54,697 bases of DNA from a virus. Position 1 is the first letter of the stretch. The number at the start of each line of letters is the position of its first letter. Where the stretch lies: the IMG/VR virus record IMGVR_UViG_3300046507_000245, positions 1 through 54,697 of that record; one strand, 5' to 3'. The notes beneath the pieces are model-generated. The model saw nothing but the letters and a program-made list of their open reading frames with translations. It searched no databases and was not told where the DNA came from. Position numbers and translations under genes: made by a program. Shown here piece by piece: positions 1 through 54,697 of this stretch.

Positions 1-322
1 GGTGCTGGACGATGAGCGGGCGGCGATCCGGAAAGCGGCGTTAAAAGACGCTGAAAACCTCGCGCGGCTTTTCGACCTTGGAACTCCAGACGGACATGCG
101 ATTGCAGATGATATTCGGAAGCTCGCGGACGCTGAGCGCACAGTCGCGCAACCAGTGGAGCAGACGCGGGCGCTGATCGTCGAAGAATGCGCGCGTTTCG
201 TGGAGCGCGGCTCGTTCCTGCACCCCGAAGCACCGCCCGCCAAGTTCGCCAAGGAATGCGCGGTCGCAATGCGGTCGCAACTTCTGACCGCCGCGCGTCC
301 GGCAAGCGGAGAGACAGAATGA
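1..322 (+). CDS. 3' part of a hypothetical early protein split by the window ends
   Basis: Positions 2-322 encode 106 residues. The frame is open to the first base: the last two bases of the window plus base 1 form a Gly codon, joining it in frame to the gene starting at 54462, for a protein of about 185 residues. No catalytic motif is visible. It contains the linker AQPVEQTRAL, also found in the 40215-41126 protein, and its last residues (LLTAARPASGETE) recur almost unchanged at the end of the next gene. It lies at the promoter-distal end of the rightward early operon and overlaps the next gene by four bases (ATGA). Function unknown. Confidence 0.8.
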   Translation, partial: VLDDERAAIRKAALKDAENLARLFDLGTPDGHAIADDIRKLADAERTVAQPVEQTRALIVEECARFVERGSFLHPEAPPAKFAKECAVAMRSQLLTAARPASGETE

Positions 323-840
323 CTGACCTGATCCAACGCCTACGCCGATGGGCCAATTTCGGTTACGGGTTCAACGCATCGAAATGCATGCACGAGGCTT
401 GCGCCGCCCTCGAAGCGTCTGACGCCGCCATGAGCCAAGCGAATGCCGCCCTCGAAGCCGCGAACGCGCGCATTGCCGATCTCGAAGCGCAACTGGTCAA
501 GGCAAACGACGCATGGTTGAGACTGTCGCAGGCCAAGGAGCCCGAATGCCAAGCATGCGGAGACGGCATCACGGCGCACGATCCCGGCGTGTGTGGCAAC
601 TGCTTCGCTATGAAATATCGTGACAAGCAGCCAGCACAGACGGAGCGGGCGCTGACGGATGACTTCGAAAAGGGTTTCCAACGCGTATTCGAAGCGTACA
701 GCAAGCCGCGCGACCAATTCCGCACTGACGAAGCATGGGCGCTGTTTGTCTACGGAAAAGTGATCGACGCACTGACCCCGCTTCAAAAAGTCCGCGCCCT
801 ACTGACCGCCGCCCTTCCCGCAAGCGGAGCCACAGAATGA
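319..840 (+). CDS. hypothetical early protein, coiled coil plus Cys4 motif
   Basis: A 173-residue protein translationally coupled to its neighbours at both ends. Residues about 37-70 are an Ala/Glu-rich likely coiled coil. Cys77, Cys80, Cys92 and Cys95 form a CxxC-x11-CxxC pattern that could bind zinc. The C-terminal half carries a linker (QPAQTERALTD) of the type shared among several proteins of this operon and ends LLTAALPASGATE, close to the end of the preceding gene. This suggests exchange of modules between early genes. The start is set by the ATGA overlap with the preceding gene. No function is recognised. Confidence 0.8.
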   Translation: MTDLIQRLRRWANFGYGFNASKCMHEACAALEASDAAMSQANAALEAANARIADLEAQLVKANDAWLRLSQAKEPECQACGDGITAHDPGVCGNCFAMKYRDKQPAQTERALTDDFEKGFQRVFEAYSKPRDQFRTDEAWALFVYGKVIDALTPLQKVRALLTAALPASGATE

Positions 841-1139
841 GCGATCGAGAACAGTTTGAGGCGCACTGGTGCCGTGATGTTCCGTCGATGTATCGCAACG
901 CGGCACTCGCCGAAGCCAAGGCCAACCGTGACGGAGATCGGTATAAGCGTGATGAGGTTCAATGGGCATGGGAGGCATGGCAAGCATCCCGCCGCGCGGC
1001 GCTGGAGGAATGCTGGGGAGCAGTTCACGGCGAACGCCTGGAAGAGCCTACCGAAACGCATGGCGATATAGCATACGAACGCGCCATCGAAGACTGCGAG
1101 AACGCTATCCGCGCCCTTGCTGGAGCCACAGAGACGTGA
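837..1139 (+). CDS. hypothetical early protein with WEAWQA module
   Basis: A 100-residue protein starting in an ATGA overlap with the preceding gene. Residues 5-50 (FEAHWCRDVPSMYR ... YKRDEVQWAWEAWQA) match a module in the N-terminal part of the 40215-41126 protein, which has FEDHW, DVPEMYR and WSWEAWQAR in the same order. This module type is common in small early proteins of Burkholderia-group phages and has no assigned function that I know. The acidic C-terminal half is unrelated. The two copies in this genome look like paralogous or recombined modules. Confidence 0.8.
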   Translation: MSDREQFEAHWCRDVPSMYRNAALAEAKANRDGDRYKRDEVQWAWEAWQASRRAALEECWGAVHGERLEEPTETHGDIAYERAIEDCENAIRALAGATET

Positions 1140-1192
1140 TCGAAGAAGCACAGCGCGTAATTGACACTACGCGCGCACATTGGGGAATTTGA
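1136..1192 (+). CDS. possible 18-residue coupled peptide
   Basis: A GTG start overlaps the stop of the preceding gene (GTGA), and its TGA overlaps the ATG of the next gene (TGATG), so an 18-codon frame exactly bridges two genes. It may be a real micro-gene, or simply a coupling device that delivers ribosomes to the 1192 start. No domain is recognisable at this length. Confidence 0.3.
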   Translation: MIEEAQRVIDTTRAHWGI

Positions 1193-1692
1193 TGGCCGGC
1201 AACGGAAAGACGAAGCGAAAGTATGACCCGCGCCGGTCGTTATCGGCAGCGCTCCGTGTAGGCGACAGATGGCACGCGCGGCAGCCGCTGAGCGACGCGC
1301 AGATGCGCGACCTCGGGATTGCGTACCACGTCGCGTTCGACCTGATGCGCTCGGGCCGCGGCGATGAAGAAAGCTGGTCGACGCTCGCGTGCATGACGAA
1401 CATCGCGGTCGTGTTTGCTGAGCAGGGAATGGGCGAGGAGCATCTGGCCGCCCTGCTCCGCGCGCTGGAAGGCATTCGACGCGCGAAGGTGCGCGCCGAT
1501 GCGTCAGGGCGATGGGCGTTCGATGGCGATGCCTTGGCAGCTATCGAGCATGGCCTGCGGATTCACGATGCGCAGATGGAGATTGCGACAGTCGGCGAAA
1601 CGCGCGCTGTGCTGGCGGAAGTTGAGCGAAGGATTGGCCGTAAAATCGGATCGGCGCCGCGTGCGGCACAACCGGAGAGGATTGCAGCATGA
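1192..1692 (+). CDS. hypothetical early protein
   Basis: A 166-residue protein with a basic N-terminus (KTKRKYDPRR) followed by an all-helical Ala-rich body that includes a WSTLACMTNIAVVFAEQGMG segment. Proteins of this general look occur beside excisionase and integrase genes in Burkholderia-group phages, but I recall no function. ATG 1192 is preferred over an in-frame TTG at 1180 because it overlaps the preceding stop. The end overlaps the next gene by four bases. Confidence 0.75.
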   Translation: MAGNGKTKRKYDPRRSLSAALRVGDRWHARQPLSDAQMRDLGIAYHVAFDLMRSGRGDEESWSTLACMTNIAVVFAEQGMGEEHLAALLRALEGIRRAKVRADASGRWAFDGDALAAIEHGLRIHDAQMEIATVGETRAVLAEVERRIGRKIGSAPRAAQPERIAA

Positions 1693-1931
1693 CATCGAGA
1701 AACTTCAGGGCAGGCGATCGAGTTACGGTAAAAAATCGGCCTTGGATGAGATCGGAAGTATGCACCGTTCTCGCAACATTGGACGGCGGCATTGTAATGG
1801 CTAAGCTCGATAACCCAAAAGGCGGAATCCGCATCTTTCCATTTATCTACCTTAAGCCGGAAGAAGTTGATCTGGCATTCAACCTTCCGCTGAAGGCCCG
1901 CGAGGTTCCCGATGAAGCAACCAACACCTGA
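1689..1931 (+). CDS. small hypothetical protein, possible SH3-like fold
   Basis: 80 residues, starting in an ATGA overlap. The N-terminal half (FRAGDRVTVKNRPW ... VCTVLATLDGGIVMAKLDNP) has the alternating pattern of a small beta-barrel such as an SH3/KOW-like domain. That is a fold guess from residue pattern only. It sits among other small genes just upstream of the excisionase-like gene. Confidence 0.7.
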   Translation: MTSRNFRAGDRVTVKNRPWMRSEVCTVLATLDGGIVMAKLDNPKGGIRIFPFIYLKPEEVDLAFNLPLKAREVPDEATNT

Positions 1932-2163
1932 ATGCCCGCTGAAGGATCGCTGCGATGCGATCTTTTCAGAGGCGATCGACTCGCGTGTCAGCTATACGCG
2001 CGACCTCGAAGACATAACGCGCTCGCGCGACTACTGGCAAGACCAGGCGTTCAAGGCGCTCAAAGCGCTCGGCGAGATAGCCGCGATGGTCGATCACGAA
2101 GAAGACGGTCTGCCGATGCACGCAAGCGTGCCCGAGGCAGTGAGAAAGGCTCTAGGGGATTGA
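1912..2163 (+). CDS. small hypothetical helical protein
   Basis: 83 residues, overlapping the preceding gene by 20 bases. The N-terminus has two cysteines (CPLKDRC); the rest is charged and probably helical, with a DLEDITRSRDYWQDQAFKAL stretch typical of small phage coiled-coil proteins. The stop lies two bases before the start of the next gene, so the two are probably co-translated. Function unknown. Confidence 0.75.
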   Translation: MKQPTPECPLKDRCDAIFSEAIDSRVSYTRDLEDITRSRDYWQDQAFKALKALGEIAAMVDHEEDGLPMHASVPEAVRKALGD

Positions 2164-2165
2164 GA

Positions 2166-2393
2166 ATGGAAGAACTGTGGACGCACGTTGAACTGGCGAA
2201 ATTCTTAGGCTACAGCCCGACGTCGGTTCAGTCGATGGTGACGAAGAAACCCGGCAGCCTGCCGCCTCGCGTCGCGGGCCTTGGTCGGCCGCGTTGGGTT
2301 CCGTCAGTGGTGATGGATTGGGTAGTGGCGCAGAGCGCGCCGGCGGCGACTGCACAGCGCGGGCGCCCGCGAAGGACGCCCACCGTAGTCTAG
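2166..2393 (+). CDS. excisionase-like helix-turn-helix protein
   Basis: 75 residues. Residues about 5-55 (THVELAKFLGYSPTSVQSMV ... RPRWVPSVVMDWV) have the layout of the AlpA/MerR-type winged helix used by phage excisionases: a helix-turn-helix followed by a wing and W-x-P-S-x-V-x-x-W. The Arg/Pro-rich C-terminal tail could contact DNA. It is the last rightward gene before the convergent integrase. The two stop codons share the bases CTAG at 2390-2393. Position and fold suggest a directionality factor binding the left attP arm. The family call is moderately secure and the role is inferred. Confidence 0.7.
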   Translation: MEELWTHVELAKFLGYSPTSVQSMVTKKPGSLPPRVAGLGRPRWVPSVVMDWVVAQSAPAATAQRGRPRRTPTVV

Positions 2394-3400
2394 CCAAGTT
2401 TGGCGGCCAGATCGGCCGCCTTCGGCTCGTAGTAGATTTGCAACATCTTCAGGGTCTTGTGGCCCGTCACAGCAGACAGTTCTAAAACGTTCGGCAGCAA
2501 CTTCGACATGCGCGTCGCGGCTTCACGGCGCGAATCATGGAAGTGCAGATCATCGAGGCCGACACTCTTTTTCGCCACCCTGAACAGCGTATCGAACGAT
2601 CCAGCGTTGACTGGCACGATGTGATCGTCGGGCCTGCCTGCCGGCAGCATCCCGAGCAGCTCAATGGCGCGCGTCGAAAGCGGCACATCGCGCGGCGAGT
2701 CATTCTTGGTCTGATGCAACCGAATGCATAGCTCGCCGAGGCGCACGTCTCGACGCCGGATGTTCAGGATCTCGCCGCGGCGCATGGCCGTCTCGACTGC
2801 GAACGCAAACGACCAGGCGATCAGGTGCTTGGAGATTTCCGGCGCGCTTTTCATGTCCCAGCCGAGCGCGCCGCAGATCATCTGCACTTCCGCGTTGTCG
2901 ACGCGACGCTTTCGCGGGCGCGCGCTCTTTGGCCGGCGGATCAGGTGGACCGGATTCTCTTTGAGCGGCATGCGCCATTCCTTGATTGCAGTCGTGAACA
3001 CGGCTGAAATAAGGTTGAGCTCGCGATTGACGGACGATGCCGACACCACGCCGAGCCGCTCATCGCGCCAGTCGGCAATGTCCTGCGGGCTGAAGCGTGA
3101 CACCGGCTTCTGGAACACCTTGAAGTTGCGGACCAGCATCTCGAGTCGCATGACTTCCCACCGCTCGCCGCGCTTCAGCGGGCTCACTTCGAGCGCGTAC
3201 CGTGTCAGCATGCGCGCGACGGTCGGTAAGCTGATGGAGTTGTCGTCGGCGACCGAGCCGCCCTCGTTGAGCTTCGCCTCGGTCGCCGTCGCCCAGGTAA
3301 CCGCCTCGGGTTTCGTGTCGAATGATGCGCTGATGGACTTGTGGCCAGCCTTGCGCACGATCGCGCGCCAACTATCGCCCCGTTTCTGGTACGTCGCCAT
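2390..3400 (-). CDS. int: tyrosine-family site-specific integrase
   Basis: 336 residues. It should catalyse recombination between attP at about 3550 and a chromosomal site. An arm-binding-like N-terminus (1-60) and a core-binding helical domain (about 61-150) precede the catalytic domain. The tyrosine-recombinase set is visible: Arg207/208 in ETAMRRGE, Lys232, His288 and Arg291 in HDSRR, His314 in GHKT, and the nucleophile in IYYEP (Tyr323/324). ATG 3400 is chosen over the longer open frame to 3568 because it carries the GGAACCGAAT leader shared with other genes here; the longer form would run through the promoter and att region. A repressor-type operator lies about 80 bases upstream. It converges with the excisionase-like gene. 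Confidence 0.96.
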   Translation of the reverse strand: MATYQKRGDSWRAIVRKAGHKSISASFDTKPEAVTWATATEAKLNEGGSVADDNSISLPTVARMLTRYALEVSPLKRGERWEVMRLEMLVRNFKVFQKPVSRFSPQDIADWRDERLGVVSASSVNRELNLISAVFTTAIKEWRMPLKENPVHLIRRPKSARPRKRRVDNAEVQMICGALGWDMKSAPEISKHLIAWSFAFAVETAMRRGEILNIRRRDVRLGELCIRLHQTKNDSPRDVPLSTRAIELLGMLPAGRPDDHIVPVNAGSFDTLFRVAKKSVGLDDLHFHDSRREAATRMSKLLPNVLELSAVTGHKTLKMLQIYYEPKAADLAAKLG

Positions 3401-3476
3401 ATTCGGTTCCTTGTTTGCGGCGACTCGGCTGCATCTTGGTACAGACCTGGTACAGTCGCCTGTCGAATTAGGCCAA

Positions 3477-3505
3477 ATGATACCATGATAGTACGCGTTT
3501 ATCAC
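3477..3505 (-). promoter_or_regulatory. putative integrase promoter with degenerate operator
   Basis: On the minus strand the -10 candidate TATCAT lies at 3477-3482, overlapping an operator-like element at 3479-3495 (GATAC, seven bases, GTACG on the plus strand; two mismatches to the consensus). No good -35 box is visible, so the promoter is weak or activator-dependent. The predicted transcript would start about 70 bases before the integrase ATG. Confidence 0.4.
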
Positions 3506-3545
3506 GGATTCATCGGGTTTTGCGGCGAACGGATACCAGATTAGC

Positions 3546-3563
3546 GTCCTCTCCTGGGCACCA
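3546..3563 (+). other. attP: attP core, matching a tRNA 3' end
   Basis: GTCCTCTCCTGGGCACCA has the form of a tRNA 3' strand: half of the T-stem, a seven-base acceptor strand pairing with GCCCAGG, and a terminal CCA. Bases upstream do not form the rest of a tRNA. Phages that integrate into tRNA genes carry such a core so that the gene is rebuilt. A 6-base inverted repeat (ACCCTT/AAGGGT, 3567-3585) follows directly. The target is probably a leucine-type tRNA, by inference. The whole 3401-3858 gap holds only this att region, a terminator and promoters. Confidence 0.7.
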
Positions 3564-3649
3564 AGCACCCTTATCTATCAAGGGTTTGCGCGTGATTGGT
3601 ACAAAATCGGTACAGTAGCATCAGAATTTCGGTTTCATCGCACCAATTA

Positions 3650-3673
3650 AACCGGCCCAGAGCCGGTTTTTTT
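3650..3673 (+). terminator. rho-independent terminator
   Basis: A seven-base stem (AACCGGC/GCCGGTT) with a five-base loop runs into seven T residues on the plus strand. It lies between the att core and the promoter at 3799. In the integrated state it would stop transcription entering the phage from the host tRNA gene. Confidence 0.8.
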
Positions 3674-3798
3674 GCGTCCAAAATTCCCACTCCGCGACTT
3701 CGCGCCCGCTCGCCATACAGCCGACTGTACCAGCATTGCTCCGCCTGCGGCAACCCTGGCCAAAAAGACAGCGCGAACCAACTGGAACTTAAAAGACC

Positions 3799-3827
3799 TT
3801 GACGGAGCGATACTATGGAAGTATGCT
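3799..3827 (+). promoter_or_regulatory. promoter with embedded operator
   Basis: -35 TTGACG (3799-3804), 17-base spacer, -10 TATGCT (3822-3827). The operator GATAC-TATGGAA-GTATG (3809-3825) fills the spacer and overlaps the -10. This is the same design as at 6603, 11896, 35122 and 51384. It should drive the rightward accessory module from 3859. Confidence 0.7.
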
Positions 3828-3858
3828 TCTGTCATCACGGATAACTTTAGAGGATCGT

Positions 3859-4518
3859 ATGGATGTTCTAGATACCAAGGACATCGCTTGCAAGTCGTGC
3901 TTGTCAATATTTACAAGCAAAAAAATCAACGGCAAATGGCCTGTCTTTTGCACAAATAAATGCAGACTCGCCTCGTATCTAAAACCGCAGTACAAGCCAT
4001 GCGGGTTTTGCCTGGCGACTTTTTTGGCCAAGAAGTCCTCGCACTCCAATAACTTGAAAACTTTTTGCTCGGCGAAGTGCAGGTCAGAATCTCTAAAAAA
4101 AGGTGGCACTGAAATATGCGCTCAGTGCGGAATTGATTATTACCTCAGTTCTTCGAAGAAGAGAGAGTCACAAAGGTCGGACAGGTTTTGTTCTGCGAAA
4201 TGTCGTTTTGCATATTGCACAGGCACAAAGAGTCCAGTGTGGAAAGGCGGCATTTATCAGCTCGAAAACGGGCAGAGGTTTGTGCAGAGAAAAAGGATTG
4301 GATATTCGTCGCATATGGTCGGAACGCACAGGTTGATAGCCGGAGAAGCAATCGGCCGACCATTGATCAGGGGAGAGGTGGTAATCCGCGTAAATAACGA
4401 TAAATCGGACGACAGGCCTGTAAATCTGTTCATATGCAAAACGAACAGCGAATTTTCAAGGCGAAGAAATGGGTCGCTGCCATGGCCTACGGAAAGCAAT
4501 CTTGACACATACAAGTAG
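3859..4518 (+). CDS. zinc-finger protein with degenerate HNH domain
   Basis: 219 residues. Three CxxC...CxxxC modules follow one another (CKSC/CTNKC, CGFC/CSAKC, CAQC/CSAKC) over about residues 10-125, like tandem treble-clef fingers. The C-terminal part (GTHRLIAGEAIGRPL ... VVIRVNNDKSDDRPVNL) is recognisable as an HNH-endonuclease fold, but the usual His-His of the active site is Ile-Arg, so nuclease activity is doubtful. The DNA is clearly more AT-rich than its neighbours, a sign of recent transfer. ATG 3859 is chosen because the in-frame TTG at 3799 lies inside the promoter. Most likely a homing-type element reduced to DNA binding; this is inference. Confidence 0.75.
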   Translation: MDVLDTKDIACKSCLSIFTSKKINGKWPVFCTNKCRLASYLKPQYKPCGFCLATFLAKKSSHSNNLKTFCSAKCRSESLKKGGTEICAQCGIDYYLSSSKKRESQRSDRFCSAKCRFAYCTGTKSPVWKGGIYQLENGQRFVQRKRIGYSSHMVGTHRLIAGEAIGRPLIRGEVVIRVNNDKSDDRPVNLFICKTNSEFSRRRNGSLPWPTESNLDTYK

Positions 4519-4536
4519 GATTCTAAGGAGAGGGAA

Positions 4537-4728
4537 TTGCCTACAGAAGCTCAATCGCCGCTGATGCGGCTGCCAGAGGTAGAGAAGATTGTCTGCCTTA
4601 GCAAGGGTGCAATTTATCGGGCAATGAGTAACGGCGAATTTCCGAAGCCGATAAAAATAACACATCGCGCGGTAGCGTGGAGGCGGGCGGAAATCATGGA
4701 GTGGATCGAATCAAGGGAAAAATCATGA
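4537..4728 (+). CDS. AlpA-family transcriptional regulator
   Basis: 63 residues. The sequence MRLPEVEKIVCLSKGAIYRA, then GEFPKPIKIT and AVAWRRAEIMEWI, is the classic AlpA/phage-regulatory winged-helix layout. A TTG start at 4537 is supported by AAGGAGA eight bases upstream; ATG at 4564 is the alternative. Such proteins act as excisionase-like or transcriptional regulators. Here it lies inside the accessory module close to attP, so it could regulate this module or assist excision. The end overlaps the next ATG by four bases. Confidence 0.85.
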   Translation: MPTEAQSPLMRLPEVEKIVCLSKGAIYRAMSNGEFPKPIKITHRAVAWRRAEIMEWIESREKS

Positions 4729-5153
4729 AGCCAGTCGGTTACGTTGATCAGTTCGGCCTAGATTCCGTAGCGCATGGTGGCTGGTGCGCACTTCGAAAAG
4801 AAGGGAAAATACCTCTATATGCGGAGAGTGTCGGCGCGAAAGAAGCATTCTTCAAGCTTGCAGAACAGGACAAGATTATCGAACAACTACGAAAAGAACT
4901 GGACCACTGTAAATCGAACCCCGATAATCAAGCGGAACGCGCGAGGCTTCCGATTGAGCGGGCTGACCTTCCAATCGAGAGGATTCAGGCCTATGCAAGA
5001 ATCGAGGAACTCAGGAAGGGACTATTCGTTGCCCGCGACGTAATGCGCGTTATGCAAGAATGGGTTAAGTCAAGTGATCCGGCGGCGTTCGATTGGGCGG
5101 AGCGGCAGATACAGTCAGCAAATGACATTTTGAGTCACAAGCCGAAAGGTTGA
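4725..5153 (+). CDS. hypothetical protein with coiled coil
   Basis: 142 residues, coupled by ATGA to the AlpA-like gene. Residues about 45-70 (KLAEQDKIIEQLRKELDHC) form a clear heptad segment, followed by a tandem RLPIERADLPIERI repeat. The N-terminal GGWCALRKEGKIPLYA resembles small phage proteins that precede a coiled coil. No enzymatic motif; function unknown. Base composition is still AT-richer than the late genes. Confidence 0.75.
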   Translation: MKPVGYVDQFGLDSVAHGGWCALRKEGKIPLYAESVGAKEAFFKLAEQDKIIEQLRKELDHCKSNPDNQAERARLPIERADLPIERIQAYARIEELRKGLFVARDVMRVMQEWVKSSDPAAFDWAERQIQSANDILSHKPKG

Positions 5154-5165
5154 AAGGATGTATTT

Positions 5166-5366
5166 ATGATCTGCCGAAAGACAATGCTGCCCTGTCAAAC
5201 CATGAATATGTGCGCCCCATTTGAGGGGTGCAGAGATCCGGTCGTCATCTTCCAGAAGGGGTGGCAGTGCCCTATTTGTCAGAAGGTAATGGCGCCGTGG
5301 GTCAACATGTGCCAGAACCACGATTGCGGGAAATCGTCGATCACACCCCCTAATGCACTATCGTAG
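5166..5366 (+). CDS. small zinc-ribbon protein
   Basis: 66 residues with AAAGGATG as ribosome-binding site. The C-terminal half (WQCPICQKVMAPWVNMCQNHDC) is a CxxC...C...C zinc ribbon of the kind found in many uncharacterised phage proteins. An integrase-type repeat (TGGTACAG, 5368-5375) abuts the stop codon. Function unknown. Confidence 0.7.
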   Translation: MICRKTMLPCQTMNMCAPFEGCRDPVVIFQKGWQCPICQKVMAPWVNMCQNHDCGKSSITPPNALS

Positions 5367-5514
5367 TTGGTACAGGCGCACCGCCAGATTCGCGTGAAAC
5401 GCCCGCCAGTCAAGGCGGACCGCGTGAAATGGCCGGTGCAGTGTGCCGCCATCAGCAGCGTGCGCAGCGATTGCGCGGCACACGATACACTGTGGTTTTA
5501 CGCAGGTAGCGGTC

Positions 5515-5748
5515 ATGGGACTATTCGACGACTCCATCGGTCGACCGTGCAAGCTCTGCGAGCATTGGGGCGGCGACGTCGCGGACGGATCGCATGCTTT
5601 GTGTGTCCATGGCGGCCATCGGCAGGTACAAGCTCAGCCCGAGCGCGGTTGCGTTTATTGGACGCGTGCGATTGGCTCTGATGACGAGCCAGGTACGGCC
5701 AATGCTCACCTCCAGAACGGAGGCCGCCATGACCCAAAGACCCGATGA
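5515..5748 (+). CDS. small cysteine-containing hypothetical protein
   Basis: 77 residues. MGLFDDSIGRPCKLCEHWGG shows a CxxC near the N-terminus, with two further cysteines downstream (ALC, RGC) that could complete a zinc site. It overlaps the next gene by 20 bases. About 150 bases without a gene precede it; they contain no convincing promoter or terminator. Confidence 0.65.
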   Translation: MGLFDDSIGRPCKLCEHWGGDVADGSHALCVHGGHRQVQAQPERGCVYWTRAIGSDDEPGTANAHLQNGGRHDPKTR

Positions 5749-5956
5749 TTCAGACCAGCCGGAAATCGTCCGGGCGCTGCTCGTCGCCCGCTACACGCTC
5801 GTGATTCACGACGGCATGAAGGTGACGAGCGAAGGCGAATCGTGGAAGCTCGACTTCACGGCCCAGCTAGCGACGATTGACGCCGCGCTGCAGAGCGCTG
5901 GAGTGGACACCACCAAGCCAATGATCGCGCCGGTCAAATGGGCGCGCGCCGATTGA
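5729..5956 (+). CDS. small hypothetical protein
   Basis: 75 residues with GGAGGCC before the ATG. It is acidic, with one predicted helix (EIVRALLVARYTLVIHDG) and no recognisable motif. It stops one base before the ligase start, so the two are probably translated together. Confidence 0.65.
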   Translation: MTQRPDDSDQPEIVRALLVARYTLVIHDGMKVTSEGESWKLDFTAQLATIDAALQSAGVDTTKPMIAPVKWARAD

Positions 5957-5957
5957 C

Positions 5958-6584
5958 ATGGATGCGTCCGACCTGATGCTCGCGACGCTGCACAAGCGCC
6001 CGTTCTCGGATCCAGAGTGGTTGTTCGAAATCAAGTACGACGGATTTCGCTGTCTCATACGGAAGGTCGGCGAGCACGTTGACCTGATAAGCCGGAACGG
6101 GAACTTGTTCAACGGATCATTTCCCGAAATCGTTGAGGCGGTCTCGGCTATTCCCGGTGACTTTGCATGGGACGCCGAACTTACCGTCGATGACGCGACC
6201 GGCCGACCGTCATTCGAGCGCCTACAGCGTCGCGCTGTCACGAAGACAGTAAAGAACGTACGGGCGGCGTCGAAGGCTGACCCGGCACGACTCTATGTCT
6301 TCGATGCTCTGTCGATCGGCGGCGTTGATCTGCGCCCGCTGCCGCTTATACAGCGAAAGGCGCGCTTGCGTGACTCGTTTGACGACACGAAAACGATCAT
6401 CTACGCCAGCGGAATCGAGGAAGTCGGAGAGTGGGTATTTGCGAAGGCGGTAAGCCTTGATCTGGAAGGGATGGTCGCCAAGCGGCTTGAGTCGACGTAT
6501 CAGAAGGGCCGCTCGCGAGACTGGCTAAAGATCAAGTACGCCGGATACAGCAGGCCGGCTGCTTTGGGATTCGGAAGGAAGTAG
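5958..6584 (+). CDS. minimal ATP-dependent DNA ligase (adenylation domain only)
   Basis: 208 residues. Nucleotidyltransferase motifs are in order: I KYDGFR with the adenylated Lys26, an acidic WDAEL at 71-75, III YVFDAL at 113-118, IV LEGMVAK at 169-175 and V WLKIK at 189-193. Its closest look is to the ligase domain of LigD-type proteins. The chain ends just after motif V, so the OB-fold domain that normally closes over nicked DNA is absent. It may seal nicks with help from another protein, or be a reduced enzyme. It is the last gene of the 3859-6584 rightward module. Confidence 0.88.
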   Translation: MDASDLMLATLHKRPFSDPEWLFEIKYDGFRCLIRKVGEHVDLISRNGNLFNGSFPEIVEAVSAIPGDFAWDAELTVDDATGRPSFERLQRRAVTKTVKNVRAASKADPARLYVFDALSIGGVDLRPLPLIQRKARLRDSFDDTKTIIYASGIEEVGEWVFAKAVSLDLEGMVAKRLESTYQKGRSRDWLKIKYAGYSRPAALGFGRK

Positions 6585-6602
6585 CCGACGCGGAGAACGT
6601 GC

Positions 6603-6631
6603 TTGCTCGTTCGATACTTTTTTAGTATCTT
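6603..6631 (+). promoter_or_regulatory. promoter with embedded operator
   Basis: -35 TTGCTC (6603-6608), 17-base spacer, -10 TATCTT (6626-6631). A perfect operator GATAC-TTTTTTA-GTATC occupies 6613-6629. It stands 55 bases before the next gene and serves that gene alone. Confidence 0.75.
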
Positions 6632-6685
6632 AGATACCTGACGATGACCTATTACGGCGCTACTTGCGTAGGCTAGGAGGAAGGG

Positions 6686-7051
6686 ATGGACGACAGGGAT
6701 TTGCTGGAGAGTGCGGCGAAGGCGGTGGGGTATAAGCCTCACGGCTGGGATGAGGACATAAACCGCCTTCTCGTGGAAGACGATCAGGGCCCTGGTAGAC
6801 CTTGGAATCCGCTCAGAGACGACGGCGACGCGTTGAGACTGGCAGTGAAGCTCCATATCGACATGGTGTTTCATGTCGGCGACGACGAGCTGACCGTTCA
6901 GGGTATAGCCCCGGCACCCGGCAATCCAGACGAAGGATGGACGTTCACCGAAGGCTGGGGCGACGACAAGGAGGCCGCCACGCGTCGAGCAATCGTACGC
7001 GCTGCTGCTGCGATTGGGAAGAAGGTAGACGCGCCGCAGAATGCGGGCTAG
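6686..7051 (+). CDS. DUF2591-like phage protein
   Basis: 121 residues with a very strong ribosome-binding site (AGGAGGAAGGG) and its own promoter-operator. WNPLRDDGDALRLAVKLHI matches the core signature of the DUF2591 family of small phage proteins, whose function is unknown. A C-terminal KEAATRRAIVRAAAAIG helix follows. It is the last rightward gene before the convergent late block. The private promoter, of the type used across the repressor regulon, suggests early expression. Confidence 0.75.
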   Translation: MDDRDLLESAAKAVGYKPHGWDEDINRLLVEDDQGPGRPWNPLRDDGDALRLAVKLHIDMVFHVGDDELTVQGIAPAPGNPDEGWTFTEGWGDDKEAATRRAIVRAAAAIGKKVDAPQNAG

Positions 7052-7061
7052 AGAGGGGTGC

Positions 7062-7089
7062 GTCCGAAGCGTGTAGCGGTGCTTCGGAC
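7062..7089. terminator. hairpin between convergent genes
   Basis: A nine-base perfect stem (GTCCGAAGC/GCTTCGGAC) with a ten-base loop lies in the 51-base gap between a rightward and a leftward gene. No T run follows on either strand, so it may act as a weak bidirectional terminator. Confidence 0.4.
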
Positions 7090-7102
7090 GGGATAAAGCA
7101 GT

Positions 7103-7483
7103 TTAAGCAGTCGCTGGCCCGTTCCAGTGCGAACCACCGCCACCGATCCGCACGCCGACCCACATCAGCCACCGGCGCCATGCCGGCACACCAGTAACAG
7201 CCGACGCCTCGCGCAGCACTGCGTCGGCAATGTTTCGCGGCACCGGATGCGTCGAATAGATGAAGTCGTGGACGACGCTCGCCTCGTTCGACGTGCCGCC
7301 GGCCAGCAGGTAGGCGATCGGCATGCGCGGCACTGACGCCAGATCGGTGATAAAGCCGGTCGGCACCGTGAAGGTCATGCCAGCGACGTCGGACTGATAG
7401 ACGAGCGGCGCGATCAAGCGCCAATGCCCGTCATCCTTTCCGGTCGCGTTCTCCATCTGCAATTCAGTCAGGAAAGCACTCAC
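7103..7483 (-). CDS. DUF1353 family phage protein
   Basis: 126 residues. FTVPTGFITDLASVPR followed by ASVVHDFIYSTHPVPRNIADAV matches DUF1353, a family of small phage proteins found near lysis genes, with conserved D-x-A-S-V-P-R and H-D-x-x-Y. GTG start in a GTGA overlap with the preceding gene. It is the last gene of the leftward late block. Molecular role unknown. Confidence 0.88.
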   Translation of the reverse strand: MSAFLTELQMENATGKDDGHWRLIAPLVYQSDVAGMTFTVPTGFITDLASVPRMPIAYLLAGGTSNEASVVHDFIYSTHPVPRNIADAVLREASAVTGVPAWRRWLMWVGVRIGGGGSHWNGPATA

Positions 7484-7908
7484 GATGCGGCCGCCCCGCT
7501 TGCTGGCGCGGCCGACGTCGGCACGACCGTGGCCAGCGCGGCGTCGATCATCGCTTGCACCGTGCCGATCGCAAGCACGGCTTTCGTCTTGTCGTCCTTC
7601 GCGAGTTGCGAGGCGTTGACGAGATCAATCAGCAGCGGCGCGACATCCTTCGATAGCGATTGCAGGTTGACTTGCGTCACGGTCGACGATGCCGCACACA
7701 CCTTGTCGACGGCCGGCTGGATCTTTCCGGTCAGAGTGTCCTGTGCGCCGCCGGTGAACAAGCCAGCTTGCGACAGCGTCGAGAGTTCGTCAGTTACGAG
7801 CGGGCACGCGCGCGCGGCGATCTGTGCGGGGGTTTGCGGCACCGTGGCGCATGCGACGAGTGCGAGCGCGACAAGGCCTGCCGCGAGCAGCATGAGAAAG
7901 CGTTTCAT
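7480..7908 (-). CDS. phage lipoprotein, possible spanin
   Basis: 142 residues. A lysine-containing signal peptide ends in the lipobox LVAC, predicting lipidation of Cys20. The mature part is helical and ends in a moderately hydrophobic segment (KAVLAIGTVQAMIDAALATVV) and an Ala/Ser-rich tail. It lies directly after the holin-like gene. A lipid anchor plus a C-terminal hydrophobic stretch would fit a single-protein spanin, but hydrophobicity is borderline. It could equally be a lipoprotein of unknown role. Confidence 0.75.
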   Translation of the reverse strand: MKRFLMLLAAGLVALALVACATVPQTPAQIAARACPLVTDELSTLSQAGLFTGGAQDTLTGKIQPAVDKVCAASSTVTQVNLQSLSKDVAPLLIDLVNASQLAKDDKTKAVLAIGTVQAMIDAALATVVPTSAAPASGAAAS

Positions 7909-7944
7909 GTGGATTTCCAGAGAGTGCCGCGACGCGGCGGGTGA

Positions 7945-8163
7945 TTACTGCGCGGGGACGACGGATTGCTTGGCGGCGACGCGCGCGGCGATATAGTTCA
8001 GCGCGGCGTGCGCGCCGGACGCGAGCACGCCGGCGACGAGTGCCGAGACACTGGCCGGGACCGGCACATGGAGCGCGAGACCGAGCGCCCACTCGACGGC
8101 GGGCATGAGGGTCGCGGTGCTGATGGCGACGCCGCCGGTGACGACTGCAGAATTTTGAGTCAT
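7945..8163 (-). CDS. putative holin
   Basis: 72 residues with two hydrophobic segments (about 8-32 and 38-60) joined by a short proline-containing turn and a basic C-terminal end (ARVAAKQ). This is the usual plan of small phage holins. It lies just before the lipoprotein gene, but is separated from the endolysin by about 2.7 kb of fibre genes. It should form the membrane lesion that releases the endolysin. ATG 8163 is preferred over an upstream in-frame codon at 8178, which lies in the terminator. Confidence 0.7.
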   Translation of the reverse strand: MTQNSAVVTGGVAISTATLMPAVEWALGLALHVPVPASVSALVAGVLASGAHAALNYIAARVAAKQSVVPAQ

Positions 8164-8179
8164 GGATGCTCCAGGCAAG

Positions 8180-8200
8180 AAAAAACCCGCCGAAGCGGGC
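8180..8200 (-). terminator. rho-independent terminator, leftward
   Basis: On the minus strand CCCGC-TTCG-GCGGG is followed by six T residues. It separates the fibre/adaptor genes from the holin-lipoprotein-DUF1353 group and may attenuate read-through. Confidence 0.75.
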
Positions 8201-8225
8201 TGAAGTTTGCGGCAGTGAATCTCGA

Positions 8226-8540
8226 CTACGACGACACGCCAAGCAGAAGCCGCGGGCCGACCGAAACCTGCATCGTTCGGCTATCGACACGAAGGTTTGT
8301 CGTGATCGTGACCGTCACGTTGTACGTTGTTCCGCTGACGCCGCCGCCGAGCCAGAAGGTGACAACTGCGCCTGACATGGTGTGTGTCGTGCCGGGCGGA
8401 TTGACTGTGATTCCTGCATCGGCCGCGATGACAGGCTCACCCTGGATCGTTTCTCCTGATGCCAGCCAGTTTGTCCAGTCCATCTGGTAGTCGAGGACAG
8501 CGGCCGGCGCTTTTGTCGGCAGCGGCGCGAGAAGAATCAT
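8226..8540 (-). CDS. fibre-tail adaptor protein
   Basis: 104 residues. LDYQMDWTNWLASGETI, a central TFWLGGGVSGTTYNVTVTI and the ending SRTMQVSV match a known family annotated as phage fibre-tail adaptor. It is a small Ig-like beta-sandwich that attaches fibres to the virion. AAGGGAATTCC precedes ATG 8540. Its place beside the two fibre-like genes supports the call. Confidence 0.8.
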   Translation of the reverse strand: MILLAPLPTKAPAAVLDYQMDWTNWLASGETIQGEPVIAADAGITVNPPGTTHTMSGAVVTFWLGGGVSGTTYNVTVTITTNLRVDSRTMQVSVGPRLLLGVSS

Positions 8541-8559
8541 GGAATTCCCTTGTGTAAGG

Positions 8560-9900
8560 TCAGATTGCGGTCGTCTGCCGCTTTTCCGGCGGGACGATAA
8601 AGCGGCGCAACTCCGCGCTGACTGACGTGCGCCGCGCTTCTGACGGCAGGACAAAGCACCTTGATTCGGCTGCCACCAATCCTGATCGCCGCTCTGCTGG
8701 CACAACGAACTGGATCGGCTTCGAGGTGCTTGCCGAGGCTGGACCGGTCACAGCCCCAGATGCGAGAGCCGTGTTCGGGTTCTGCGCGCTGGCGTTAGCG
8801 CCGCTTACAGCGATGGTGCCTGCGCCAGACGACATTGCCGCGGCCTGCGTCGACAGGCCCGATCCAAATACAGAAACCGCGCCAGTCGCCGCCGAAAGAT
8901 TCGCAGCCTGAGTGCTAGCCGCACTGCCTTGCGCGATATTGCCGATTGCACCCGAAGCATTCGAGACGTTCGGCGTTTGCGTGCTGGATGCGGAACCGGA
9001 AACCTTGACTGCACCCGATGCCGCGCTTACGTTGGCTTGCTGTGTAGAGGCGCTGGCACCAGAAACCGACACAAGGCCCGATGCAGAGTCTGAATTCGCG
9101 GCCTGAATCGACGACCCAACGCCGCCGACAATCACGACACCAGATGCAGCGCTCGCGTTCTTTGTCTGCGTAGATGCCGCGGCACCTGAAACGGAAATCT
9201 TCCCGCTTGCAGCGCTAACGTTGGATGCCTGCGAGCTTGCCGCCGAAGCCGAGACGCCGACAGATGCCGAAGCGGTCGAGACATTCAATTGTTGCGTGCT
9301 AGCCGCCGAGCCCGTCACCGTGGCAGCAGAGGCGAGGTATTTAGCCGCGCCGAGCCAGGTATTGCCGCCAGACTGAAGCGTTTTAACCGTGCAGGCGATC
9401 GTGAGCGTTTGGCTAGCCGAGTTCGCCGAGTAGGTTAGCGTGGTGCTGTAATAGCCAGGATTGCCGGCTCCCGTGGCCGTAGGCGTGTGCGTTACCGCCG
9501 TCGCGCTTCCATCCGAGAGCGTTGCGACGAGCTGCGCTGCGCAACTATTGGCGCCCCAATAGATCGTGACCGTACGCGAGGTCGTGTCAGCCGGCAGCGT
9601 GAACTGGAAACCCTGCCCGACAGCCGGCGTCGTGGCCTGTTCAGCAATACCCTCTGTTACGGCTGTTCCTGACGCTTGGGGCGTACCACCTGTCCACGTA
9701 TAGCCGATGCCAAACGTGAATGTGCCCATCGACACACCTGAGCCCAGCAGGGTAGCCAGGCCGATAGTCGAGCCGCCGCCACTTTTCCGGTTAGGCGTCG
9801 TTACCGAGTGATACTCGATCCAGTCGGTTTGCGCAGGAGACGAAAGATTGAATGTCTCTGTGCCGGCAAGAATGGTTGTCGAGCCGGATAGGCTGCCCAT
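8560..9900 (-). CDS. repeat-containing tail fibre protein
   Basis: 446 residues. The N-terminal 195 residues are beta-rich and probably form an attachment domain. Residues about 198-388 consist of nine units of about 21 residues with the pattern ASTQ-xx-N-x-SxASG-x-V-x-VSG, low in charge and rich in Ala, Ser and Gly, as expected for a fibrous shaft. The C-terminal 55 residues carry an imperfect internal duplication (FVVPAERRSG, FVLPSEARRT, FIVPPEKRQT). The role in host binding is inferred from composition and position next to the adaptor. Confidence 0.8.
   Translation of the reverse strand: MGSLSGSTTILAGTETFNLSSPAQTDWIEYHSVTTPNRKSGGGSTIGLATLLGSGVSMGTFTFGIGYTWTGGTPQASGTAVTEGIAEQATTPAVGQGFQFTLPADTTSRTVTIYWGANSCAAQLVATLSDGSATAVTHTPTATGAGNPGYYSTTLTYSANSASQTLTIACTVKTLQSGGNTWLGAAKYLASAATVTGSAASTQQLNVSTASASVGVSASAASSQASNVSAASGKISVSGAAASTQTKNASAASGVVIVGGVGSSIQAANSDSASGLVSVSGASASTQQANVSAASGAVKVSGSASSTQTPNVSNASGAIGNIAQGSAASTQAANLSAATGAVSVFGSGLSTQAAAMSSGAGTIAVSGANASAQNPNTALASGAVTGPASASTSKPIQFVVPAERRSGLVAAESRCFVLPSEARRTSVSAELRRFIVPPEKRQTTAI
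8737..9309 (-). repeat. nine tandem 63-base units in the fibre gene
   Basis: The DNA encoding residues about 198-388 of the fibre protein repeats with a period of 63 bases (21 codons); one unit is 69 bases. Units have diverged, so this is an old, selected protein repeat rather than a recent DNA expansion. Confidence 0.75.
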
Positions 9901-9918
9901 GCGCGCCTCCGGTTACAT

Positions 9919-10332
9919 TCAATTGCCGTTAGTGATGGTCCAGCCCGAGATGCTTACTTGCTGCCCCGTCGCGATACTGGTCGTGCCGGTCAGGTTCAAG
10001 TCAGCTCCAGACGTCCCGACGCTGCCGTCGATCAGGGCCGTGCCGCCCGAAGTCGTGAGGCGATACCAGGTGGCCGCAGTGCCTGCGCCAGCACCAGCCG
10101 TCCCGGTGCCATTGGCGATCGCGCCGACAGTCAGGATGCCAGCGGATGAACTGCCGAACGTGGCCGCGCACGTGTGCGTCGAGAGCGCAACTTGCGATGT
10201 TACCGCCGTGTCTGGCGATGCAGGCTGGCTGCCGCTGTAGAGGGTGAGGACTGCAGATGCGCCGGCGGCCGTCGAGATCGCGGCCTGCTGTGACGTTTTG
10301 AGCGCTGCGTTGTACTTGAGATTCGAGGCCAT
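9919..10332 (-). CDS. tail fibre-associated protein
   Basis: 137 residues. MASNLKYNAALKT, LTLYSGSQPASPDTAV and the C-terminal TALIDGSVGTSGADLNL belong to a beta-rich phage family commonly found beside tail fibre genes. It is probably a structural component of the fibre or its base. No enzymatic motif. Confidence 0.75.
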   Translation of the reverse strand: MASNLKYNAALKTSQQAAISTAAGASAVLTLYSGSQPASPDTAVTSQVALSTHTCAATFGSSSAGILTVGAIANGTGTAGAGAGTAATWYRLTTSGGTALIDGSVGTSGADLNLTGTTSIATGQQVSISGWTITNGN

Positions 10333-10379
10333 GTGCTTTCCCTATGGACGAAAAAATTCCGCGATGGGGCGGGCTGTAT

Positions 10380-10856
10380 TCAAACTTGGTCGTGATGGAT
10401 GACTTCGGTCGGCGAGAACCGTGCGCCGTCCTTGAGATAGCGCTGCATGCGCCACAGGGGATAGCTGATGTTGTGGATCCCGGCATCCTTGCCCGTGTGA
10501 TGCAACTTGCAGAGAAGCAACCCCTGCCCCGTCGGGCCCATGTCGTCGACGAACGCGTACGGGTCAGCAGGATCGAAGTGATCCCAATCAAAGTTCGGGA
10601 AGTCGGCCTTGACCAATTCCCAATCGATCTCACCCTCTGCAAAGCTGCGCTCGACACCTACGTGATGCGCCTCGAGCGGCTCGCCCGCTTCCTCTGCGGT
10701 GCGCTGGCAGATGTAGCAGCGCGGCGGGTGTTGCGACGCCAACAGCGCGTGCTTCGATCTCGTGAATAGCGCGGTCGTCGTGCGTGGTGCGTGCCCAGGT
10801 GTGATGACATCCTCGACAAGCGTCGACTTCAATTCGTGATCTTGTGTGACTGGCAT
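10380..10856 (-). CDS. HNH-type nuclease-like protein
   Basis: 158 residues. RCYICQRTAEEAGEPLEAHHVGVERS supplies a CxxC and the His-His of an HNH site, and GLLLCKLHHTGKDAGIHNI supplies the second metal-binding half. A conserved family found in phage tail/lysis regions has this layout. Its role could be DNA processing or homing. ATG 10856 is chosen because the longer frame runs through a terminator. It lies between the endolysin and fibre genes. Confidence 0.75.
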   Translation of the reverse strand: MPVTQDHELKSTLVEDVITPGHAPRTTTALFTRSKHALLASQHPPRCYICQRTAEEAGEPLEAHHVGVERSFAEGEIDWELVKADFPNFDWDHFDPADPYAFVDDMGPTGQGLLLCKLHHTGKDAGIHNISYPLWRMQRYLKDGARFSPTEVIHHDQV

Positions 10857-10861
10857 AGGCG

Positions 10862-10884
10862 TAAAAAAACCGCCCGTAGGCGGC
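10862..10884 (-). terminator. rho-independent terminator, leftward
   Basis: On the minus strand a stem CCGCC/GGCGG runs into seven T residues just after the endolysin stop. Confidence 0.75.
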
Positions 10885-10905
10885 TTGTGTGGATGCGGTT
10901 GATGG

Positions 10906-11556
10906 TCAGATGCCGAGCGCGTGCTTTGCGGCCGCATGGAGCGCAGCTCGTCCGTCCGCGCCCTTCATCGCCGGGCCGTTGATCCGGCGCGTGATGCTGT
11001 CGAATGCGCCAGCGTCAGCCAGCGTGTTGCAGCCGTGCTCGATCCAGAACCACCCGGCAGACAAAGCTGCGAGTGCCGGGTCTGCGCGCAACTTGTCGGG
11101 CGAACTCAGCAGGTCGAGCGAGATGTCGCGGCCGAACGCGGCGAAGTTGTCGTGAAACGTGAGTTGGATCAGGCCCGATCCGCGGTACTGCCAGCCGTCG
11201 CCGGTCGAGCTGTCGCCGTTGCCGTACTGGTTGGCGTACACGATCGACGCGATGCGCTGCTGCCGCGCGAGCGGCACGACCGTTTCGCCAGGCTGGCGGC
11301 CGAGCGTGTTGGCCAGCGCGAACGGCATCTTTCGCGGCCACGTCGCCATCAGGCCCGGCACGCCGTAGTTGAACGACTCGACCGTTGCCGAGAGGCCGGC
11401 GGACTCATAGCCCACTTGCGAGAGAAACGCGGCGAGCCGCTCGGGCGTGTTGACCGAGTAGCGATCGCAGGCGGCTTGCAAGGGGGCTGCAAATCGGGCG
11501 GCATTGGCAGCGCTGGCACCACATGCGACCTGAAGTAGTGCTGGCGTGATGGTCAT
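10906..11556 (-). CDS. endolysin, glycoside hydrolase 19-like
   Basis: 216 residues. FLSQVGYESAGLSATVESFNYG, followed by ANTLGRQPGETV, YANQYGNGDSSTGDGWQYRGSGLIQLT and GWFWIEHGCNTLAD, is the characteristic GH19 chitinase-like endolysin sequence, with a catalytic Glu in GYESAG. It should cut the glycan strands of peptidoglycan at lysis. No signal peptide, so release through the holin is expected. GTGA/ATGA-type overlap with the upstream membrane protein gene. Confidence 0.93.
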   Translation of the reverse strand: MTITPALLQVACGASAANAARFAAPLQAACDRYSVNTPERLAAFLSQVGYESAGLSATVESFNYGVPGLMATWPRKMPFALANTLGRQPGETVVPLARQQRIASIVYANQYGNGDSSTGDGWQYRGSGLIQLTFHDNFAAFGRDISLDLLSSPDKLRADPALAALSAGWFWIEHGCNTLADAGAFDSITRRINGPAMKGADGRAALHAAAKHALGI

Positions 11557-11819
11557 GGCTTGTCCGCTTTGAGGTCCAACTTGTCCTCGATCCGCTCGAG
11601 CTTTGCGAAGACGGCCTTGATCGCGTCGCTCAGCGTGTCAAACGTCTGTCGCATCGAATTCGCTGTCACGTATTCCTTCGCGCAGTACAGCTCGAACTCG
11701 GCCAGCTTCGTCTCGGCCTTCTCGACGCGAGCGTGGACGCTTCGAAACAACCACCACACCACGGCACTAGCCGCAGTCGCGGCTGCGAGCAGCCAACTGT
11801 TCAAAACGTTGAGATCCAT
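11553..11819 (-). CDS. small membrane protein with coiled coil
   Basis: 88 residues. An N-terminal transmembrane helix (NSWLLAAATAASAVVWWLF) is followed by a charged coiled coil and an amphipathic end (AVFAKLERIEDKLDL). Such proteins often precede endolysin genes in phages. The architecture fits an inner-membrane spanin subunit or an accessory holin, but it is short for a spanin. The gene overlaps the endolysin start. Confidence 0.7.
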   Translation of the reverse strand: MDLNVLNSWLLAAATAASAVVWWLFRSVHARVEKAETKLAEFELYCAKEYVTANSMRQTFDTLSDAIKAVFAKLERIEDKLDLKADKP

Positions 11820-11828
11820 CGGGCTTCC

Positions 11829-11857
11829 AAAAAGAAAAAGCCGCCTCGCGGACGGCT
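11829..11857 (-). terminator. rho-independent terminator, leftward
   Basis: On the minus strand AGCCG...CGGCT forms a stem followed by TTTTTCTTTTT. It stops leftward transcription (including RNA antisense to the 11961 gene) just before the lysis genes, which may then rely on read-through or antitermination. Confidence 0.65.
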
Positions 11858-11895
11858 GGGTGATCGGCTGATGGCAGCCGGACGAAACAAATTTC

Positions 11896-11924
11896 TTGCC
11901 TTTACGATACTTTGATAGTATCGT
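11896..11924 (+). promoter_or_regulatory. promoter with embedded operator
   Basis: -35 TTGCCT (11896-11901), 17-base spacer, -10 TATCGT (11919-11924), with a perfect operator GATAC-TTTGATA-GTATC at 11906-11922. The 17-base operator is identical to that at 35133. It drives the rightward gene at 11961. Confidence 0.78.
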
Positions 11925-11960
11925 TTATCCAGAAGTGATACCAACCAACTGGGGGAAGAA

Positions 11961-12701
11961 ATGAACATCATCAAAGCAAATCGGTCGCCGCGTACGGCCA
12001 AATTCATGGCGGCAGTAATCGCACTGGCAGCAGCATTCTCAGCGACTACCGCGAGCGCTGACAGCATCACCGACTACGTGCATCTCGAACTCGGCGCGGG
12101 TGTTTCCAGATACGGCACCCAGGGCGATAACACGTGGTATCAGCAAGGCATGCCGCATCAACTCGGGTTGAGCGCGCCGGTGCTGTCAGCCGGCTTCACG
12201 GGACCGCTCTACACCCGTGAATCGTGGGGCATCGATTGGCATGTCAATTACGTGAGCCTCGGCCACGTTTCATCGGACTGCACGTGTACGCCGATGGACC
12301 AGAACTACAGCACCAAGACCCATCAGAAACTCGGCCTCTATAACGTGCCGGACGCGAATTTCGTGGGCAACGGCAACGCGCAAGGCATTTCGATCACCGT
12401 TGAGCCGTACTTCAAATACCAAGGATGGCGCCTTGGGGCCGAGGCTGGTCTGTATCCCTATCGTCCTGATTGGGACGTAACTGTCTACAACTGGGCGCCG
12501 GGGCCGGGCGTGCCGACTTCAACTATCCATGCCGATACGCCGCACGCATGGCAACTCGGCAAGGTCGTAGGCTTGTCCGTTGGGCGTGGCCCGCTCTCGC
12601 TGTCCTACCAGCACTACTGGCTCCCCACCCGCTTCGACTCAGCGCACTCGCCAGCCATCTGGTCGGGCGCGGATGTGCTGATGGTGAAGTATCGATTCTG
12701 A
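11961..12701 (+). CDS. outer-membrane beta-barrel protein (accessory)
   Basis: 246 residues. A signal peptide ends at about residue 34 (TTASA/DS). The mature part shows alternating aromatic-rich strands typical of small beta-barrels (VHLELGAGVSRYG, VEPYFKYQGWRLGAEAGLYPYR, LSLSYQHYWLP) and ends in VKYRF, the C-terminal Phe signature for outer-membrane assembly. It lies on the opposite strand inside the late block with its own promoter-operator, the mark of an accessory 'moron' gene. It could change the cell surface or exclude other phages. That role is inferred. Confidence 0.8.
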   Translation: MNIIKANRSPRTAKFMAAVIALAAAFSATTASADSITDYVHLELGAGVSRYGTQGDNTWYQQGMPHQLGLSAPVLSAGFTGPLYTRESWGIDWHVNYVSLGHVSSDCTCTPMDQNYSTKTHQKLGLYNVPDANFVGNGNAQGISITVEPYFKYQGWRLGAEAGLYPYRPDWDVTVYNWAPGPGVPTSTIHADTPHAWQLGKVVGLSVGRGPLSLSYQHYWLPTRFDSAHSPAIWSGADVLMVKYRF

Positions 12702-12758
12702 CCATTTGGCCGTGGCTGTGGCAAAATCCGGTTCCATCATAGGAATGGCGAGAGAAAA

Positions 12759-12953
12759 ATGGAATGGATTAACGCAGAAACGAACCCGCCCAGCACATGT
12801 AAGGACTATGTATGCATTGCGCATGGAAAAATGGTCGTCGCGACACTTCGCGAATATTTCTATGACGTGAAGCGGCCGAACTGGAGCGTCGATGGTGTGA
12901 CGCATTATCTTCGGGAAATGCCGTCGCTTCCCGATGATGCCAACCAGAACTAG
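12759..12953 (+). CDS. DUF551-like small protein
   Basis: 64 residues. The start MEWINAETNPPS, a central VCIAHGKMVVATL and the ending GVTHYLREMPSLP follow the DUF551 pattern (W-I-x...P at the start, T-H-W/Y-x-P-L-P at the end) of small phage proteins of unknown function. It follows the outer-membrane gene on the same strand and probably shares its promoter. Its end overlaps the convergent gene by four bases. Confidence 0.7.
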   Translation: MEWINAETNPPSTCKDYVCIAHGKMVVATLREYFYDVKRPNWSVDGVTHYLREMPSLPDDANQN

Positions 12954-13138
12954 GCGGGGGTAGGCATCGCCGCCTTCACCCAATCGGGCGAGCTGTCGTA
13001 ATAGGCGACATACCGCGGATCGGCCGTATCGATTTCCGCTTGGTACTGCCACGTCTCGAGCGGTTGCTCCCACCACGACCATCCGCACGGATCGGTCATT
13101 GCCGCGTCGACGAACTGCATCCAGATTTTTTCCATCAT
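12950..13138 (-). CDS. small tail-associated hypothetical protein
   Basis: 62 residues, tryptophan-rich (WSWWEQPLETW). The start overlaps the stop of the upstream fibre-like gene (position 13138), so it is coupled to it. Its place downstream of a fibre gene suggests a fibre chaperone or minor tail component, without motif support. Confidence 0.65.
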   Translation of the reverse strand: MMEKIWMQFVDAAMTDPCGWSWWEQPLETWQYQAEIDTADPRYVAYYDSSPDWVKAAMPTPA

Positions 13139-14526
13139 CAGATCTCGTAGGAATTTACGACGACAGTGTAGTTAGGCGTACCGGCCGTACTTGTTGCGGA
13201 GTAAAACATGCGCTGCGCGGTACTAAGTTTGAGTCGCGTGAGTGCAAGCGAATTGGACCCAGAGGCGGTCAGCGCGATACCAACAGTCTGCGCTCCCGTG
13301 CTTGCCGCACTGGAATACAGCGTGAGTGTAACGGTGCTTACCGATGTGTTTCCGGCGGTAAACTGTCCGGAGAAATTCTTGGCATTCGGCGGCACGGCCA
13401 GATTGTTTACCTGCGTCGGCGATGCCGCTACCGTGTTCGTTGACATAGCGGTGACATTGGCAATGTCGACTGACCGATCCATCACTACGCACGGCACAAT
13501 CAGCGACGATGCGTTGGTCGGCACGACCGTTATCAAAGCGCTCGCCGTATAACCGGCGGGCATATTTGCGCCGCCATAAATTTCCGCCCGGGTTGATGCA
13601 GCACTAGAAGCAAGCAACGCGCTGGCTTGCGTGGTCGGGTTATAAATGGCATATAACGCTAGGAAACTTGACGCGGGGATACTTCCCGTATCCATACCGT
13701 TCGCACCGACCGTCGCGCCGTTGAATGTCGCGCTGAACGATGGAACGGTGTATTTAAGGCCCGCTACCGTTTCAACCTGCACTTGACCAATATTTACAGT
13801 CAACGTCGCTGCCGCTGTAGTCTGAACAGCCGCCACATTGCGAGATACACCGACCACGCCAGTGCCTTGCTGGATCTGCGTCAGAAGCGGCGCGGTGAGG
13901 AACGGCGCGCCGGTGAACTGGCTGATGTTCGCCGACGTGATCGTGACTGCGCCAAACGCCACCGTGATGACCCAAAGGCCCGTGAAGCCAGAATCGACAG
14001 CAGGCGTCGTCTGCGTGCCGGTCGTCGCGGCAGTGCCCGCTTTCAGTTGAAGCTGAACCGTGTTGTCGCGGAACGTGGTGTTCGACGTGCCGGTGCCGTT
14101 CGGCCCGTTGAAGGCTTGGGCAGGATTCGCCGCGTTGTAATACGGCAGCACGGTCGAGCCGCCGTCAACTTCCTGAAATGCCGCTTCGACCAGGTAGTTG
14201 ATCGAGAAGCCTGCGGTCGTCGGCGCTGGGCAGGCGAAGTTCACGGCGTCGAGCAGAATGCCCTGCTTCACGATCTGGTGAGCGTCCGCGGTCAGCGACG
14301 AGTACGCGCCCGTGTCGGTGGCTTGCAGCGAGTACGCGCGGCCAGGGTTGACGTTCACCGTCATGCCCGCCGGCGACGTCGGGACGCAGCCGAGGCCCGA
14401 GAACAGCGTCGAGGTGCCGAGCATGTCCTGCAGAACGTGACCGAGCGCGATCATCGCGTTCTTGTTCGTGTTCAGTACGTCGACTTCCAGAGGGATCGCG
14501 CCCGGGTAAACGATTTGACGCTTCAT
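13138..14526 (-). CDS. tail fibre / collar-like protein
   Basis: 462 residues. The N-terminus (MKRQIVYPGAIPLEVDVL) is typical of proteins that follow the tail-tip genes in Mu/P2-like myoviruses. The body is beta-rich with many Thr, Ala and Ser repeats and no enzymatic motif, fitting a fibre or plug at the baseplate rim. GGAAGCC precedes the ATG. Downstream is the small 12950 gene. The class is secure; the exact position in the virion is inferred. Confidence 0.75.
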   Translation of the reverse strand: MKRQIVYPGAIPLEVDVLNTNKNAMIALGHVLQDMLGTSTLFSGLGCVPTSPAGMTVNVNPGRAYSLQATDTGAYSSLTADAHQIVKQGILLDAVNFACPAPTTAGFSINYLVEAAFQEVDGGSTVLPYYNAANPAQAFNGPNGTGTSNTTFRDNTVQLQLKAGTAATTGTQTTPAVDSGFTGLWVITVAFGAVTITSANISQFTGAPFLTAPLLTQIQQGTGVVGVSRNVAAVQTTAAATLTVNIGQVQVETVAGLKYTVPSFSATFNGATVGANGMDTGSIPASSFLALYAIYNPTTQASALLASSAASTRAEIYGGANMPAGYTASALITVVPTNASSLIVPCVVMDRSVDIANVTAMSTNTVAASPTQVNNLAVPPNAKNFSGQFTAGNTSVSTVTLTLYSSAASTGAQTVGIALTASGSNSLALTRLKLSTAQRMFYSATSTAGTPNYTVVVNSYEI

Positions 14527-14540
14527 GTAATGGCTTCCAC

Positions 14541-14570
14541 AAAAAGAAAACCCCGCTCAGTGGCGGGGTT
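14541..14570 (-). terminator. rho-independent terminator, leftward
   Basis: On the minus strand AACCCCGC...GCGGGGTT forms a long stem followed by TTCTTTTT. It separates the baseplate genes from the fibre genes. Confidence 0.8.
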
Positions 14571-14594
14571 GGATTGGAATGTTCTGTTGCTCGA

Positions 14595-15257
14595 CTAGCT
14601 GCTGATGCGCGTCCAGGCGATCGTGCCGGCGGGTATCACTGAAGCGATGGCCGCGTATATGTCGGCATCGCTAACCGACTGCTGGACCATTCCAAGGTCG
14701 GCGTACTCGCCGCGTGAGGCGATGCTGTAGCCGGATGGCGAGCTGCCGTAGCCCGCCACAGATGGGATGCCGGTCCCGATCGGGCGATACGCGGTCACGA
14801 AAGCCTGATACGACAGCAGCAGCGAGCCGTACGCACCGGCCACGCCATACCCGCACGCGTTGCCATAGCCGCCTGTATCAGCAGGCCGGCGAGGCTCGAC
14901 AATCAGCGGCGCGCGCCCTGTCAGCGTCGTGAGCACCTGCACTACGGCTTTGCGCGTCGCGCGCTCGCGGAACAGGTTGATCGTGATCCGGTTGCGGAAC
15001 GCGGTGTCGCTCTCGCCGGTCTTGCGCGGCAGCGTCGTGCCAAAGAAGTCGGCGGATACGACGTCGAGCCAGCCATCCGTCGCGGTCGCAATGCGCAACT
15101 GAAGCCGCGCGTACGAGAGCACCGTGTAGACGTTGGCGAAGATCGCCGCGAAGCCTTTCAGAAGCGCGGTCAGGATCGGCGGAGCGTCACCGAACCAGCC
15201 GCGCGGGATGAGCGCCTGAAGGCGCCCGAGCATGTCGTTGCTGTCACCAGTCGCCAT
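14595..15257 (-). CDS. baseplate/tail protein (gpI/DUF2313 position)
   Basis: 220 residues. The N-terminus LGRLQALIPRGWFGDAPPILTALLKGFA and the segment LPRKTGESDTAFRNRITINLF, followed by a Gly/Tyr-rich C-terminal part, resemble tail proteins encoded directly after baseplate protein J. In P2-like phages this slot links the baseplate to the fibres. It stops one residue-space from the J-like gene, so the two are probably co-translated. Confidence 0.75.
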   Translation of the reverse strand: MATGDSNDMLGRLQALIPRGWFGDAPPILTALLKGFAAIFANVYTVLSYARLQLRIATATDGWLDVVSADFFGTTLPRKTGESDTAFRNRITINLFRERATRKAVVQVLTTLTGRAPLIVEPRRPADTGGYGNACGYGVAGAYGSLLLSYQAFVTAYRPIGTGIPSVAGYGSSPSGYSIASRGEYADLGMVQQSVSDADIYAAIASVIPAGTIAWTRISS

Positions 15258-15258
15258 A

Positions 15259-16404
15259 TCAGTTCACCACCAGAGTGCCGGCCCGAATCACTTGCTGGCT
15301 CGTTCCAACAACGTCGCTGGTGCCCGAATTGAGGGTAATGCCCGTCACGTTGATTACGCCCGGCGATGCGTCATACGCGACTTGAGAAAGCCGGGAGTAC
15401 GGCAGAGTGACGGTTTGCGTAACCGGATCGCGCGGCAGCGTGCTGATGAATGACTGAAGCGCGGCCTGCACCAGCGCAACCACCGCAGAATGCGTGTACC
15501 CGCTTGCGGTAGCAATCGTCATCGAGATATTCGCGCTGACGACGATCGGTTTATGCACATCGAAAGTGATCGTAAAACCGCGTACCGCATCAATGGCGTT
15601 GGAGACATTTGAGATCAGATTGTCCGATGGCGCGCCCGATCCGTCGTCCACCATGACCCAAAAATTCCCGGGCTGATAGACGCCAGCGTACGTGGAGTTC
15701 TCGGTGATCGTGTACGTGAGGTTCTGCTGAAGCGACGTGATCGCGTTGCCGATCGCCGCCTTCGTCGCCTTCGACAGACTCAGCAGCCACGACTGGAAGC
15801 TGGCCAGCGCATTGGCGTCGCTCTGCGCGTCAATGCCGTTCGTGAACGCCGCGGCATTGGTGACGGTATCGACGCCGGGCACTGACTGCGACATCTGCGA
15901 GATCGTGCCAGCTAGCACGTTCGCCGCCGAGCCGGGCGTCACCGCCGTGACGGTCACGGTGACACTCGGGACGCTCGGCGCGAGCACGTAGCCGCCGAGC
16001 GTCGAGCTGTACGCCGCGTTCGTCGTGTCGAGGTTGACCGTGAACTGTTGCGAGCCATCCGTCGTCTGCACCACCGTGCCGACAGGGATAACCGCCTGCG
16101 CAGTCGGCGTGAAGCGCGAGAACGTCACCGAGCCAGTTGCCGATGCCGCGCCGAGCCGCGCGAAGCCGAAGTCGGCAAACCACGTGTCGAGATCCGGGCC
16201 GGTAGACGTCGATGCGCGCGTGAGCGCCATCATTTGCAGGATCAGGCCTTGCAGCCACAGGGCTATGCCCGACACTGCCTCGCCAAGCGCGCGCAAGACC
16301 GTCCCGATGTTGAAGTTCAGGATCGCGGATGTGACCGAACCCTGAACCGCAGACGCAAAGTTTTGCAGCATCTGCGTCAGCGATTGCGTCTGTACGTTTG
16401 CCAT
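15259..16404 (-). CDS. baseplate J-like protein
   Basis: 381 residues. The segment IALWLQGLILQMMALTRASTSTGPDLDTWFADFGF and the later PVGTVVQTTDGSQQF region are typical of baseplate J proteins, which form the wedge around the tail hub in contractile tails. A beta-rich middle and a C-terminal VINVTGITLNSGTSD domain fit. It lies between the gp25-like and gpI-like genes, the standard order. Confidence 0.9.
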   Translation of the reverse strand: MANVQTQSLTQMLQNFASAVQGSVTSAILNFNIGTVLRALGEAVSGIALWLQGLILQMMALTRASTSTGPDLDTWFADFGFARLGAASATGSVTFSRFTPTAQAVIPVGTVVQTTDGSQQFTVNLDTTNAAYSSTLGGYVLAPSVPSVTVTVTAVTPGSAANVLAGTISQMSQSVPGVDTVTNAAAFTNGIDAQSDANALASFQSWLLSLSKATKAAIGNAITSLQQNLTYTITENSTYAGVYQPGNFWVMVDDGSGAPSDNLISNVSNAIDAVRGFTITFDVHKPIVVSANISMTIATASGYTHSAVVALVQAALQSFISTLPRDPVTQTVTLPYSRLSQVAYDASPGVINVTGITLNSGTSDVVGTSQQVIRAGTLVVN

Positions 16405-16806
16405 TTATTGATTGATGTCGAAAGAGAGGGTTGCCGCCTGCCCCGTCACCGCGTCGGCATACTGGATCGTGACCGCGGCGCCGTTGTTGAATGGCGTCAC
16501 CGTGACGACAGGCGTCGGCACCTGAGCGATGCCGGCGATCGTCTTGATGGTCGTCAGGATCGCGCCGCGCAACTCGGAGGCGTTGAGCGTCTTGCCGATG
16601 CGTCGCGGGATGCCTGCGCCAAAGTCCGCGTGCCAGGTGTAATCGGGCGATGCGATCGGGTTGCCGGATGAGTCTGCGAGTAGCGGATTGGTCATCAGCG
16701 CGCGGAGCAATTCCTGTTGCGCCAGCGTGTCGTCGGTTGCCACCGACAGGTCGCCGTTCGCGCCGATCTGGAGATCGTTTCCCCAGTAATGGTTCAGATC
16801 GCTCAT
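16405..16806 (-). CDS. gp25-like baseplate wedge protein
   Basis: 133 residues. The sequence LQIGANGDLSVATDDTLAQQELLRALMTNPL and the C-terminal VTVTPFNNGAAVTIQY match the gp25/gpW family of baseplate wedge proteins, which start sheath assembly. It overlaps the spike gene by four bases and abuts the J-like gene. Confidence 0.88.
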   Translation of the reverse strand: MSDLNHYWGNDLQIGANGDLSVATDDTLAQQELLRALMTNPLLADSSGNPIASPDYTWHADFGAGIPRRIGKTLNASELRGAILTTIKTIAGIAQVPTPVVTVTPFNNGAAVTIQYADAVTGQAATLSFDINQ

Positions 16807-17465
16807 TGCGGGACTCCACCGAGGCCAGAGCCGCCGGAATTAACGTGCTGGTGAGAACTGTCGATACGATGCCCGTTGTTCGTGATCTGGCCGGTCGTGT
16901 TCAGGTTGCCGGTAATGGTCGACGTGTTGCCGCTGCCGTTGTCGCCCGAAACAGCCATGCCGCCCTGGCCGGTAATCGTCTGCTTGACGAGGACCGTGTT
17001 GTCCATCTGCACCGGGCCCACGAAGTGATGCTGCGTCGCGGTATAGGTGATCGTGCTCGCGGCCTTTATCTCGACCGTGCCGTCGTTATGGAACTTCAGC
17101 AGAGAGCCCGATTTGTGCACCACCCACGTCTCGCCGGCCGGAATAGACGGCGGAACGTTGACGTTAGAAAAGAAGCGACCAACGATCTTTGGCGCAGCGA
17201 TCGAGAAACGCGAAAACGAAACCTCGACCATGTCGCCGATGTTTGGGGCACTGGCCACGCCGAAGTTTTTGCCGACGCCAACCGCATTGAGAGGTATCCA
17301 GCCGGTTTCCTTAAAGTCGCTATCGCCAACGCCTTCCACTGTCACCTTAACTGAATGCGTGTCAGGGTTGTAGCTGGTTACTTCGGCCGTGCGCGGCTTT
17401 GCAAACCCAGACAGAATCCCTTGCGCGATAGAGCGCACCGTATTTGCGAGTTCGTGATAATCCAT
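16803..17465 (-). CDS. baseplate spike protein, gpV-like
   Basis: 220 residues. The N-terminal half has an OB-like fold (VTSYNPDTHSVKVTVEG ... GDMVEVSF), and the C-terminal part is a beta-helical needle ending in HRIDSSHQHVNSGG. The His-x-His near the tip is the iron-binding motif of P2 gpV-type membrane-piercing spikes. It should puncture the outer membrane on tail contraction. It lies directly after the gpD-like hub gene. Confidence 0.9.
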   Translation of the reverse strand: MDYHELANTVRSIAQGILSGFAKPRTAEVTSYNPDTHSVKVTVEGVGDSDFKETGWIPLNAVGVGKNFGVASAPNIGDMVEVSFSRFSIAAPKIVGRFFSNVNVPPSIPAGETWVVHKSGSLLKFHNDGTVEIKAASTITYTATQHHFVGPVQMDNTVLVKQTITGQGGMAVSGDNGSGNTSTITGNLNTTGQITNNGHRIDSSHQHVNSGGSGLGGVPQ

Positions 17466-18616
17466 TAGAGCGGGACGGCCTGTGAGGTTGCGCTGTGGTT
17501 CTTGCCGTGGACGTTCATCTCGAAGCCGCCGTCGAAGGACATGCGACGCACGATCGACGACGGGTAGTAGGTCTGGTCAAACTTCGTACCGGTGCCTGAA
17601 ACCTGAATGACAGTGAACGCGCTCAGCGCGACGTCGCCCGGCATGCGGCATGAGAACTTCATCTCGTGCTGAACGATCAGGTCGTACTTCTGTTGTGCGA
17701 TCTGGAGCGCGCGCTGCTTGTCGATGTTCGGAAAGAAGAACGTGAACACCTGGCCGCCGCCGGCCGTCGTGGCCTGACCCGGTTGCAGGCTGCCGACCTT
17801 CTTCGGCGGATAGGTCGCGTTGAAGCCATACTGCTGCTTGTCATTCCACGACCGCACCACCACCGTGACGCCGCGCGACACCGTGAGCGTGCGCTGGAAC
17901 TGCATGTCTTCGACGTTGCCGGCCATCGCCCGATATTGCTGCGTGCTCGGGTTCACCGTCGACCATACAATCGGGTACGGCGTCGAATCTGCGGCGGGCG
18001 GAGGCCCGAAATACAGCGTCTTGTCCGCCACATAGACGCGAAACCCTTCCTGCTGCGCCAGGAACGAGAGAATGTCCCATTCCGTGCGCTCGTCCATCAG
18101 GTTGACGTGCTCGATGTCGTAGTACGCGCCGGCGACCGTCTTCGTCGCCGTAACGTTCGGCGTCAGCCCGCGCCGCTTGGCGAGCGTCGTCGCAATTTGG
18201 CTCGACGTCTGGTTCTGGAATTTCTCCGTCGTCTTGGCGTCGATAAAAACACGCGTCAAGTCGCGGCCGCGCACGGTGATGACGTCCTGTGCGATGTCAT
18301 AGTCGATCGTGTCGGCCTGACCGTAGATCAGCTTTGTCAGATCAGCCGGCGTGTACGTGTCGTAGTCCGCTGGAAATCCGGCGAACAATTCGATGTACAT
18401 GTCCTTCTGGTCGCTGAACCAGTTGACGTCGGTTGCCGCCGGCAACGCGGAGCCAATGAACCGCACGGTGAACGTGTCAGCCGACGACAGAGCGTTGTTC
18501 TCGACCTCAAAGTCGAGCCAGGCTGGCGCCAGCGTGCCGTTGATGCGGACCAACCCGCGCGGCACAGTGACCAATCCGGCCGGCTGCGTCACGAGGATCC
18601 GGTCTGCATTAGGCAT
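17465..18616 (-). CDS. tail hub protein, gpD-like
   Basis: 383 residues. LDFEVENNALSSADTFTVRF, DQKDMYIELFAGFPADY, VITVRGRDLTRVFIDA and EWDILSFLAQQEGFRVYV are typical of the gpD/gp27-like tail hub family. It forms the ring between tube and spike. It overlaps the LysM-protein gene by eight bases and adjoins the spike gene. Confidence 0.9.
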   Translation of the reverse strand: MPNADRILVTQPAGLVTVPRGLVRINGTLAPAWLDFEVENNALSSADTFTVRFIGSALPAATDVNWFSDQKDMYIELFAGFPADYDTYTPADLTKLIYGQADTIDYDIAQDVITVRGRDLTRVFIDAKTTEKFQNQTSSQIATTLAKRRGLTPNVTATKTVAGAYYDIEHVNLMDERTEWDILSFLAQQEGFRVYVADKTLYFGPPPAADSTPYPIVWSTVNPSTQQYRAMAGNVEDMQFQRTLTVSRGVTVVVRSWNDKQQYGFNATYPPKKVGSLQPGQATTAGGGQVFTFFFPNIDKQRALQIAQQKYDLIVQHEMKFSCRMPGDVALSAFTVIQVSGTGTKFDQTYYPSSIVRRMSFDGGFEMNVHGKNHSATSQAVPL

Positions 18617-19571
18617 TCGCTACTCCGTCCGCTGCCGCGGCGTTGTTCGTGGGCGGCAGCGCTATGTTCTGCGTGCCGTTGATGTTCGGATCGCCACCGA
18701 GCGCCGGATTGGCCTTGGAGATCGCCACCCACCCGGTCGCGTCCTTGTAATACTTGGCCGCCATGTCGTAGAGGTTGCCGCCCACGACCGTGACAGTCTT
18801 CGACGCCGACCCGATCGTCCCGATGTTCGTGCTGATGCGCGACAACACGCCCTGCAGCGTCAGCAACTGCGGCTGCTGCGTCATGGTGTTGACCTGGGCG
18901 CTCAGTTTCGAGACCTGCTGTGCGATCGGATTGTTCGGCAGTAGGCCGCCGACCGTCGACACACTCTGCAGCGTGTTCTCGCCGGCGGCGATCAGCGTAC
19001 TGACCTGCGCCTGAGCCTGCGCGAGCGGCGCGAGCACCGTCTGAAGCGTGCTTTTCGCCGCCGTCGCAAAGCTCGACACCGCGCCGATTGCGGTTGTGAG
19101 CGCCCCCATGCTGGACGTCAGGCCCGCATTGCCGATGCTCGAGCAGATGCCGTTCGCGGTCGAGATGTCCGCGCCGATCAGCGCGTCAATGCCGGGCGCC
19201 GCAGTCGGCCCCTGCGCGGCGTTGTCGGCCACGACCTCAAGCTCGATCTGGTAGTAAATCTCGAACTCGCGCGCGAAGTCCTCGATGAACCGGCGAATCA
19301 CGACCGAGTAGCTGTACTGGCTGAACGTCAGCGTCAGCATCTTCTGCGCGAGCGCCATCTGCTTAAGCGTGCTCGCGCGCTGCAGGGCGTTGTCACCGAG
19401 CAGCATTCCCGACCATTTGAGCGGCGCCGGGTCATAGCCCATCATGTTGATGTTGCGGGCGCCGCCGACCATCTTGCGGACGACGACGCCAATCGCGGTT
19501 TCCATCGTGATCCGCTCAGGGATCTCGTACTCGGAAAACGTGAAGTCGCCGAGCTGCAGAACTACAGGCAT
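18609..19571 (-). CDS. tail protein with C-terminal LysM-like domain
   Basis: 320 residues. The N-terminus is conserved with tail proteins between tape measure and hub (IPERITMETAIGVVVRKMVGG). A long Ala/Thr-rich helical middle follows. The last 60 residues (VVGGNLYDMAAKYYKDATGWVAISKANP ... QNIALPP) form a LysM-like domain, as in T4 gp53 and P2 gpX, which bind the hub and perhaps peptidoglycan. Fused architectures of this kind occur in Mu-like phages. Confidence 0.82.
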   Translation of the reverse strand: MPVVLQLGDFTFSEYEIPERITMETAIGVVVRKMVGGARNINMMGYDPAPLKWSGMLLGDNALQRASTLKQMALAQKMLTLTFSQYSYSVVIRRFIEDFAREFEIYYQIELEVVADNAAQGPTAAPGIDALIGADISTANGICSSIGNAGLTSSMGALTTAIGAVSSFATAAKSTLQTVLAPLAQAQAQVSTLIAAGENTLQSVSTVGGLLPNNPIAQQVSKLSAQVNTMTQQPQLLTLQGVLSRISTNIGTIGSASKTVTVVGGNLYDMAAKYYKDATGWVAISKANPALGGDPNINGTQNIALPPTNNAAAADGVANA

Positions 19572-19572
19572 A

Positions 19573-21495
19573 TCAGTGTCCGGTTACGAATTGATTGATC
19601 GGCGAGGCATTCGGGTCGAAGAATCCGGTTCCGAGCGACGACGACGTCTTGCGCACGATCGTCTCGACGACCTTCGTGTGAATCGGCGTGCCGTCCATCG
19701 TGGCGTGAACCGTCACCGTGGTACCTCCCGCCGCTCCCGGCGCAACGTATCTGCCGTGCCCTTCATGCGAATACGGATGATCGAGCGCGGCGAGGCGGCG
19801 CTGCGCGTCAGGCGTAAGGTTTGCGCCGGGCCGCACTTTCCCGTCAGGGTCCTTGTCTTTTGCGTCTTCGATTTCCTGAGACGTCAACGGTCGGAACGCG
19901 TAGGCGGCCGCGGCGAGCGTGCCGAGCGCCAGCACAGCAATGCCAATCGGATTAGCCAGCATCCCGATTGCGCCGAACAGCGAAAACTTGCTTGCGCCGC
20001 CGATCATCGCAGTGATGCGCGCCAAACCAACAGCGCCGCCAGCAGCCTGCATAGTCATTGCCAGCCCGAGGCCGCGAAGCGCCGCAGTGAGGATCAGCAC
20101 TGTGCCTCTGAACATCAGCGATCCGGAGAGGCCGATCAGCGCATACGCGAGCGCGCGGAACATCGCTGGATGCGCCTCAACCGTCTTCGACAGGCCATCC
20201 AACGCACCCGCCAGCTTCAGCAACCCGCCAGTGATGACGGGAAGATAAACAGAGCCGAACATGGCCAGGAAGTTTGTCCATGCCGATTCTGCGGCAATCT
20301 CCGCGCCTTCTGGAGACTTGATGTACTGCTGATAGCCGCTCGAATAGTCCTTTGCGTTGCTGAAAATCCGCGAGTCCTTCGCGAACTTCATGCCGTTGAC
20401 GATCAACTCACCGAGGAAGTCTCCGGTCGACCGATTGAACTTCGACGCTAGCATTTCAGCGACTTGCTCATTGCTCAGATCCATGCCGTAGCGCTTGCGA
20501 ATAGCAGGCGCCAGCACGTTCTGTACAAACTGGTCCGGGCGATGCGAGAACTGTGAAATCAGGTCCGATCGCAACCCGCCAGTGACGGGCATCTCAGCCT
20601 TGCGAAGATTTGCCTTTTCCTTCGCGCTGAGTGGCAGCTTGTTGATCGACTCATTGATCAGCTTTACCTGATCGGGGCTGACACCGATTTGCAGCAGTCC
20701 GAGCGAAGCGAGAAAACCCTTCGCCTTGTTGTCCATGTGGCCGCCGACGAGCGAACTGAATGCCGTCATGCCTGACGTGCCAGCGGTCGGGCCGCTTTTC
20801 GCTTGCATGTATGCCGCAAAAGGACCGTACAAAAAGTCCTTGTCGTACATGGTGTACGCCATCTTGCCGGTTTGCGACGCGTGGAAGAAGTCGCTTGGCG
20901 ACACCTTGCCACCCGATCCGGTGTACACCTGCGACATGCGCGCCAACTCGTCGCGCATCGCGTCAGGATGCTGCGTTAAGCGGTCGCCGCGGTGTTCGAG
21001 CGCCTTCACGGCGTTGTAGACGAGCCCTTCTACTGGCTTGCCGTCGTTCTGCACGCGCGCCATGATGGAGAACTTCTGAAAGTCCTCAGACATGCCGATT
21101 GCGTGCGGTAGATCACCAAAAGCCGTATGCAGATCGCGGATCAGGCTGATATTGTCTGCTATGGTCGAACCGAGGTTCTTGTGCGCCAGCATCTGCGCCT
21201 GCGCAAACGCCTGAGCATTATCTGAAGAAGACAGGTTCAGCGCCGTGAACTTCTGGCGCTCCTGCTCGAGCTTCTTCGCCTGCTCGTATGGGCCTTTGAG
21301 CATGCCAGCGATACCGGCGCCCAATCCGAGCATCAGGCCGCCCTTCATGGCCTGTTTGTTGATACTATCGATACGCTTCTGGAGTGCAGCGGCCTGCGCC
21401 TCCGTGCGCATGAAATCCTTGCCTAGCGCAGCCAAGCCGAGTGCGGCATGGTTGATCAGGCTAATTTTGACGCCGATCTTAAAGGCTTCGAACAT
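19573..21495 (-). CDS. tail tape measure protein
   Basis: 640 residues, the longest protein in the structural block, mostly helical, with hydrophobic segments at about 70-90 and between about 430 and 540. It sets tail length and enters the cell envelope with the DNA. At roughly 1.5 Angstrom per residue it predicts a tail near 95 nm, by the usual rule. ATG 21495 has GAGAG upstream; the longer open frame to 21591 lacks a good start and would run through the antisense gene. Its start codon shares CATG with that gene. Confidence 0.88.
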   Translation of the reverse strand: MFEAFKIGVKISLINHAALGLAALGKDFMRTEAQAAALQKRIDSINKQAMKGGLMLGLGAGIAGMLKGPYEQAKKLEQERQKFTALNLSSSDNAQAFAQAQMLAHKNLGSTIADNISLIRDLHTAFGDLPHAIGMSEDFQKFSIMARVQNDGKPVEGLVYNAVKALEHRGDRLTQHPDAMRDELARMSQVYTGSGGKVSPSDFFHASQTGKMAYTMYDKDFLYGPFAAYMQAKSGPTAGTSGMTAFSSLVGGHMDNKAKGFLASLGLLQIGVSPDQVKLINESINKLPLSAKEKANLRKAEMPVTGGLRSDLISQFSHRPDQFVQNVLAPAIRKRYGMDLSNEQVAEMLASKFNRSTGDFLGELIVNGMKFAKDSRIFSNAKDYSSGYQQYIKSPEGAEIAAESAWTNFLAMFGSVYLPVITGGLLKLAGALDGLSKTVEAHPAMFRALAYALIGLSGSLMFRGTVLILTAALRGLGLAMTMQAAGGAVGLARITAMIGGASKFSLFGAIGMLANPIGIAVLALGTLAAAAYAFRPLTSQEIEDAKDKDPDGKVRPGANLTPDAQRRLAALDHPYSHEGHGRYVAPGAAGGTTVTVHATMDGTPIHTKVVETIVRKTSSSLGTGFFDPNASPINQFVTGH

Positions 21496-21736
21496 GAAAC
21501 GCTCTCTTAAATATCGCCTGCATGAATGGGCGGCGGATCGCTTTGAATCCGTCCAGTACCCGTCGATCCGGGCGACTACCGACGCCGGCAAGTTGCGGGC
21601 GCCGATTCGATTCGCTCATGCGATGCCGATCTGGAGCCGCGTCGACACCATCCTGATAAGCCTTGGCGGCCTCGCAATCGGCGTAATCGTGCTTTTCCTG
21701 CTCGGCCTGATTGCCTGGTCGCTCATTACCGGCTAG
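21494..21736 (+). CDS. antisense small membrane protein inside the tail operon
   Basis: 80 residues on the plus strand within the leftward tail block. The N-terminal half is basic and cytoplasmic-looking; residues about 47-79 (VDTILISLGGLAIGVIVLFL and on) form one strong transmembrane helix. Codon third positions are GC-rich like real genes here. It exactly fills the gap between two leftward genes: its ATG shares CATG with the tape-measure ATG, and its TAG shares CTAG with the stop of the tail-completion gene. AAAGG lies 9 bases before the ATG. No promoter is obvious. Function unknown; a membrane or exclusion protein is possible. Confidence 0.65.
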   Translation: MKRSLKYRLHEWAADRFESVQYPSIRATTDAGKLRAPIRFAHAMPIWSRVDTILISLGGLAIGVIVLFLLGLIAWSLITG

Positions 21737-22224
21737 TCGATCTTCGTGTCATATCCGAGCGAGCGCGGCAGGTTTCCGCGCCCCAACAACCCGGCAACGA
21801 ACGCTTTGCCGAGGATGCGCTTGATGAGCGCCTCGTTATGCAGCACAGCCGGCCCGAGGAATGGGCGCGGCGGGATCTTGTCGGTCCCGAGTTCCTGATA
21901 GACAGCGACTTGGCTCGTTGAGCCGATAGTCGCCTCTGTGCCAGAAACATCCTTCCCGATCGAATCGCGCATCTCGCCGGTCCGCAGCAGCGGTTGATCC
22001 GGCGAATACCCTTTTGCTACGCGATCTTCGACCGTCGATTCAGCGAGTTGCGCCCATGCCGGGAAAGGACCGATTGCAGCCTGATACGAGCCGATCTCGT
22101 CTTTCGCCTTGTCGCGCACAGCCGTTGCCACTTCATCTAGCCCGCGGCGCAATTCAAGCGCCACAGCGACTTCGAGCGTGGCAAGGTGCCGCGCGAACTG
22201 CCCAAGGCTCGTGAATTCCTTCAT
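21733..22224 (-). CDS. HK97 gp10-like tail completion protein
   Basis: 163 residues. LLRTGEMRDSIGKDVSG, VAVYQELGTDKIPPRPFLGPA and the basic C-terminal end match the gp10/virion-morphogenesis family, which helps finish the tail-head joining end. Its location between chaperone and tape measure is less usual than next to the connector genes. The ATG overlaps the stop of the 22221 frame by four bases. Confidence 0.82.
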   Translation of the reverse strand: MKEFTSLGQFARHLATLEVAVALELRRGLDEVATAVRDKAKDEIGSYQAAIGPFPAWAQLAESTVEDRVAKGYSPDQPLLRTGEMRDSIGKDVSGTEATIGSTSQVAVYQELGTDKIPPRPFLGPAVLHNEALIKRILGKAFVAGLLGRGNLPRSLGYDTKID

Positions 22225-22388
22225 TTCGGCTCCTCAAAAGCCATGTTCTCGAAGTTGAATTTGTGCCCTTCGAATTCCGAGAACTTGATTGAGAACGCCG
22301 CGCGCGTCACGTCATCCAGCGCGAAGGCAACGTCAAACGGGACGTTATTTTTCACGAGCCAGAGTGCTTCGCTGATCGGGACCGACAT
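22221..22388 (-). CDS. tail chaperone extension (frameshift product domain)
   Basis: 55 residues counted from ATG 22388 (MSVPISEALWLVKNNVPFDV ...). It lies in the -1 frame relative to the upstream chaperone and is open back through its stop. A slippery A-AAA-AAC at 22394-22400 would fuse it to the chaperone, as with lambda G-GT and P2 E-E'. It may also be made alone from its own ATG. The partner domain normally binds the tape measure. Confidence 0.75.
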   Translation of the reverse strand: MSVPISEALWLVKNNVPFDVAFALDDVTRAAFSIKFSEFEGHKFNFENMAFEEPK

Positions 22389-22390
22389 GA

Positions 22391-22774
22391 CTAGTTTTTT
22401 ATCGCGTCTCGCGTCTCATCGGCGCTCTGTGCGCCAAAGTTTTCTTGCACGCCCTGCATCACCGCGGCGACGCCCTCTTCATCCAGACGGGTGATCAGCG
22501 CCTCGATTTCGCGCTCGCTGTTCGGCTGGCTGACCGGCACGCCGTCGATCTCGACGACATACGTCAGCGGCAGCACCATCTGCACATAGACCGTGTTCTC
22601 TGCGGACTTGCCGAGGATCTTCACGAGTCGGAACTGCGCCAGAACGCCGGGTTTTTGCAGCGCGATCGAATGACCATTGGCCGATTCGATGACCACGCGC
22701 GCGGCGGCTTGCTTGACGATTGCCGAACTCGGCGTCTCGCCTTGTCCGTCCTGCTTCACAGTGAGTTTTGCCAT
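22391..22774 (-). CDS. tail assembly chaperone
   Basis: 127 residues, acidic at the C-terminus (EREIEALITRLDEEGVAAVMQGV), lying directly between the tube and tape-measure genes, the position of gpG/gpE-type chaperones. The last codons form A-AAA-AAC just before TAG, a canonical -1 frameshift site. The short form would be the chaperone alone. The fused form adds about 57 residues and would have a total near 184. Confidence 0.82.
   Translation of the reverse strand: MAKLTVKQDGQGETPSSAIVKQAAARVVIESANGHSIALQKPGVLAQFRLVKILGKSAENTVYVQMVLPLTYVVEIDGVPVSQPNSEREIEALITRLDEEGVAAVMQGVQENFGAQSADETRDAIKN
22394..22400 (-). promoter_or_regulatory. -1 ribosomal frameshift site (A-AAA-AAC)
   Basis: On the minus strand the zero-frame codons ATA-AAA-AAC end immediately before the TAG stop. 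A slip of one base back on A-AAA-AAC continues as CTA-GTC-ATG-TCG into the downstream frame. The motif, location and order match programmed frameshifting in tail chaperone genes. Confidence 0.75.
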
Positions 22775-22828
22775 GGCTTTTAGGTGAGAGTTTTCGGGAT
22801 GCGGCCGACGTCAGGCCGGCCGCATGGA

Positions 22829-23260
22829 TTACGCGAGCTTGAGGCGGCGCTCAGCGAGCCAGTCGACGGTCATCTTCACCGTCTCGTCGCCGGCGGCGTC
22901 GCCCGGGTTCGGAAACTTCAGAATGACGTTCGCGTACTGGTATTGCGAGATCGCGCCGCTGACTTCGGTGATCGTTTCGGTGATCGTCGAGGTCAGGTTG
23001 TTCTGGCCGGCGTAATAAGCAGCTTCCTGCGCGGCGAAGAAGTCGTCGACCGTGCTGTCCTGCCGCTCGATTTCGAACGTGCCATTCCAGCCATCGGGAA
23101 ACACGACGTGACGCGTGCGGCCGTCGAGACCTTTGATCTTCTTGTCGATCAGATCCTGCTTTTTCGTGAACTTGGTCACGAGGTTGAACTGGATCGGACC
23201 GCTCGGCGTCTGCACATTGACCGCGTAATCGCGGCCTACGGTAAAGCCATTTACAGGCAT
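22829..23260 (-). CDS. tail tube protein
   Basis: 143 residues. MPVNGFTVGRDYAVNV, a FEIERQDSTVDDFFAAQEAAYYAG core and the ending ETVKMTVDWLAERRLKLA fit myovirus tube proteins, which form the rigid inner tube. It follows the sheath gene as in Mu and P2. AGGTG before ATG 23260 favours this start over GTG 23269. Confidence 0.85.
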   Translation of the reverse strand: MPVNGFTVGRDYAVNVQTPSGPIQFNLVTKFTKKQDLIDKKIKGLDGRTRHVVFPDGWNGTFEIERQDSTVDDFFAAQEAAYYAGQNNLTSTITETITEVSGAISQYQYANVILKFPNPGDAAGDETVKMTVDWLAERRLKLA

Positions 23261-23274
23261 GAGTCGCACCTATG

Positions 23275-23299
23275 AAAAAGAAAAGCGCCCGAAGGCGCT
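23275..23299 (-). terminator. rho-independent terminator, leftward
   Basis: On the minus strand AGCGCC-TTCG-GGCGCT is followed by TTTTCTTTTT, between the sheath and tube genes. Partial termination here could set the ratio of sheath to tube transcripts. Confidence 0.8.
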
Positions 23300-23321
23300 C
23301 ATGTGCTGTTGAAAGTGCGGC

Positions 23322-24878
23322 TTAGCCTGCCGAGACGCTGCTCGAAGACTTCACGACAACCGTCTGGCCGCCTTGCAGGTTGATGACGAAGTAGAAGACG
23401 ATCGAGAGATACTTGACCGTCACGTTCGCCGTCATGTAGCCGTTGGCCACCGCCTGATCGCTGTTGTTCGTCTTGTCGATCACCACCGTGTACGGCACGG
23501 CCTGCGGGTTGTTCACGTCGCCGATGTAGCCGACGTTCCACAGGTTCGACAGAAACGCCTGCATCGCCGACTTCGCCTGATTGCGAAGGTCGGTCGTCTG
23601 CGGCTTTCCGATCACGTAACCGAACGCCGCCGACAACGTCAGCGCGAGATAGTTCGTCATCCGCGTGTAGTTGTCGCCGCACGTCGCCGGGTTGCTCGAC
23701 GCGTTCTTGCCGGTCTGGCACGCGTAGTAGTTGCCGCCCGGTGACGGGTTCGTGATGACATCGAGGCGCGACACCGACACCTGACCGATTTCGGCTTGGC
23801 TGTACTGGTTCTTCTGCGCGACGCGCTGCGTGCTGGCGATGCCGAAGATCGGATCGTTCAGGCTCGACAGGTGCGGCGCCATGGATGCCTGATTGGGCGC
23901 CCAGAACGTCGTCGGACCGAGCAGGCGCTGCACGCCGTTCGTGTTGTCCTGCCAGTAGATCCAGTCGCCGACGAACACCTTCAGGCCGTAGCCATCAGCG
24001 CCCGCGGTGTTCAGGCCGGTAGAAACCGTCGTGTACGACGAACCGGACGCGCCCTGCACGCCGAAGTAGATGCCTTCGGACAGAGCGAACGCGAGGATGG
24101 ACGACCATGCGGTCGAATCGGTGTGATCGATCAGCGTCGCGACCTGCACGCCCGAACTGCGCAGCGCAAACATACCCTTGCGGGTTGCGCTCGTGCCGTC
24201 CGTGCCGAGCAGAACGGCATCGGTGATCGTCGTCGTGCCGTCCGTGCCGGCGGTCGCCGTGAACGTGTTGACGACGCTCGGGAGCGCAGTCGAAGTGCCG
24301 ATCGTTGCGACGAACAGTTGCGACGGACCGCGCGCCGACGTGCCGAGGTTCACGGCGTTGACGAATGCTGTCCACAGCGCCCCGGCAGTGCCGGTGACGT
24401 TGTCGAACACTTCCGGCGTGAAGCCGGGGCGCGTCAGCGTGAGTTTGTAGCTCGATGCCGCAGTGCCGGTCGTGATCGCAGCCGTCAGCGTGTTGCCGAT
24501 CGTGCCGGTGTAGATCGCCGTCAGCGTCAGCCCGGTGATTGTGCCTGCCGTGTCTTTCACGGCGCAGCTTGCGGCGGCATCGGTGCCATCAGTGACGCGC
24601 ACATACTGGATCGCGTTCGCGCCAGCGGCCAGCGCCACCTGCACGGCCGTCGACACGTCGTACTTGCGGACCTGCGGCGAGCCTAGCCAGTTGGCCTGAT
24701 CGTTGCCCGAGCCGATAAGCGTCGCGCTGTTGACGGGGCCCCAAGAGCCCACGCCGACCAGACCGAGCAGGTTGGTCGCAACGCCGTTGATGATGGGGGG
24801 CGGCGGCTGAATTTGCAGATAGACGCCAGGCGCAGTAAGCGCGGTGACGTTTAATTGCCCCTGCTGGAAAATGGTCAT
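23322..24878 (-). CDS. contractile tail sheath protein
   Basis: 518 residues. The N-terminus TALTAPGVYLQIQPPPPI and the VATNLLGLVGVGSWGPVN segment are typical sheath signatures. The C-terminal half contains LDVITNPSPGGNYYACQTGKN and NYTRMTNYLALTLSAAFGYVIG, with the conserved C-terminal subdomain that locks onto neighbours. Its presence makes the phage a myovirus. The gene is bounded by terminators on both sides. Confidence 0.93.
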   Translation of the reverse strand: MTIFQQGQLNVTALTAPGVYLQIQPPPPIINGVATNLLGLVGVGSWGPVNSATLIGSGNDQANWLGSPQVRKYDVSTAVQVALAAGANAIQYVRVTDGTDAAASCAVKDTAGTITGLTLTAIYTGTIGNTLTAAITTGTAASSYKLTLTRPGFTPEVFDNVTGTAGALWTAFVNAVNLGTSARGPSQLFVATIGTSTALPSVVNTFTATAGTDGTTTITDAVLLGTDGTSATRKGMFALRSSGVQVATLIDHTDSTAWSSILAFALSEGIYFGVQGASGSSYTTVSTGLNTAGADGYGLKVFVGDWIYWQDNTNGVQRLLGPTTFWAPNQASMAPHLSSLNDPIFGIASTQRVAQKNQYSQAEIGQVSVSRLDVITNPSPGGNYYACQTGKNASSNPATCGDNYTRMTNYLALTLSAAFGYVIGKPQTTDLRNQAKSAMQAFLSNLWNVGYIGDVNNPQAVPYTVVIDKTNNSDQAVANGYMTANVTVKYLSIVFYFVINLQGGQTVVVKSSSSVSAG

Positions 24879-24894
24879 GTAGGCTTCCCAAATG

Positions 24895-24920
24895 AAAAAA
24901 GCCGCCCGGAGGTGGCCTTT
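24895..24920 (-). terminator. hairpin with T runs on both strands
   Basis: GCCGCC-CGGA-GGTGGC is followed by four T on the plus strand; read leftward it is followed by six T. It lies before the sheath gene. Confidence 0.65.
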
Positions 24921-24937
24921 TCAGCGTTGATGTGGTG

Positions 24938-25099
24938 TTACTGCGCAGCCGTCTTGACGACGTGACCTGCGTTTTCGCCGGCGAGCACCTTGGCGATGTC
25001 GTCAGCCGAATCGATGCGCGCGCCGCGCTCGTAGTCGCCGAATGGATGAATCACGACGAGCGCGAAATCCGCCTTCGCGGCGGCCTGTTTGTCAGCCAT
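24938..25099 (-). CDS. small structural-region protein
   Basis: 53 residues (MADKQAAAKADFALVVIHPF ...). VVIHPFGDYERGARIDSADDIAKVL resembles short proteins encoded just upstream of sheath genes in Mu-like phages, where a loading or connector role is suspected. GGAG precedes the ATG. Too short for a firm call. Confidence 0.65.
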   Translation of the reverse strand: MADKQAAAKADFALVVIHPFGDYERGARIDSADDIAKVLAGENAGHVVKTAAQ

Positions 25100-25107
25100 G
25101 ACGGCTC

Positions 25108-25950
25108 CTAGTAAATGATGGTCTTGATGACCGCGCCCTTCGGATCGGTCAGGTTCGTCTGTGTCACCACGACGTCGGTCGCCTGTTGCGAGATCGTCGT
25201 CGGATACTCGACCGAGTAACAGAGGTCGCGCCGGTACAGGTTCGCTTTCTCCTGCAGGTCGACGACGTCTGAACTGTGGTACAGCAGCCGTCCGCCGAAG
25301 CCGTCAGGCAACGACAGGAAGTTGATCTGCGCGAGCATCGGGTCGAGCACCTTGGCCGCTGCATCGCGCAGCGCCGGTGTCGGTGCCCAGATGACGATGC
25401 GCAGCACGCGCGACTGACGCTTGACCTCTTTCGCCACCGTGCCCGAGCCACCCGAGCGCAGCGTGGGTGCCGGCGTGCCAGCGGAAAGCGTGATGATCGG
25501 GCCGCTCGACGTCGCGCCCGGATAGACCGCGGCGATCAGCGTCGCAAGCGCACTGGCGATCGTCGACAGCGTGTCGTTCGGCTGCGCCGCGTACGTGAAC
25601 GGATGGCCGGCGATCAGCACGGCTACGTTCTGCGCAAAAAATGTCGCCGGGATGCTGCCGCCAACCGTGATCGTCTGGCCCGATTGGCTCAGCACCACCG
25701 TCGGCGCGTTGTGCAGCACCGTTTGCCACGCGTCGAGGTGGCGCGTGGTCTTTTTCTCGATGTTCGTCGGGTAGACGGACACGTTGACCTTGCCTGCGGC
25801 GAGATCCGGGTCGAGTTGCGCCGATGTCGGCCATCCGGAACCGACGCGGCACTGCGCGCCGATCGCCGACGCCTGGCTCGTCCCGTTCGGGTACAGCGTA
25901 GCCGCGATCACGCCGACCAGCGTGGTCTGTATTTCGCTCAAATCAGCCAT
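25108..25950 (-). CDS. tail terminator-like / neck protein
   Basis: 280 residues. The N-terminus MADLSEIQTTLVGVIAATLYPNG, followed by CRVGSGWPTSAQLDPDLAAGKVNVSVYP, resembles neck proteins that cap the tail. A central inserted beta domain (VLSQSGQTITVGG ... PNDTLSTIASALATLI) with a LysM-like flavour follows. The C-terminal VIWAPTPALRDAAAKVLDPMLAQINFLSLPDG resumes the first domain. Start set at ATG 25950 with AGGTAG upstream; it overlaps the end of the GIY-YIG gene by eight bases. Confidence 0.7.
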   Translation of the reverse strand: MADLSEIQTTLVGVIAATLYPNGTSQASAIGAQCRVGSGWPTSAQLDPDLAAGKVNVSVYPTNIEKKTTRHLDAWQTVLHNAPTVVLSQSGQTITVGGSIPATFFAQNVAVLIAGHPFTYAAQPNDTLSTIASALATLIAAVYPGATSSGPIITLSAGTPAPTLRSGGSGTVAKEVKRQSRVLRIVIWAPTPALRDAAAKVLDPMLAQINFLSLPDGFGGRLLYHSSDVVDLQEKANLYRRDLCYSVEYPTTISQQATDVVVTQTNLTDPKGAVIKTIIY

Positions 25951-26578
25951 CAACTACCTCCCGAGCGTATTCATATCCCGGATGGCCGCGCTTAAGACGC
26001 GCTGCAATTGTGGCCTCTCTGATTCCGGTTGCCTTATGCGCTGCATTAATGCCGTTGTGAAACACGCCATCAATGTAGATTTTCGTGCGTCTAGCCTCAG
26101 CCACTTTCTCGACAAGCTCAGGTGGCTTCTTGCGGCCCTTCTGAGACGCCGACATCTTCGCAAGCGACTCGGGAGTGTGGCGACGAGCCGCCGCAAACGC
26201 TGAAGCCCTACGCCTCCATTCTTCGCTGCGTTTGCGGCCGGTGTTGGCTATGGAAACCTTCTTGCGGCTTTCTTCGCTCCACTCCTTCCCGATCTCGCCG
26301 CCGCTCGTTAAGTTGTAGCCGTCGACGAATGTATTGAGAGCCGAAATCCAGTGAATTTCGCGAAGCACTAAATCGCGATCGTTTTCGACTTGCTCAAGAA
26401 CGGAGATCGAGAATGCTTCGGGGCCATATTTTCGGATCGCGTTGGCAAGCTTTGTATTTCGAGTGCCTGCATTCGCGGTCGATTTATGCTCAGTCCATCG
26501 TCTTGCAACTGAACCATTGGTCAGACCGACATATTGCTTTCCATTAGCCGCGCACGTGATTACGTAGATGATCCCCAT
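25943..26578 (-). CDS. GIY-YIG homing endonuclease
   Basis: 211 residues. GIIYVITCAANGKQYVGLT is the GIY-YIG motif, followed by the catalytic-type Arg and Glu region (ARRWTEHKS, LREIHWISAL). The C-terminal half has NUMOD3-type DNA-binding repeats (EESRKKVSIANTGRKRSEEW, SLAKMSASQKGRKKP) and a helix-turn-helix. It is a free-standing mobile gene sitting precisely between two neck genes. Its ATG overlaps the upstream stop (TAATG) and its end overlaps the downstream start. Composition is less GC-rich than its neighbours, consistent with transfer. Confidence 0.9.
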   Translation of the reverse strand: MGIIYVITCAANGKQYVGLTNGSVARRWTEHKSTANAGTRNTKLANAIRKYGPEAFSISVLEQVENDRDLVLREIHWISALNTFVDGYNLTSGGEIGKEWSEESRKKVSIANTGRKRSEEWRRRASAFAAARRHTPESLAKMSASQKGRKKPPELVEKVAEARRTKIYIDGVFHNGINAAHKATGIREATIAARLKRGHPGYEYAREVVDG

Positions 26579-27222
26579 TATGTCTGCGCCTGTTGTGCGG
26601 TCATCCGATAGCCGAGATCCGTGAGTTCGACGCTCGACAGGATGTAGCGCCGGCCGAGATCGTCGAACGCGAGATCAGTCGTGCGCAGCGTCACGCCGGG
26701 AATCGCCGGGCACAGGATCGACCACCATGGGTTGCGGACGTCGCCCGGCAGCCCGACCTCGTTCTTCTCGCCCTTCGTGCCCTGCAGCACTGAGGCATGC
26801 CAGCCGGCAGCGAGCGGCGTCTGCGTCGCGGACGTGTTGCCCTCGTAGTTCGTCACCGCGCCGAGGTCAGATTGCGCCTGCGGCCGCGCGAACGACAGCG
26901 TGCGGTTGCACTCGACCGCGAGGATCGGTAGCAGCGCCTGCTGCGCGGCAATGAAAAACGTGCCTTCCGCGCCGACCAGGTAGTCGCCTACCTGCGTCTG
27001 CGTGCCGTCAAGCAGCGCGTACCAGGTCGGCTTCGCGTACTTGTTCGGCTTGCTGTACGTCATGTCCTCGGCGTTGAAGCTCGCAAGCAGCGACGTCGAG
27101 ATTGGCTGAAGCGCCGTGATGTCGGCCGTGACTGGCCGGTATTGGCTATACGCGGTGCCGATCTTGCTGGCCGCAATGGCATAGCCGCGGTACACCTTCT
27201 GCTGGATCTTTGCGCCGTCCAT
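26578..27222 (-). CDS. head-tail connection region protein
   Basis: 214 residues. MDGAKIQQKVYRGYAIAASKIG at the start, a TFFIAAQQALLPILAVECNRTLSF core and a C-terminal YILSSVELTDLGYRMTAQQ characterise a phage family encoded between capsid and tail terminator genes. The role is probably structural at the neck. GAGGC precedes ATG 27222; the longer frame upstream would overlap the preceding gene and lacks a ribosome-binding site. Confidence 0.7.
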   Translation of the reverse strand: MDGAKIQQKVYRGYAIAASKIGTAYSQYRPVTADITALQPISTSLLASFNAEDMTYSKPNKYAKPTWYALLDGTQTQVGDYLVGAEGTFFIAAQQALLPILAVECNRTLSFARPQAQSDLGAVTNYEGNTSATQTPLAAGWHASVLQGTKGEKNEVGLPGDVRNPWWSILCPAIPGVTLRTTDLAFDDLGRRYILSSVELTDLGYRMTAQQAQT

Positions 27223-27224
27223 GA

Positions 27225-27620
27225 TTAGCCTCGGATGACCTGACCAGCACCATTGCCGAGCTCGGGGCCAGGTGCGAAGCCGAGAAACCCGCACATCCGG
27301 CGGCGCCAACTGTCGAACAGCTTCGACCGGTCAGCGACTTCGCTCTTGTTGCGCGACCAGACTGCAGCCTGGTCGGTGTCGAGGTTGTCGCCGGCGCCGA
27401 AAATCGCCGTCTCCAACGTGTAGAGCGGCGTCAAATACACAGAAATCAGAGTTGTTTCTTCTTCCGGCCGGAGATTTGTGAGGCGGTGCTGCATCGTCAT
27501 CCACGTTCCCGGCGAGACCCAGCCGTATGCGAAGTCTCGCGAGTCGTCGGCAACGGTATCGCCCAACAATGGATAACCGGCGAAGCGCCGAACATCGGCC
27601 AATTGCTGAGCGGTCAGCAT
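27225..27620 (-). CDS. head completion-like protein
   Basis: 131 residues, helical, starting MLTAQQLADVRRFAGYPL, with an EEETTLISVYLTPLYTLETAI segment. Size, helical make-up and position right after the coat genes fit the gp6/connector class, but no diagnostic motif is seen. Confidence 0.68.
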   Translation of the reverse strand: MLTAQQLADVRRFAGYPLLGDTVADDSRDFAYGWVSPGTWMTMQHRLTNLRPEEETTLISVYLTPLYTLETAIFGAGDNLDTDQAAVWSRNKSEVADRSKLFDSWRRRMCGFLGFAPGPELGNGAGQVIRG

Positions 27621-27896
27621 TTACGCAGTCTCCCAGCCGCCGGGGCGGTAGTTGTCGACCTCGTCCGGATGAACCTGCGCGCTGTGCGGCTCCGGGTACA
27701 TCTCGGCGTCGCGTGTCATCGTGACGTACTCGATGTCATCGCCCACTTCCTGCGTATCCGCCGGGAGAATTGCCGCTTGCTCATCGGCCGATAGAGCCGC
27801 GAACTGTTCTTCCGTCAAACCTGCTGCTTCGAGCGCCTTGGCGCGCGCTTCGGCTGCCGCTTTGGCCGCTTTCTGCGCTTTCGTCAAACCTGCCAT
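27621..27896 (-). CDS. small acidic protein downstream of the coat gene
   Basis: 91 residues. A basic Ala/Lys helix (LTKAQKAAKAAAEARAKALEA) is followed by an acidic region and DIEYVTMTRDAEMYPEPHSAQVHPDEVDNYRPGGW. The latter resembles short conserved segments of phage neck proteins. It could be a decoration or head-closure peptide. ATG 27896 has AGGAGA upstream. Confidence 0.7.
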   Translation of the reverse strand: MAGLTKAQKAAKAAAEARAKALEAAGLTEEQFAALSADEQAAILPADTQEVGDDIEYVTMTRDAEMYPEPHSAQVHPDEVDNYRPGGWETA

Positions 27897-27951
27897 GTCT
27901 TCTCCTTGATGCTGGCGGCCAGCAGCCGAAGCCGCGGGCCGCCAGAGGCGT

Positions 27952-29082
27952 TTAGCCAAGGAACAGCGCCGTGTGCGCCGGCTTGATGTTCGCCCAGCCG
28001 TACGCGATCGCCACTTCGTAACGAACGCGGCGATATTGCTTGTACATCGCCACTTCGAACGACAGGCCGCTGCGCGGATCGGTGATCGTCACGCGGTCAT
28101 CGGCCATGTCGCCTTCTTCCGGCAGCGCCGGCATACGCGTCGCCAGCACAATCGCCGAGCGGCTGAATGCCATGTTGCCGGTGTAGGCCGCCACGACCGT
28201 CACAGCCGTACCGGTGTTGACTGCCTTGCGCAGGCCCGGAGCCGAGATGATGACATTGCCGCCGGTCAGGGCCGTTGCGACGACGTACTTGTTCGTGTCA
28301 CCGGCAAAGGTGATGACGTCGCCAGCCAGGATCGTGCCGGTGCCGGTCTGAACCGGGATGGTCGTCGCGCCGATCGCGAGCGCACCGTTGGTCACGTAGC
28401 TCGCGCCGGTGCCCGGGGCGTGCTGGCTGATGCCGGCCGACTCGCGGATCTTGAAGCCGTGGATGTCGAGCAGCGTGCCTTGCGCGCGCAACTCGGTCGT
28501 GCCGGCTTCATTCGCCTTCGTCAACTGGGCGAGCGAGCGCACCTTGGCGCCGGCGGTCGTGTCGATGATCATCTGCAGGTCGGACGGCGGAGCGCCGTTG
28601 TCCTTCAGAATCTTCAGCACGTTTGCCGGATCGCTCAGGTCCGACGCGAACGGAGTCGCGCCGGCCGTGCCCCATGCGCGCGAAGCGGTCGACGCGAGCG
28701 ATGCGACGTTCGATTCGATTTCGTTCGTCAGCGTGCGGAGCGCCTGCGAGATCTGGTCGCGGCGCACGTTGGCATAGCCAGCGCCCGAGTTGATGCCCTT
28801 CTGTTCTTCACCGGTCCAGCGGAACGGCACAGCACGCGACTTGGTGATGACGATCGGCGTGTTACCGATCGACTGGTCGCCGTCGTCGGGCGGCAGTTGG
28901 CCCGGCGTGACGTCTTCCGCAGCCGATGCCGGCGTCTGGAACACGCGAACCGACTGGTTCAGCGCGGCGCGATCAGCCGACGAATCGAGCGTGACGGCGG
29001 GGATGAACCCGACTTGTTCGCGCGAAACGATGTCGAGCGCTTCGTACAGGTCGGGGATGAGGGAGGTAAGCGTGTTAGCCAA
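27952..29082 (-). CDS. major capsid protein, P22 coat family
   Basis: 376 residues. MANTLTSLIPDLYEALDIVSREQVGFIPAV is the N-terminal signature of the P22 gp5-like coat family (HK97 fold). The segment at about residues 230-275 (LAIGATTIPVQTGTGTILAG, then VITFAGDTNKYVV) corresponds to the extra I-domain typical of this family. It assembles on the scaffold encoded next door. Combining a P22-type coat with a contractile tail shows mosaic origin. Confidence 0.92.
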   Translation of the reverse strand: MANTLTSLIPDLYEALDIVSREQVGFIPAVTLDSSADRAALNQSVRVFQTPASAAEDVTPGQLPPDDGDQSIGNTPIVITKSRAVPFRWTGEEQKGINSGAGYANVRRDQISQALRTLTNEIESNVASLASTASRAWGTAGATPFASDLSDPANVLKILKDNGAPPSDLQMIIDTTAGAKVRSLAQLTKANEAGTTELRAQGTLLDIHGFKIRESAGISQHAPGTGASYVTNGALAIGATTIPVQTGTGTILAGDVITFAGDTNKYVVATALTGGNVIISAPGLRKAVNTGTAVTVVAAYTGNMAFSRSAIVLATRMPALPEEGDMADDRVTITDPRSGLSFEVAMYKQYRRVRYEVAIAYGWANIKPAHTALFLG

Positions 29083-29096
29083 GAAAGGCTCCTGAG

Positions 29097-29876
29097 TTAA
29101 TCAGTGATTGCGACGCCGCCGCGTGCCGTCTCCGCCTGCTTGTGGGGCGGGAGAGCGTCGAACGCAGCGCGCGTAATGGTTTTGCCGCCGTTGCCAGCGC
29201 CGCGGCTGCCCTGTGCTCCGCCACCTGATGCGGTAGCGGGGAACCAGTGCGGCGCGGTTTCCTTCATGCCGTCGAGCCATTCCGAGGGCGAGAAGAACGA
29301 TTTGCCGTCCTTTCCGAGAACAGGCTGGCCATCCGGCCCGAGTTGCACGGCATCGCCGTTCGCGTCGAGCGAGAACATCGAGCGGCCACGCAGAAGTGCG
29401 TCGTCGATCGCATATTGGTGCAGACCCGCCTTTGCTGCGGCAGCGCGCAACGCGTCATCCAGCACTCGGCCCTGATAGGCCTTCGCGCGCTCGGATTCGT
29501 TTTGCGCAGCGGCTTGCGCCTCGGAAATTTTCTTTTCGTAGTCAGCACGCAGGCGCTCGGTGCGCTTCTCGATCACTTCGGACATCTTGCCTTCGGCGAT
29601 CAACTTCGCTTCAGCGTCGTTTTCGAAGCGCGTGAGCATTTCGCGCGTCTTTACCGGATCGATGCCTTCGAACGCTTTCAGTTGCTCGCCGCTGCTTTTC
29701 AGCTTGCCGAGCAATTCTTCGTTCTTGGCCTTCAGACCGGCGACTTCACGCGCCACAGCGTCAGCGATCAGCTTTGCCGTGTCGGGCGCACCACCGCCAG
29801 CACCGCCAGCATCGCCGGCTTCACCAGCTTCGTTGCGGTAAACGCGGGAAAAAAGTTTGCGTTGCAGATACGACAT
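29097..29876 (-). CDS. capsid scaffold protein
   Basis: 259 residues. A Gly/Ala-rich start is followed by a long charged coiled coil (about residues 45-140, with LKAKNEELLGKLKSSGEQLKAF) and a C-terminal helix-loop segment. This is the usual make-up of scaffolds, and it lies between portal and coat genes. It should guide coat assembly and leave or be degraded before packaging ends. No protease motif. Confidence 0.82.
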   Translation of the reverse strand: MSYLQRKLFSRVYRNEAGEAGDAGGAGGGAPDTAKLIADAVAREVAGLKAKNEELLGKLKSSGEQLKAFEGIDPVKTREMLTRFENDAEAKLIAEGKMSEVIEKRTERLRADYEKKISEAQAAAQNESERAKAYQGRVLDDALRAAAAKAGLHQYAIDDALLRGRSMFSLDANGDAVQLGPDGQPVLGKDGKSFFSPSEWLDGMKETAPHWFPATASGGGAQGSRGAGNGGKTITRAAFDALPPHKQAETARGGVAITD

Positions 29877-29923
29877 GGATTCCCCTTGGGAACGGTTGGA
29901 AACAACGGCCTAGCCGCAGAAAT

Positions 29924-29948
29924 GAAAACGCCTGGCTTAACCGGGCGT
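29924..29948 (-). terminator. rho-independent terminator, leftward
   Basis: On the minus strand ACGCCCGG-TTAAG-CCAGGCGT (eight pairs, one G-T) is followed by TTTTC, between portal and scaffold genes. Confidence 0.7.
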
Positions 29949-29970
29949 GCAATGCTGTGATTCGTTTGCG

Positions 29971-31368
29971 TCAGTCAGCGATGGCGACAGCGCCGATCTC
30001 GCCCTTCGGCGCGTTCTGCTTGATGCGCGCCTTCTCGTCGTCCCACGTCACTTCCTGGCTGATGTAGCCGCGGCGTTTCGCTTCGTTGAACAGCGATTCG
30101 TCGGAGAACGTGCCGTCGACGTTCATGTCGCGCAGCAAATCGATCGACGCCTCTGCCAGCGTTGACACGCCGAAGTCCTTGAAGATTTGCACGTGGCCGC
30201 CCTGCTTCTCGCCGATCCAAAGCGCAGTCAGTTGCAGGGCCGCATCGATTGCGTCCTCTACATCCTCGACGAGCCGTTGCAGCGCGCACATGCCAGCCTC
30301 GTTCTCGGCCACGGTTTGCGCGACGGTCGTCTTGCCAGGCTTGATGACGAGCAATTCCGCGCCGACCTGACGCATCCGGTCCTCAAGATCGAGCAGCGAT
30401 AGGCGCCCGGCTTCGATCGCCTCGCCGGTATGCTCGACATACTTCAGATCGCCTTGGGGATTGTCCGACGAGATCATCGAGCCTGCGCCTACGACGATCT
30501 GTGTGTCTTCGGCGAGCATCTTGCCGAACAGGACCGGCACGCGCGCGACGTGCAGAATCGTCTGCTGATCGCTCTTGCTCTGCCAGTGCTCGACGTTCAT
30601 GTGCGCCAGTTCGAGCAGCGGCGGCGTTGCGGTCATGAAGCCAGTTCGGCGGCCGTATGTCGGAACGAACGGGATCACCTTGATCGTGGTGACGCCTTCA
30701 TCGTGCAGAACCCATTCCTTCTTGCCGTTGGCGTCGACCTTCTCGGACTCGCGCCACGTCTGCCACTTGCCGGGATACAGCACGCGCACCTGTTCGATGA
30801 CGTTCTCGCCGAACTCGCCGTCATCCTCGACGACCTGTTCTAGCAGGCGCATCTGCGTCAGCACCTCTGCGCCGTTGATGCGCTGTGACTTCCAGCCGAG
30901 GATGTTGCCAGCGTGAATCTGCACCCAATACGGCCGGATGCCTGCGGCGCTTTCCTCCGCCTTCGTGCGTACATTCTGTGCTTGCGGGTAATCGACGAGA
31001 ATGCCCTCGATGCCGTGCGATAGCGCAGCCTCAGTCAGACTCGCAGCGAACGCATGCAGGTTGCGCCCTTGCAAGTCAATGTCGTCGCACCATGTGAGGA
31101 TGCGCGCTGGCATGTCGTCAGACGGCGTGACGGGCTTCGAGAACGGTTTGCCCGTCAGCACCTCGACCGTGCGGCCAAAGGCGTTGAACAGCGTTGCCGT
31201 GTCCTTGCGCGACTTGTATGCGTCGTCGCTCTCACCTGGCCATTGCGGCAAGTACGTCTTTGCTGCAGACCGCATAGCGGGCGTGCCGCCGAGCAGCGCG
31301 TCGACAATGGGCCAGTTGGCCGCCATTGCCTCGACTGCGGCGGACTGATCTCGGACTGTCGTCGTCAT
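29971..31368 (-). CDS. portal protein, DUF4055 family
   Basis: 465 residues. The start (VEAMAANWPIVDALLGGTPAMRSAAKTYLP), the DEGVTTIKVIPFVPTYG segment and the C-terminal VTWDDEKARIKQ follow the DUF4055 portal family. It forms the dodecameric DNA gate in one capsid vertex and docks the terminase. It sits between large terminase and scaffold, the standard order. Confidence 0.88.
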   Translation of the reverse strand: MTTTVRDQSAAVEAMAANWPIVDALLGGTPAMRSAAKTYLPQWPGESDDAYKSRKDTATLFNAFGRTVEVLTGKPFSKPVTPSDDMPARILTWCDDIDLQGRNLHAFAASLTEAALSHGIEGILVDYPQAQNVRTKAEESAAGIRPYWVQIHAGNILGWKSQRINGAEVLTQMRLLEQVVEDDGEFGENVIEQVRVLYPGKWQTWRESEKVDANGKKEWVLHDEGVTTIKVIPFVPTYGRRTGFMTATPPLLELAHMNVEHWQSKSDQQTILHVARVPVLFGKMLAEDTQIVVGAGSMISSDNPQGDLKYVEHTGEAIEAGRLSLLDLEDRMRQVGAELLVIKPGKTTVAQTVAENEAGMCALQRLVEDVEDAIDAALQLTALWIGEKQGGHVQIFKDFGVSTLAEASIDLLRDMNVDGTFSDESLFNEAKRRGYISQEVTWDDEKARIKQNAPKGEIGAVAIAD

Positions 31369-31381
31369 GTGTGTGGTTCGG

Positions 31382-32656
31382 TTACATGTGGAGCGGCCTG
31401 ACGGTCGTCTGACGCTTCACGATGGGGTACAGGCGAACGATCGGGTACGTGCCGGCGTCATTGACGTGGTCTACGCCGCTTGATTTGTCGGGCTCGCCGC
31501 GCTCGTCGTACGCTTGCTGCTCAAGCCCTTCAGTGAATTTCGGGCAGCGGTGTGTATTCACCTTCATGCGGCGCTCACCCTGGCCGTTCAGCAACATGGC
31601 GTTAGTCGACAGCACGCGGTCCTTGACGGCCGGGTTCGTGCTGCCAACGTTGATCGTGAACTTCGCCTGCTTCAGGATCGACAGGTCGGACTCGGATGCC
31701 TTCTTGCTGCTCGTGTTTTGGCCGCTTGCGTCGGGATAGATCGTGATCGCGTGGCCCTGCTGCTTCCAGCGCTCGTCGATCAACCGCGCCATGTCCGGCG
31801 TATCGCGCACGTCGACCAGTTCGTCGACCGCCAGCGGCGCACCGTCGCGGATTACGTAGACCACCGCGGCCATTTTCAGGACGTTGAAGTCCATGCCGAT
31901 ATGCAGCGGCTCGCCATCCTCAATCTCGGCGTCGGTGTGATTCAGCTTGCGGTCAAAGTTCGGATAGACGCTGCCGCTCGTCAGGTTGCAGAACATGCCG
32001 CGTAAATACGCGTCGATCAGCTGCGGCGGGTACGTCAGGAACAGCGAATCGATGTAATCGTCGGGCAGGTTCGCTTCGTTGTCGTACGTGCTCGCCTGGA
32101 TCAGCCCATACAGCCGGCCGAGATCCGGCTTGGCGCCGAGCTGCTTGACGAACTGCTCGTGCACGAACTTGAAGCCTTCCGGCGTGGTCGTGACGTCGAC
32201 ACCGTTCTTCAGGTTGTCCACCTTGTAGCGCATCCGCGCGATGATCTTTCGCCATGCATTGCGGGCCTTGTCGGCCTTCATGATGTCGATTTCGTCGCAC
32301 AGCGCCTTGCCGATCTTGAAGCCGACGATCGTCTCGGGCCGCTCCATCGAGCGGCAGATTACCGTGCCGCGCGACTTCCGCCCCTCGAAAACGTGCACTT
32401 CCTTGTTCGACTCGTTGACCGTGACTCGCAAGCCCCAATCAAACGCCACTTCCTCGACGGTCGGATAGAAGATGTCCCGAATCTGCGGATAGGTCGGCGC
32501 GAAATAGCCGGCATTGATGCGCGGATACTCCCAGAAGTGCTGCATGAGCCCGCCACAGCCGACCCACGTCTTGCCTGACCCGAATCCCGCCACATAGGCG
32601 CGGAACTTGTGTTCCATCGCCAGAAACTGCGATTGCGGCACGTTCAGACTAGGCAT
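31382..32656 (-). CDS. terminase large subunit
   Basis: 424 residues. Walker A GFGSGKT (24-30), Walker B ALCDE (118-122), a coupling-motif region (TTTPEGFKF), and nuclease acidic residues in HIGMDFN, YPDASG and DHVNDA. It should translocate DNA into the capsid and cut it. A permuted genome map would fit headful cutting, but the map alone does not prove it. It overlaps the small subunit gene by eight bases. Confidence 0.95.
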   Translation of the reverse strand: MPSLNVPQSQFLAMEHKFRAYVAGFGSGKTWVGCGGLMQHFWEYPRINAGYFAPTYPQIRDIFYPTVEEVAFDWGLRVTVNESNKEVHVFEGRKSRGTVICRSMERPETIVGFKIGKALCDEIDIMKADKARNAWRKIIARMRYKVDNLKNGVDVTTTPEGFKFVHEQFVKQLGAKPDLGRLYGLIQASTYDNEANLPDDYIDSLFLTYPPQLIDAYLRGMFCNLTSGSVYPNFDRKLNHTDAEIEDGEPLHIGMDFNVLKMAAVVYVIRDGAPLAVDELVDVRDTPDMARLIDERWKQQGHAITIYPDASGQNTSSKKASESDLSILKQAKFTINVGSTNPAVKDRVLSTNAMLLNGQGERRMKVNTHRCPKFTEGLEQQAYDERGEPDKSSGVDHVNDAGTYPIVRLYPIVKRQTTVRPLHM

Positions 32657-33407
32657 CGCGCTTCCTCGCGTCTCGCACCTCGATCACAAAGCGTTTCGAT
32701 TCTGGCGGCGTATCGTCCGGATCGTCCAGACCCTTGCGCAGCCGGTCGTTCTCGATGCGCAGCTTCTCAGCGGCGAGCGCCTTCGTCTCGTCGTCGCGCT
32801 TGTCGTTGTACAGCCCGTAGATGCGGGTCACGGCGTCGAGCGCCTTAAGTCGGTCATCGGTCAGCACCTTGAGACCGTCTTTGCCCTGATGCACGCCGGC
32901 ATAAAGCCTGCGCGCCGCACCCTTCAATCGGCGCGTGTCATGCACATGGATCTTGCCGTGCCCCTCTCCGCCGCACTCAGGGCAGATCGGGTTTGGCTCG
33001 CGGTTGCGGTCGAAGCCGAAACCGCCAATCATGGACGGCTCAGGCTTGCCCTCATTCTCAGCATCGCGCTGCGCTTTCTCGAACTCGCCGTGCGTCCATT
33101 GGTACTCGTGATCCTCGCCCCAGCAGTGGCGGCAGTTCGCTCGCCGGTATTCGACGATCTCATTGACATCGACGTTCGCCAGTTCCCACCAGCGTTGCGC
33201 GATCATTTCGGGCGTGATTGCCGTCTTGCTCGCTAATTCCTTTCGGCGCACGGCCAAATGGGCCACGACGTCAGGTTTCGTCAGGTTCTCTGCGGCGATC
33301 GAACGCGCGGTGCGCTCGCTGTATCCCGCTCGAATCGCCGCTTGTGTGGCGTTCAAGTCGATCAGATACTCGTCCACGAAGCGGCGCTGCTTGTCTGTCA
33401 GCGCCAT
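32649..33407 (-). CDS. terminase small subunit with zinc-ribbon insertion
   Basis: 252 residues. The N-terminus LTDKQRRFVDEYLIDLNATQAAIRAGYSERTARSIAAENL is the terminase_2 DNA-binding domain. In the middle, NCRHC and CPECGGEGH form a CxxC...CxxC pair not present in the short forms of the family, probably a zinc ribbon. A charged C-terminal helix may bind the large subunit. It selects the packaging start site. Confidence 0.92.
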   Translation of the reverse strand: MALTDKQRRFVDEYLIDLNATQAAIRAGYSERTARSIAAENLTKPDVVAHLAVRRKELASKTAITPEMIAQRWWELANVDVNEIVEYRRANCRHCWGEDHEYQWTHGEFEKAQRDAENEGKPEPSMIGGFGFDRNREPNPICPECGGEGHGKIHVHDTRRLKGAARRLYAGVHQGKDGLKVLTDDRLKALDAVTRIYGLYNDKRDDETKALAAEKLRIENDRLRKGLDDPDDTPPESKRFVIEVRDARKRDA

Positions 33408-33644
33408 ACTGGTCCTGTTGAGTGAATTATTTCTTGCGGCTCGCAGCGCATCCGAAGAATCTTTCTTCGATCATGCGATTACAAGTCAATGCGTGTAGGT
33501 GGCCGCGCCCGGCGCCCTAGAACTTCCGGCGAACCGAAAGGGAGGATCAGGCTTCCATGACCGTCACGGCCTGCGGCGGTTACTCGTGAAGCGTCGCGCC
33601 ACCTTATGCTCCGCTGGGCGCGTGACTGCAAGCAGTCGGGGTAA
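33408..33644. other. leader region upstream of terminase, no gene called
   Basis: 237 bases without a convincing gene. On the minus strand a 15-codon frame, a possible -35/-10 pair (TTGTAA, 17 bases, GATTCT) and a short GAAGAA/TTCTTC hairpin can be seen, none strong. No operator copy is present. Confidence 0.4.
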
Positions 33645-33809
33645 TCAGGGCTTGGGGAGCTTGTCCAGCATCAAGGGCATCGGCGGATCGATTGTCACTC
33701 TCACTAGCGCGCCGTCCGCAGCGAGAGTCAGTTGATGCCCTGCCGCTATAGCGTCGGCCATGCAAGGCGCGGCGACGCGGAGTTTTTCTTGAATTTCATC
33801 TGCGCTCAT
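33645..33809 (-). CDS. small hypothetical protein
   Basis: 54 residues (MSADEIQEKLRVAAPCMADA ...) with a strong AAGGAGA ribosome-binding site. Amphipathic helix followed by a beta-like VRVTIDPPMPLML segment. It is the last of a set of small leftward genes before the terminase. Function unknown. Confidence 0.65.
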   Translation of the reverse strand: MSADEIQEKLRVAAPCMADAIAAGHQLTLAADGALVRVTIDPPMPLMLDKLPKP

Positions 33810-33883
33810 TGCGGATCTCCTTGGGTCGCGCAGACTGCCCGTATGTGTTGCCGGGTTCCAGCCCTGACAGTGCGCGCGGTGAA

Positions 33884-33988
33884 TCAGTGCGATACGCGGG
33901 CCGCAACGATGCAGCACAGCGCAAGTGACGGGTATTCGGCTATCAGACAGACGATAGCCAGCATGCAGAACAGGAAAATGGCCGTCAT
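33884..33988 (-). CDS. 34-residue membrane peptide
   Basis: MTAIFLFCMLAIVCLIAEYP and on: almost the whole peptide is one hydrophobic helix with three cysteines. It begins two bases after the stop of the 33991 gene, so coupling is likely. Small size lowers confidence; a lysis or membrane-regulatory peptide is possible. Confidence 0.5.
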   Translation of the reverse strand: MTAIFLFCMLAIVCLIAEYPSLALCCIVAARVSH

Positions 33989-33990
33989 GG

Positions 33991-34206
33991 TCAATGCATC
34001 GTTCGGCTGCGGCCCATGATCTCGATGCCAGCGCCGATTATTTCCTGTTCGTGCTGGCCGTTGAGCATCTCGACGCGGCCGTCGATCGCCGCGCGCCACT
34101 CGGCGGGACTGTCGAGCCCTTGGCGTTCGATGACGGACATCGCGCAAGCCAGCGCATCGCATAGCGCCTGAATGTCCGCGTGGGGGTCGCGTGCGCCGGC
34201 GCTCAT
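33991..34206 (-). CDS. small hypothetical protein
   Basis: 71 residues with GGAGCC upstream. ADIQALCDALACAMSVIERQG and EWRAAIDGRVEMLNGQHEQEI form two helices with a hinge, a common pattern in small phage proteins of unknown role. ATG overlaps the preceding stop by four bases. Confidence 0.65.
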   Translation of the reverse strand: MSAGARDPHADIQALCDALACAMSVIERQGLDSPAEWRAAIDGRVEMLNGQHEQEIIGAGIEIMGRSRTMH

Positions 34207-34307
34207 TTGCTCGGCTCCATCGTCACGTTCATCAGCACGCCCAGGAGAATGCCCACGCCGACGAAGAACAGTGCGAAGCCAGTGCATGCGAGCAGTTCAA
34301 GCGTCAT
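34203..34307 (-). CDS. 34-residue single-span membrane peptide
   Basis: MTLELLACTGFALFFVGVGI and on: one transmembrane helix followed by a short polar end. Both ends overlap their neighbours by ATGA, which strongly supports translation. Function unknown. Confidence 0.6.
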   Translation of the reverse strand: MTLELLACTGFALFFVGVGILLGVLMNVTMEPSK

Positions 34308-34489
34308 TGCATGTCCTCGATCGAAGTCACCGCGGAAAGTGTGTTGTACGCCTCGGCGCACTCAACCTGCTGCGGGTTTTCAGGGTTCACAGCCACCATA
34401 CGGCCACGCATGCCGACGATCTCAAGTTCGATCCCGCCGTGCTCGGCCATCACGCGGCGCGCGACTGCGATTGCTTGCAGGAGGGTCAT
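34304..34489 (-). CDS. small hypothetical protein
   Basis: 61 residues (MTLLQAIAVARRVMAEHGGI ...), coupled by ATGA at both ends. Contains a beta-hairpin-like ELEIVGMRGRMVAV followed by an acidic end. No function recognised. Confidence 0.65.
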   Translation of the reverse strand: MTLLQAIAVARRVMAEHGGIELEIVGMRGRMVAVNPENPQQVECAEAYNTLSAVTSIEDMQ

Positions 34490-34632
34490 GCGTCGCTTTC
34501 CGCGTAATCCTGCAGCTTGTCGAGCGCGTAATCCATCGCGTCGCACGCGTCAATCATTCCGTCCGTGACGAATGCCATCACAGCGAAGACGCCGAGCAGC
34601 GGCCAGCACAGCATGTAAGCGGCGAATTTCAT
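34486..34632 (-). CDS. small membrane protein
   Basis: 48 residues. One transmembrane helix (KFAAYMLCWPLLGVFAVMAF) followed by an acidic amphipathic tail (DACDAMDYALDKLQDYAESD). Overlaps neighbours by ATGA at both ends. Unknown role. Confidence 0.6.
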   Translation of the reverse strand: MKFAAYMLCWPLLGVFAVMAFVTDGMIDACDAMDYALDKLQDYAESDA

Positions 34633-34772
34633 CGTTTTCCCCGAGCGAGTCGCAACTGTTCCTTCTGCTGGCAAAGCACGCATACCGGCTGCCTGACCGA
34701 AGTCGTCTGTTGGCACCGGATGCACGATGTTCGCGTGCGCGCGAACGACTGCCACCACGTGAAGCCGTGCAT
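34629..34772 (-). CDS. 47-residue zinc-knuckle-like protein
   Basis: MHGFTWWQSFARTRTSCIRC and on: two CxxC pairs (SCIRC and VCVLC) 14 residues apart make a compact zinc-ribbon candidate, with a basic C-terminus (LRLARGKR). The ATG overlaps the preceding stop by one base (TGATG) and its stop overlaps the next start. Short zinc peptides of this type are common in phages and often untested. Confidence 0.6.
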   Translation of the reverse strand: MHGFTWWQSFARTRTSCIRCQQTTSVRQPVCVLCQQKEQLRLARGKR

Positions 34773-35020
34773 CAATCACCCCCGAATCTTTTCAGTTCGC
34801 GTTCACGCTCAGCCTTCATCGCGTCAGCAATGAACTGCGCCTTGCGCGCCTTGAATTCTTCGAGCGCCGCACCGTGCGCGGACTCGTAGCCGATCGGCTG
34901 CAGCTCGCGATTCTCCGCAGCCATGCGCCGGTCAGCGCGCGCACCAACGCGGCAGACGGCCACTCCGAGCAGGACGAACACAGTGATGCAAATCAGCGCA
35001 GGGATGAATTTGTCGATCAT
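34772..35020 (-). CDS. membrane-anchored coiled-coil protein
   Basis: 82 residues with a perfect GAGGAG ribosome-binding site. A transmembrane helix (PALICITVFVLLGVAVCRVG) is followed by a charged coiled coil with many Glu, Arg and Lys. The plan resembles an inner-membrane spanin subunit, but it lies 24 kb from the endolysin, so that reading is weak. It heads the leftward small-gene group. Confidence 0.65.
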   Translation of the reverse strand: MIDKFIPALICITVFVLLGVAVCRVGARADRRMAAENRELQPIGYESAHGAALEEFKARKAQFIADAMKAERERELKRFGGD

Positions 35021-35037
35021 TTGCCGCTCCTCGTTGC

Positions 35038-35074
35038 GAAACCACCACAGTATCGGTAGAGAACGAACGTTCTC
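35038..35074 (-). promoter_or_regulatory. operator-like site and 16-base palindrome before the leftward block
   Basis: Positions 35038-35054 read GAAAC-CACCACA-GTATC, one mismatch from the operator consensus. Positions 35059-35074 are the perfect inverted repeat GAGAAC-GAAC-GTTCTC. Both lie in the 5' region of the leftward operon that begins at 35020 and may bind the repressor and a second regulator. No strong -35/-10 pair is visible. Confidence 0.45.
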
Positions 35075-35121
35075 CACTCCAAGCGAAACGTATCCACGAT
35101 CCCGCGTGTCACGAAAACTTC

Positions 35122-35151
35122 TTGCTCGTTGAGATACTTTGATAGTATCCT
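35122..35151 (+). promoter_or_regulatory. promoter with embedded operator
   Basis: -35 TTGCTC (35122-35127), 18-base spacer, -10 TATCCT (35146-35151). The operator GATAC-TTTGATA-GTATC (35133-35149) is perfect and identical to that at 11906. It serves the short operon 35200-35877. Confidence 0.78.
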
Positions 35152-35199
35152 TCATTCATACGCTGACACACGGCAGCGAGACACGACACGGAGCAGATC

Positions 35200-35376
35200 A
35201 TGAACGCAAACGCAAATCTCACCGCTTGGATCGAAACGCATGACGCGCGCGTGATGCGCGACTTCGGCGACAGCCTGGAAGTGCGCTCGGTTGCATGCAA
35301 GGACGGCGTTTCGTTCTACGTGTTCGACACGATCCCGGCTACGCGCTCGGCAGCGCGCGACCTGCTCGGCTACTAA
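35200..35376 (+). CDS. small early protein
   Basis: 58 residues (MNANANLTAWIETHDARVMR ...), first gene after a strong promoter-operator, with GGAG upstream. The pattern LEVRSVACKDGVSFYVFDTI suggests a small alpha/beta fold. Unknown function; a host-modifying early protein is possible from position alone. Confidence 0.7.
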   Translation: MNANANLTAWIETHDARVMRDFGDSLEVRSVACKDGVSFYVFDTIPATRSAARDLLGY

Positions 35377-35389
35377 ACGGAGTCACACC

Positions 35390-35566
35390 ATGATCGAACT
35401 GGACAAGCAATACATCGACGCGGCACTGAGCGCACTGCGTCGCGCATACGACGCACTTCAGAACGGAACGCCCATCGAACGCGGCGTGACCGCGGCAGCA
35501 TGCATCTGCGCGGCGATCGACATCGAAGTGCGCGTTGAACGTCAGCAAGCAAGGGAGGCAGCATGA
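35390..35566 (+). CDS. small early helical protein
   Basis: 58 residues (MIELDKQYIDAALSALRRAY ...), acidic, all-helical, with two cysteines. It follows the previous gene after 13 bases with GGAG, and overlaps the next by four bases. No motif. Confidence 0.7.
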   Translation: MIELDKQYIDAALSALRRAYDALQNGTPIERGVTAAACICAAIDIEVRVERQQAREAA

Positions 35567-35877
35567 ACATGCCGGCCATCGAAACAGAACTGGAAGCGCA
35601 CAACGACCGCATGGCCGCGCGCCACTATGGCGAACTCGACCAGCACGACGCAATGATCGAGCGCGCAGAAGTCATCACCAAGGACCGCATGGCGATGCTC
35701 AAGGATGACGACCTGATCGCCGGTTTTCACTCGGCAGTCGGCAAAGACGCGGCGACGATTCGCGCAGCCTGGCGTGATGACGCGCAGCTCGCAGCGATCG
35801 TGCGGCGTTTAGTGGAATTAGAGATCGCTCGTGATTCGCGCGATCAAGCCGAAAACGAGCAGTTTCCGCGACACTGA
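35563..35877 (+). CDS. small early acidic protein
   Basis: 104 residues, highly charged and helical (ETELEAHNDRMAARHYGELD, RRLVELEIARDSRDQAENEQ). ATGA overlap with the preceding gene and a terminator 73 bases downstream show it is the last gene of a three-gene operon. Function unknown. Confidence 0.7.
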   Translation: MNMPAIETELEAHNDRMAARHYGELDQHDAMIERAEVITKDRMAMLKDDDLIAGFHSAVGKDAATIRAAWRDDAQLAAIVRRLVELEIARDSRDQAENEQFPRH

Positions 35878-35949
35878 GACAGCAAATGATCCCGCAACGC
35901 AATCCGGTGCTGCGGTTATAGCCCGATCTGACGTAACGAGATGTAACTG

Positions 35950-35975
35950 GCCCGCTCTCGAAGCGGGCTTTTTTT
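35950..35975 (+). terminator. rho-independent terminator
   Basis: Seven-base stem GCCCGCT/AGCGGGC, five-base loop and seven T residues. It ends the 35200-35877 operon. Confidence 0.88.
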
Positions 35976-36367
35976 GGTGCCTGACGCGAACGGAATCGAA
36001 CCGCCACCGCAACATCGATCGAGCGCTCGACGATGCCACAGACCTCCAGGGACCGGCATTGACCCAGACAGAAACGCGCAGATACACCGCCCATACACGC
36101 GCCCGGATTTGGTTTTGTAACTGAGAGAGCGGCCGGCGCTGATCTCCGGCATACGGGCCATATTTCGCTTGCGCTACTAGATGGCTTCCCGCATGGATCC
36201 TCACCGCGCATCAGCACTGCGCATTCGCATCTCTAAGATGCGTCCCGCGCGTGACGTATGCCCCTCGACAGCACGTTGCTTCTCGGAACGGTTCTCGCAG
36301 GGCGCATCTTAGAGAGCGCCGGGCCCGCAGACCCGACGCACGGCTTTCCTGTTCGCGCCAGAAAGCA
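35976..36367. other. non-coding region with long inverted repeat and tRNA-like 3' sequence
   Basis: About 390 bases with no supported gene. On the minus strand a sequence GGTTCGATTCC ending in GTCAGGCACCA (35976-36003 region) imitates a tRNA T-arm and 3' end, but spacing and acceptor pairing are wrong, so no tRNA is called. CTCTAAGATGCG (36231-36242) and its complement (36303-36314) form a 12-base stem around a 60-base centre. This could be a structured RNA or a degraded element. Confidence 0.4.
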
Positions 36368-36400
36368 AAAAGCCGCGCTCCATTTTACCGAAGCACGGCC
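36368..36400 (-). terminator. rho-independent terminator, leftward
   Basis: On the minus strand GCCGTGCT...AGCGCGGC (eight pairs with one G-T, 12-base loop) is followed by five T residues. It would end the transcript carrying the 36559 gene. Confidence 0.7.
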
Positions 36401-36416
36401 TGCTGAATAAAAGAAC

Positions 36417-36525
36417 CGCTCAAGCATTTCTGCGAGCGGAAAGTGACCTTGGTAGATCACGGAAGGAACCGAAATGAGGCCCGGGGGAGCCTCATGTCAG
36501 GACAGTGGGTGGAAAACTCCCACTG
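36417..36525. repeat. cluster of three short hairpins
   Basis: Inverted repeats CCGCTC/GAGCGG (36417-36440, with an inner GCA/TGC pair), ATGAGGC/GCCTCAT (36474-36495) and CAGTGGG/CCCACTG (36503-36525) follow each other. They lie in the 3' untranslated part of the leftward 36559 transcript. The second hairpin begins right after a copy of the GGAACCGAAATG leader. Confidence 0.5.
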
Positions 36526-36558
36526 TGGCAACAGTGTACCAATTCCATAACAGTATCG

Positions 36559-36768
36559 TCAAGCGTTATATGCTCCCATCATGGTATCGGTTGTGTTGCA
36601 AAGAATCAGCGCATGCAGCGCGCGGATCGCCTCCTGACGCTTGGCAGCGGGAATGCCCCGGGCTGCCGCACGCACTTCCTCGATTTCGGTCCATGAATTC
36701 GATAACTCAACCTGACCAGCCGAACTGGCCTGGTCCGACCCAGTCGATGCCGTTTGAACACCCGTCAT
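36559..36768 (-). CDS. small protein next to the repressor gene
   Basis: 69 residues. Polar Ser/Thr/Gln-rich N-terminus, then a helical EEVRAAARGIPAAKRQEAIRALHAL segment. It has its own leftward promoter with repressor half-sites about 60 bases upstream and a terminator downstream, so it forms a single-gene unit in the immunity region. It may be a regulator or antirepressor; no domain supports this. The overlapping rightward frame looks unnatural in composition. Confidence 0.55.
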   Translation of the reverse strand: MTGVQTASTGSDQASSAGQVELSNSWTEIEEVRAAARGIPAAKRQEAIRALHALILCNTTDTMMGAYNA

Positions 36769-36823
36769 TCTTCGCTCGCTATCTGTGTTTTTGGGGGATC
36801 GCTTTCAACGAAGCGATACCGTC

Positions 36824-36852
36824 AAGATACTTCTTATCTTTCACGCACGCAA
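36824..36852 (-). promoter_or_regulatory. leftward promoter with operator half-sites
   Basis: On the minus strand -35 TTGCGT (36847-36852), 17-base spacer and -10 TATCTT (36824-36829). GTATC overlaps the -10 exactly as in the rightward promoters; the other arm is GAAAG. A further GTATC lies 11 bases downstream. Confidence 0.6.
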
Positions 36853-36912
36853 GGAATTCCGATACATCCTGTTACTTTTCTTCAACGGCAAATATTACCG
36901 ATCGGAATCAGT

Positions 36913-37350
36913 TTATTTCTGTGATTCGTTCGGCTTTTCCGGCACCAGGGACTCGAGCGGCTTGCCCGTCACCAGCGCGCCGAACACCTTGATCAGAGCT
37001 GATTTGGTGGCCTCTGGCGCCTGCGCATAGAGGTTCATCACCGTCTCCTGAAAAGCGCGCGCGTCGTCGTCATCGGCCAGTGAATCCTTGCTGTGGTCAG
37101 TGTCCATCCAGCCATCCGGCAGGCCCATAGCCCGCTCCATCTTGTCGGCAATCGCCGTGCCGATCACCTTGCGGCCGTTGTTGATCTGCGAAAGGAAAAT
37201 CGGGCCAATTGAGAGGCGCTCGGCGAACTTCTTGAGCATGCCCCGATCAGGCGCATCGGGTACGTCCTTCCTGATCTCGTCCTTGAACTGCTGGAAAAGC
37301 CATTGGAAGTTCCGCGCCCGGATCTGCTCAATTGTTTCTGGTGTCGACAT
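36913..37350 (-). CDS. CI-like repressor without peptidase domain
   Basis: 145 residues. A helix-turn-helix lies at about 38-65 (LKKFAERLSIGPIFLSQINNG), of the Cro/CI type. The C-terminal part is short, acidic and helical (DARAFQETVMNLYAQAPEATKSALIKVF), with no LexA-like Ser/Lys peptidase, so RecA-stimulated self-cleavage is not expected. It is divergent from the Cro-like gene and the best candidate to bind the GATAC-N7-GTATC sites. ATG 37350 has the GGAACCGAAA leader. Function inferred from fold and position. Confidence 0.85.
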   Translation of the reverse strand: MSTPETIEQIRARNFQWLFQQFKDEIRKDVPDAPDRGMLKKFAERLSIGPIFLSQINNGRKVIGTAIADKMERAMGLPDGWMDTDHSKDSLADDDDARAFQETVMNLYAQAPEATKSALIKVFGALVTGKPLESLVPEKPNESQK

Positions 37351-37439
37351 TTCGGTTCCTATGTAGTCCGCAAAAAATCTGCGTGCGCTTTGCGCATTTT
37401 GTAAAGCGAGTCCCGCACATTTCCGCCCCTGCGGATCGC

Positions 37440-37467
37440 GGTATCGCTTATCCGAATGGTGCGTCAA
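37440..37467 (-). promoter_or_regulatory. putative repressor promoter
   Basis: On the minus strand -35 TTGACG (37462-37467), 16-base spacer and -10 GATACC (37440-37445), which coincides with an operator half-site. Another half-site is at 37493-37497. This fits autoregulation of the repressor. Confidence 0.5.
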
Positions 37468-37547
37468 CCGTTTTCAGAATGCAACCCTCCTGGTATCGAA
37501 TCTCTAGCGTTTTCACCGAGTTAGCTAGGTCTTGGCGAGATTTTGCT

Positions 37548-37584
37548 TTGATCCCAACATAGTATCCAATACAATGCTGGTATC
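37548..37584 (+). promoter_or_regulatory. early rightward promoter with two tandem operators
   Basis: -35 TTGATC (37548-37553), 16-base spacer, -10 TACAAT (37570-37575). Two operators, GATCC-CAACATA-GTATC (37550-37566) and AATAC-AATGCTG-GTATC (37568-37584), each one mismatch from consensus, lie 18 bases apart and cover the whole promoter. This is the expected main switch for the early operon. Confidence 0.75.
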
Positions 37585-37609
37585 GCTTCTCAACCCAAGG
37601 GGGAAATGC

Positions 37610-37876
37610 ATGAACGCCAAGGAATGGCACGACAAATACGGTCCTAAAGCTGCGCAGCAAGTGTGCGACAAGCTCGGCGTCACGATCCATTACTGGAAGG
37701 GAATTCTGCACAAAACGAAGCTCGGCGCACAGAACCGCGGCATCAGTCACCAGCGCGCGATGGAGTTGGCGAAGACTAGCGACGAGATCAACGGCGACCC
37801 GATGACGGTCATCGATCTGCTGGGCCTGAGCGATGCGCCCGAGCGCCTGGTCGGCAAGGTGCGAGGTGGGAAATGA
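37610..37876 (+). CDS. Cro-like regulator
   Basis: 88 residues. AAQQVCDKLGVTIHYWKGILH forms a helix-turn-helix-like segment; ISHQRAMELAKTSDEINGDPMTVIDLLGL follows. First gene of the rightward early operon, 26 bases after the second operator, divergent from the repressor, with AAGGGGGAA upstream. The Cro-type role is inferred from position; the fold match is moderate. Confidence 0.7.
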   Translation: MNAKEWHDKYGPKAAQQVCDKLGVTIHYWKGILHKTKLGAQNRGISHQRAMELAKTSDEINGDPMTVIDLLGLSDAPERLVGKVRGGK

Positions 37877-38232
37877 GCTATGTCTATGTGATGGCGAACG
37901 ACGCCATGCCTGGAATTTACAAGGTCGGCTACACCGCCCGTCCGCCTCATATTCGCGCCAAAGAGTTAAGCAAATCGACGAGCGTCCCTTGCGAATTCGA
38001 ACTGGTTTGCTTTGCCAAGTACCCCTGCGCGCGCGAATGGGAGCGCGAATTTCATAAGGTCTTGCAGGGCTACGGCTGCCGAGTATCGGACAGCAGGGAG
38101 TTCTTCAAGGTGGATCTTGAGGAATTGCTGAACATCGTTTTGACCCAGGACGATGTAATCGACGTCTGGCAAGGAGGCGTCGTAAAACACATTCCGGACT
38201 GGTGGACCCGGTACGAGAGGAAGTCGGCATGA
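37873..38232 (+). CDS. GIY-YIG family protein (T5orf172-like)
   Basis: 119 residues. MSYVYVMANDAMPGIYKVGYT followed by RAKELSKSTSVPCEFELV and an AREWEREFHKVLQGYG segment matches the T5orf172/Mug113 branch of GIY-YIG nucleases. Tyr, Lys and Glu of the fold are present. It is coupled to the Cro-like gene by ATGA. It may be a DNA-processing enzyme or a mobile gene settled in the early operon. Confidence 0.82.
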   Translation: MSYVYVMANDAMPGIYKVGYTARPPHIRAKELSKSTSVPCEFELVCFAKYPCAREWEREFHKVLQGYGCRVSDSREFFKVDLEELLNIVLTQDDVIDVWQGGVVKHIPDWWTRYERKSA

Positions 38233-38993
38233 GCATCATTCGCGGTGAGCGCCCACAAAACGGCTTCTACATGCTCAGCAACACGGTAAGCGGCGACAAG
38301 CACTTATCGTGGGCCGCGCGCGGCCTCCTGATATTCCTTCTGAGCAAGCCTGACCATTGGGAAGTGTCGGTCGCGGCACTCGTCAACGAGACGGCCGGCA
38401 GCCTTCGCGGTCCCGGCGGTCACACTAAGCGCGACGGCGTGAAAGCCGTCCTAGCCGAGCTGATGGACGCTGGCTACATGTCTCGCAGCGACAAGCCGAA
38501 ACACAATGCAGACGGCAGTTTCGCAGGTTACGACTACATCGTCTCGGACTATCCGACGCTCAAATCCAACAGCGCACCACCATCACCGGATAAGCCGTCG
38601 ACGGCTGAACCGTCGCCGGTTGAGCCGTCGACGCCTAATCCGACACAAGTAAAGACTGACTCCAAGGAAGTACTGAAAAAGGCAGCAAAGACTGAGAGAG
38701 GCGCGCCCCGCCTCTCCCTACCCGAATGGCTTGATCCGATCTTATGGGAGCAGTGGGTACAGCACCGCCTCAAAGTCAACCGCAAGGCCGTCACGCAGCA
38801 CGCGTTGGAACTCCAGTTGAAGGAGCTTTCTGGATACCAGGCAGCCGGATATAGCCTGCGCCCGATCGTTGAACGGAGCATTGCAGGCGGATGGTCAAGT
38901 TTTCATTTGCGCAAAACCGATACTATGTTAGTATCGTCCAAGGGTAAAAAATCGCTGGAGTCGATGGATTACTCGACTGATTTCTTCAGCTGA
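38229..38993 (+). CDS. phage replication initiator
   Basis: 254 residues. The N-terminal 100 residues (GFYMLSNTVSGDKHLSWAARGLLIFLLS ... VKAVLAELMDAGYM) form the winged-helix DNA-binding domain typical of phage replication proteins. A Pro/Ser-rich linker (PSPDK-PSTAE-PSPVE-PSTPN) is encoded by four 15-base repeats, a likely origin. The C-terminal domain (DPILWEQWVQHRLKVNRKAVT ... GYSLRPIVERSIAGGW) resembles the part that contacts the helicase loader. It lies directly before the DnaC-like gene, like lambda O and P. Confidence 0.85.
   Translation: MSIIRGERPQNGFYMLSNTVSGDKHLSWAARGLLIFLLSKPDHWEVSVAALVNETAGSLRGPGGHTKRDGVKAVLAELMDAGYMSRSDKPKHNADGSFAGYDYIVSDYPTLKSNSAPPSPDKPSTAEPSPVEPSTPNPTQVKTDSKEVLKKAAKTERGAPRLSLPEWLDPILWEQWVQHRLKVNRKAVTQHALELQLKELSGYQAAGYSLRPIVERSIAGGWSSFHLRKTDTMLVSSKGKKSLESMDYSTDFFS
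38580..38639 (+). repeat. four 15-base iterons, putative replication origin
   Basis: Four tandem 15-base units begin at 38580, 38595, 38610 and 38625, sharing CC[AG]TC[AG]-[AC]CG, the last three close to CCGTCGACGGCTGAA. They lie in the middle of the initiator gene, as the four iterons of lambda ori lie in O. A purine-rich, less GC-rich stretch follows. Confidence 0.55.
38907..38937 (+). promoter_or_regulatory. operator and possible promoter inside the initiator gene
   Basis: A perfect operator GATAC-TATGTTA-GTATC (38919-38935) lies near the 3' end of the initiator coding region. TTGCGC (38907-38912) and TATCGT (38932-38937) flank it with a 19-base spacer. It could control the DnaC-like gene separately, or act as a roadblock for the early operon. 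Confidence 0.6.
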
Positions 38994-39038
38994 AAATTTC
39001 TGACGAATGTTGCAAGAATACCAACAAGGGACCGAATA

Positions 39039-39851
39039 ATGGACACCATAAAAGCATCTTTACCCGCTTCGAACGAAGTGGGTACATGCAAAAAACACGG
39101 GGAATTCGAGATTCGGGCGATTAATCTCGGGTTCAAAACGACCCTGCTCGACAAATGCCCGGTATGCGCGCGGGATGCTGCACAGGATGAAGAAAATCGG
39201 CGTCAGGAGAAAAACCGCGCTGAAAAGCAGGCAAAAATAGAGGCGCGCCTAGAACAGGCGGGCATTCCCCCCCTGCTCCGCGGACGCACGTTCAAGAATT
39301 ACGTCGCCGACACAGAGGGCCAGAAGCGGGCCATGAAGACGTTCGGCCTGTTCGCCAAGCACTTTGACGAGCATCTGAAGACCGGAACGATTCTCCTGGC
39401 AGTTGGGAAAATGGGGACCGGCAAATCCCATCTGGCATGCGCCACGGCGAATTATCTGATGGCGCGCGGTCGTACGGCCTACTTCACGTCCACTTCCCGG
39501 CTGTTCACGAAGATCCGCGCTACCTGGTCGAAAGGTTCGGAGTTGTCCGAAGAACAGCTTCTGCGCCAGCTCGAAAAGATCGATCTGGTGGTCGTCGACG
39601 AAGTCGGCGTGCAGCGCGGCACCGAAGACGAGAGCCGCGTCCTGTACGAATTCGTCGAATCGCGTCGCCTGCACTGCAAGCCGACGATTCTGCTGTCGAA
39701 CTACGACGGCTCGAAGATCAAAGACTTCCTCGACGAGCGCCTGGTCGATCGCATGAGCGAATCGGGCGTTTTCCTGATGTTCGACTGGGAGAGCCATCGG
39801 CGCCAATCGCGCGATGTTGGCGGTCTAGACAATCTGGGAGCGGCAGCATGA
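39039..39851 (+). CDS. DnaC-like helicase loader ATPase
   Basis: 270 residues. An N-terminal CKKHGEF...CPVC (Cys17, His20, Cys40, Cys43) zinc finger is followed by a Lys/Glu-rich helix and an AAA+ domain: Walker A GKMGTGKS (123-130), Walker B LVVVDE (183-188), sensor-1-like LLSN. It should load the host DnaB helicase at the phage origin with the initiator encoded upstream. ACCGAATA precedes the ATG, a variant of the shared leader. Confidence 0.92.
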   Translation: MDTIKASLPASNEVGTCKKHGEFEIRAINLGFKTTLLDKCPVCARDAAQDEENRRQEKNRAEKQAKIEARLEQAGIPPLLRGRTFKNYVADTEGQKRAMKTFGLFAKHFDEHLKTGTILLAVGKMGTGKSHLACATANYLMARGRTAYFTSTSRLFTKIRATWSKGSELSEEQLLRQLEKIDLVVVDEVGVQRGTEDESRVLYEFVESRRLHCKPTILLSNYDGSKIKDFLDERLVDRMSESGVFLMFDWESHRRQSRDVGGLDNLGAAA

Positions 39852-39979
39852 AAACGATCCTCGCGGTGGTCGGCGGAATTGTAATCACCCTGTCGATTCT
39901 TGGCGCTGTCGGCGTCGGACATTTCCGCCTCTATTACGGCGCCGCTCAGTTGACGTGCACTCCGGGAGACGCAGCATGA
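39848..39979 (+). CDS. small membrane protein
   Basis: 43 residues. One hydrophobic helix (ILAVVGGIVITLSILGAVGV) near the N-terminus and a short polar end. ATGA overlaps at both ends support translation. Unknown function. Confidence 0.65.
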   Translation: MKTILAVVGGIVITLSILGAVGVGHFRLYYGAAQLTCTPGDAA

Positions 39980-40218
39980 TCGACGGCACTTTCATTGTCG
40001 CGTTTGAATACGTGGCCGCCAATGGCGACACGATCCGCTCTGAGCACAAATACGGGCCCGCGTTTCTCACCATCGAGAATCAGGCCGCCGCCGTCGCCAA
40101 GAAAGCGTCGGAGCTTCAGGGCAAGGTCATCAACGCCATGAAGGAAGACGGCGTGATCCCGCCTCCGGGCAACGTCATTCGCGTCGACTTTCAAAACCGC
40201 AAGCGGGTGGCAGCATGA
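39976..40218 (+). CDS. small hypothetical protein
   Basis: 80 residues. TFIVAFEYVAANGDTIRSEHK suggests a beta-hairpin, followed by a helix (QAAAVAKKASELQGKVINAM) and a basic end. Coupled by ATGA on both sides. Unknown function. Confidence 0.7.
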   Translation: MIDGTFIVAFEYVAANGDTIRSEHKYGPAFLTIENQAAAVAKKASELQGKVINAMKEDGVIPPPGNVIRVDFQNRKRVAA

Positions 40219-41126
40219 CGAACGACCAGATTGCGCGGCTGTACGATGAATACAGCCTGAAAAAAGTGTTTGACGTTGTGGCGTTTGGGCGCGCTCTGCT
40301 TGTGGCAAACAAAGCCGAGTCGGAGAAACTTGAGCGCCTCGCGTTCGAGGATCACTGGATCAGCGACGTCCCAGAGATGTACCGCGCATCGGCGCTCAAC
40401 GAGATTCGAGGAAATCGCGATTGTGGAGGCGGGTACGAGCGGGACGAAATCCGATGGTCATGGGAAGCGTGGCAAGCGCGCGCCATGCTGGCGGCATCCA
40501 CTGCTGCGTCAGCGCAATCGCCGCGCGATGCTTGCCAGATCGATAACTTTTCCGGTCGAGTCTGCCAACACGGCACGCAAAGTTGTGTCGCGGACCATGC
40601 CGAGCCAGCGCAATCGGCGGAGCCGGTAACGCTTGGTTGGCCGTGGCTTGCCGAACTGCACGCCGATGCTGCCTATTTGTTCCATCGTGTGCAGCAAGGG
40701 ACATTGTCGCCAGACGATGCAGCTAAAAGCATTCGTGAAAAAATCGACGCCGCCCAAGCTTCGCTTACCGCCCCGCAGCCCTCTCCGACTGCCGTGGCGC
40801 TGGACGGCGAGCGGGCAGCGTTTGAGGCCGACTACGCGAAAGTATGGAACGCGGCGATGAAGGAAAACGGCTGGAACGGGGACCACACTGCCGACGACGT
40901 TAAGGATTTGCGCGAGGGTGACACTTACGGAGAAGGGCGAGATTATCTGAATGCGCGATGGGAAGGCTGGCAAGCTCGTTCTGCCCCGCAACCAGTGGAG
41001 CAGACGCGGGCGCTGACTGATCAGATGCTGGAAAAGCTCTTCTGGACAGCAATGGACAATGCCGCGGACATCCTCCCATACATGGAAGAAGCGCGCCAAC
41101 TTCTCTCCGCACCGGGTGGCGCATGA
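40215..41126 (+). CDS. multi-module hypothetical early protein
   Basis: 303 residues built from segments seen elsewhere in this genome. Residues about 40-92 carry a WEAWQAR module like that of the 837-1139 gene. A second, diverged copy (YAKVWNAAMKENGWNGD ... YLNARWEGWQARS) lies near residues 205-258. It is followed by the linker APQPVEQTRALTD, whose DNA is identical over 30 bases to 147-176. The last 40 residues are a helical end. No enzymatic motif. The architecture suggests shuffling of modules between early genes. Confidence 0.78.
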   Translation: MTNDQIARLYDEYSLKKVFDVVAFGRALLVANKAESEKLERLAFEDHWISDVPEMYRASALNEIRGNRDCGGGYERDEIRWSWEAWQARAMLAASTAASAQSPRDACQIDNFSGRVCQHGTQSCVADHAEPAQSAEPVTLGWPWLAELHADAAYLFHRVQQGTLSPDDAAKSIREKIDAAQASLTAPQPSPTAVALDGERAAFEADYAKVWNAAMKENGWNGDHTADDVKDLREGDTYGEGRDYLNARWEGWQARSAPQPVEQTRALTDQMLEKLFWTAMDNAADILPYMEEARQLLSAPGGA

Positions 41127-41410
41127 GCATGCAACTGATCCGCGAATACCTCGCGGCCAATCCTGAAGGCGCGAACCCCGAAGAAATCGGCGAGCACTTA
41201 GGACTCGACAAGTACAGCATCAGCCAGTCGATCCGCCGGCTGCTCGACCGCGAACTCGTTAGGTGCGTCAAGCAATCCCGGTCGCGCATGGGCAGCATCT
41301 ACGTCGCCGTGCCGGGCAAGAAGGTATTCAACACGTACGAGACGCTTGCAGCGATGCAGAGAGCATGCCGCGCGCGTCTGATGCGCCAACCTGTGACGGA
41401 GGAAGTGTGA
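41123..41410 (+). CDS. winged-helix DNA-binding protein
   Basis: 95 residues. IREYLAANPEGANPEEIGEHLGLDKYSISQSIRRLLDRELVRCV is a textbook winged helix, followed by a wing (RMGSIYVAV) and a basic helical end. Probably a transcriptional regulator within the early operon. Coupled by ATGA; its stop overlaps a GTG start. Confidence 0.8.
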   Translation: MSMQLIREYLAANPEGANPEEIGEHLGLDKYSISQSIRRLLDRELVRCVKQSRSRMGSIYVAVPGKKVFNTYETLAAMQRACRARLMRQPVTEEV

Positions 41411-41649
41411 AGAAAACGCAATGGTTCTCTGTGAATCTCACTCCCGCTCTCGCGGGGGTGTACGAAACTCAAACCGCCGCAGAGGCGATGTCAAAAGACG
41501 GCTGTGGCTCACCATGGTTCAACTGTTGGAACGGGTCGAGATGGCTCGGCACTGGCAGAACACCGAGTGAAGCATCGAATGTCCGTCCGGACTCGATCAC
41601 AAAATTGCCCATCTCTCGTTGGCGCGGCCTGACGGAGCAAGCAGCATGA
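41407..41649 (+). CDS. small hypothetical protein
   Basis: 80 residues with a GTG start in a GTGA overlap. WFSVNLTPALAGVYETQ ... WFNCWNGSRWLGTG ... WRGLTE has the W-rich spacing of small DUF551-like phage proteins. A similar layout is in the 45021 gene. Function unknown. Confidence 0.68.
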   Translation: MKKTQWFSVNLTPALAGVYETQTAAEAMSKDGCGSPWFNCWNGSRWLGTGRTPSEASNVRPDSITKLPISRWRGLTEQAA

Positions 41650-41879
41650 GCACCGCCCGCGTATTTGCTGACGTACTAGCCGCCAAGAGCACGCTGTCAT
41701 TCGACGAGAGCACGGTGTTGGCCGAAATGCTCGACTCGATCCGCGTCCAGATGAAACTTGCTCACATGCTCGAGGAAGCCGACAAGCCGGCCGCCGCGCG
41801 CGAACGATTCGCCAAGATCGCTGGCATTGCATTCGCAGCCATGCAGGCGATCGACGGAACACTGACGGGAGGCGTATGA
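41646..41879 (+). CDS. small helical hypothetical protein
   Basis: 77 residues, all-helical (ESTVLAEMLDSIRVQMKLAH, KPAAARERFAKIAGIAFAAM). Coupled by ATGA at both ends in the early operon. Unknown function. Confidence 0.7.
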   Translation: MSTARVFADVLAAKSTLSFDESTVLAEMLDSIRVQMKLAHMLEEADKPAAARERFAKIAGIAFAAMQAIDGTLTGGV

Positions 41880-42184
41880 GCTTGTATCAATGTGAGCACT
41901 GCGGGTGCTGCGAGAACACTGCACTCGGGATGCAACCGCGCACACCGGCCAAATGGTTCGACTGGACCGGCATGGAAGATCGCGAGGGCAAGCATCTGTG
42001 TAGCGCGTGCGGGCCGACTCAATACAGCAAAGGCGAGCCGACCGAGTACGGAAAATGGCACGGCCAGTTCGCGCGAGTGTTCCTGCCGAAAGGCCAGTTC
42101 AAGACTAACCGGATCGGCAATCTGGAGCACATCGAGACCGGCAGCGAAGACTTTCGCGCGTATGCACTGAAGGAGCCAGCATGA
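41876..42184 (+). CDS. zinc-ribbon hypothetical protein
   Basis: 102 residues. YQCEHCGCCENTALG and HLCSACGPTQYSKG provide two CxxC knuckles about 35 residues apart, the layout of a single zinc ribbon with an insertion. The C-terminal half is polar. This type is common in phage early operons without known function. Confidence 0.75.
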   Translation: MSLYQCEHCGCCENTALGMQPRTPAKWFDWTGMEDREGKHLCSACGPTQYSKGEPTEYGKWHGQFARVFLPKGQFKTNRIGNLEHIETGSEDFRAYALKEPA

Positions 42185-42489
42185 GAGCCACAGCCGAAAC
42201 CAGCGCCTTATCGTACACGGAAGTCAAACAGGACGGAACGGCGTCGCTGCAACGCCTGGCAATCCTCAACTTGCTGCGCGCCGCGCCGCACTCGTCATTC
42301 TCGCGCAACGATCTAGCGACCATGACCGGCTTTCGACTCGGCTCAGTCTGCGGCAGGGTCGGCGAGTTGAAGGCCGCGGGCCTCGTGATCGAGCTGGCGA
42401 AGCGCCGCTGCCCGCAGACCGGCAAGCTCGTCAAGCCAGTGAAAATCGCCCCCGACCTGCTCAGCACCAGCGATGCAGCCATCCACTAA
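42181..42489 (+). CDS. winged-helix regulator
   Basis: 102 residues. LAILNLLRAAPHSSFSRNDLATMTGFRLGSVCGRVGELKAAGLV is a MarR/DprA-like winged helix. A short CPQTGKLVKPVKI wing follows. Probably DNA-binding; target unknown. Its end overlaps the next gene by 17 bases. Confidence 0.78.
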   Translation: MRATAETSALSYTEVKQDGTASLQRLAILNLLRAAPHSSFSRNDLATMTGFRLGSVCGRVGELKAAGLVIELAKRRCPQTGKLVKPVKIAPDLLSTSDAAIH

Positions 42490-42736
42490 CCGCGATCCAT
42501 TCGACGCCCCGAACATTCGATCCTTCGAATTCGGCGATCCCCTTGAAGTGCTAATAGAACGAGAAAATACCTCATGCAAAACGTGCGTTTGGTCGGCGGG
42601 GAAAATCAAAATGGGCCCGGAATTCTTGTGCGCGAAGCTGCGCGTCATGGGCAGGAGGTGCAGTCAGTTCCAATGTTCCGCAGCCTGGACGCAGCTCTGG
42701 CTTTTGCGTACCTCTGGCGGGCCTGCGCCGGAGTGA
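42473..42736 (+). CDS. small cysteine-rich protein
   Basis: 87 residues. SCKTCVWSAGKIKMGPEFLC ... RRCSQFQCS resembles short Cys-rich phage proteins in which C-x2-C, a distant C and R-x-C-x2-F recur. It overlaps the next gene by 64 bases in another frame, so the last third may not be selected as protein. Function unknown. Confidence 0.55.
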   Translation: MQPSTNRDPFDAPNIRSFEFGDPLEVLIERENTSCKTCVWSAGKIKMGPEFLCAKLRVMGRRCSQFQCSAAWTQLWLLRTSGGPAPE

Positions 42737-43185
42737 AGATCGGCGAGATCAAGGAGTACACCGGCAAGGAAGGCGGCACCATCATCCTATCGGCAAGCGA
42801 GAGGAAGGCTCAGGCCGGGCTGATGCTGGCCGTCATTGAGTCGCATCTGTCTATCGATCAACGCGCCTTGCTGGACGCCACGCACGGCGGCGAGAACGGC
42901 GAGCGCGCGGCAGGCATCGACCGGCTGATCATTCGCTTCGAATCGCTCAACCGGAATCGCTCGTTGATCCGCAATCTGCTGATGCGCGAGTTCATCTACG
43001 GCGAACGCTACTGCCCGAGCCAGAACCGCGTGGCGCGCGAGTGCGGCGTCAACCCGATGACGGCATCGCGCGTGGCCGCGAAGATCGCGCCGGACATCGC
43101 TGATTTACGCCTGGCGGCGATGGAGAAGTTACGCCCGGCGTTCGAGCGTCGCGGCTGGATTGCGCGCGAGGAAGCCCCGATCTAG
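42673..43185 (+). CDS. putative DNA-binding regulatory protein
   Basis: 170 residues from ATG 42673 (AGGAGG lies 15 bases upstream; an earlier ATG at 42574 has no ribosome-binding site). The first half is helical and ends in a DATHGGENGERAAGIDRLI loop. The second half (REFIYGERYCPSQNRVARECGVNPMTASRVAAKIAPDI) contains a helix-turn-helix. It closes a run of coupled genes just before a promoter-operator. A role in late gene activation is possible but not shown. Confidence 0.68.
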   Translation: MFRSLDAALAFAYLWRACAGVKIGEIKEYTGKEGGTIILSASERKAQAGLMLAVIESHLSIDQRALLDATHGGENGERAAGIDRLIIRFESLNRNRSLIRNLLMREFIYGERYCPSQNRVARECGVNPMTASRVAAKIAPDIADLRLAAMEKLRPAFERRGWIAREEAPI

Positions 43186-43214
43186 AGCGTCGCTAAAAAA
43201 TATCGCGAAAGTGC

Positions 43215-43243
43215 TTGCACAAGCGATACCATAGCGCTATCCT
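43215..43243 (+). promoter_or_regulatory. promoter with embedded operator
   Basis: -35 TTGCAC (43215-43220), 17-base spacer, -10 TATCCT (43238-43243), operator GATAC-CATAGCG-CTATC (43225-43241, one mismatch). It drives the 43288 gene and probably the recombination genes after it. Confidence 0.72.
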
Positions 43244-43287
43244 TAAATCACCGCAACACACAACCATAACGGAAGGAACAGGAAACC

Positions 43288-43563
43288 ATGAAACCGCAAA
43301 ACTTTGTCAGCAAAGGCTTATTACGTTCCATGACTGGATTTCTCGCCGATCTGTCAGTTGACAGCGGAAAAAATTTGCCCACTACCGATACTTTTATGGG
43401 ATCATTTCAATCCCCGAAGTATCCGAAGAACACGGACGTGAAGCACATCCGCCCATCGATTGCCGACCGCATTGACATCGCGCTGAACCAGTTTCCGGGC
43501 CGCACTGCCCTGCTGTTTCTGGCGCTGGCTGCACTGGTCGTGAGCATAGCAAATCTGGTGTAG
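43288..43563 (+). CDS. small membrane-anchored protein
   Basis: 91 residues. Polar N-terminal 65 residues and a C-terminal transmembrane helix (ALLFLALAALVVSIANLV), a tail-anchored plan. GGAAGGAACAGG precedes the ATG. A second operator-like element lies inside its coding region. Function unknown. Confidence 0.68.
   Translation: MKPQNFVSKGLLRSMTGFLADLSVDSGKNLPTTDTFMGSFQSPKYPKNTDVKHIRPSIADRIDIALNQFPGRTALLFLALAALVVSIANLV
43375..43405 (+). promoter_or_regulatory. second operator inside the 43288 gene
   Basis: GATAC-TTTTATG-GGATC (43387-43403, one mismatch) with TTGCCC 19 bases before GATCAT. Spacing is longer than optimal. It could be an auxiliary operator 162 bases from the one at 43225, close enough for looping, or chance. 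Confidence 0.42.
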
Positions 43564-43565
43564 CC

Positions 43566-43748
43566 ATGGACGACGGCGCCGAGTGGATCCAGCAGATTCA
43601 AATCGAAGAACAGCAACAGTACGAGCAAGAGCGAAAAGGAGAAACAAATGAGCATCGCAACTTTGATTTTGGGCGAAAGCGGCACCGGCAAGTCGACCAG
43701 CATGCGCAATCTGGACCCGTCGCAGACCCTTTTGATCCAGGCGATTAA
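43566..43748 (+). CDS. possible small Gln/Glu-rich protein
   Basis: 60 residues. The first 28 (MDDGAEWIQQIQIEEQQQYE ...) fill the gap between two genes. The rest overlaps the Sak4-like gene by 101 bases in another frame. Ribosome-binding site weak. It may be real, with a tail of overlapping sequence. Confidence 0.3.
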   Translation: MDDGAEWIQQIQIEEQQQYEQERKGETNEHRNFDFGRKRHRQVDQHAQSGPVADPFDPGD

Positions 43749-44304
43749 AAAGCCGCTGCCCTTCCGCGCCAAGGGTTGGTCGTATCGCACGAAGGAAAAC
43801 CCGAGCGGCAACATCTTCGTGACGGACAAGGCCGACCAGATCATCACGCTGATGAGCAAGACGCAGCGCAAGGTCGTCGTGTTCGACGACTGGAATCTGA
43901 TGATGACAAACGAATTCATGCGCCGCAGCTCGGAAACAGGGTTCCAGAAGTTCAGCGAGATTGGGAAAAGCGCATGGGACGTGATGATGGCTGCCTCGAT
44001 CCTCGCTGATGACGTACGGGTCTACTTCCTAGGCCACGTATCGACCGACGAACTCGGTCACATCCGGGCCCGCACGATCGGCAAGATGCTCGACGAAAAA
44101 TGCCCTGTCGAATCGCTTTTCACGATCGTCCTGCGCGCGACTTTAATCAACGGGCAGCACATCTTCAGCACGCAGAACAACGGTTCCGACACCTGCAAGT
44201 CGCCGATCGACATGTTCGCCGATCACCACATCGAAAACGACCTCGCCATGGTCGACCAGAGCATCACCGACTTTTACGGCATCACCCAACCGGCTACGGC
44301 CTAA
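43648..44304 (+). CDS. Sak4-like RecA-fold ATPase
   Basis: 218 residues. Walker A GESGTGKS (9-16), Walker B-like VVVFDDWN and a C-terminal DQSITDFYGI end correspond to phage RecA-core ATPases of the Sak4 type, which act with a single-strand-binding protein in phage recombination. The next gene encodes an SSB-like protein, as in many Sak4 neighbourhoods. AAAGGAGAAAC upstream of the ATG. Confidence 0.82.
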   Translation: MSIATLILGESGTGKSTSMRNLDPSQTLLIQAIKKPLPFRAKGWSYRTKENPSGNIFVTDKADQIITLMSKTQRKVVVFDDWNLMMTNEFMRRSSETGFQKFSEIGKSAWDVMMAASILADDVRVYFLGHVSTDELGHIRARTIGKMLDEKCPVESLFTIVLRATLINGQHIFSTQNNGSDTCKSPIDMFADHHIENDLAMVDQSITDFYGITQPATA

Positions 44305-44327
44305 CAAGCAACCAACAGGAACGCACC

Positions 44328-44966
44328 ATGTACGCATTGAACAACGAAACGAGCCAGGCAGCGCGCAAGGCCGAACAGCGAACCAGCTTCATCGACCAGA
44401 AAGGCAAGTACGTCGGCAAGTTCACGCGCGCCGAAGACATCAAGGCGCAGAGCGGCACCCGCGGCGTGGCCTTCACCTTCGAATCGGACGACGGGCAGAA
44501 GTCGAACTTCTCGATCTACACCATCAAGTCGGACGGCGAGAAGCTCGGCGATTACGGCTTGCTGATGGCGATCATGACGTGCATCGGCGTGCGCGACATC
44601 AAGCCCGCGCAGGTGGCCTCGATGGTATGGGATAAGGAGGCCGGCGCGAACGTCAACAAGACGCTGTCGCAGTTCCCCGAGTTGCTGAACAAGCCGATCG
44701 GCATCTTGCTCGCGATGGAGGAATACGAGAAGCGCGACGGCAGTGGCACTGGCTGGAGCGCTCGCCTGAATGCTGTGTTCCAAGCATCCACCGAACTGAC
44801 GGCAGCCGAGATTCTGGATCGCAAGACGACGCCGCAGAAGTTGCCGCAGCTAGTCGCTGCTCTGAAGGATCGCCCGCTGAAGAAATCTGGCACGTCGAAC
44901 CCGTTGAACTCGCCGGCACCGGCAGGCGGTGGTTTTGACGGAATGGACGACGACATCCCCTTCTGA
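44328..44966 (+). CDS. SSB-like protein with acidic tail
   Basis: 212 residues. The core (YVGKFTRAEDIKAQSGTRGVAFTFESDDGQKSNFSIYTI) is OB-like in pattern. A disordered Pro/Gly linker ends in GMDDDIPF, the same type of acidic D-D-I-P-F tip with which bacterial SSB recruits partners. It most likely coats ssDNA for the Sak4-like ATPase. Family identity rests on tail and context rather than on a full-length match. Confidence 0.72.
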   Translation: MYALNNETSQAARKAEQRTSFIDQKGKYVGKFTRAEDIKAQSGTRGVAFTFESDDGQKSNFSIYTIKSDGEKLGDYGLLMAIMTCIGVRDIKPAQVASMVWDKEAGANVNKTLSQFPELLNKPIGILLAMEEYEKRDGSGTGWSARLNAVFQASTELTAAEILDRKTTPQKLPQLVAALKDRPLKKSGTSNPLNSPAPAGGGFDGMDDDIPF

Positions 44967-45020
44967 CCAGCATCGCGACCGTGACGCCGGCGGTCTGCTG
45001 GCGTCACATAGGAGTACGAA

Positions 45021-45263
45021 ATGGAGACATTCAGTGATTGGTTTGCGAAGTCGATTAAGCCGAAGCACGTCGGCGCGTACGAAGTGCGTCGGCCGCCAAA
45101 TGGTCGACAGGTAGTTCGATGGTTTAGTTGGTGGGATGGCAAGAAATGGGGATTCACGGCACAGACGCCGGCGGGCGCCGAGTCGTGCAAGCACAGAGTG
45201 AGCCGAGAAGCGCTGCGGATCGGCGGCTTCGAGTGGCGCGGCAAAACGAGGAGAGCAAAGTGA
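45021..45263 (+). CDS. small hypothetical protein
   Basis: 80 residues. HVGAYEVRRPPNGRQVVRWFSWWDGKKWGFTAQTP and FEWRGK give a W-rich small beta domain like that in the 41407 gene. The last codons overlap the next GTG start. Function unknown. Confidence 0.7.
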   Translation: METFSDWFAKSIKPKHVGAYEVRRPPNGRQVVRWFSWWDGKKWGFTAQTPAGAESCKHRVSREALRIGGFEWRGKTRRAK

Positions 45264-46363
45264 GCACAGAACTGACAGTTATCGAGCGCGCGGCGAAGGC
45301 GCTTGGGTCCGCCGACCATGAACCGGCGCTGGTTGAACTGGCGAAGCAGGCCGCCGACATCACAACCATCAAGAACGCGGACGGCCGCGCTCAGGTGCAC
45401 GGCGCGTACATGACGCTCAAGACGCGCCGCACCGACATCCGCAAGGCCGGCAAGGATGCGCGCGACGACGCGACGAAGTTCAGCAAGGCCGTGATCGCCG
45501 AGGAAGATCGGCTGGTCGCGATCATCGAGCCGGAAGAAACTCGCCTGCTGAAGTTGCGCGAAGGATGGGATCTGGCCGTTGAAGCCGAGCGCCGAGTTAA
45601 GGCTCAAGCCGAAGCCAATCGCGTCGCCACGATCCGCGCGATGATCAATGACATGGGGGCAATCCCGGTCGGACTCGTTGATGCGAGCGCCGAGAAGATC
45701 GCCAGCGCGATCGACGACCTCGACATGTTCGAAGTGACGTCGGCAGCATTCGACGAGTTCGTCGATTCTGCGCATCTCGTGCGCACCGCAATCCTCGCCA
45801 AACTGCGCGACATGCACGCGTCTGCCGTGCGCCGCGCCGAGGAAGCCGCGCAACTGGCCGCCGAGCGCGCCGAATTGGAGCGCCTCCGCGCCGAGCAAGC
45901 GGAACGTGAACGCGTGGCCGCCGCAGCGCGCGCCGAGCAGGAGCGAATCGACCGCGAGCGCCGCGAGGCAGAGGACGCTCAGCGCCGCGCCGAGCAAGAG
46001 GCGGAGCAGCGCAAGATCGACGATCAACGCGCCGAAATCGCGCGCCAGCAGGCGGCAGTCGACGCAGAGCGCCAACGACTCGCCGACGAGGAAGCCGCCC
46101 GGCAGCGTGCGGCAGCCGAAGCCGCAGCCGCCGCGCAACGCGAGCGCGAAGAAGCGGCACGCGCCGAATCAGCCCGCATTCGCGCCGAGCAGGATGCGAA
46201 GAATGCCGAGGTGAAGCGCCGCGAGCGCGAGCAGTTCGTTCTCAACGGGCCGTCCGCCGCCGAGATCATCGAAGCGCTCGCTGAACGATACGACGTCGAT
46301 TGCTGGACGGTATCCGGCTGGATGTGCCGCCATGTTTGGGCCGAGGTCGAGGTGGCAGCATGA
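45260..46363 (+). CDS. long coiled-coil protein (DUF1351-like)
   Basis: 367 residues, GTG start in a GTGA overlap. The N-terminal 120 residues (ADGRAQVHGAYMTLKTRRTDIRKAGKDARDDATKFSKAVI) resemble phage proteins encoded with recombination nucleases. Residues about 195-330 are an uninterrupted Arg/Glu/Ala coiled coil. The end (EIIEALAERYDVDCWTVSGWM) is a small helical domain. Probably a structural partner of the recombination genes. The strong antisense frame here is a composition artefact. Confidence 0.8.
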   Translation: MSTELTVIERAAKALGSADHEPALVELAKQAADITTIKNADGRAQVHGAYMTLKTRRTDIRKAGKDARDDATKFSKAVIAEEDRLVAIIEPEETRLLKLREGWDLAVEAERRVKAQAEANRVATIRAMINDMGAIPVGLVDASAEKIASAIDDLDMFEVTSAAFDEFVDSAHLVRTAILAKLRDMHASAVRRAEEAAQLAAERAELERLRAEQAERERVAAAARAEQERIDRERREAEDAQRRAEQEAEQRKIDDQRAEIARQQAAVDAERQRLADEEAARQRAAAEAAAAAQREREEAARAESARIRAEQDAKNAEVKRREREQFVLNGPSAAEIIEALAERYDVDCWTVSGWMCRHVWAEVEVAA

Positions 46364-46848
46364 GCGTCGCATACAGAGCAATGATGTTCGCGCGGTCTGT
46401 CCACGCCGAACAGATGCGCAAATACACCGGCAACCCGTACGTCGATCACCTGGCAGAAGTTGCCGGGATAGTCGCGACCGTCGCGATGGACACAGAAAAT
46501 GCCGTGGCCGTCGCATGGCTGCACGATTGCGTCGAGGACCAAGGAGTCGCTTCGGACACGCTGCGCGAAATGTTTGGCGAGATCGTGACGGCAGGCGTAA
46601 TTCTCCTGTCTGACCTTGAGACGGGCAACCGGGCCGAGCGTAAGGCTGCGTCGCGCGCACGTCTGGCGAATGCCCCAGCATGGGTGCAGACGATCAAGTG
46701 CGCCGACCTCATCAGCAACACGTCAAGCATCGTGAAGCATGACCCGAAATTCGCGGTGACATACCTGGAGGAAAAGCGGCTTCTTCTTGACGTTCTGACA
46801 AAAGCCGATCGGCGCCTGCATCAACTCGCGTTGGAGCAATCGAAATGA
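46360..46848 (+). CDS. HD-family (p)ppGpp hydrolase-like protein
   Basis: 162 residues. RKYTGNPYVDHLAEVAGIVA, AVAWLHDCVEDQG and VQTIKCADLISNTSSI are the three blocks of small alarmone hydrolases (MESH1 / SpoT HD domain). His30, His55-Asp56, Glu59-Asp60, Asp116 and Asn120 supply the metal and catalytic residues. It is full length for a hydrolase-only protein, with no synthetase domain. It would cut (p)ppGpp to GTP/GDP and could blunt the stringent response during infection. The biochemical call is by family; the role is inferred. Confidence 0.85.
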   Translation: MSVAYRAMMFARSVHAEQMRKYTGNPYVDHLAEVAGIVATVAMDTENAVAVAWLHDCVEDQGVASDTLREMFGEIVTAGVILLSDLETGNRAERKAASRARLANAPAWVQTIKCADLISNTSSIVKHDPKFAVTYLEEKRLLLDVLTKADRRLHQLALEQSK

Positions 46849-47081
46849 GCCGCGCCAATTTACTCGCCAGCATCGACAGCGCTGCAGCTCGCGCGCAAGC
46901 ATTCCAGGACATGCCCGTCACCGAGGTTCCGATCGTGCACTTACGCGAACTGCTGCGCGAGGCACAGACGGCGGTTGACGTGGCAATCGCTCAGCGCGAC
47001 ATCCTAGCGGCGATCGTGCGCATCCGCGAACTCGAAGGCATTGATCGGACGCGAGCTCTCATAGCTAAATTTTATCCTTAA
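46845..47081 (+). CDS. small helical hypothetical protein
   Basis: 78 residues, all-helical and amphipathic (VHLRELLREAQTAVDVAIAQ, AAIVRIRELEGIDRTRAL). Coupled to the hydrolase gene by ATGA. It ends three bases before the next operator. Unknown function; could partner the hydrolase. Confidence 0.7.
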   Translation: MSRANLLASIDSAAARAQAFQDMPVTEVPIVHLRELLREAQTAVDVAIAQRDILAAIVRIRELEGIDRTRALIAKFYP

Positions 47082-47102
47082 CCGATACCATTATCGTATC
47101 CG
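47072..47102 (+). promoter_or_regulatory. operator with weak promoter
   Basis: A perfect operator GATAC-CATTATC-GTATC (47084-47100), with TTATCC (47072-47077) and TATCCG (47097-47102) as a weak -35/-10 pair, 19-base spacer. A half-site follows at 47125. It lies before the 47152 gene. Confidence 0.65.
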
Positions 47103-47151
47103 ATTGCGCTATTATTGATGAACCGATACCACTAAAGCGAAGGAACCGAAA

Positions 47152-47646
47152 ATGAACCTGTTCGAAATTTCCCGCGAGTACCGAGACGCGGCCGACACCC
47201 TGGCCGAGATGGATCTGGACGAAACCACGGTGCGCGACACGCTGGAGTCTATCAGCGGCGACCTGTCGACGAAGGCGCAGAACATCGGATTCGTCATCAA
47301 GAACATGGAATCGACGGCCGAGCAGATCAAGGCGCACGCCAAGGCGATGCTCGACCGCGCGAAGGCGCTGGAGAACCGCGCGTCGAACGTGAAGCAGTAC
47401 CTGTTCGACGGAATGAAGCTAGCGAACGTGCCGAAGATCGAAACGCCGTTCTTCAAGCTTGCGATCCGCGACAACCCGGCGGCCGTTCAGATCGACGACG
47501 AGTCGCTGATCCCGGCGAGCTACAAGACCGAGCCGGTACCACCGCTGCCGGCACCCGACAAGAAGCTGATCGCCGCAGCGCTGAAAGACGGCTTCGAAGT
47601 GCCGGGCTGCCGCCTTGTACGCGGCCAGCGCCTCGAGATCAAGTAA
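47152..47646 (+). CDS. Siphovirus Gp157 family protein
   Basis: 164 residues. MNLFEISREYRDAADTLAEM, the long helix LSTKAQNIGFVIKNMESTAE and the C-terminal FKLAIRDNPAAVQIDDESLIP ... PDKKLIAAALKDGFEVPGCRLV match the Gp157 family. The family is reported in streptococcal phage resistance and is generally found beside recombination genes. The AAGGAACCGAAA leader precedes the ATG. Confidence 0.9.
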   Translation: MNLFEISREYRDAADTLAEMDLDETTVRDTLESISGDLSTKAQNIGFVIKNMESTAEQIKAHAKAMLDRAKALENRASNVKQYLFDGMKLANVPKIETPFFKLAIRDNPAAVQIDDESLIPASYKTEPVPPLPAPDKKLIAAALKDGFEVPGCRLVRGQRLEIK

Positions 47647-47658
47647 CGGAGAACCGCC

Positions 47659-47772
47659 ATGCACACCATGATCCTCGTGAAGTTCGACGCTTACAGCGAA
47701 TACGGCCGGATCGACGGCGGTGCATGGTTCATCCGGAGAACGGTCGCATACGCGAGCGTGTGCTGGTGCTGA
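47659..47772 (+). CDS. possible 37-residue peptide
   Basis: MHTMILVKFDAYSEYGRIDG and on, with GGAGAACC upstream. It fills the gap between two genes and stops ten bases before the next ATG. Short beta-like sequence with a Trp/Cys end; no known family. Confidence 0.5.
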   Translation: MHTMILVKFDAYSEYGRIDGGAWFIRRTVAYASVCWC

Positions 47773-47782
47773 AGGAGGAGCT

Positions 47783-47977
47783 ATGCAGCGAATCACGAAG
47801 GCGATGGTCGATCGCGGCGGCTGGCGGTACTGCTGCGAATGCAGAAAGAACGGGCCGCGCGTCAAGGCGCACTGGCAGCACAACGGACGCGAGTACTGCG
47901 ACGCGCACAAGCCGAAGCCAGAACAGACCACAGATCGGCTATCCAAAGCGGATTGGATGACATGGATGCGACTTTAG
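47783..47977 (+). CDS. small zinc-binding protein
   Basis: 64 residues with AAGGAGGAG upstream. WRYCCECRKNGPRVKAHWQHNGREYCDAH supplies Cys-Cys-x-x-Cys, His and Cys-x-x-His ligands for a single zinc site, close to small phage zinc fingers. Function unkn. Confidence 0.68.
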   Translation: MQRITKAMVDRGGWRYCCECRKNGPRVKAHWQHNGREYCDAHKPKPEQTTDRLSKADWMTWMRL

Positions 47978-48156
47978 CGCGATCGCAGAAAGAGTGCTTA
48001 AACCGCTTCCTCGCTGCGGTGCGCGACGGGCGAAGCGGGAATTACACGAAGGCCGGCGAGATCGTCGAGCGCGTGCGCAAAGCGGCTGGCGATGCGGCGG
48101 CAGAGACAGCAAAAAAAGAACTATGGGCCTATATCAAGGGCGACAAGAAAGCATGA
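47962..48156 (+). CDS. small helical protein
   Basis: 64 residues, overlapping the previous gene by 16 bases and the next by four. CLNRFLAAVRDGRSGNYTKAGEIVERVRKAAG is amphipathic and helical, with a basic end (KGDKKA). No motif. Possibly an accessory to the methyltransferase that follows. Confidence 0.65.
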   Translation: MDATLARSQKECLNRFLAAVRDGRSGNYTKAGEIVERVRKAAGDAAAETAKKELWAYIKGDKKA

Positions 48157-48812
48157 GAAAAGAAATCATTGGCGAGGCCACGCTGTATTTAGGTGATATG
48201 CGCGAGATCATTCCGACGCTCGATCGCGTCGACGCTGTTATCACTGACCCACCCTACGGTATCAGCATCACGAGAAGCAACCGAATCAGCAAGGAACGCG
48301 GATTTGCGGCCGACAGTTGGGACGACGCGCCGATCGGCGAGGCGCATTTATCGCTGATGCAGGCGGCCGGCGCCAAACATCTCTATTGGGGTGGCAATTA
48401 CTTTCAGCTTCCGCCGGCGCGTTGCTTCCTGATTTGGGACAAGCAAAACGAAGGGCGCGATTTCGCCGACTGCGAACTTGCATGGACGGACATCGACGCC
48501 GTTGCGCGCATCTTCCGTATGCGCCCGCAGAACATGGACGGCGGAAAGGTTCATCCGACGCAGAAGCCGATCGCCCTAATGGAGTGGTGCATCCAGATCG
48601 CCGGCCTTCCCGAGACGATCCTTGACCCGTTCATGGGTTCAGGAACGACAGGCGTTGCAGCTACCCGCCTTGGACGCTCATTCATCGGAATCGAGCGGGA
48701 GCCGAAATACTTCGACATCGCCTGCCGTCGCATTGAGGACGCCCAGCGTCAGGAGTCGCTTTTCGAAGCGCTGCCCACGGTGAAGCACGAACAGATGGGG
48801 CTGCTCGCATGA
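48153..48812 (+). CDS. DNA N6-adenine or N4-cytosine methyltransferase
   Basis: 219 residues. DPPYGI (32-37) is the catalytic motif IV, and LDPFMGSGTTGVAA (about 157-170) is the AdoMet-binding motif I. The order (IV first, I last) marks the beta class. No restriction enzyme gene is nearby, so it is an orphan methyltransferase, probably for anti-restriction or regulation. ATG 48153 overlaps the preceding stop. Confidence 0.93.
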   Translation: MRKEIIGEATLYLGDMREIIPTLDRVDAVITDPPYGISITRSNRISKERGFAADSWDDAPIGEAHLSLMQAAGAKHLYWGGNYFQLPPARCFLIWDKQNEGRDFADCELAWTDIDAVARIFRMRPQNMDGGKVHPTQKPIALMEWCIQIAGLPETILDPFMGSGTTGVAATRLGRSFIGIEREPKYFDIACRRIEDAQRQESLFEALPTVKHEQMGLLA

Positions 48813-49096
48813 AATACGCAGCGAAAGCGGACCGGAATCAACCTGAAATTGTCGCTGCCTTACGCAAGTTCGGCGCGGCCGTCATCCCAACGCACACGGT
48901 AGGACAAGGGTTCCCCGATTTAGTCGTCGCGTTCAACGGACGCACGTTCCTCCTCGAGATCAAGGACGGCGAGAAGATCCCGAGCAAACGCCGGCTGACG
49001 CCCGATCAAGAGAAGTTCCACGCAGCATGGACCGGTGAGATACACGTCGTCGAGTCCATCGAGCAAGCGCTGGCCGTTACGCGGGGGAATGCGTAA
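48809..49096 (+). CDS. VRR-NUC-like nuclease
   Basis: 95 residues. PTHTVGQGFPDLVVAFNGRTFLLEIKDG gives the PD...(E)xK core (Asp in GFPDLVV, Glu-x-Lys in LEIK) of small restriction-fold nucleases such as VRR-NUC, used by phages as junction-cleaving enzymes. It lies between a methyltransferase and NinB. The substrate is inferred from the family. Confidence 0.8.
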   Translation: MKYAAKADRNQPEIVAALRKFGAAVIPTHTVGQGFPDLVVAFNGRTFLLEIKDGEKIPSKRRLTPDQEKFHAAWTGEIHVVESIEQALAVTRGNA

Positions 49097-49509
49097 TGGA
49101 CAAGCTCACGATTTTTCTCAACAGCCAGAACCGCCGATTAGCCGCGGATGCCGTCAACCGGCGGCCCGATGGCGACGTGCTGATCCTGCAAGAGCGCATG
49201 CGCAGTCTGCCGCAGAACGCCCTGCTCCACCACCTGTTCGGCATTGCCGCGAAGCACGCGACGTTTCACAACCGCACGCTCTCGCCCACGCAGTGGAAGG
49301 TGCTTTTCATCAGTGGCCACGCGATCGCAAGCGGAATCGGCGCCGACATGATTCCGGGCCTCGAAGGCGAGTTCGTGAACATCCGTGAGTCCAGCGCGCA
49401 AATGGGCGTGCGCCGCATGAACAGCCTGATCGAGTACGTCACGGCATGGCTTACGACGAACGACGTGCAACTGAGCGTGCCGCCTGGCTATGAGGAGTTG
49501 GCAGCATGA
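49096..49509 (+). CDS. ninB: NinB-like recombination protein
   Basis: 137 residues. LQERMRSLPQNALLHHLFGIAAKHATFHNRTLSPTQWKVLFISG and IRESSAQMGVRRMNSLIEYVTAW follow the NinB (lambda Orf) family, which helps SSB-coated DNA recombine in place of RecFOR. Consistent with the Sak4/SSB genes upstream. Start overlaps the nuclease stop (TAATG). Confidence 0.85.
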   Translation: MDKLTIFLNSQNRRLAADAVNRRPDGDVLILQERMRSLPQNALLHHLFGIAAKHATFHNRTLSPTQWKVLFISGHAIASGIGADMIPGLEGEFVNIRESSAQMGVRRMNSLIEYVTAWLTTNDVQLSVPPGYEELAA

Positions 49510-50174
49510 GCAACGGGACCGTCATTCTCCTCTGCAACCTCACGCTCAACATGGCCCAGCCGTGGCTCGACGGCGGCTATCGCGTCGTGATGGTCGACCC
49601 GCAGCACGGCACCTCGACGGGAGCCGGCACCAATCTTGAACTGATCGCCGGCACGATCGCAGAAGCCATGCCGCGGCTGTCCAAAGTCATCCGCTCCGAG
49701 CGCGTCGTGTTCGTGGCGGGATTCCCGCCGTGCACCGATGTCGCCGTGTCTGGCGCGCGCTGGTTCGAAGCCAAGCGCAAGGCCGATCCGTACTTTCAGG
49801 CGAAGGCAGCAATCGTCGCTGAGCAGTGCCGCACGATCGGCGAAATGTCCGGCGCCCCTTGGTTCTGGGAGAACCCGGTTAGCGTCTTCACCCAGATATT
49901 CGGCAAGCCTGATTACACGTTCCATCCGCACCAATACACGATGTATTGCTCGGACGACAACTACACGAAGCTGACGACGCTGCGCGTGGGCGGCGGCTTC
50001 GTAATGCCGGCCCACGCAAAAGACGAGACGCTCGGCGCACCGGACGATCGCATCCACAAGGCGCCCCCTGGTGACGATCGCGCCAACTTTCGCAGCGCAA
50101 CGCCGCGGGGATTCTCGCGCGCACTGTACATTGCCAACGCGCCGCACCTACGCGCCCAAAGGATTGCCGCATGA
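49506..50174 (+). CDS. cytosine methyltransferase-like protein
   Basis: 222 residues. VFVAGFPPCTDVAVSGARWF carries a PPC motif in the place of C5-methyltransferase motif IV, and WFWENPVSVFTQIFG resembles the ENP/ENV motif VI. Motif I is not clear (LTLNMAQPWLDGGYRVVMVD). The family is widespread in phages and annotated as methyltransferase-like. Activity is uncertain. The last codons overlap the next gene by four bases. Confidence 0.75.
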   Translation: MSNGTVILLCNLTLNMAQPWLDGGYRVVMVDPQHGTSTGAGTNLELIAGTIAEAMPRLSKVIRSERVVFVAGFPPCTDVAVSGARWFEAKRKADPYFQAKAAIVAEQCRTIGEMSGAPWFWENPVSVFTQIFGKPDYTFHPHQYTMYCSDDNYTKLTTLRVGGGFVMPAHAKDETLGAPDDRIHKAPPGDDRANFRSATPRGFSRALYIANAPHLRAQRIAA

Positions 50175-50566
50175 CCGGCAAGCTCAACCCCAACAGCAAG
50201 CGCCACGACACGCGCCGCAAGATCCTCGCGCTGCTCGAGCAAGACGCGCTGACCGCCAAAGAACTCGAAGCGATCGTCGGCATCAACGAGACCGGCATCC
50301 GCCGCTATCTGCGCACCATGCACACGGCGACGCCGAAGCTGGTCTACATCTGCGACTGGCAGCGCGCTATCGGCACGAGCGGGCTGTGGGGCGCCGTCTA
50401 TCGCGCTGGCGACAAGCGGGACAAGCGCGAGCCGGATCGCACCGAAGCGCGCAAGGAGGCGTCGGCGCGTCACTACCGCAAGTACAGCGGCGTGTACAAA
50501 GCGCGACGCACGGCGTCCAACGGCCGCGCGCATCCGTTCGCCGGGCTGCTGGAGGCTGCACGATGA
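50171..50566 (+). CDS. winged-helix protein with basic tail
   Basis: 131 residues. DTRRKILALLEQDALTAKELEAIVGINETGIRRYLRTMH is a winged helix-turn-helix; the C-terminal 60 residues are rich in Arg and Lys. Probably DNA-binding. Such proteins stand between methyltransferase and DUF1364 genes in related phages. Coupled by ATGA. Confidence 0.75.
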   Translation: MTGKLNPNSKRHDTRRKILALLEQDALTAKELEAIVGINETGIRRYLRTMHTATPKLVYICDWQRAIGTSGLWGAVYRAGDKRDKREPDRTEARKEASARHYRKYSGVYKARRTASNGRAHPFAGLLEAAR

Positions 50567-51012
50567 AGCGCTCGCCAATGAAACGGACGGCGTTCACACG
50601 CAAGGCTGACGCCGGTTACAGCAGTTTCCGCAGCGCCGGCAAGGAATTGCAGCGCACGCCGATGAAGAAGCGCGCACGCAAGAAGCCGACCGTCGCTGAC
50701 GGATCGAAGTATTTGGCCGCCTGCCAAGGTGAGGAGTGCTATCTGCGCGTCTCAGGTATCTGCCAGGCGTTCGGATGGGGAAGCGAAACTGTCGTGCCGT
50801 GCCACTCGAACCAGTCGAAGCACGGCAAGGGCGGCGCATTGAAGGCGCAGCACATCTTCACCGTGCCCGGCTGCTTTGCTTGCCATGCCTGGATCGATCA
50901 GGGTTCAGCACCGCGCGAGGACAAGTTCTCGACGTGGGATGCGGCCTACGAGCGATGGGCGCCAGTGCGGGCCCGGAAGATGGGAATCGAACAACAACAG
51001 GAAGCCGCATGA
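50563..51012 (+). CDS. DUF1364 nuclease-like protein
   Basis: 149 residues. A basic N-terminus is followed by YLAACQGEECYLRVSGICQAFG, PCHSNQSKHGKGGALKAQHIFTVPGCFACHAWID, the DUF1364 pattern with Cys/His zinc ligands and H-S-N-Q. The family is related to HNH nucleases in phage ninR-type regions. Probably acts on recombination intermediates. Coupled by ATGA. Confidence 0.88.
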   Translation: MKRSPMKRTAFTRKADAGYSSFRSAGKELQRTPMKKRARKKPTVADGSKYLAACQGEECYLRVSGICQAFGWGSETVVPCHSNQSKHGKGGALKAQHIFTVPGCFACHAWIDQGSAPREDKFSTWDAAYERWAPVRARKMGIEQQQEAA

Positions 51013-51371
51013 AAAACATGGCATTCAGCAAAGGGCGCCAGCCCGAAACCGTCGCGCCGCAGGATCTCATCAGCGCCATGGTCGAGAACTACGAGTACAC
51101 GCTCGACGAAATCCTCGACCTTATAGTAGGAGCGCCCCGCGCGGCCGTGCGCGACACGCTGCATGCGCTCGTCGAGAAGGGCGTCGTCTGGCGCAACGCT
51201 ACCAGCCATTCGCGCGTGAAATACGCCCTGCTTGAGGGCGATGCCTTACGCGAGGCAGTCGAGCGCAAGACCACGCGTGCCGAGACGCCCGCATGGATGC
51301 GCAACTCGCTCACCGGATACGACGCGTCGGCGCGCACCTTCCGTGAACTTTGCATGACTGTACGGAAATAG
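51009..51371 (+). CDS. winged-helix protein
   Basis: 120 residues. LISAMVENYEYTLDEILDLIVGAPRAAVRDTLHALVEKGVVWRN is a winged helix; the C-terminal half is basic with no motif. It ends the coupled run that began at 47783. A regulator is likely. A promoter-operator follows 13 bases after the stop. Confidence 0.75.
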   Translation: MKNMAFSKGRQPETVAPQDLISAMVENYEYTLDEILDLIVGAPRAAVRDTLHALVEKGVVWRNATSHSRVKYALLEGDALREAVERKTTRAETPAWMRNSLTGYDASARTFRELCMTVRK

Positions 51372-51383
51372 CCAAATATTTCC

Positions 51384-51413
51384 TTGCAATCTACGATACT
51401 TTCTTGGTATCGT
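51384..51413 (+). promoter_or_regulatory. promoter with extended palindromic operator
   Basis: -35 TTGCAA (51384-51389), 18-base spacer, -10 TATCGT (51408-51413). The operator GATAC-TTTCTTG-GTATC (51395-51411) is perfect and is extended by CTAC/GTAG to a nine-base arm on each side, the most symmetrical copy in the genome. Confidence 0.8.
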
Positions 51414-51459
51414 AGAGCCCATAACAGCATCACAACAAAAAGAAGGGAAGGAAACCGAA

Positions 51460-51552
51460 ATGCAAACGAAGCCGATTCACCTCTTATTATGCCCGCCCGC
51501 TGACGTAGGCGATGCGGCGTTTCACCGGCATGAGCGAGCGGTCGACTTATAG
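51460..51552 (+). CDS. 30-residue early leader peptide
   Basis: MQTKPIHLLLCPPADVGDAA and on. It has the full package: a strong promoter-operator 47 bases upstream, GGAAGGAAACCGAAA before the ATG, and a hairpin terminator after the stop. It may be a regulatory peptide or a leader for the methyltransferase region. No known family. Confidence 0.55.
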   Translation: MQTKPIHLLLCPPADVGDAAFHRHERAVDL

Positions 51553-51610
51553 CTTGGCTGCTCAGCTGTCAATTAAAGATCCGTGCGGCAAGAACCGCGC
51601 GTGTGTGTTT

Positions 51611-51638
51611 AGCCGTGCCAGCATGGGCGGCTCTTTTT
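51611..51638 (+). terminator. possible terminator before the methyltransferase region
   Basis: AGCCG...CGGCT with an inner partial stem is followed by CTTTTTG. It lies between the 30-residue gene and the 51648 gene and could attenuate transcription into the methyltransferase genes. Confidence 0.5.
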
Positions 51639-51647
51639 GAGACTGAA

Positions 51648-51758
51648 ATGCCCGGTGCGTACTACAACGAGATCGACCCATACGCCGCGCAGTGGCTGCG
51701 CAACCTGATCGCCAAGGGGCATATCGCCGCCGGCGAAGTTGATGAACGGAGCATAGAG
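51648..51758 (+). pseudogene. 5' remnant of a C5-methyltransferase gene
   Basis: 37 codons (YYNEIDPYAAQWLRNL ... GHIAAGEVDERSIE) match the N-terminus of the methyltransferase encoded at 52184 (FYNEIDTYCCDWLSNL ... GHITPGVICDKSIE). The similarity stops exactly where the HNH protein begins. It looks like the displaced original 5' end of the methyltransferase gene. Confidence 0.7.
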
Positions 51759-52208
51759 ATGCCAGCACCGCGGAAGGATTACACGAGAGCGGTCGAACTT
51801 TATAAAGCCGGTCTTTCGCTTGCTGATGTAGCCGAACAATTCTCGGTGACTCGCCAAGCGATGCACAAAATCCTCACGCGTCGCGGCGTCGAAATGCGAC
51901 AGCCCAATCTGCAGCCGGTAGTTGAATGGCGTGGCCGAAAGTTTACGCGTCGAGAAAACGGGTACTACGCCGAAACAACGGGCGATCGAGAATACCTGCA
52001 TCGTGCGATGTGGATAGAAGCGCACGGTCCGATTCCAGACGGATATGAGGTTCATCACAGGAATGGCGATAAGGAAATAAACGATCTTGGAAATTTCGAA
52101 CTGCTCAGTAGCGTAGAGCATGGGAAAGCGCACGGTTTCGCTGGAAATCAATATGTCCCGTCAACAGGCAAGAGGCCGGTTAAATGCGAGCTTTCTACAA
52201 CGAAATAG
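51648..52208 (+). CDS. HNH homing endonuclease fused to methyltransferase remnant
   Basis: 186 residues from ATG 51648, or 149 from the internal ATG 51759 (GGAGCATAGAG upstream), which is probably the native start. After the remnant, a helix-turn-helix (AGLSLADVAEQFSVTRQAMHKIL) is followed by an HNH_3 domain (YLHRAMWIEAHGPIPDGYEVHHRNGDKEINDLGNFELL) with intact His-His and Asn. The DNA is more AT-rich than its surroundings. The end overlaps the methyltransferase start by 25 bases. A mobile gene by family and context. Confidence 0.85.
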   Translation: MPGAYYNEIDPYAAQWLRNLIAKGHIAAGEVDERSIEMPAPRKDYTRAVELYKAGLSLADVAEQFSVTRQAMHKILTRRGVEMRQPNLQPVVEWRGRKFTRRENGYYAETTGDREYLHRAMWIEAHGPIPDGYEVHHRNGDKEINDLGNFELLSSVEHGKAHGFAGNQYVPSTGKRPVKCELSTTK

Positions 52209-53221
52209 ATACGTACTGCTGCGACTGGCTGAGCAATTTAATGGACGCAGGACATATCACACCCGGCGTCATTTGTGACAAATCTATTGAGGACGTGTTT
52301 CCGGATGAGCTACGAGGATTCGACCGCTGTCACTTCTTCGCCGGGATCGGCGTCTGGGACTACGCGCTCAACCTGGCCGGATGGGGAGAGAGACCTGTTT
52401 GGACCGGTAGTGCGCCGTGCCAACCTTTCAGCCAGGCAGGCAAAGGCGCTGGGTTTTCTGACGAGCGGCACTTATGGCCTGCGTGGGACTGGCTCATCAG
52501 CGAGTGCCGACCTGCAGTCATCGTTGGAGAGCAGGTTGCGAGCAAAGACATCGATCCTTGGATCGACCTTGTTCAAGCTGACCTGGAAGCGATGGGTTAC
52601 GCCATCGGGTGTGTCCCGTTCCCGTCTGCGGGCGTCGGTGCTCCGCACATCCGCGACCGCGCGTATTTCATGGCCCACGCCGACGGTCAACGACTCCACG
52701 GGAAGCGCGTACGCGTACAGCCGGGGAAATCACGACAAGCCAGTTCTGAAACTGGTCGGAGCGGCGCAGTTGGCATCGTGGCCGACTCCGATGGCAGGCA
52801 CACCGGCTCAGAAGGGCTACAACGCGGCAGGCAACACGGACAGCAGTCGGCGCACGGTGGCGCTCGTTGCGGGGTGGCCGACGCCGGCAGCGAGCGATGG
52901 CTCGGGCGGCAAGGGATTCAGGCCGGGCGTATCGATGACCGGGCTCATGCCGGACGGCTCGAAAGTGACGATGGATCTGTCGGCGTCGACGAAGCTCGCA
53001 TTTCACGAATTGAACCAGCCGGCCCGACTAACGGTTTCTGGCGAGATGCTGATTGGCTGCTCTGCCGGGACGAAAAGTGGCGGCCAGTTGAACCCGGCTC
53101 ATTCCCGCTGGCTGATGGCGCTCCCGCCCGAGTGGGACGACTGCGCGCCTACGGTAACGCGATCAACGCGCAAGCGGCAGCAGAGTTCATCCGCGCAGCG
53201 CGCGAAGCAATCGAACTATAG
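52184..53221 (+). CDS. C5-cytosine DNA methyltransferase
   Basis: 345 residues. Motif I FFAGIG (51-56), motif IV APCQPFS (77-83) with the nucleophile Cys79, GEQV in place of ENV (115-118), motif VIII-like RDRAYF (157-162), and motif X RAYGNAI near the C-terminus. Residues about 165-290 are low-complexity and rich in Gly, Arg, Ser and Asp with VAD/MAHAD repeats, and coincide with a second conserved frame. GFWRDADWLLCRDEKWRPVEPG is typical of phage orphan methyltransferases. Probably protects phage DNA. Its first 36 codons look newly acquired. Confidence 0.92.
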   Translation: MRAFYNEIDTYCCDWLSNLMDAGHITPGVICDKSIEDVFPDELRGFDRCHFFAGIGVWDYALNLAGWGERPVWTGSAPCQPFSQAGKGAGFSDERHLWPAWDWLISECRPAVIVGEQVASKDIDPWIDLVQADLEAMGYAIGCVPFPSAGVGAPHIRDRAYFMAHADGQRLHGKRVRVQPGKSRQASSETGRSGAVGIVADSDGRHTGSEGLQRGRQHGQQSAHGGARCGVADAGSERWLGRQGIQAGRIDDRAHAGRLESDDGSVGVDEARISRIEPAGPTNGFWRDADWLLCRDEKWRPVEPGSFPLADGAPARVGRLRAYGNAINAQAAAEFIRAAREAIEL

Positions 53222-53228
53222 GGAGTAG
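52305..53228 (+). CDS. overlapping-frame protein with WPTP repeats
   Basis: 307 residues from ATG 52305 (GTG 52275 possible; GAGGA lies 11 bases before the ATG), in the +1 frame of the methyltransferase, almost entirely inside it. LSARQAKALGFLTSGTYG, GSTLFKLTWKRWVTPSG, three SWPTPT/GWPTPA repeats and SGGQLNPAHSRWLMALPPEWDDC form a pattern I recognise as conserved in predicted phage proteins. Both frames keep family-typical sequence over the same DNA, suggesting dual coding. Translation is unproven and function unknown. Confidence 0.55.
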   Translation: MSYEDSTAVTSSPGSASGTTRSTWPDGERDLFGPVVRRANLSARQAKALGFLTSGTYGLRGTGSSASADLQSSLESRLRAKTSILGSTLFKLTWKRWVTPSGVSRSRLRASVLRTSATARISWPTPTVNDSTGSAYAYSRGNHDKPVLKLVGAAQLASWPTPMAGTPAQKGYNAAGNTDSSRRTVALVAGWPTPAASDGSGGKGFRPGVSMTGLMPDGSKVTMDLSASTKLAFHELNQPARLTVSGEMLIGCSAGTKSGGQLNPAHSRWLMALPPEWDDCAPTVTRSTRKRQQSSSAQRAKQSNYRE

Positions 53229-53230
53229 AT

Positions 53231-54022
53231 ATGAGCACGAATACGGATGCAGTTACCCGCGAGCAGATCGAAGCATGGGCCAAGCTGGCCGGTATCGAGC
53301 ATTTCACCGAACAAGGTCTCGCTCGCTTGGGCGACTTCGCAATCTTCGCGCGGCAGGAGCGAGTGCAGGCGGAGGCGGTGCGGGAACTTCGCGAGGCTGC
53401 GCGGCAATTTCACAACCTTACGCAGGGTGACCCAGAAGTAATCATTCGGCCGCCAACGTTCACAAAGCGCGACGCCATCATTGCAGCAGGAGAACGCTTG
53501 AGGGCCGCTCTCGCCACCACTCCGCAGACAGACGGCGCGACTGTACCGACGCTGAAGCCGCGCCTTTTGAACCAACTGAGGCGGTTCAACGAATGCTGCG
53601 AAGATTCCGAAGCGGACGGCCACGACGTTGACAAAGAGGATATGCACTCACTCGCCGAAATGGGCGCAGTGCGACCGGCACCCGGCGGCCGCCACTACAT
53701 GACCGACTTCGGACATTACCTTCTCGCCGCTACCCACGCTCCCGCGATGGCAGAGACGGTGCGAATCTCATTGCTTGAGAAGGCACTGGTGTATGTCGCG
53801 CATTCGATGCACAGCGAACCACAATACATGTTGGCCGAAGGCATCACTCTCGGAGATGTCAGCTACGTGCGTGTGAATGTCGGCACTCTAGACGTTTCGG
53901 TGCAGATACCCGAGAGTGTCGCTCGCGCGATATACGACACGGCCGCCCAAACGACTGCGCGCAAAATCGCTGAGCGGCGCGATGCTATTGCCGCTGCATC
54001 TGGCGGAGAGCTGGAATCGTGA
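53231..54022 (+). CDS. modular hypothetical early protein
   Basis: 263 residues. The N-terminal part (REQIEAWAKLAGIEHFTEQGL) resembles small phage modules. A linker (ATTPQTDGATVPTLKPRL) is followed by a helix-turn-helix-like region (LLNQLRRFNECCEDSEADGHDVDKEDMHSLAEMGAV ... HYMTDFGHYLL). The C-terminal 90 residues have mixed structure. Starts nine bases after the methyltransferase. Function unknown. Confidence 0.75.
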   Translation: MSTNTDAVTREQIEAWAKLAGIEHFTEQGLARLGDFAIFARQERVQAEAVRELREAARQFHNLTQGDPEVIIRPPTFTKRDAIIAAGERLRAALATTPQTDGATVPTLKPRLLNQLRRFNECCEDSEADGHDVDKEDMHSLAEMGAVRPAPGGRHYMTDFGHYLLAATHAPAMAETVRISLLEKALVYVAHSMHSEPQYMLAEGITLGDVSYVRVNVGTLDVSVQIPESVARAIYDTAAQTTARKIAERRDAIAAASGGELES

Positions 54023-54465
54023 GCCTCGTCATCGTGCCAACAACGCTGGCCGAGGCAAATGCTTTCGTCTCCCAGCACCATCGCCATCACAAGCCGGTCA
54101 TCGGGCACAAATTCAGCATCGCGGCAGCTGCGGCGGACGTTATCCACGGCGTGGCGATCATCGGCCGCCCGGTTGCTCGTGGCAACGACGACGGCATGAC
54201 ACTGGAGGTCAATCGTTGCTGCACTGACGGCACACGTAACGCCTGCTCGATGCTCTATGGCGCGGCGTGGCGCGCAACTAAGGCAATGGGCTATCGCCGT
54301 CTCATCACCTACACGTTGCCAACCGAGGGCGGCGCAAGCCTACGCGCAGCTGGCTGGACGCTGATCGGAGAGCGTGGTGGCGGCAATTGGAACACACCGG
54401 CACGTCCGCGAATCGATACCGACGCCGCATTGCGCGGTCAGAAACTACTTTGGGAGGCTGCATGA
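54019..54465 (+). CDS. XF1762-like acetyltransferase-fold protein
   Basis: 148 residues. ANAFVSQHHRHHKPVIGHKFSIAA, IIGRPVARGNDDGMTLEVNRCCTDGTRNACSMLYGAAWRATKAMGY and LPTEGGASLRAAGWTLIGERGGGNW match the XF1762 family, a GNAT-like fold common in phages. Substrate unknown. Coupled by ATGA at both ends. Confidence 0.88.
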   Translation: MSLVIVPTTLAEANAFVSQHHRHHKPVIGHKFSIAAAAADVIHGVAIIGRPVARGNDDGMTLEVNRCCTDGTRNACSMLYGAAWRATKAMGYRRLITYTLPTEGGASLRAAGWTLIGERGGGNWNTPARPRIDTDAALRGQKLLWEAA

Positions 54466-54697
54466 CTGATGAACGCAAGAAAACTTCAAGCTGGCATCCT
54501 GATTTCGTTGTTGCGCTGTACGAGAACTCAAACTCTGACAAGCTATACACGATGGATCAAATGCGCGAATACGCCGATGCATTTCATCGCTCACGTGTCG
54601 CCGCATCCCCTGCAGCGCCATCACCTGCGCAGACAGAGCGCGGGGCGTTTGAATGGCCCAAGCTGCCTGCATTCCCGCCCGCCATGTGGACTTGCGG
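54462..54697 (+). CDS. 5' part of the early protein that continues at base 1
   Basis: 78 codons plus two bases up to the window end (MTDERKKTSSWHPDFVVALY ... QTERGAFEWPKLPAFPPAMW). With base 1 the last codon becomes Gly, and the frame continues at base 2 as VLDDERAAI. The linker SPAQTERGAFEW resembles others in this operon. ATGA overlap with the preceding gene. Confidence 0.8.
   Translation, partial: MTDERKKTSSWHPDFVVALYENSNSDKLYTMDQMREYADAFHRSRVAASPAAPSPAQTERGAFEWPKLPAFPPAMWTC

What the first reader, a model, noticed from the sequence alone, without database searches (positions are those of the whole stretch)
46360..46848. Phage-encoded small alarmone hydrolase
Seen: all HD-family (p)ppGpp hydrolase residues (His30, His55-Asp56, Glu59-Asp60, Asp116, Asn120) in a hydrolase-length protein without synthetase domain. 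Known: host MESH1/SpoT enzymes remove (p)ppGpp. Inference: the phage may suppress the stringent response, or counter toxic alarmone synthetases used in phage defence.
Basis: partly seen in the sequence, partly recalled or inferred. Interest (0 to 1): 0.6.

Follow-up and report, generated by a model that had tools for sequence, protein, structure and literature searches.

The report
Phage small alarmone hydrolase, PaSpo type
A temperate bacterial virus carries, as an optional extra gene, a small enzyme of a known type that strips pyrophosphate from bacterial stress nucleotides or from poisoned tRNAs; it looks real and intact, but it is a new example of something already described in other phages.

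Summary
Window 46360-46848 (+) encodes a 162-aa stand-alone HD hydrolase with every catalytic residue named. It is a real gene: ATGA overlaps at both ends, strong purifying selection, and 71 related loci in viral contigs (up to 84% identity). Sequence, profile and structure agree on a small alarmone hydrolase (SAH): the AlphaFold2 model (pLDDT 96.1) aligns over all 162 residues with MESH1 (Z 23.6) and well with Pseudomonas SAH (Z 22.9), against about 12.5 for other HD nucleotidases. The window is a temperate myovirus-like phage. Neither it nor 40 related records encode an alarmone synthetase, so this is not half of a toxin-antitoxin pair. The gene is accessory cargo: close relatives have the same recombination operon without it. 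It groups with PaSpo of Salmonella phage SSU5 (43% identity), published as neutralising toxSAS toxins (FaRel2 by removing the tRNA 3'-pyrophosphate). Best reading: a PaSpo-type SAH protecting phage replication from toxSAS/CapRel-like defences, general (p)ppGpp removal being the main rival. Enzyme class about 95% likely; role about 50%; substrate untested. New member of a known kind.

The parts
46360..46848 (+). Stand-alone HD-type small alarmone hydrolase, 162 aa (PaSpo-like)
46420..46428 (+). Codons 21-23 (K21 Y22 T23), part of the substrate-side RKYTGNPY loop that follows invariant R20
   Evidence: equivalent to the RK(S)GEPY loop of Rel/SpoT
46447..46449 (+). His30 codon, predicted metal ligand
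   Evidence: Invariant in A1
46522..46539 (+). HDCVED motif, codons 55-60: metal ligands H55/D56 and catalytic E59/D60
   Evidence: Invariant in A1
46705..46719 (+). Codons 116-120: D116 (predicted metal ligand) to N120 (predicted base/ribose contact), followed by the PaSpo-type NTSSIV..DP.F...YL.EK signature
45254..46363 (+). Upstream coiled-coil phage protein (phrog_21091, unknown function), lying with the hydrolase in the stretch that is absent from close relatives
46845..47081 (+). Small downstream phage gene; in relatives it directly follows the gene at 45021-45263, which marks the empty site
43648..44966 (+). Recombination genes of the same operon: Sak4-like annealing protein and ssDNA-binding protein
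47152..47646 (+). Siphovirus Gp157-family protein, same operon
   Evidence: 6.2e-47

Best explanation
The gene encodes a catalytically intact, metal-dependent small alarmone hydrolase of the PaSpo type. It removes the 3'-pyrophosphate from purine ribonucleotide ends: the alarmones (p)ppGpp and/or (p)ppApp, and very possibly the pyrophosphorylated 3'-CCA end of tRNA. It lies in the early recombination operon, so it is probably made early in infection. Its most likely selective value is to undo the products of host toxSAS-type defences such as CapRel or FaRel2, which would otherwise stop translation or drain ATP. Shown here: intact conserved enzyme, predicted fold, kinship with phage SSU5 PaSpo, no partner synthetase, accessory and movable cargo. 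Inferred: early expression, substrate, counter-defence role.
For: All catalytic residues present and invariant in 62 relatives. Profile and fold matches to solved SAHs over the full length. 43% identity over 152 aa to SSU5 PaSpo, including the NTSSIV..DP.F...YL.EK block. The tree places window, SSU5 and phage homologues in one group apart from host SpoT, B. subtilis Rel, fly Mesh1 and the PVP-SE1 enzyme (93/95). SSU5 PaSpo reverses FaRel2's tRNA modification and was co-expressed to allow CapRel production (PMC11559606; PMC9712102). No synthetase in window or 40 related records. Present in only 1 of 27 records that share terminase or SSB genes with the window phage, and an empty site is seen in close relatives: the pattern of an accessory anti-host or anti-defence gene. 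Host genomes that carry such prophage genes already have their own RelA and SpoT.
Against: No activity has been measured for this protein. The tree group with SSU5 falls just short of the usual bootstrap threshold (93). Base and substrate specificity among SAHs varies and no residue rule is known (PMC7644958). A neighbouring case is cautionary: cyanophage MazG, presumed to act on ppGpp, does not (PMC6850273). No toxSAS of the actual host is known, and the host itself is not identified.
Confidence: 0.55

Rival explanations
1. The enzyme mainly lowers host (p)ppGpp, keeping rRNA, nucleotide and replication capacity high during infection of starved cells or on prophage induction (a classic stringent-response suppressor).
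For: Rel/SpoT/Mesh1 hydrolase fold and full active site; (p)ppGpp is the best known substrate of the superfamily. A published phage annotation paper proposes this for a Pakpunavirus SAH (PMC12846349).
Against: Hosts already have SpoT; the gene is rare and patchy rather than core; the nearest characterised homologue is documented against toxSAS products.
Confidence: 0.28
2. It is a (p)ppApp-directed or promiscuous SAH that shields the lysogen from (p)ppApp-making toxins of competing bacteria or phages (a lysogen fitness gene).
For: Several SAHs prefer (p)ppApp (PMC7644958; PMC9765508), and the window phage is temperate (integrase, repressor).
Against: It sits in the early recombination operon with ATGA overlaps, which suggests lytic rather than lysogenic expression; no specific (p)ppApp feature could be read.
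Confidence: 0.12
3. It acts on another 3'- or 2'-phosphorylated cofactor (NADPH, CoA, PAPS) as metazoan MESH1 can.
For: Closest solved folds are MESH1, including NADPH and PAPS complexes; a paper names MESH1 a CoA phosphatase (PMC13221220, abstract).
Against: The stretch of Mesh1 just before its C-terminal tyrosine is a gap in the phage family (alignment), and a bacterial SAH without the Mesh1 nicotinamide-ribose motif is weak on NADPH (PMC9765508).
Confidence: 0.04
4. It is an antitoxin of a phage-borne toxSAS toxin-antitoxin pair.
For: Some SAHs are toxSAS antitoxins (ATfaRel; PMC11782079).
Against: No RelA_SpoT synthetase domain in the window or in 40 related viral records; neighbours are not conserved.
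Confidence: 0.01

Closest known systems
PaSpo SAH of Salmonella phage SSU5 (SSU5_099, AFL47026.1)
   Same: Phage-encoded, stand-alone HD hydrolase; 43% identity over 152 aa; same active site and same NTSSIV..DP.F...YL.EK block; same tree group.
   Different: SSU5 protein has a C-terminal extension (213 versus 162 aa) and unrelated neighbours; its activity against toxSAS is published, that of the window protein is not.
Metazoan Mesh1 / MESH1
   Same: Whole-length fold (Z 23.6, 162 residues, 1.8 A) and catalytic residues.
   Different: Only about 25% identity; the stretch before Mesh1's C-terminal tyrosine is missing; outside the phage group in the tree.
Pseudomonas aeruginosa SAH (6yvc, 6z3n)
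   Same: Single-domain SAH, Z 22.9, 27% identity.
   Different: Chromosomal bacterial enzyme, low identity.
Host long RSH enzymes (SpoT/RelA of Burkholderiales)
   Same: HD_4 hydrolase domain.
   Different: Multidomain with synthetase; a separate clade in the tree.
Putative SAH of Pseudomonas phage Adele (Pakpunavirus)
   Same: Phage-encoded SAH annotated with similar proposed roles (PMC12846349).
   Different: Lytic phage; sequence not compared here.

Membership tests
Small alarmone hydrolase (RSH superfamily) | HD hydrolase motif residues (H, HD, ED, D, N) intact | tested here: met
   all present and invariant
Small alarmone hydrolase (RSH superfamily) | Hydrolase domain alone, no synthetase, TGS or ACT domain | tested here: met
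   162 aa, only HD_4 over its cut-off; no PF04607 in the window
Small alarmone hydrolase (RSH superfamily) | All-helical HD fold of solved SAHs | tested here: met
   Model pLDDT 96.1; Z 21-24 to Mesh1 and bacterial SAHs versus 12.5 for YpgQ
Small alarmone hydrolase (RSH superfamily) | Mn2+-dependent 3'-pyrophosphate hydrolysis of alarmones | not testable with these tools
   Needs enzyme assay
PaSpo subgroup | Clusters with PaSpo of phage SSU5 apart from other SAHs and long RSHs | tested here: met
   Group of 26 rows, support 93/95, with deep order inside unresolved; the published subgroup tree was not rebuilt with its own members
PaSpo subgroup | Neutralises toxSAS toxins, incl. tRNA de-pyrophosphorylation (shown for SSU5 PaSpo) | not testable with these tools
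   Published for SSU5 only
toxSAS toxin-antitoxin system (SAH antitoxin) | Encoded beside a toxSAS synthetase | tested here: not met
MESH1-type NADPH phosphatase | Nicotinamide-ribose interaction motif of Mesh1 | tested here: inconclusive
   The region before the C-terminal tyrosine is a gap in the phage family, but function was not tested
Bifunctional Rel/SpoT | HD plus RelA_SpoT synthetase in one protein | tested here: not met

The most novel reading that the evidence does not exclude
A widespread, horizontally moving family of phage hydrolases in Burkholderiales phages is specialised to repair tRNAs pyrophosphorylated by CapRel-like defences, i.e. a dedicated anti-toxSAS counter-defence enzyme rather than a stringent-response modulator.
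Probability: 0.3. Interest if true: 0.5.

Novelty: new member of a known kind. Interest (0 to 1): 0.27.

Why it matters
ToxSAS proteins such as CapRel are a recognised antiphage defence. Phage SAHs can reverse their products, yet whether phages carry them for that purpose is, as far as the papers found here go, still an inference from overexpression. This family is common, comes with natural 'with' and 'without' versions of one operon, and so offers a direct test.

Tried and rejected
Synthetase partner: PF04607 search of the window and 40 related records found none. Conserved operon partner: immediate neighbours differ among 84 informative loci, so neighbourhood gives no functional hint beyond 'early/recombination region'. 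PADLOC families: none for the hydrolase or nine other window proteins. Substrate from sequence: the published residue lists are said by their authors not to be decisive (PMC7644958), so not pursued. DNA-level similarity of the right arm to known phages: only short patches, so no named close phage. Host by tRNA: none in the window. Alternative upstream TTG start at 46300 (182 aa): rejected because relatives start at the equivalent of 46360. Antisense ORFs over the gene (46024-46542, 46169-46681, minus strand) were taken as GC-rich by-products and not pursued. The PVP-SE1 SAH sits on a very long branch, so its place in the tree is unsure.

Full report
Observation. Its ATG overlaps the stop of the upstream gene (ATGA at 46360) and its own stop overlaps the ATG of the next gene at 46845, so it belongs to a compact operon. 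An alternative TTG start at 46300 exists, but relatives start at the position of 46360.

Family. Pfam HD_4 matches at 3.8e-13, phrog_990 'metal-dependent phosphohydrolase' at 7.8e-36 and NCBIfam spoT_relA at 7.8e-16, over the N-terminal hydrolase positions only and far below that model's whole-protein cut-off. Among solved structures the single sequence hits Rel/RelA hydrolase domains and SAHs; a 62-sequence profile hits Mesh1 at 1e-31 and many SAHs and Rel enzymes.

Conservation. In alignment A1 the invariant residues are H15, R20, Y27, H30, V34, H55, D56, E59, D60, V80, R94, K113, A115, D116, N120, I124 and P129. Compared with relatives at 73-84% identity, non-synonymous change is far below synonymous change (pN 0.10-0.18 against pS 0.55-0.87); most close pairs of relatives have dN/dS of 0.06-0.3, the exceptions being pairs with very few changes. 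The enzyme is under strong purifying selection.

Structure. AlphaFold2 on A1 gives mean pLDDT 96.1 and pTM 0.91, all helical. Foldseek's best hits are fly Mesh1, P. aeruginosa SAH, Leptospira SAH and human MESH1. VIA-align gives Z 23.6 with 162 residues at 1.8 A for MESH1, 22.9 for P. aeruginosa SAH, 22.0 for C. glutamicum RelH and 18.7 for SpoT, dropping to 12.5 for YpgQ-type HD proteins. In BFVD the top matches are viral proteins, 26-40% identical among the first six.

Which SAH. The tblastn search of phage records finds 192 with a relative, all under 60% identity. Salmonella phage SSU5 PaSpo is 43% identical over 152 aa, including the C-terminal block NTSSIV..DP.F...YL.EK. A maximum-likelihood tree puts the window, SSU5 PaSpo and other phage homologues in one group (93/95), apart from Burkholderiales SpoT, B. 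subtilis Rel, fly Mesh1, Lmo0812 and the PVP-SE1 SAH; the deep order within the group is unresolved, and PVP-SE1 is on a very long branch.

Literature. paSpo is one of seven SAH subgroups defined in 2011 (PMC3153485). SSU5 PaSpo counteracts FaRel2 by removing the modification it puts on tRNA (PMC11559606) and was co-expressed to allow CapRel-SJ46 purification (PMC9712102). SSU5 and PVP-SE1 SAHs alleviate FaRel toxicity (as reported in PMC7644958). SAHs differ in base preference and no residue rule is known (PMC7644958). A phage SAH with similar proposed roles was annotated in Pseudomonas phage Adele (PMC12846349). Cyanophage MazG, once presumed to act on ppGpp, does not (PMC6850273, title and abstract).

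Context. The window is a virus record with integrase, repressor, terminase, portal, tail sheath and tape measure genes: a temperate myovirus-like phage. The hydrolase lies in the rightward operon with Sak4, SSB, Gp157 and NinB. No tRNA and no alarmone synthetase is present; 40 related viral records also lack a synthetase, although some are fragments.

Mobility. Relatives of the hydrolase occur in 71 viral loci and 15 genome contigs, many of them Burkholderiales (Paraburkholderia, Pararobbsia, Cupriavidus, Caballeronia, Undibacterium, Solimicrobium), with different neighbours. In phages with close Sak4 (up to 94%) and SSB (79-85%) genes, the order Sak4-SSB-gene 45021-gene 46845-Gp157-NinB is kept, but gene 45021 is followed directly by gene 46845: the hydrolase and the 45254-46363 gene are absent. 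In L015 the hydrolase lies elsewhere, 2 kb upstream of SSB. Of 27 long records sharing terminase or SSB genes, one carries it, though records may be fragments. It is therefore accessory cargo. Six bacterial genomes carrying such prophage-type genes all have their own SpoT and RelA, so the phage enzyme does not supply a missing host function.

Mechanism. Shown: an intact, selected, stand-alone SAH without partner, of PaSpo kinship, in a variable slot of the recombination operon. Inferred: metal-dependent removal of 3'-pyrophosphate; early expression; use against toxSAS products. The counter-defence role is favoured because the nearest characterised homologue does this, the gene is patchy, and the host already has SpoT. 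Stringent-response suppression is the main rival, and the two are not exclusive.

Verdict. A confirmed, well-identified new member of a known kind.

Noticed in passing
45254-46363: Coiled-coil phage protein upstream of the hydrolase (phrog_21091, unknown function). A 77% identical relative sits 4 kb upstream of SSB in phages L154-L156, so this gene too changes position.
   Followed up: partly
48102-48812, 52184-53221, 54019-54465: N6/N4 DNA methylase, C5 cytosine methylase and a Mom-like DNA modification protein in one rightward operon: probable anti-restriction set.
   Followed up: no
L127 859-2139 (-) in G046 (Solimicrobium): Extra stand-alone synthetase-domain protein (about 430 aa) in a host genome that also has two phage-type SAHs (L110, L113); could be a SAS or toxSAS.
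   Followed up: partly
L084: Gammaproteobacterial MAG relative read as a 449-aa open frame, far longer than the usual 160-180 aa: possible fusion of the SAH with another domain.
   Followed up: no
window 8560-9900 (-): 446-aa frame between the integrase and the tail genes without any PHROG or PADLOC match.
   Followed up: no
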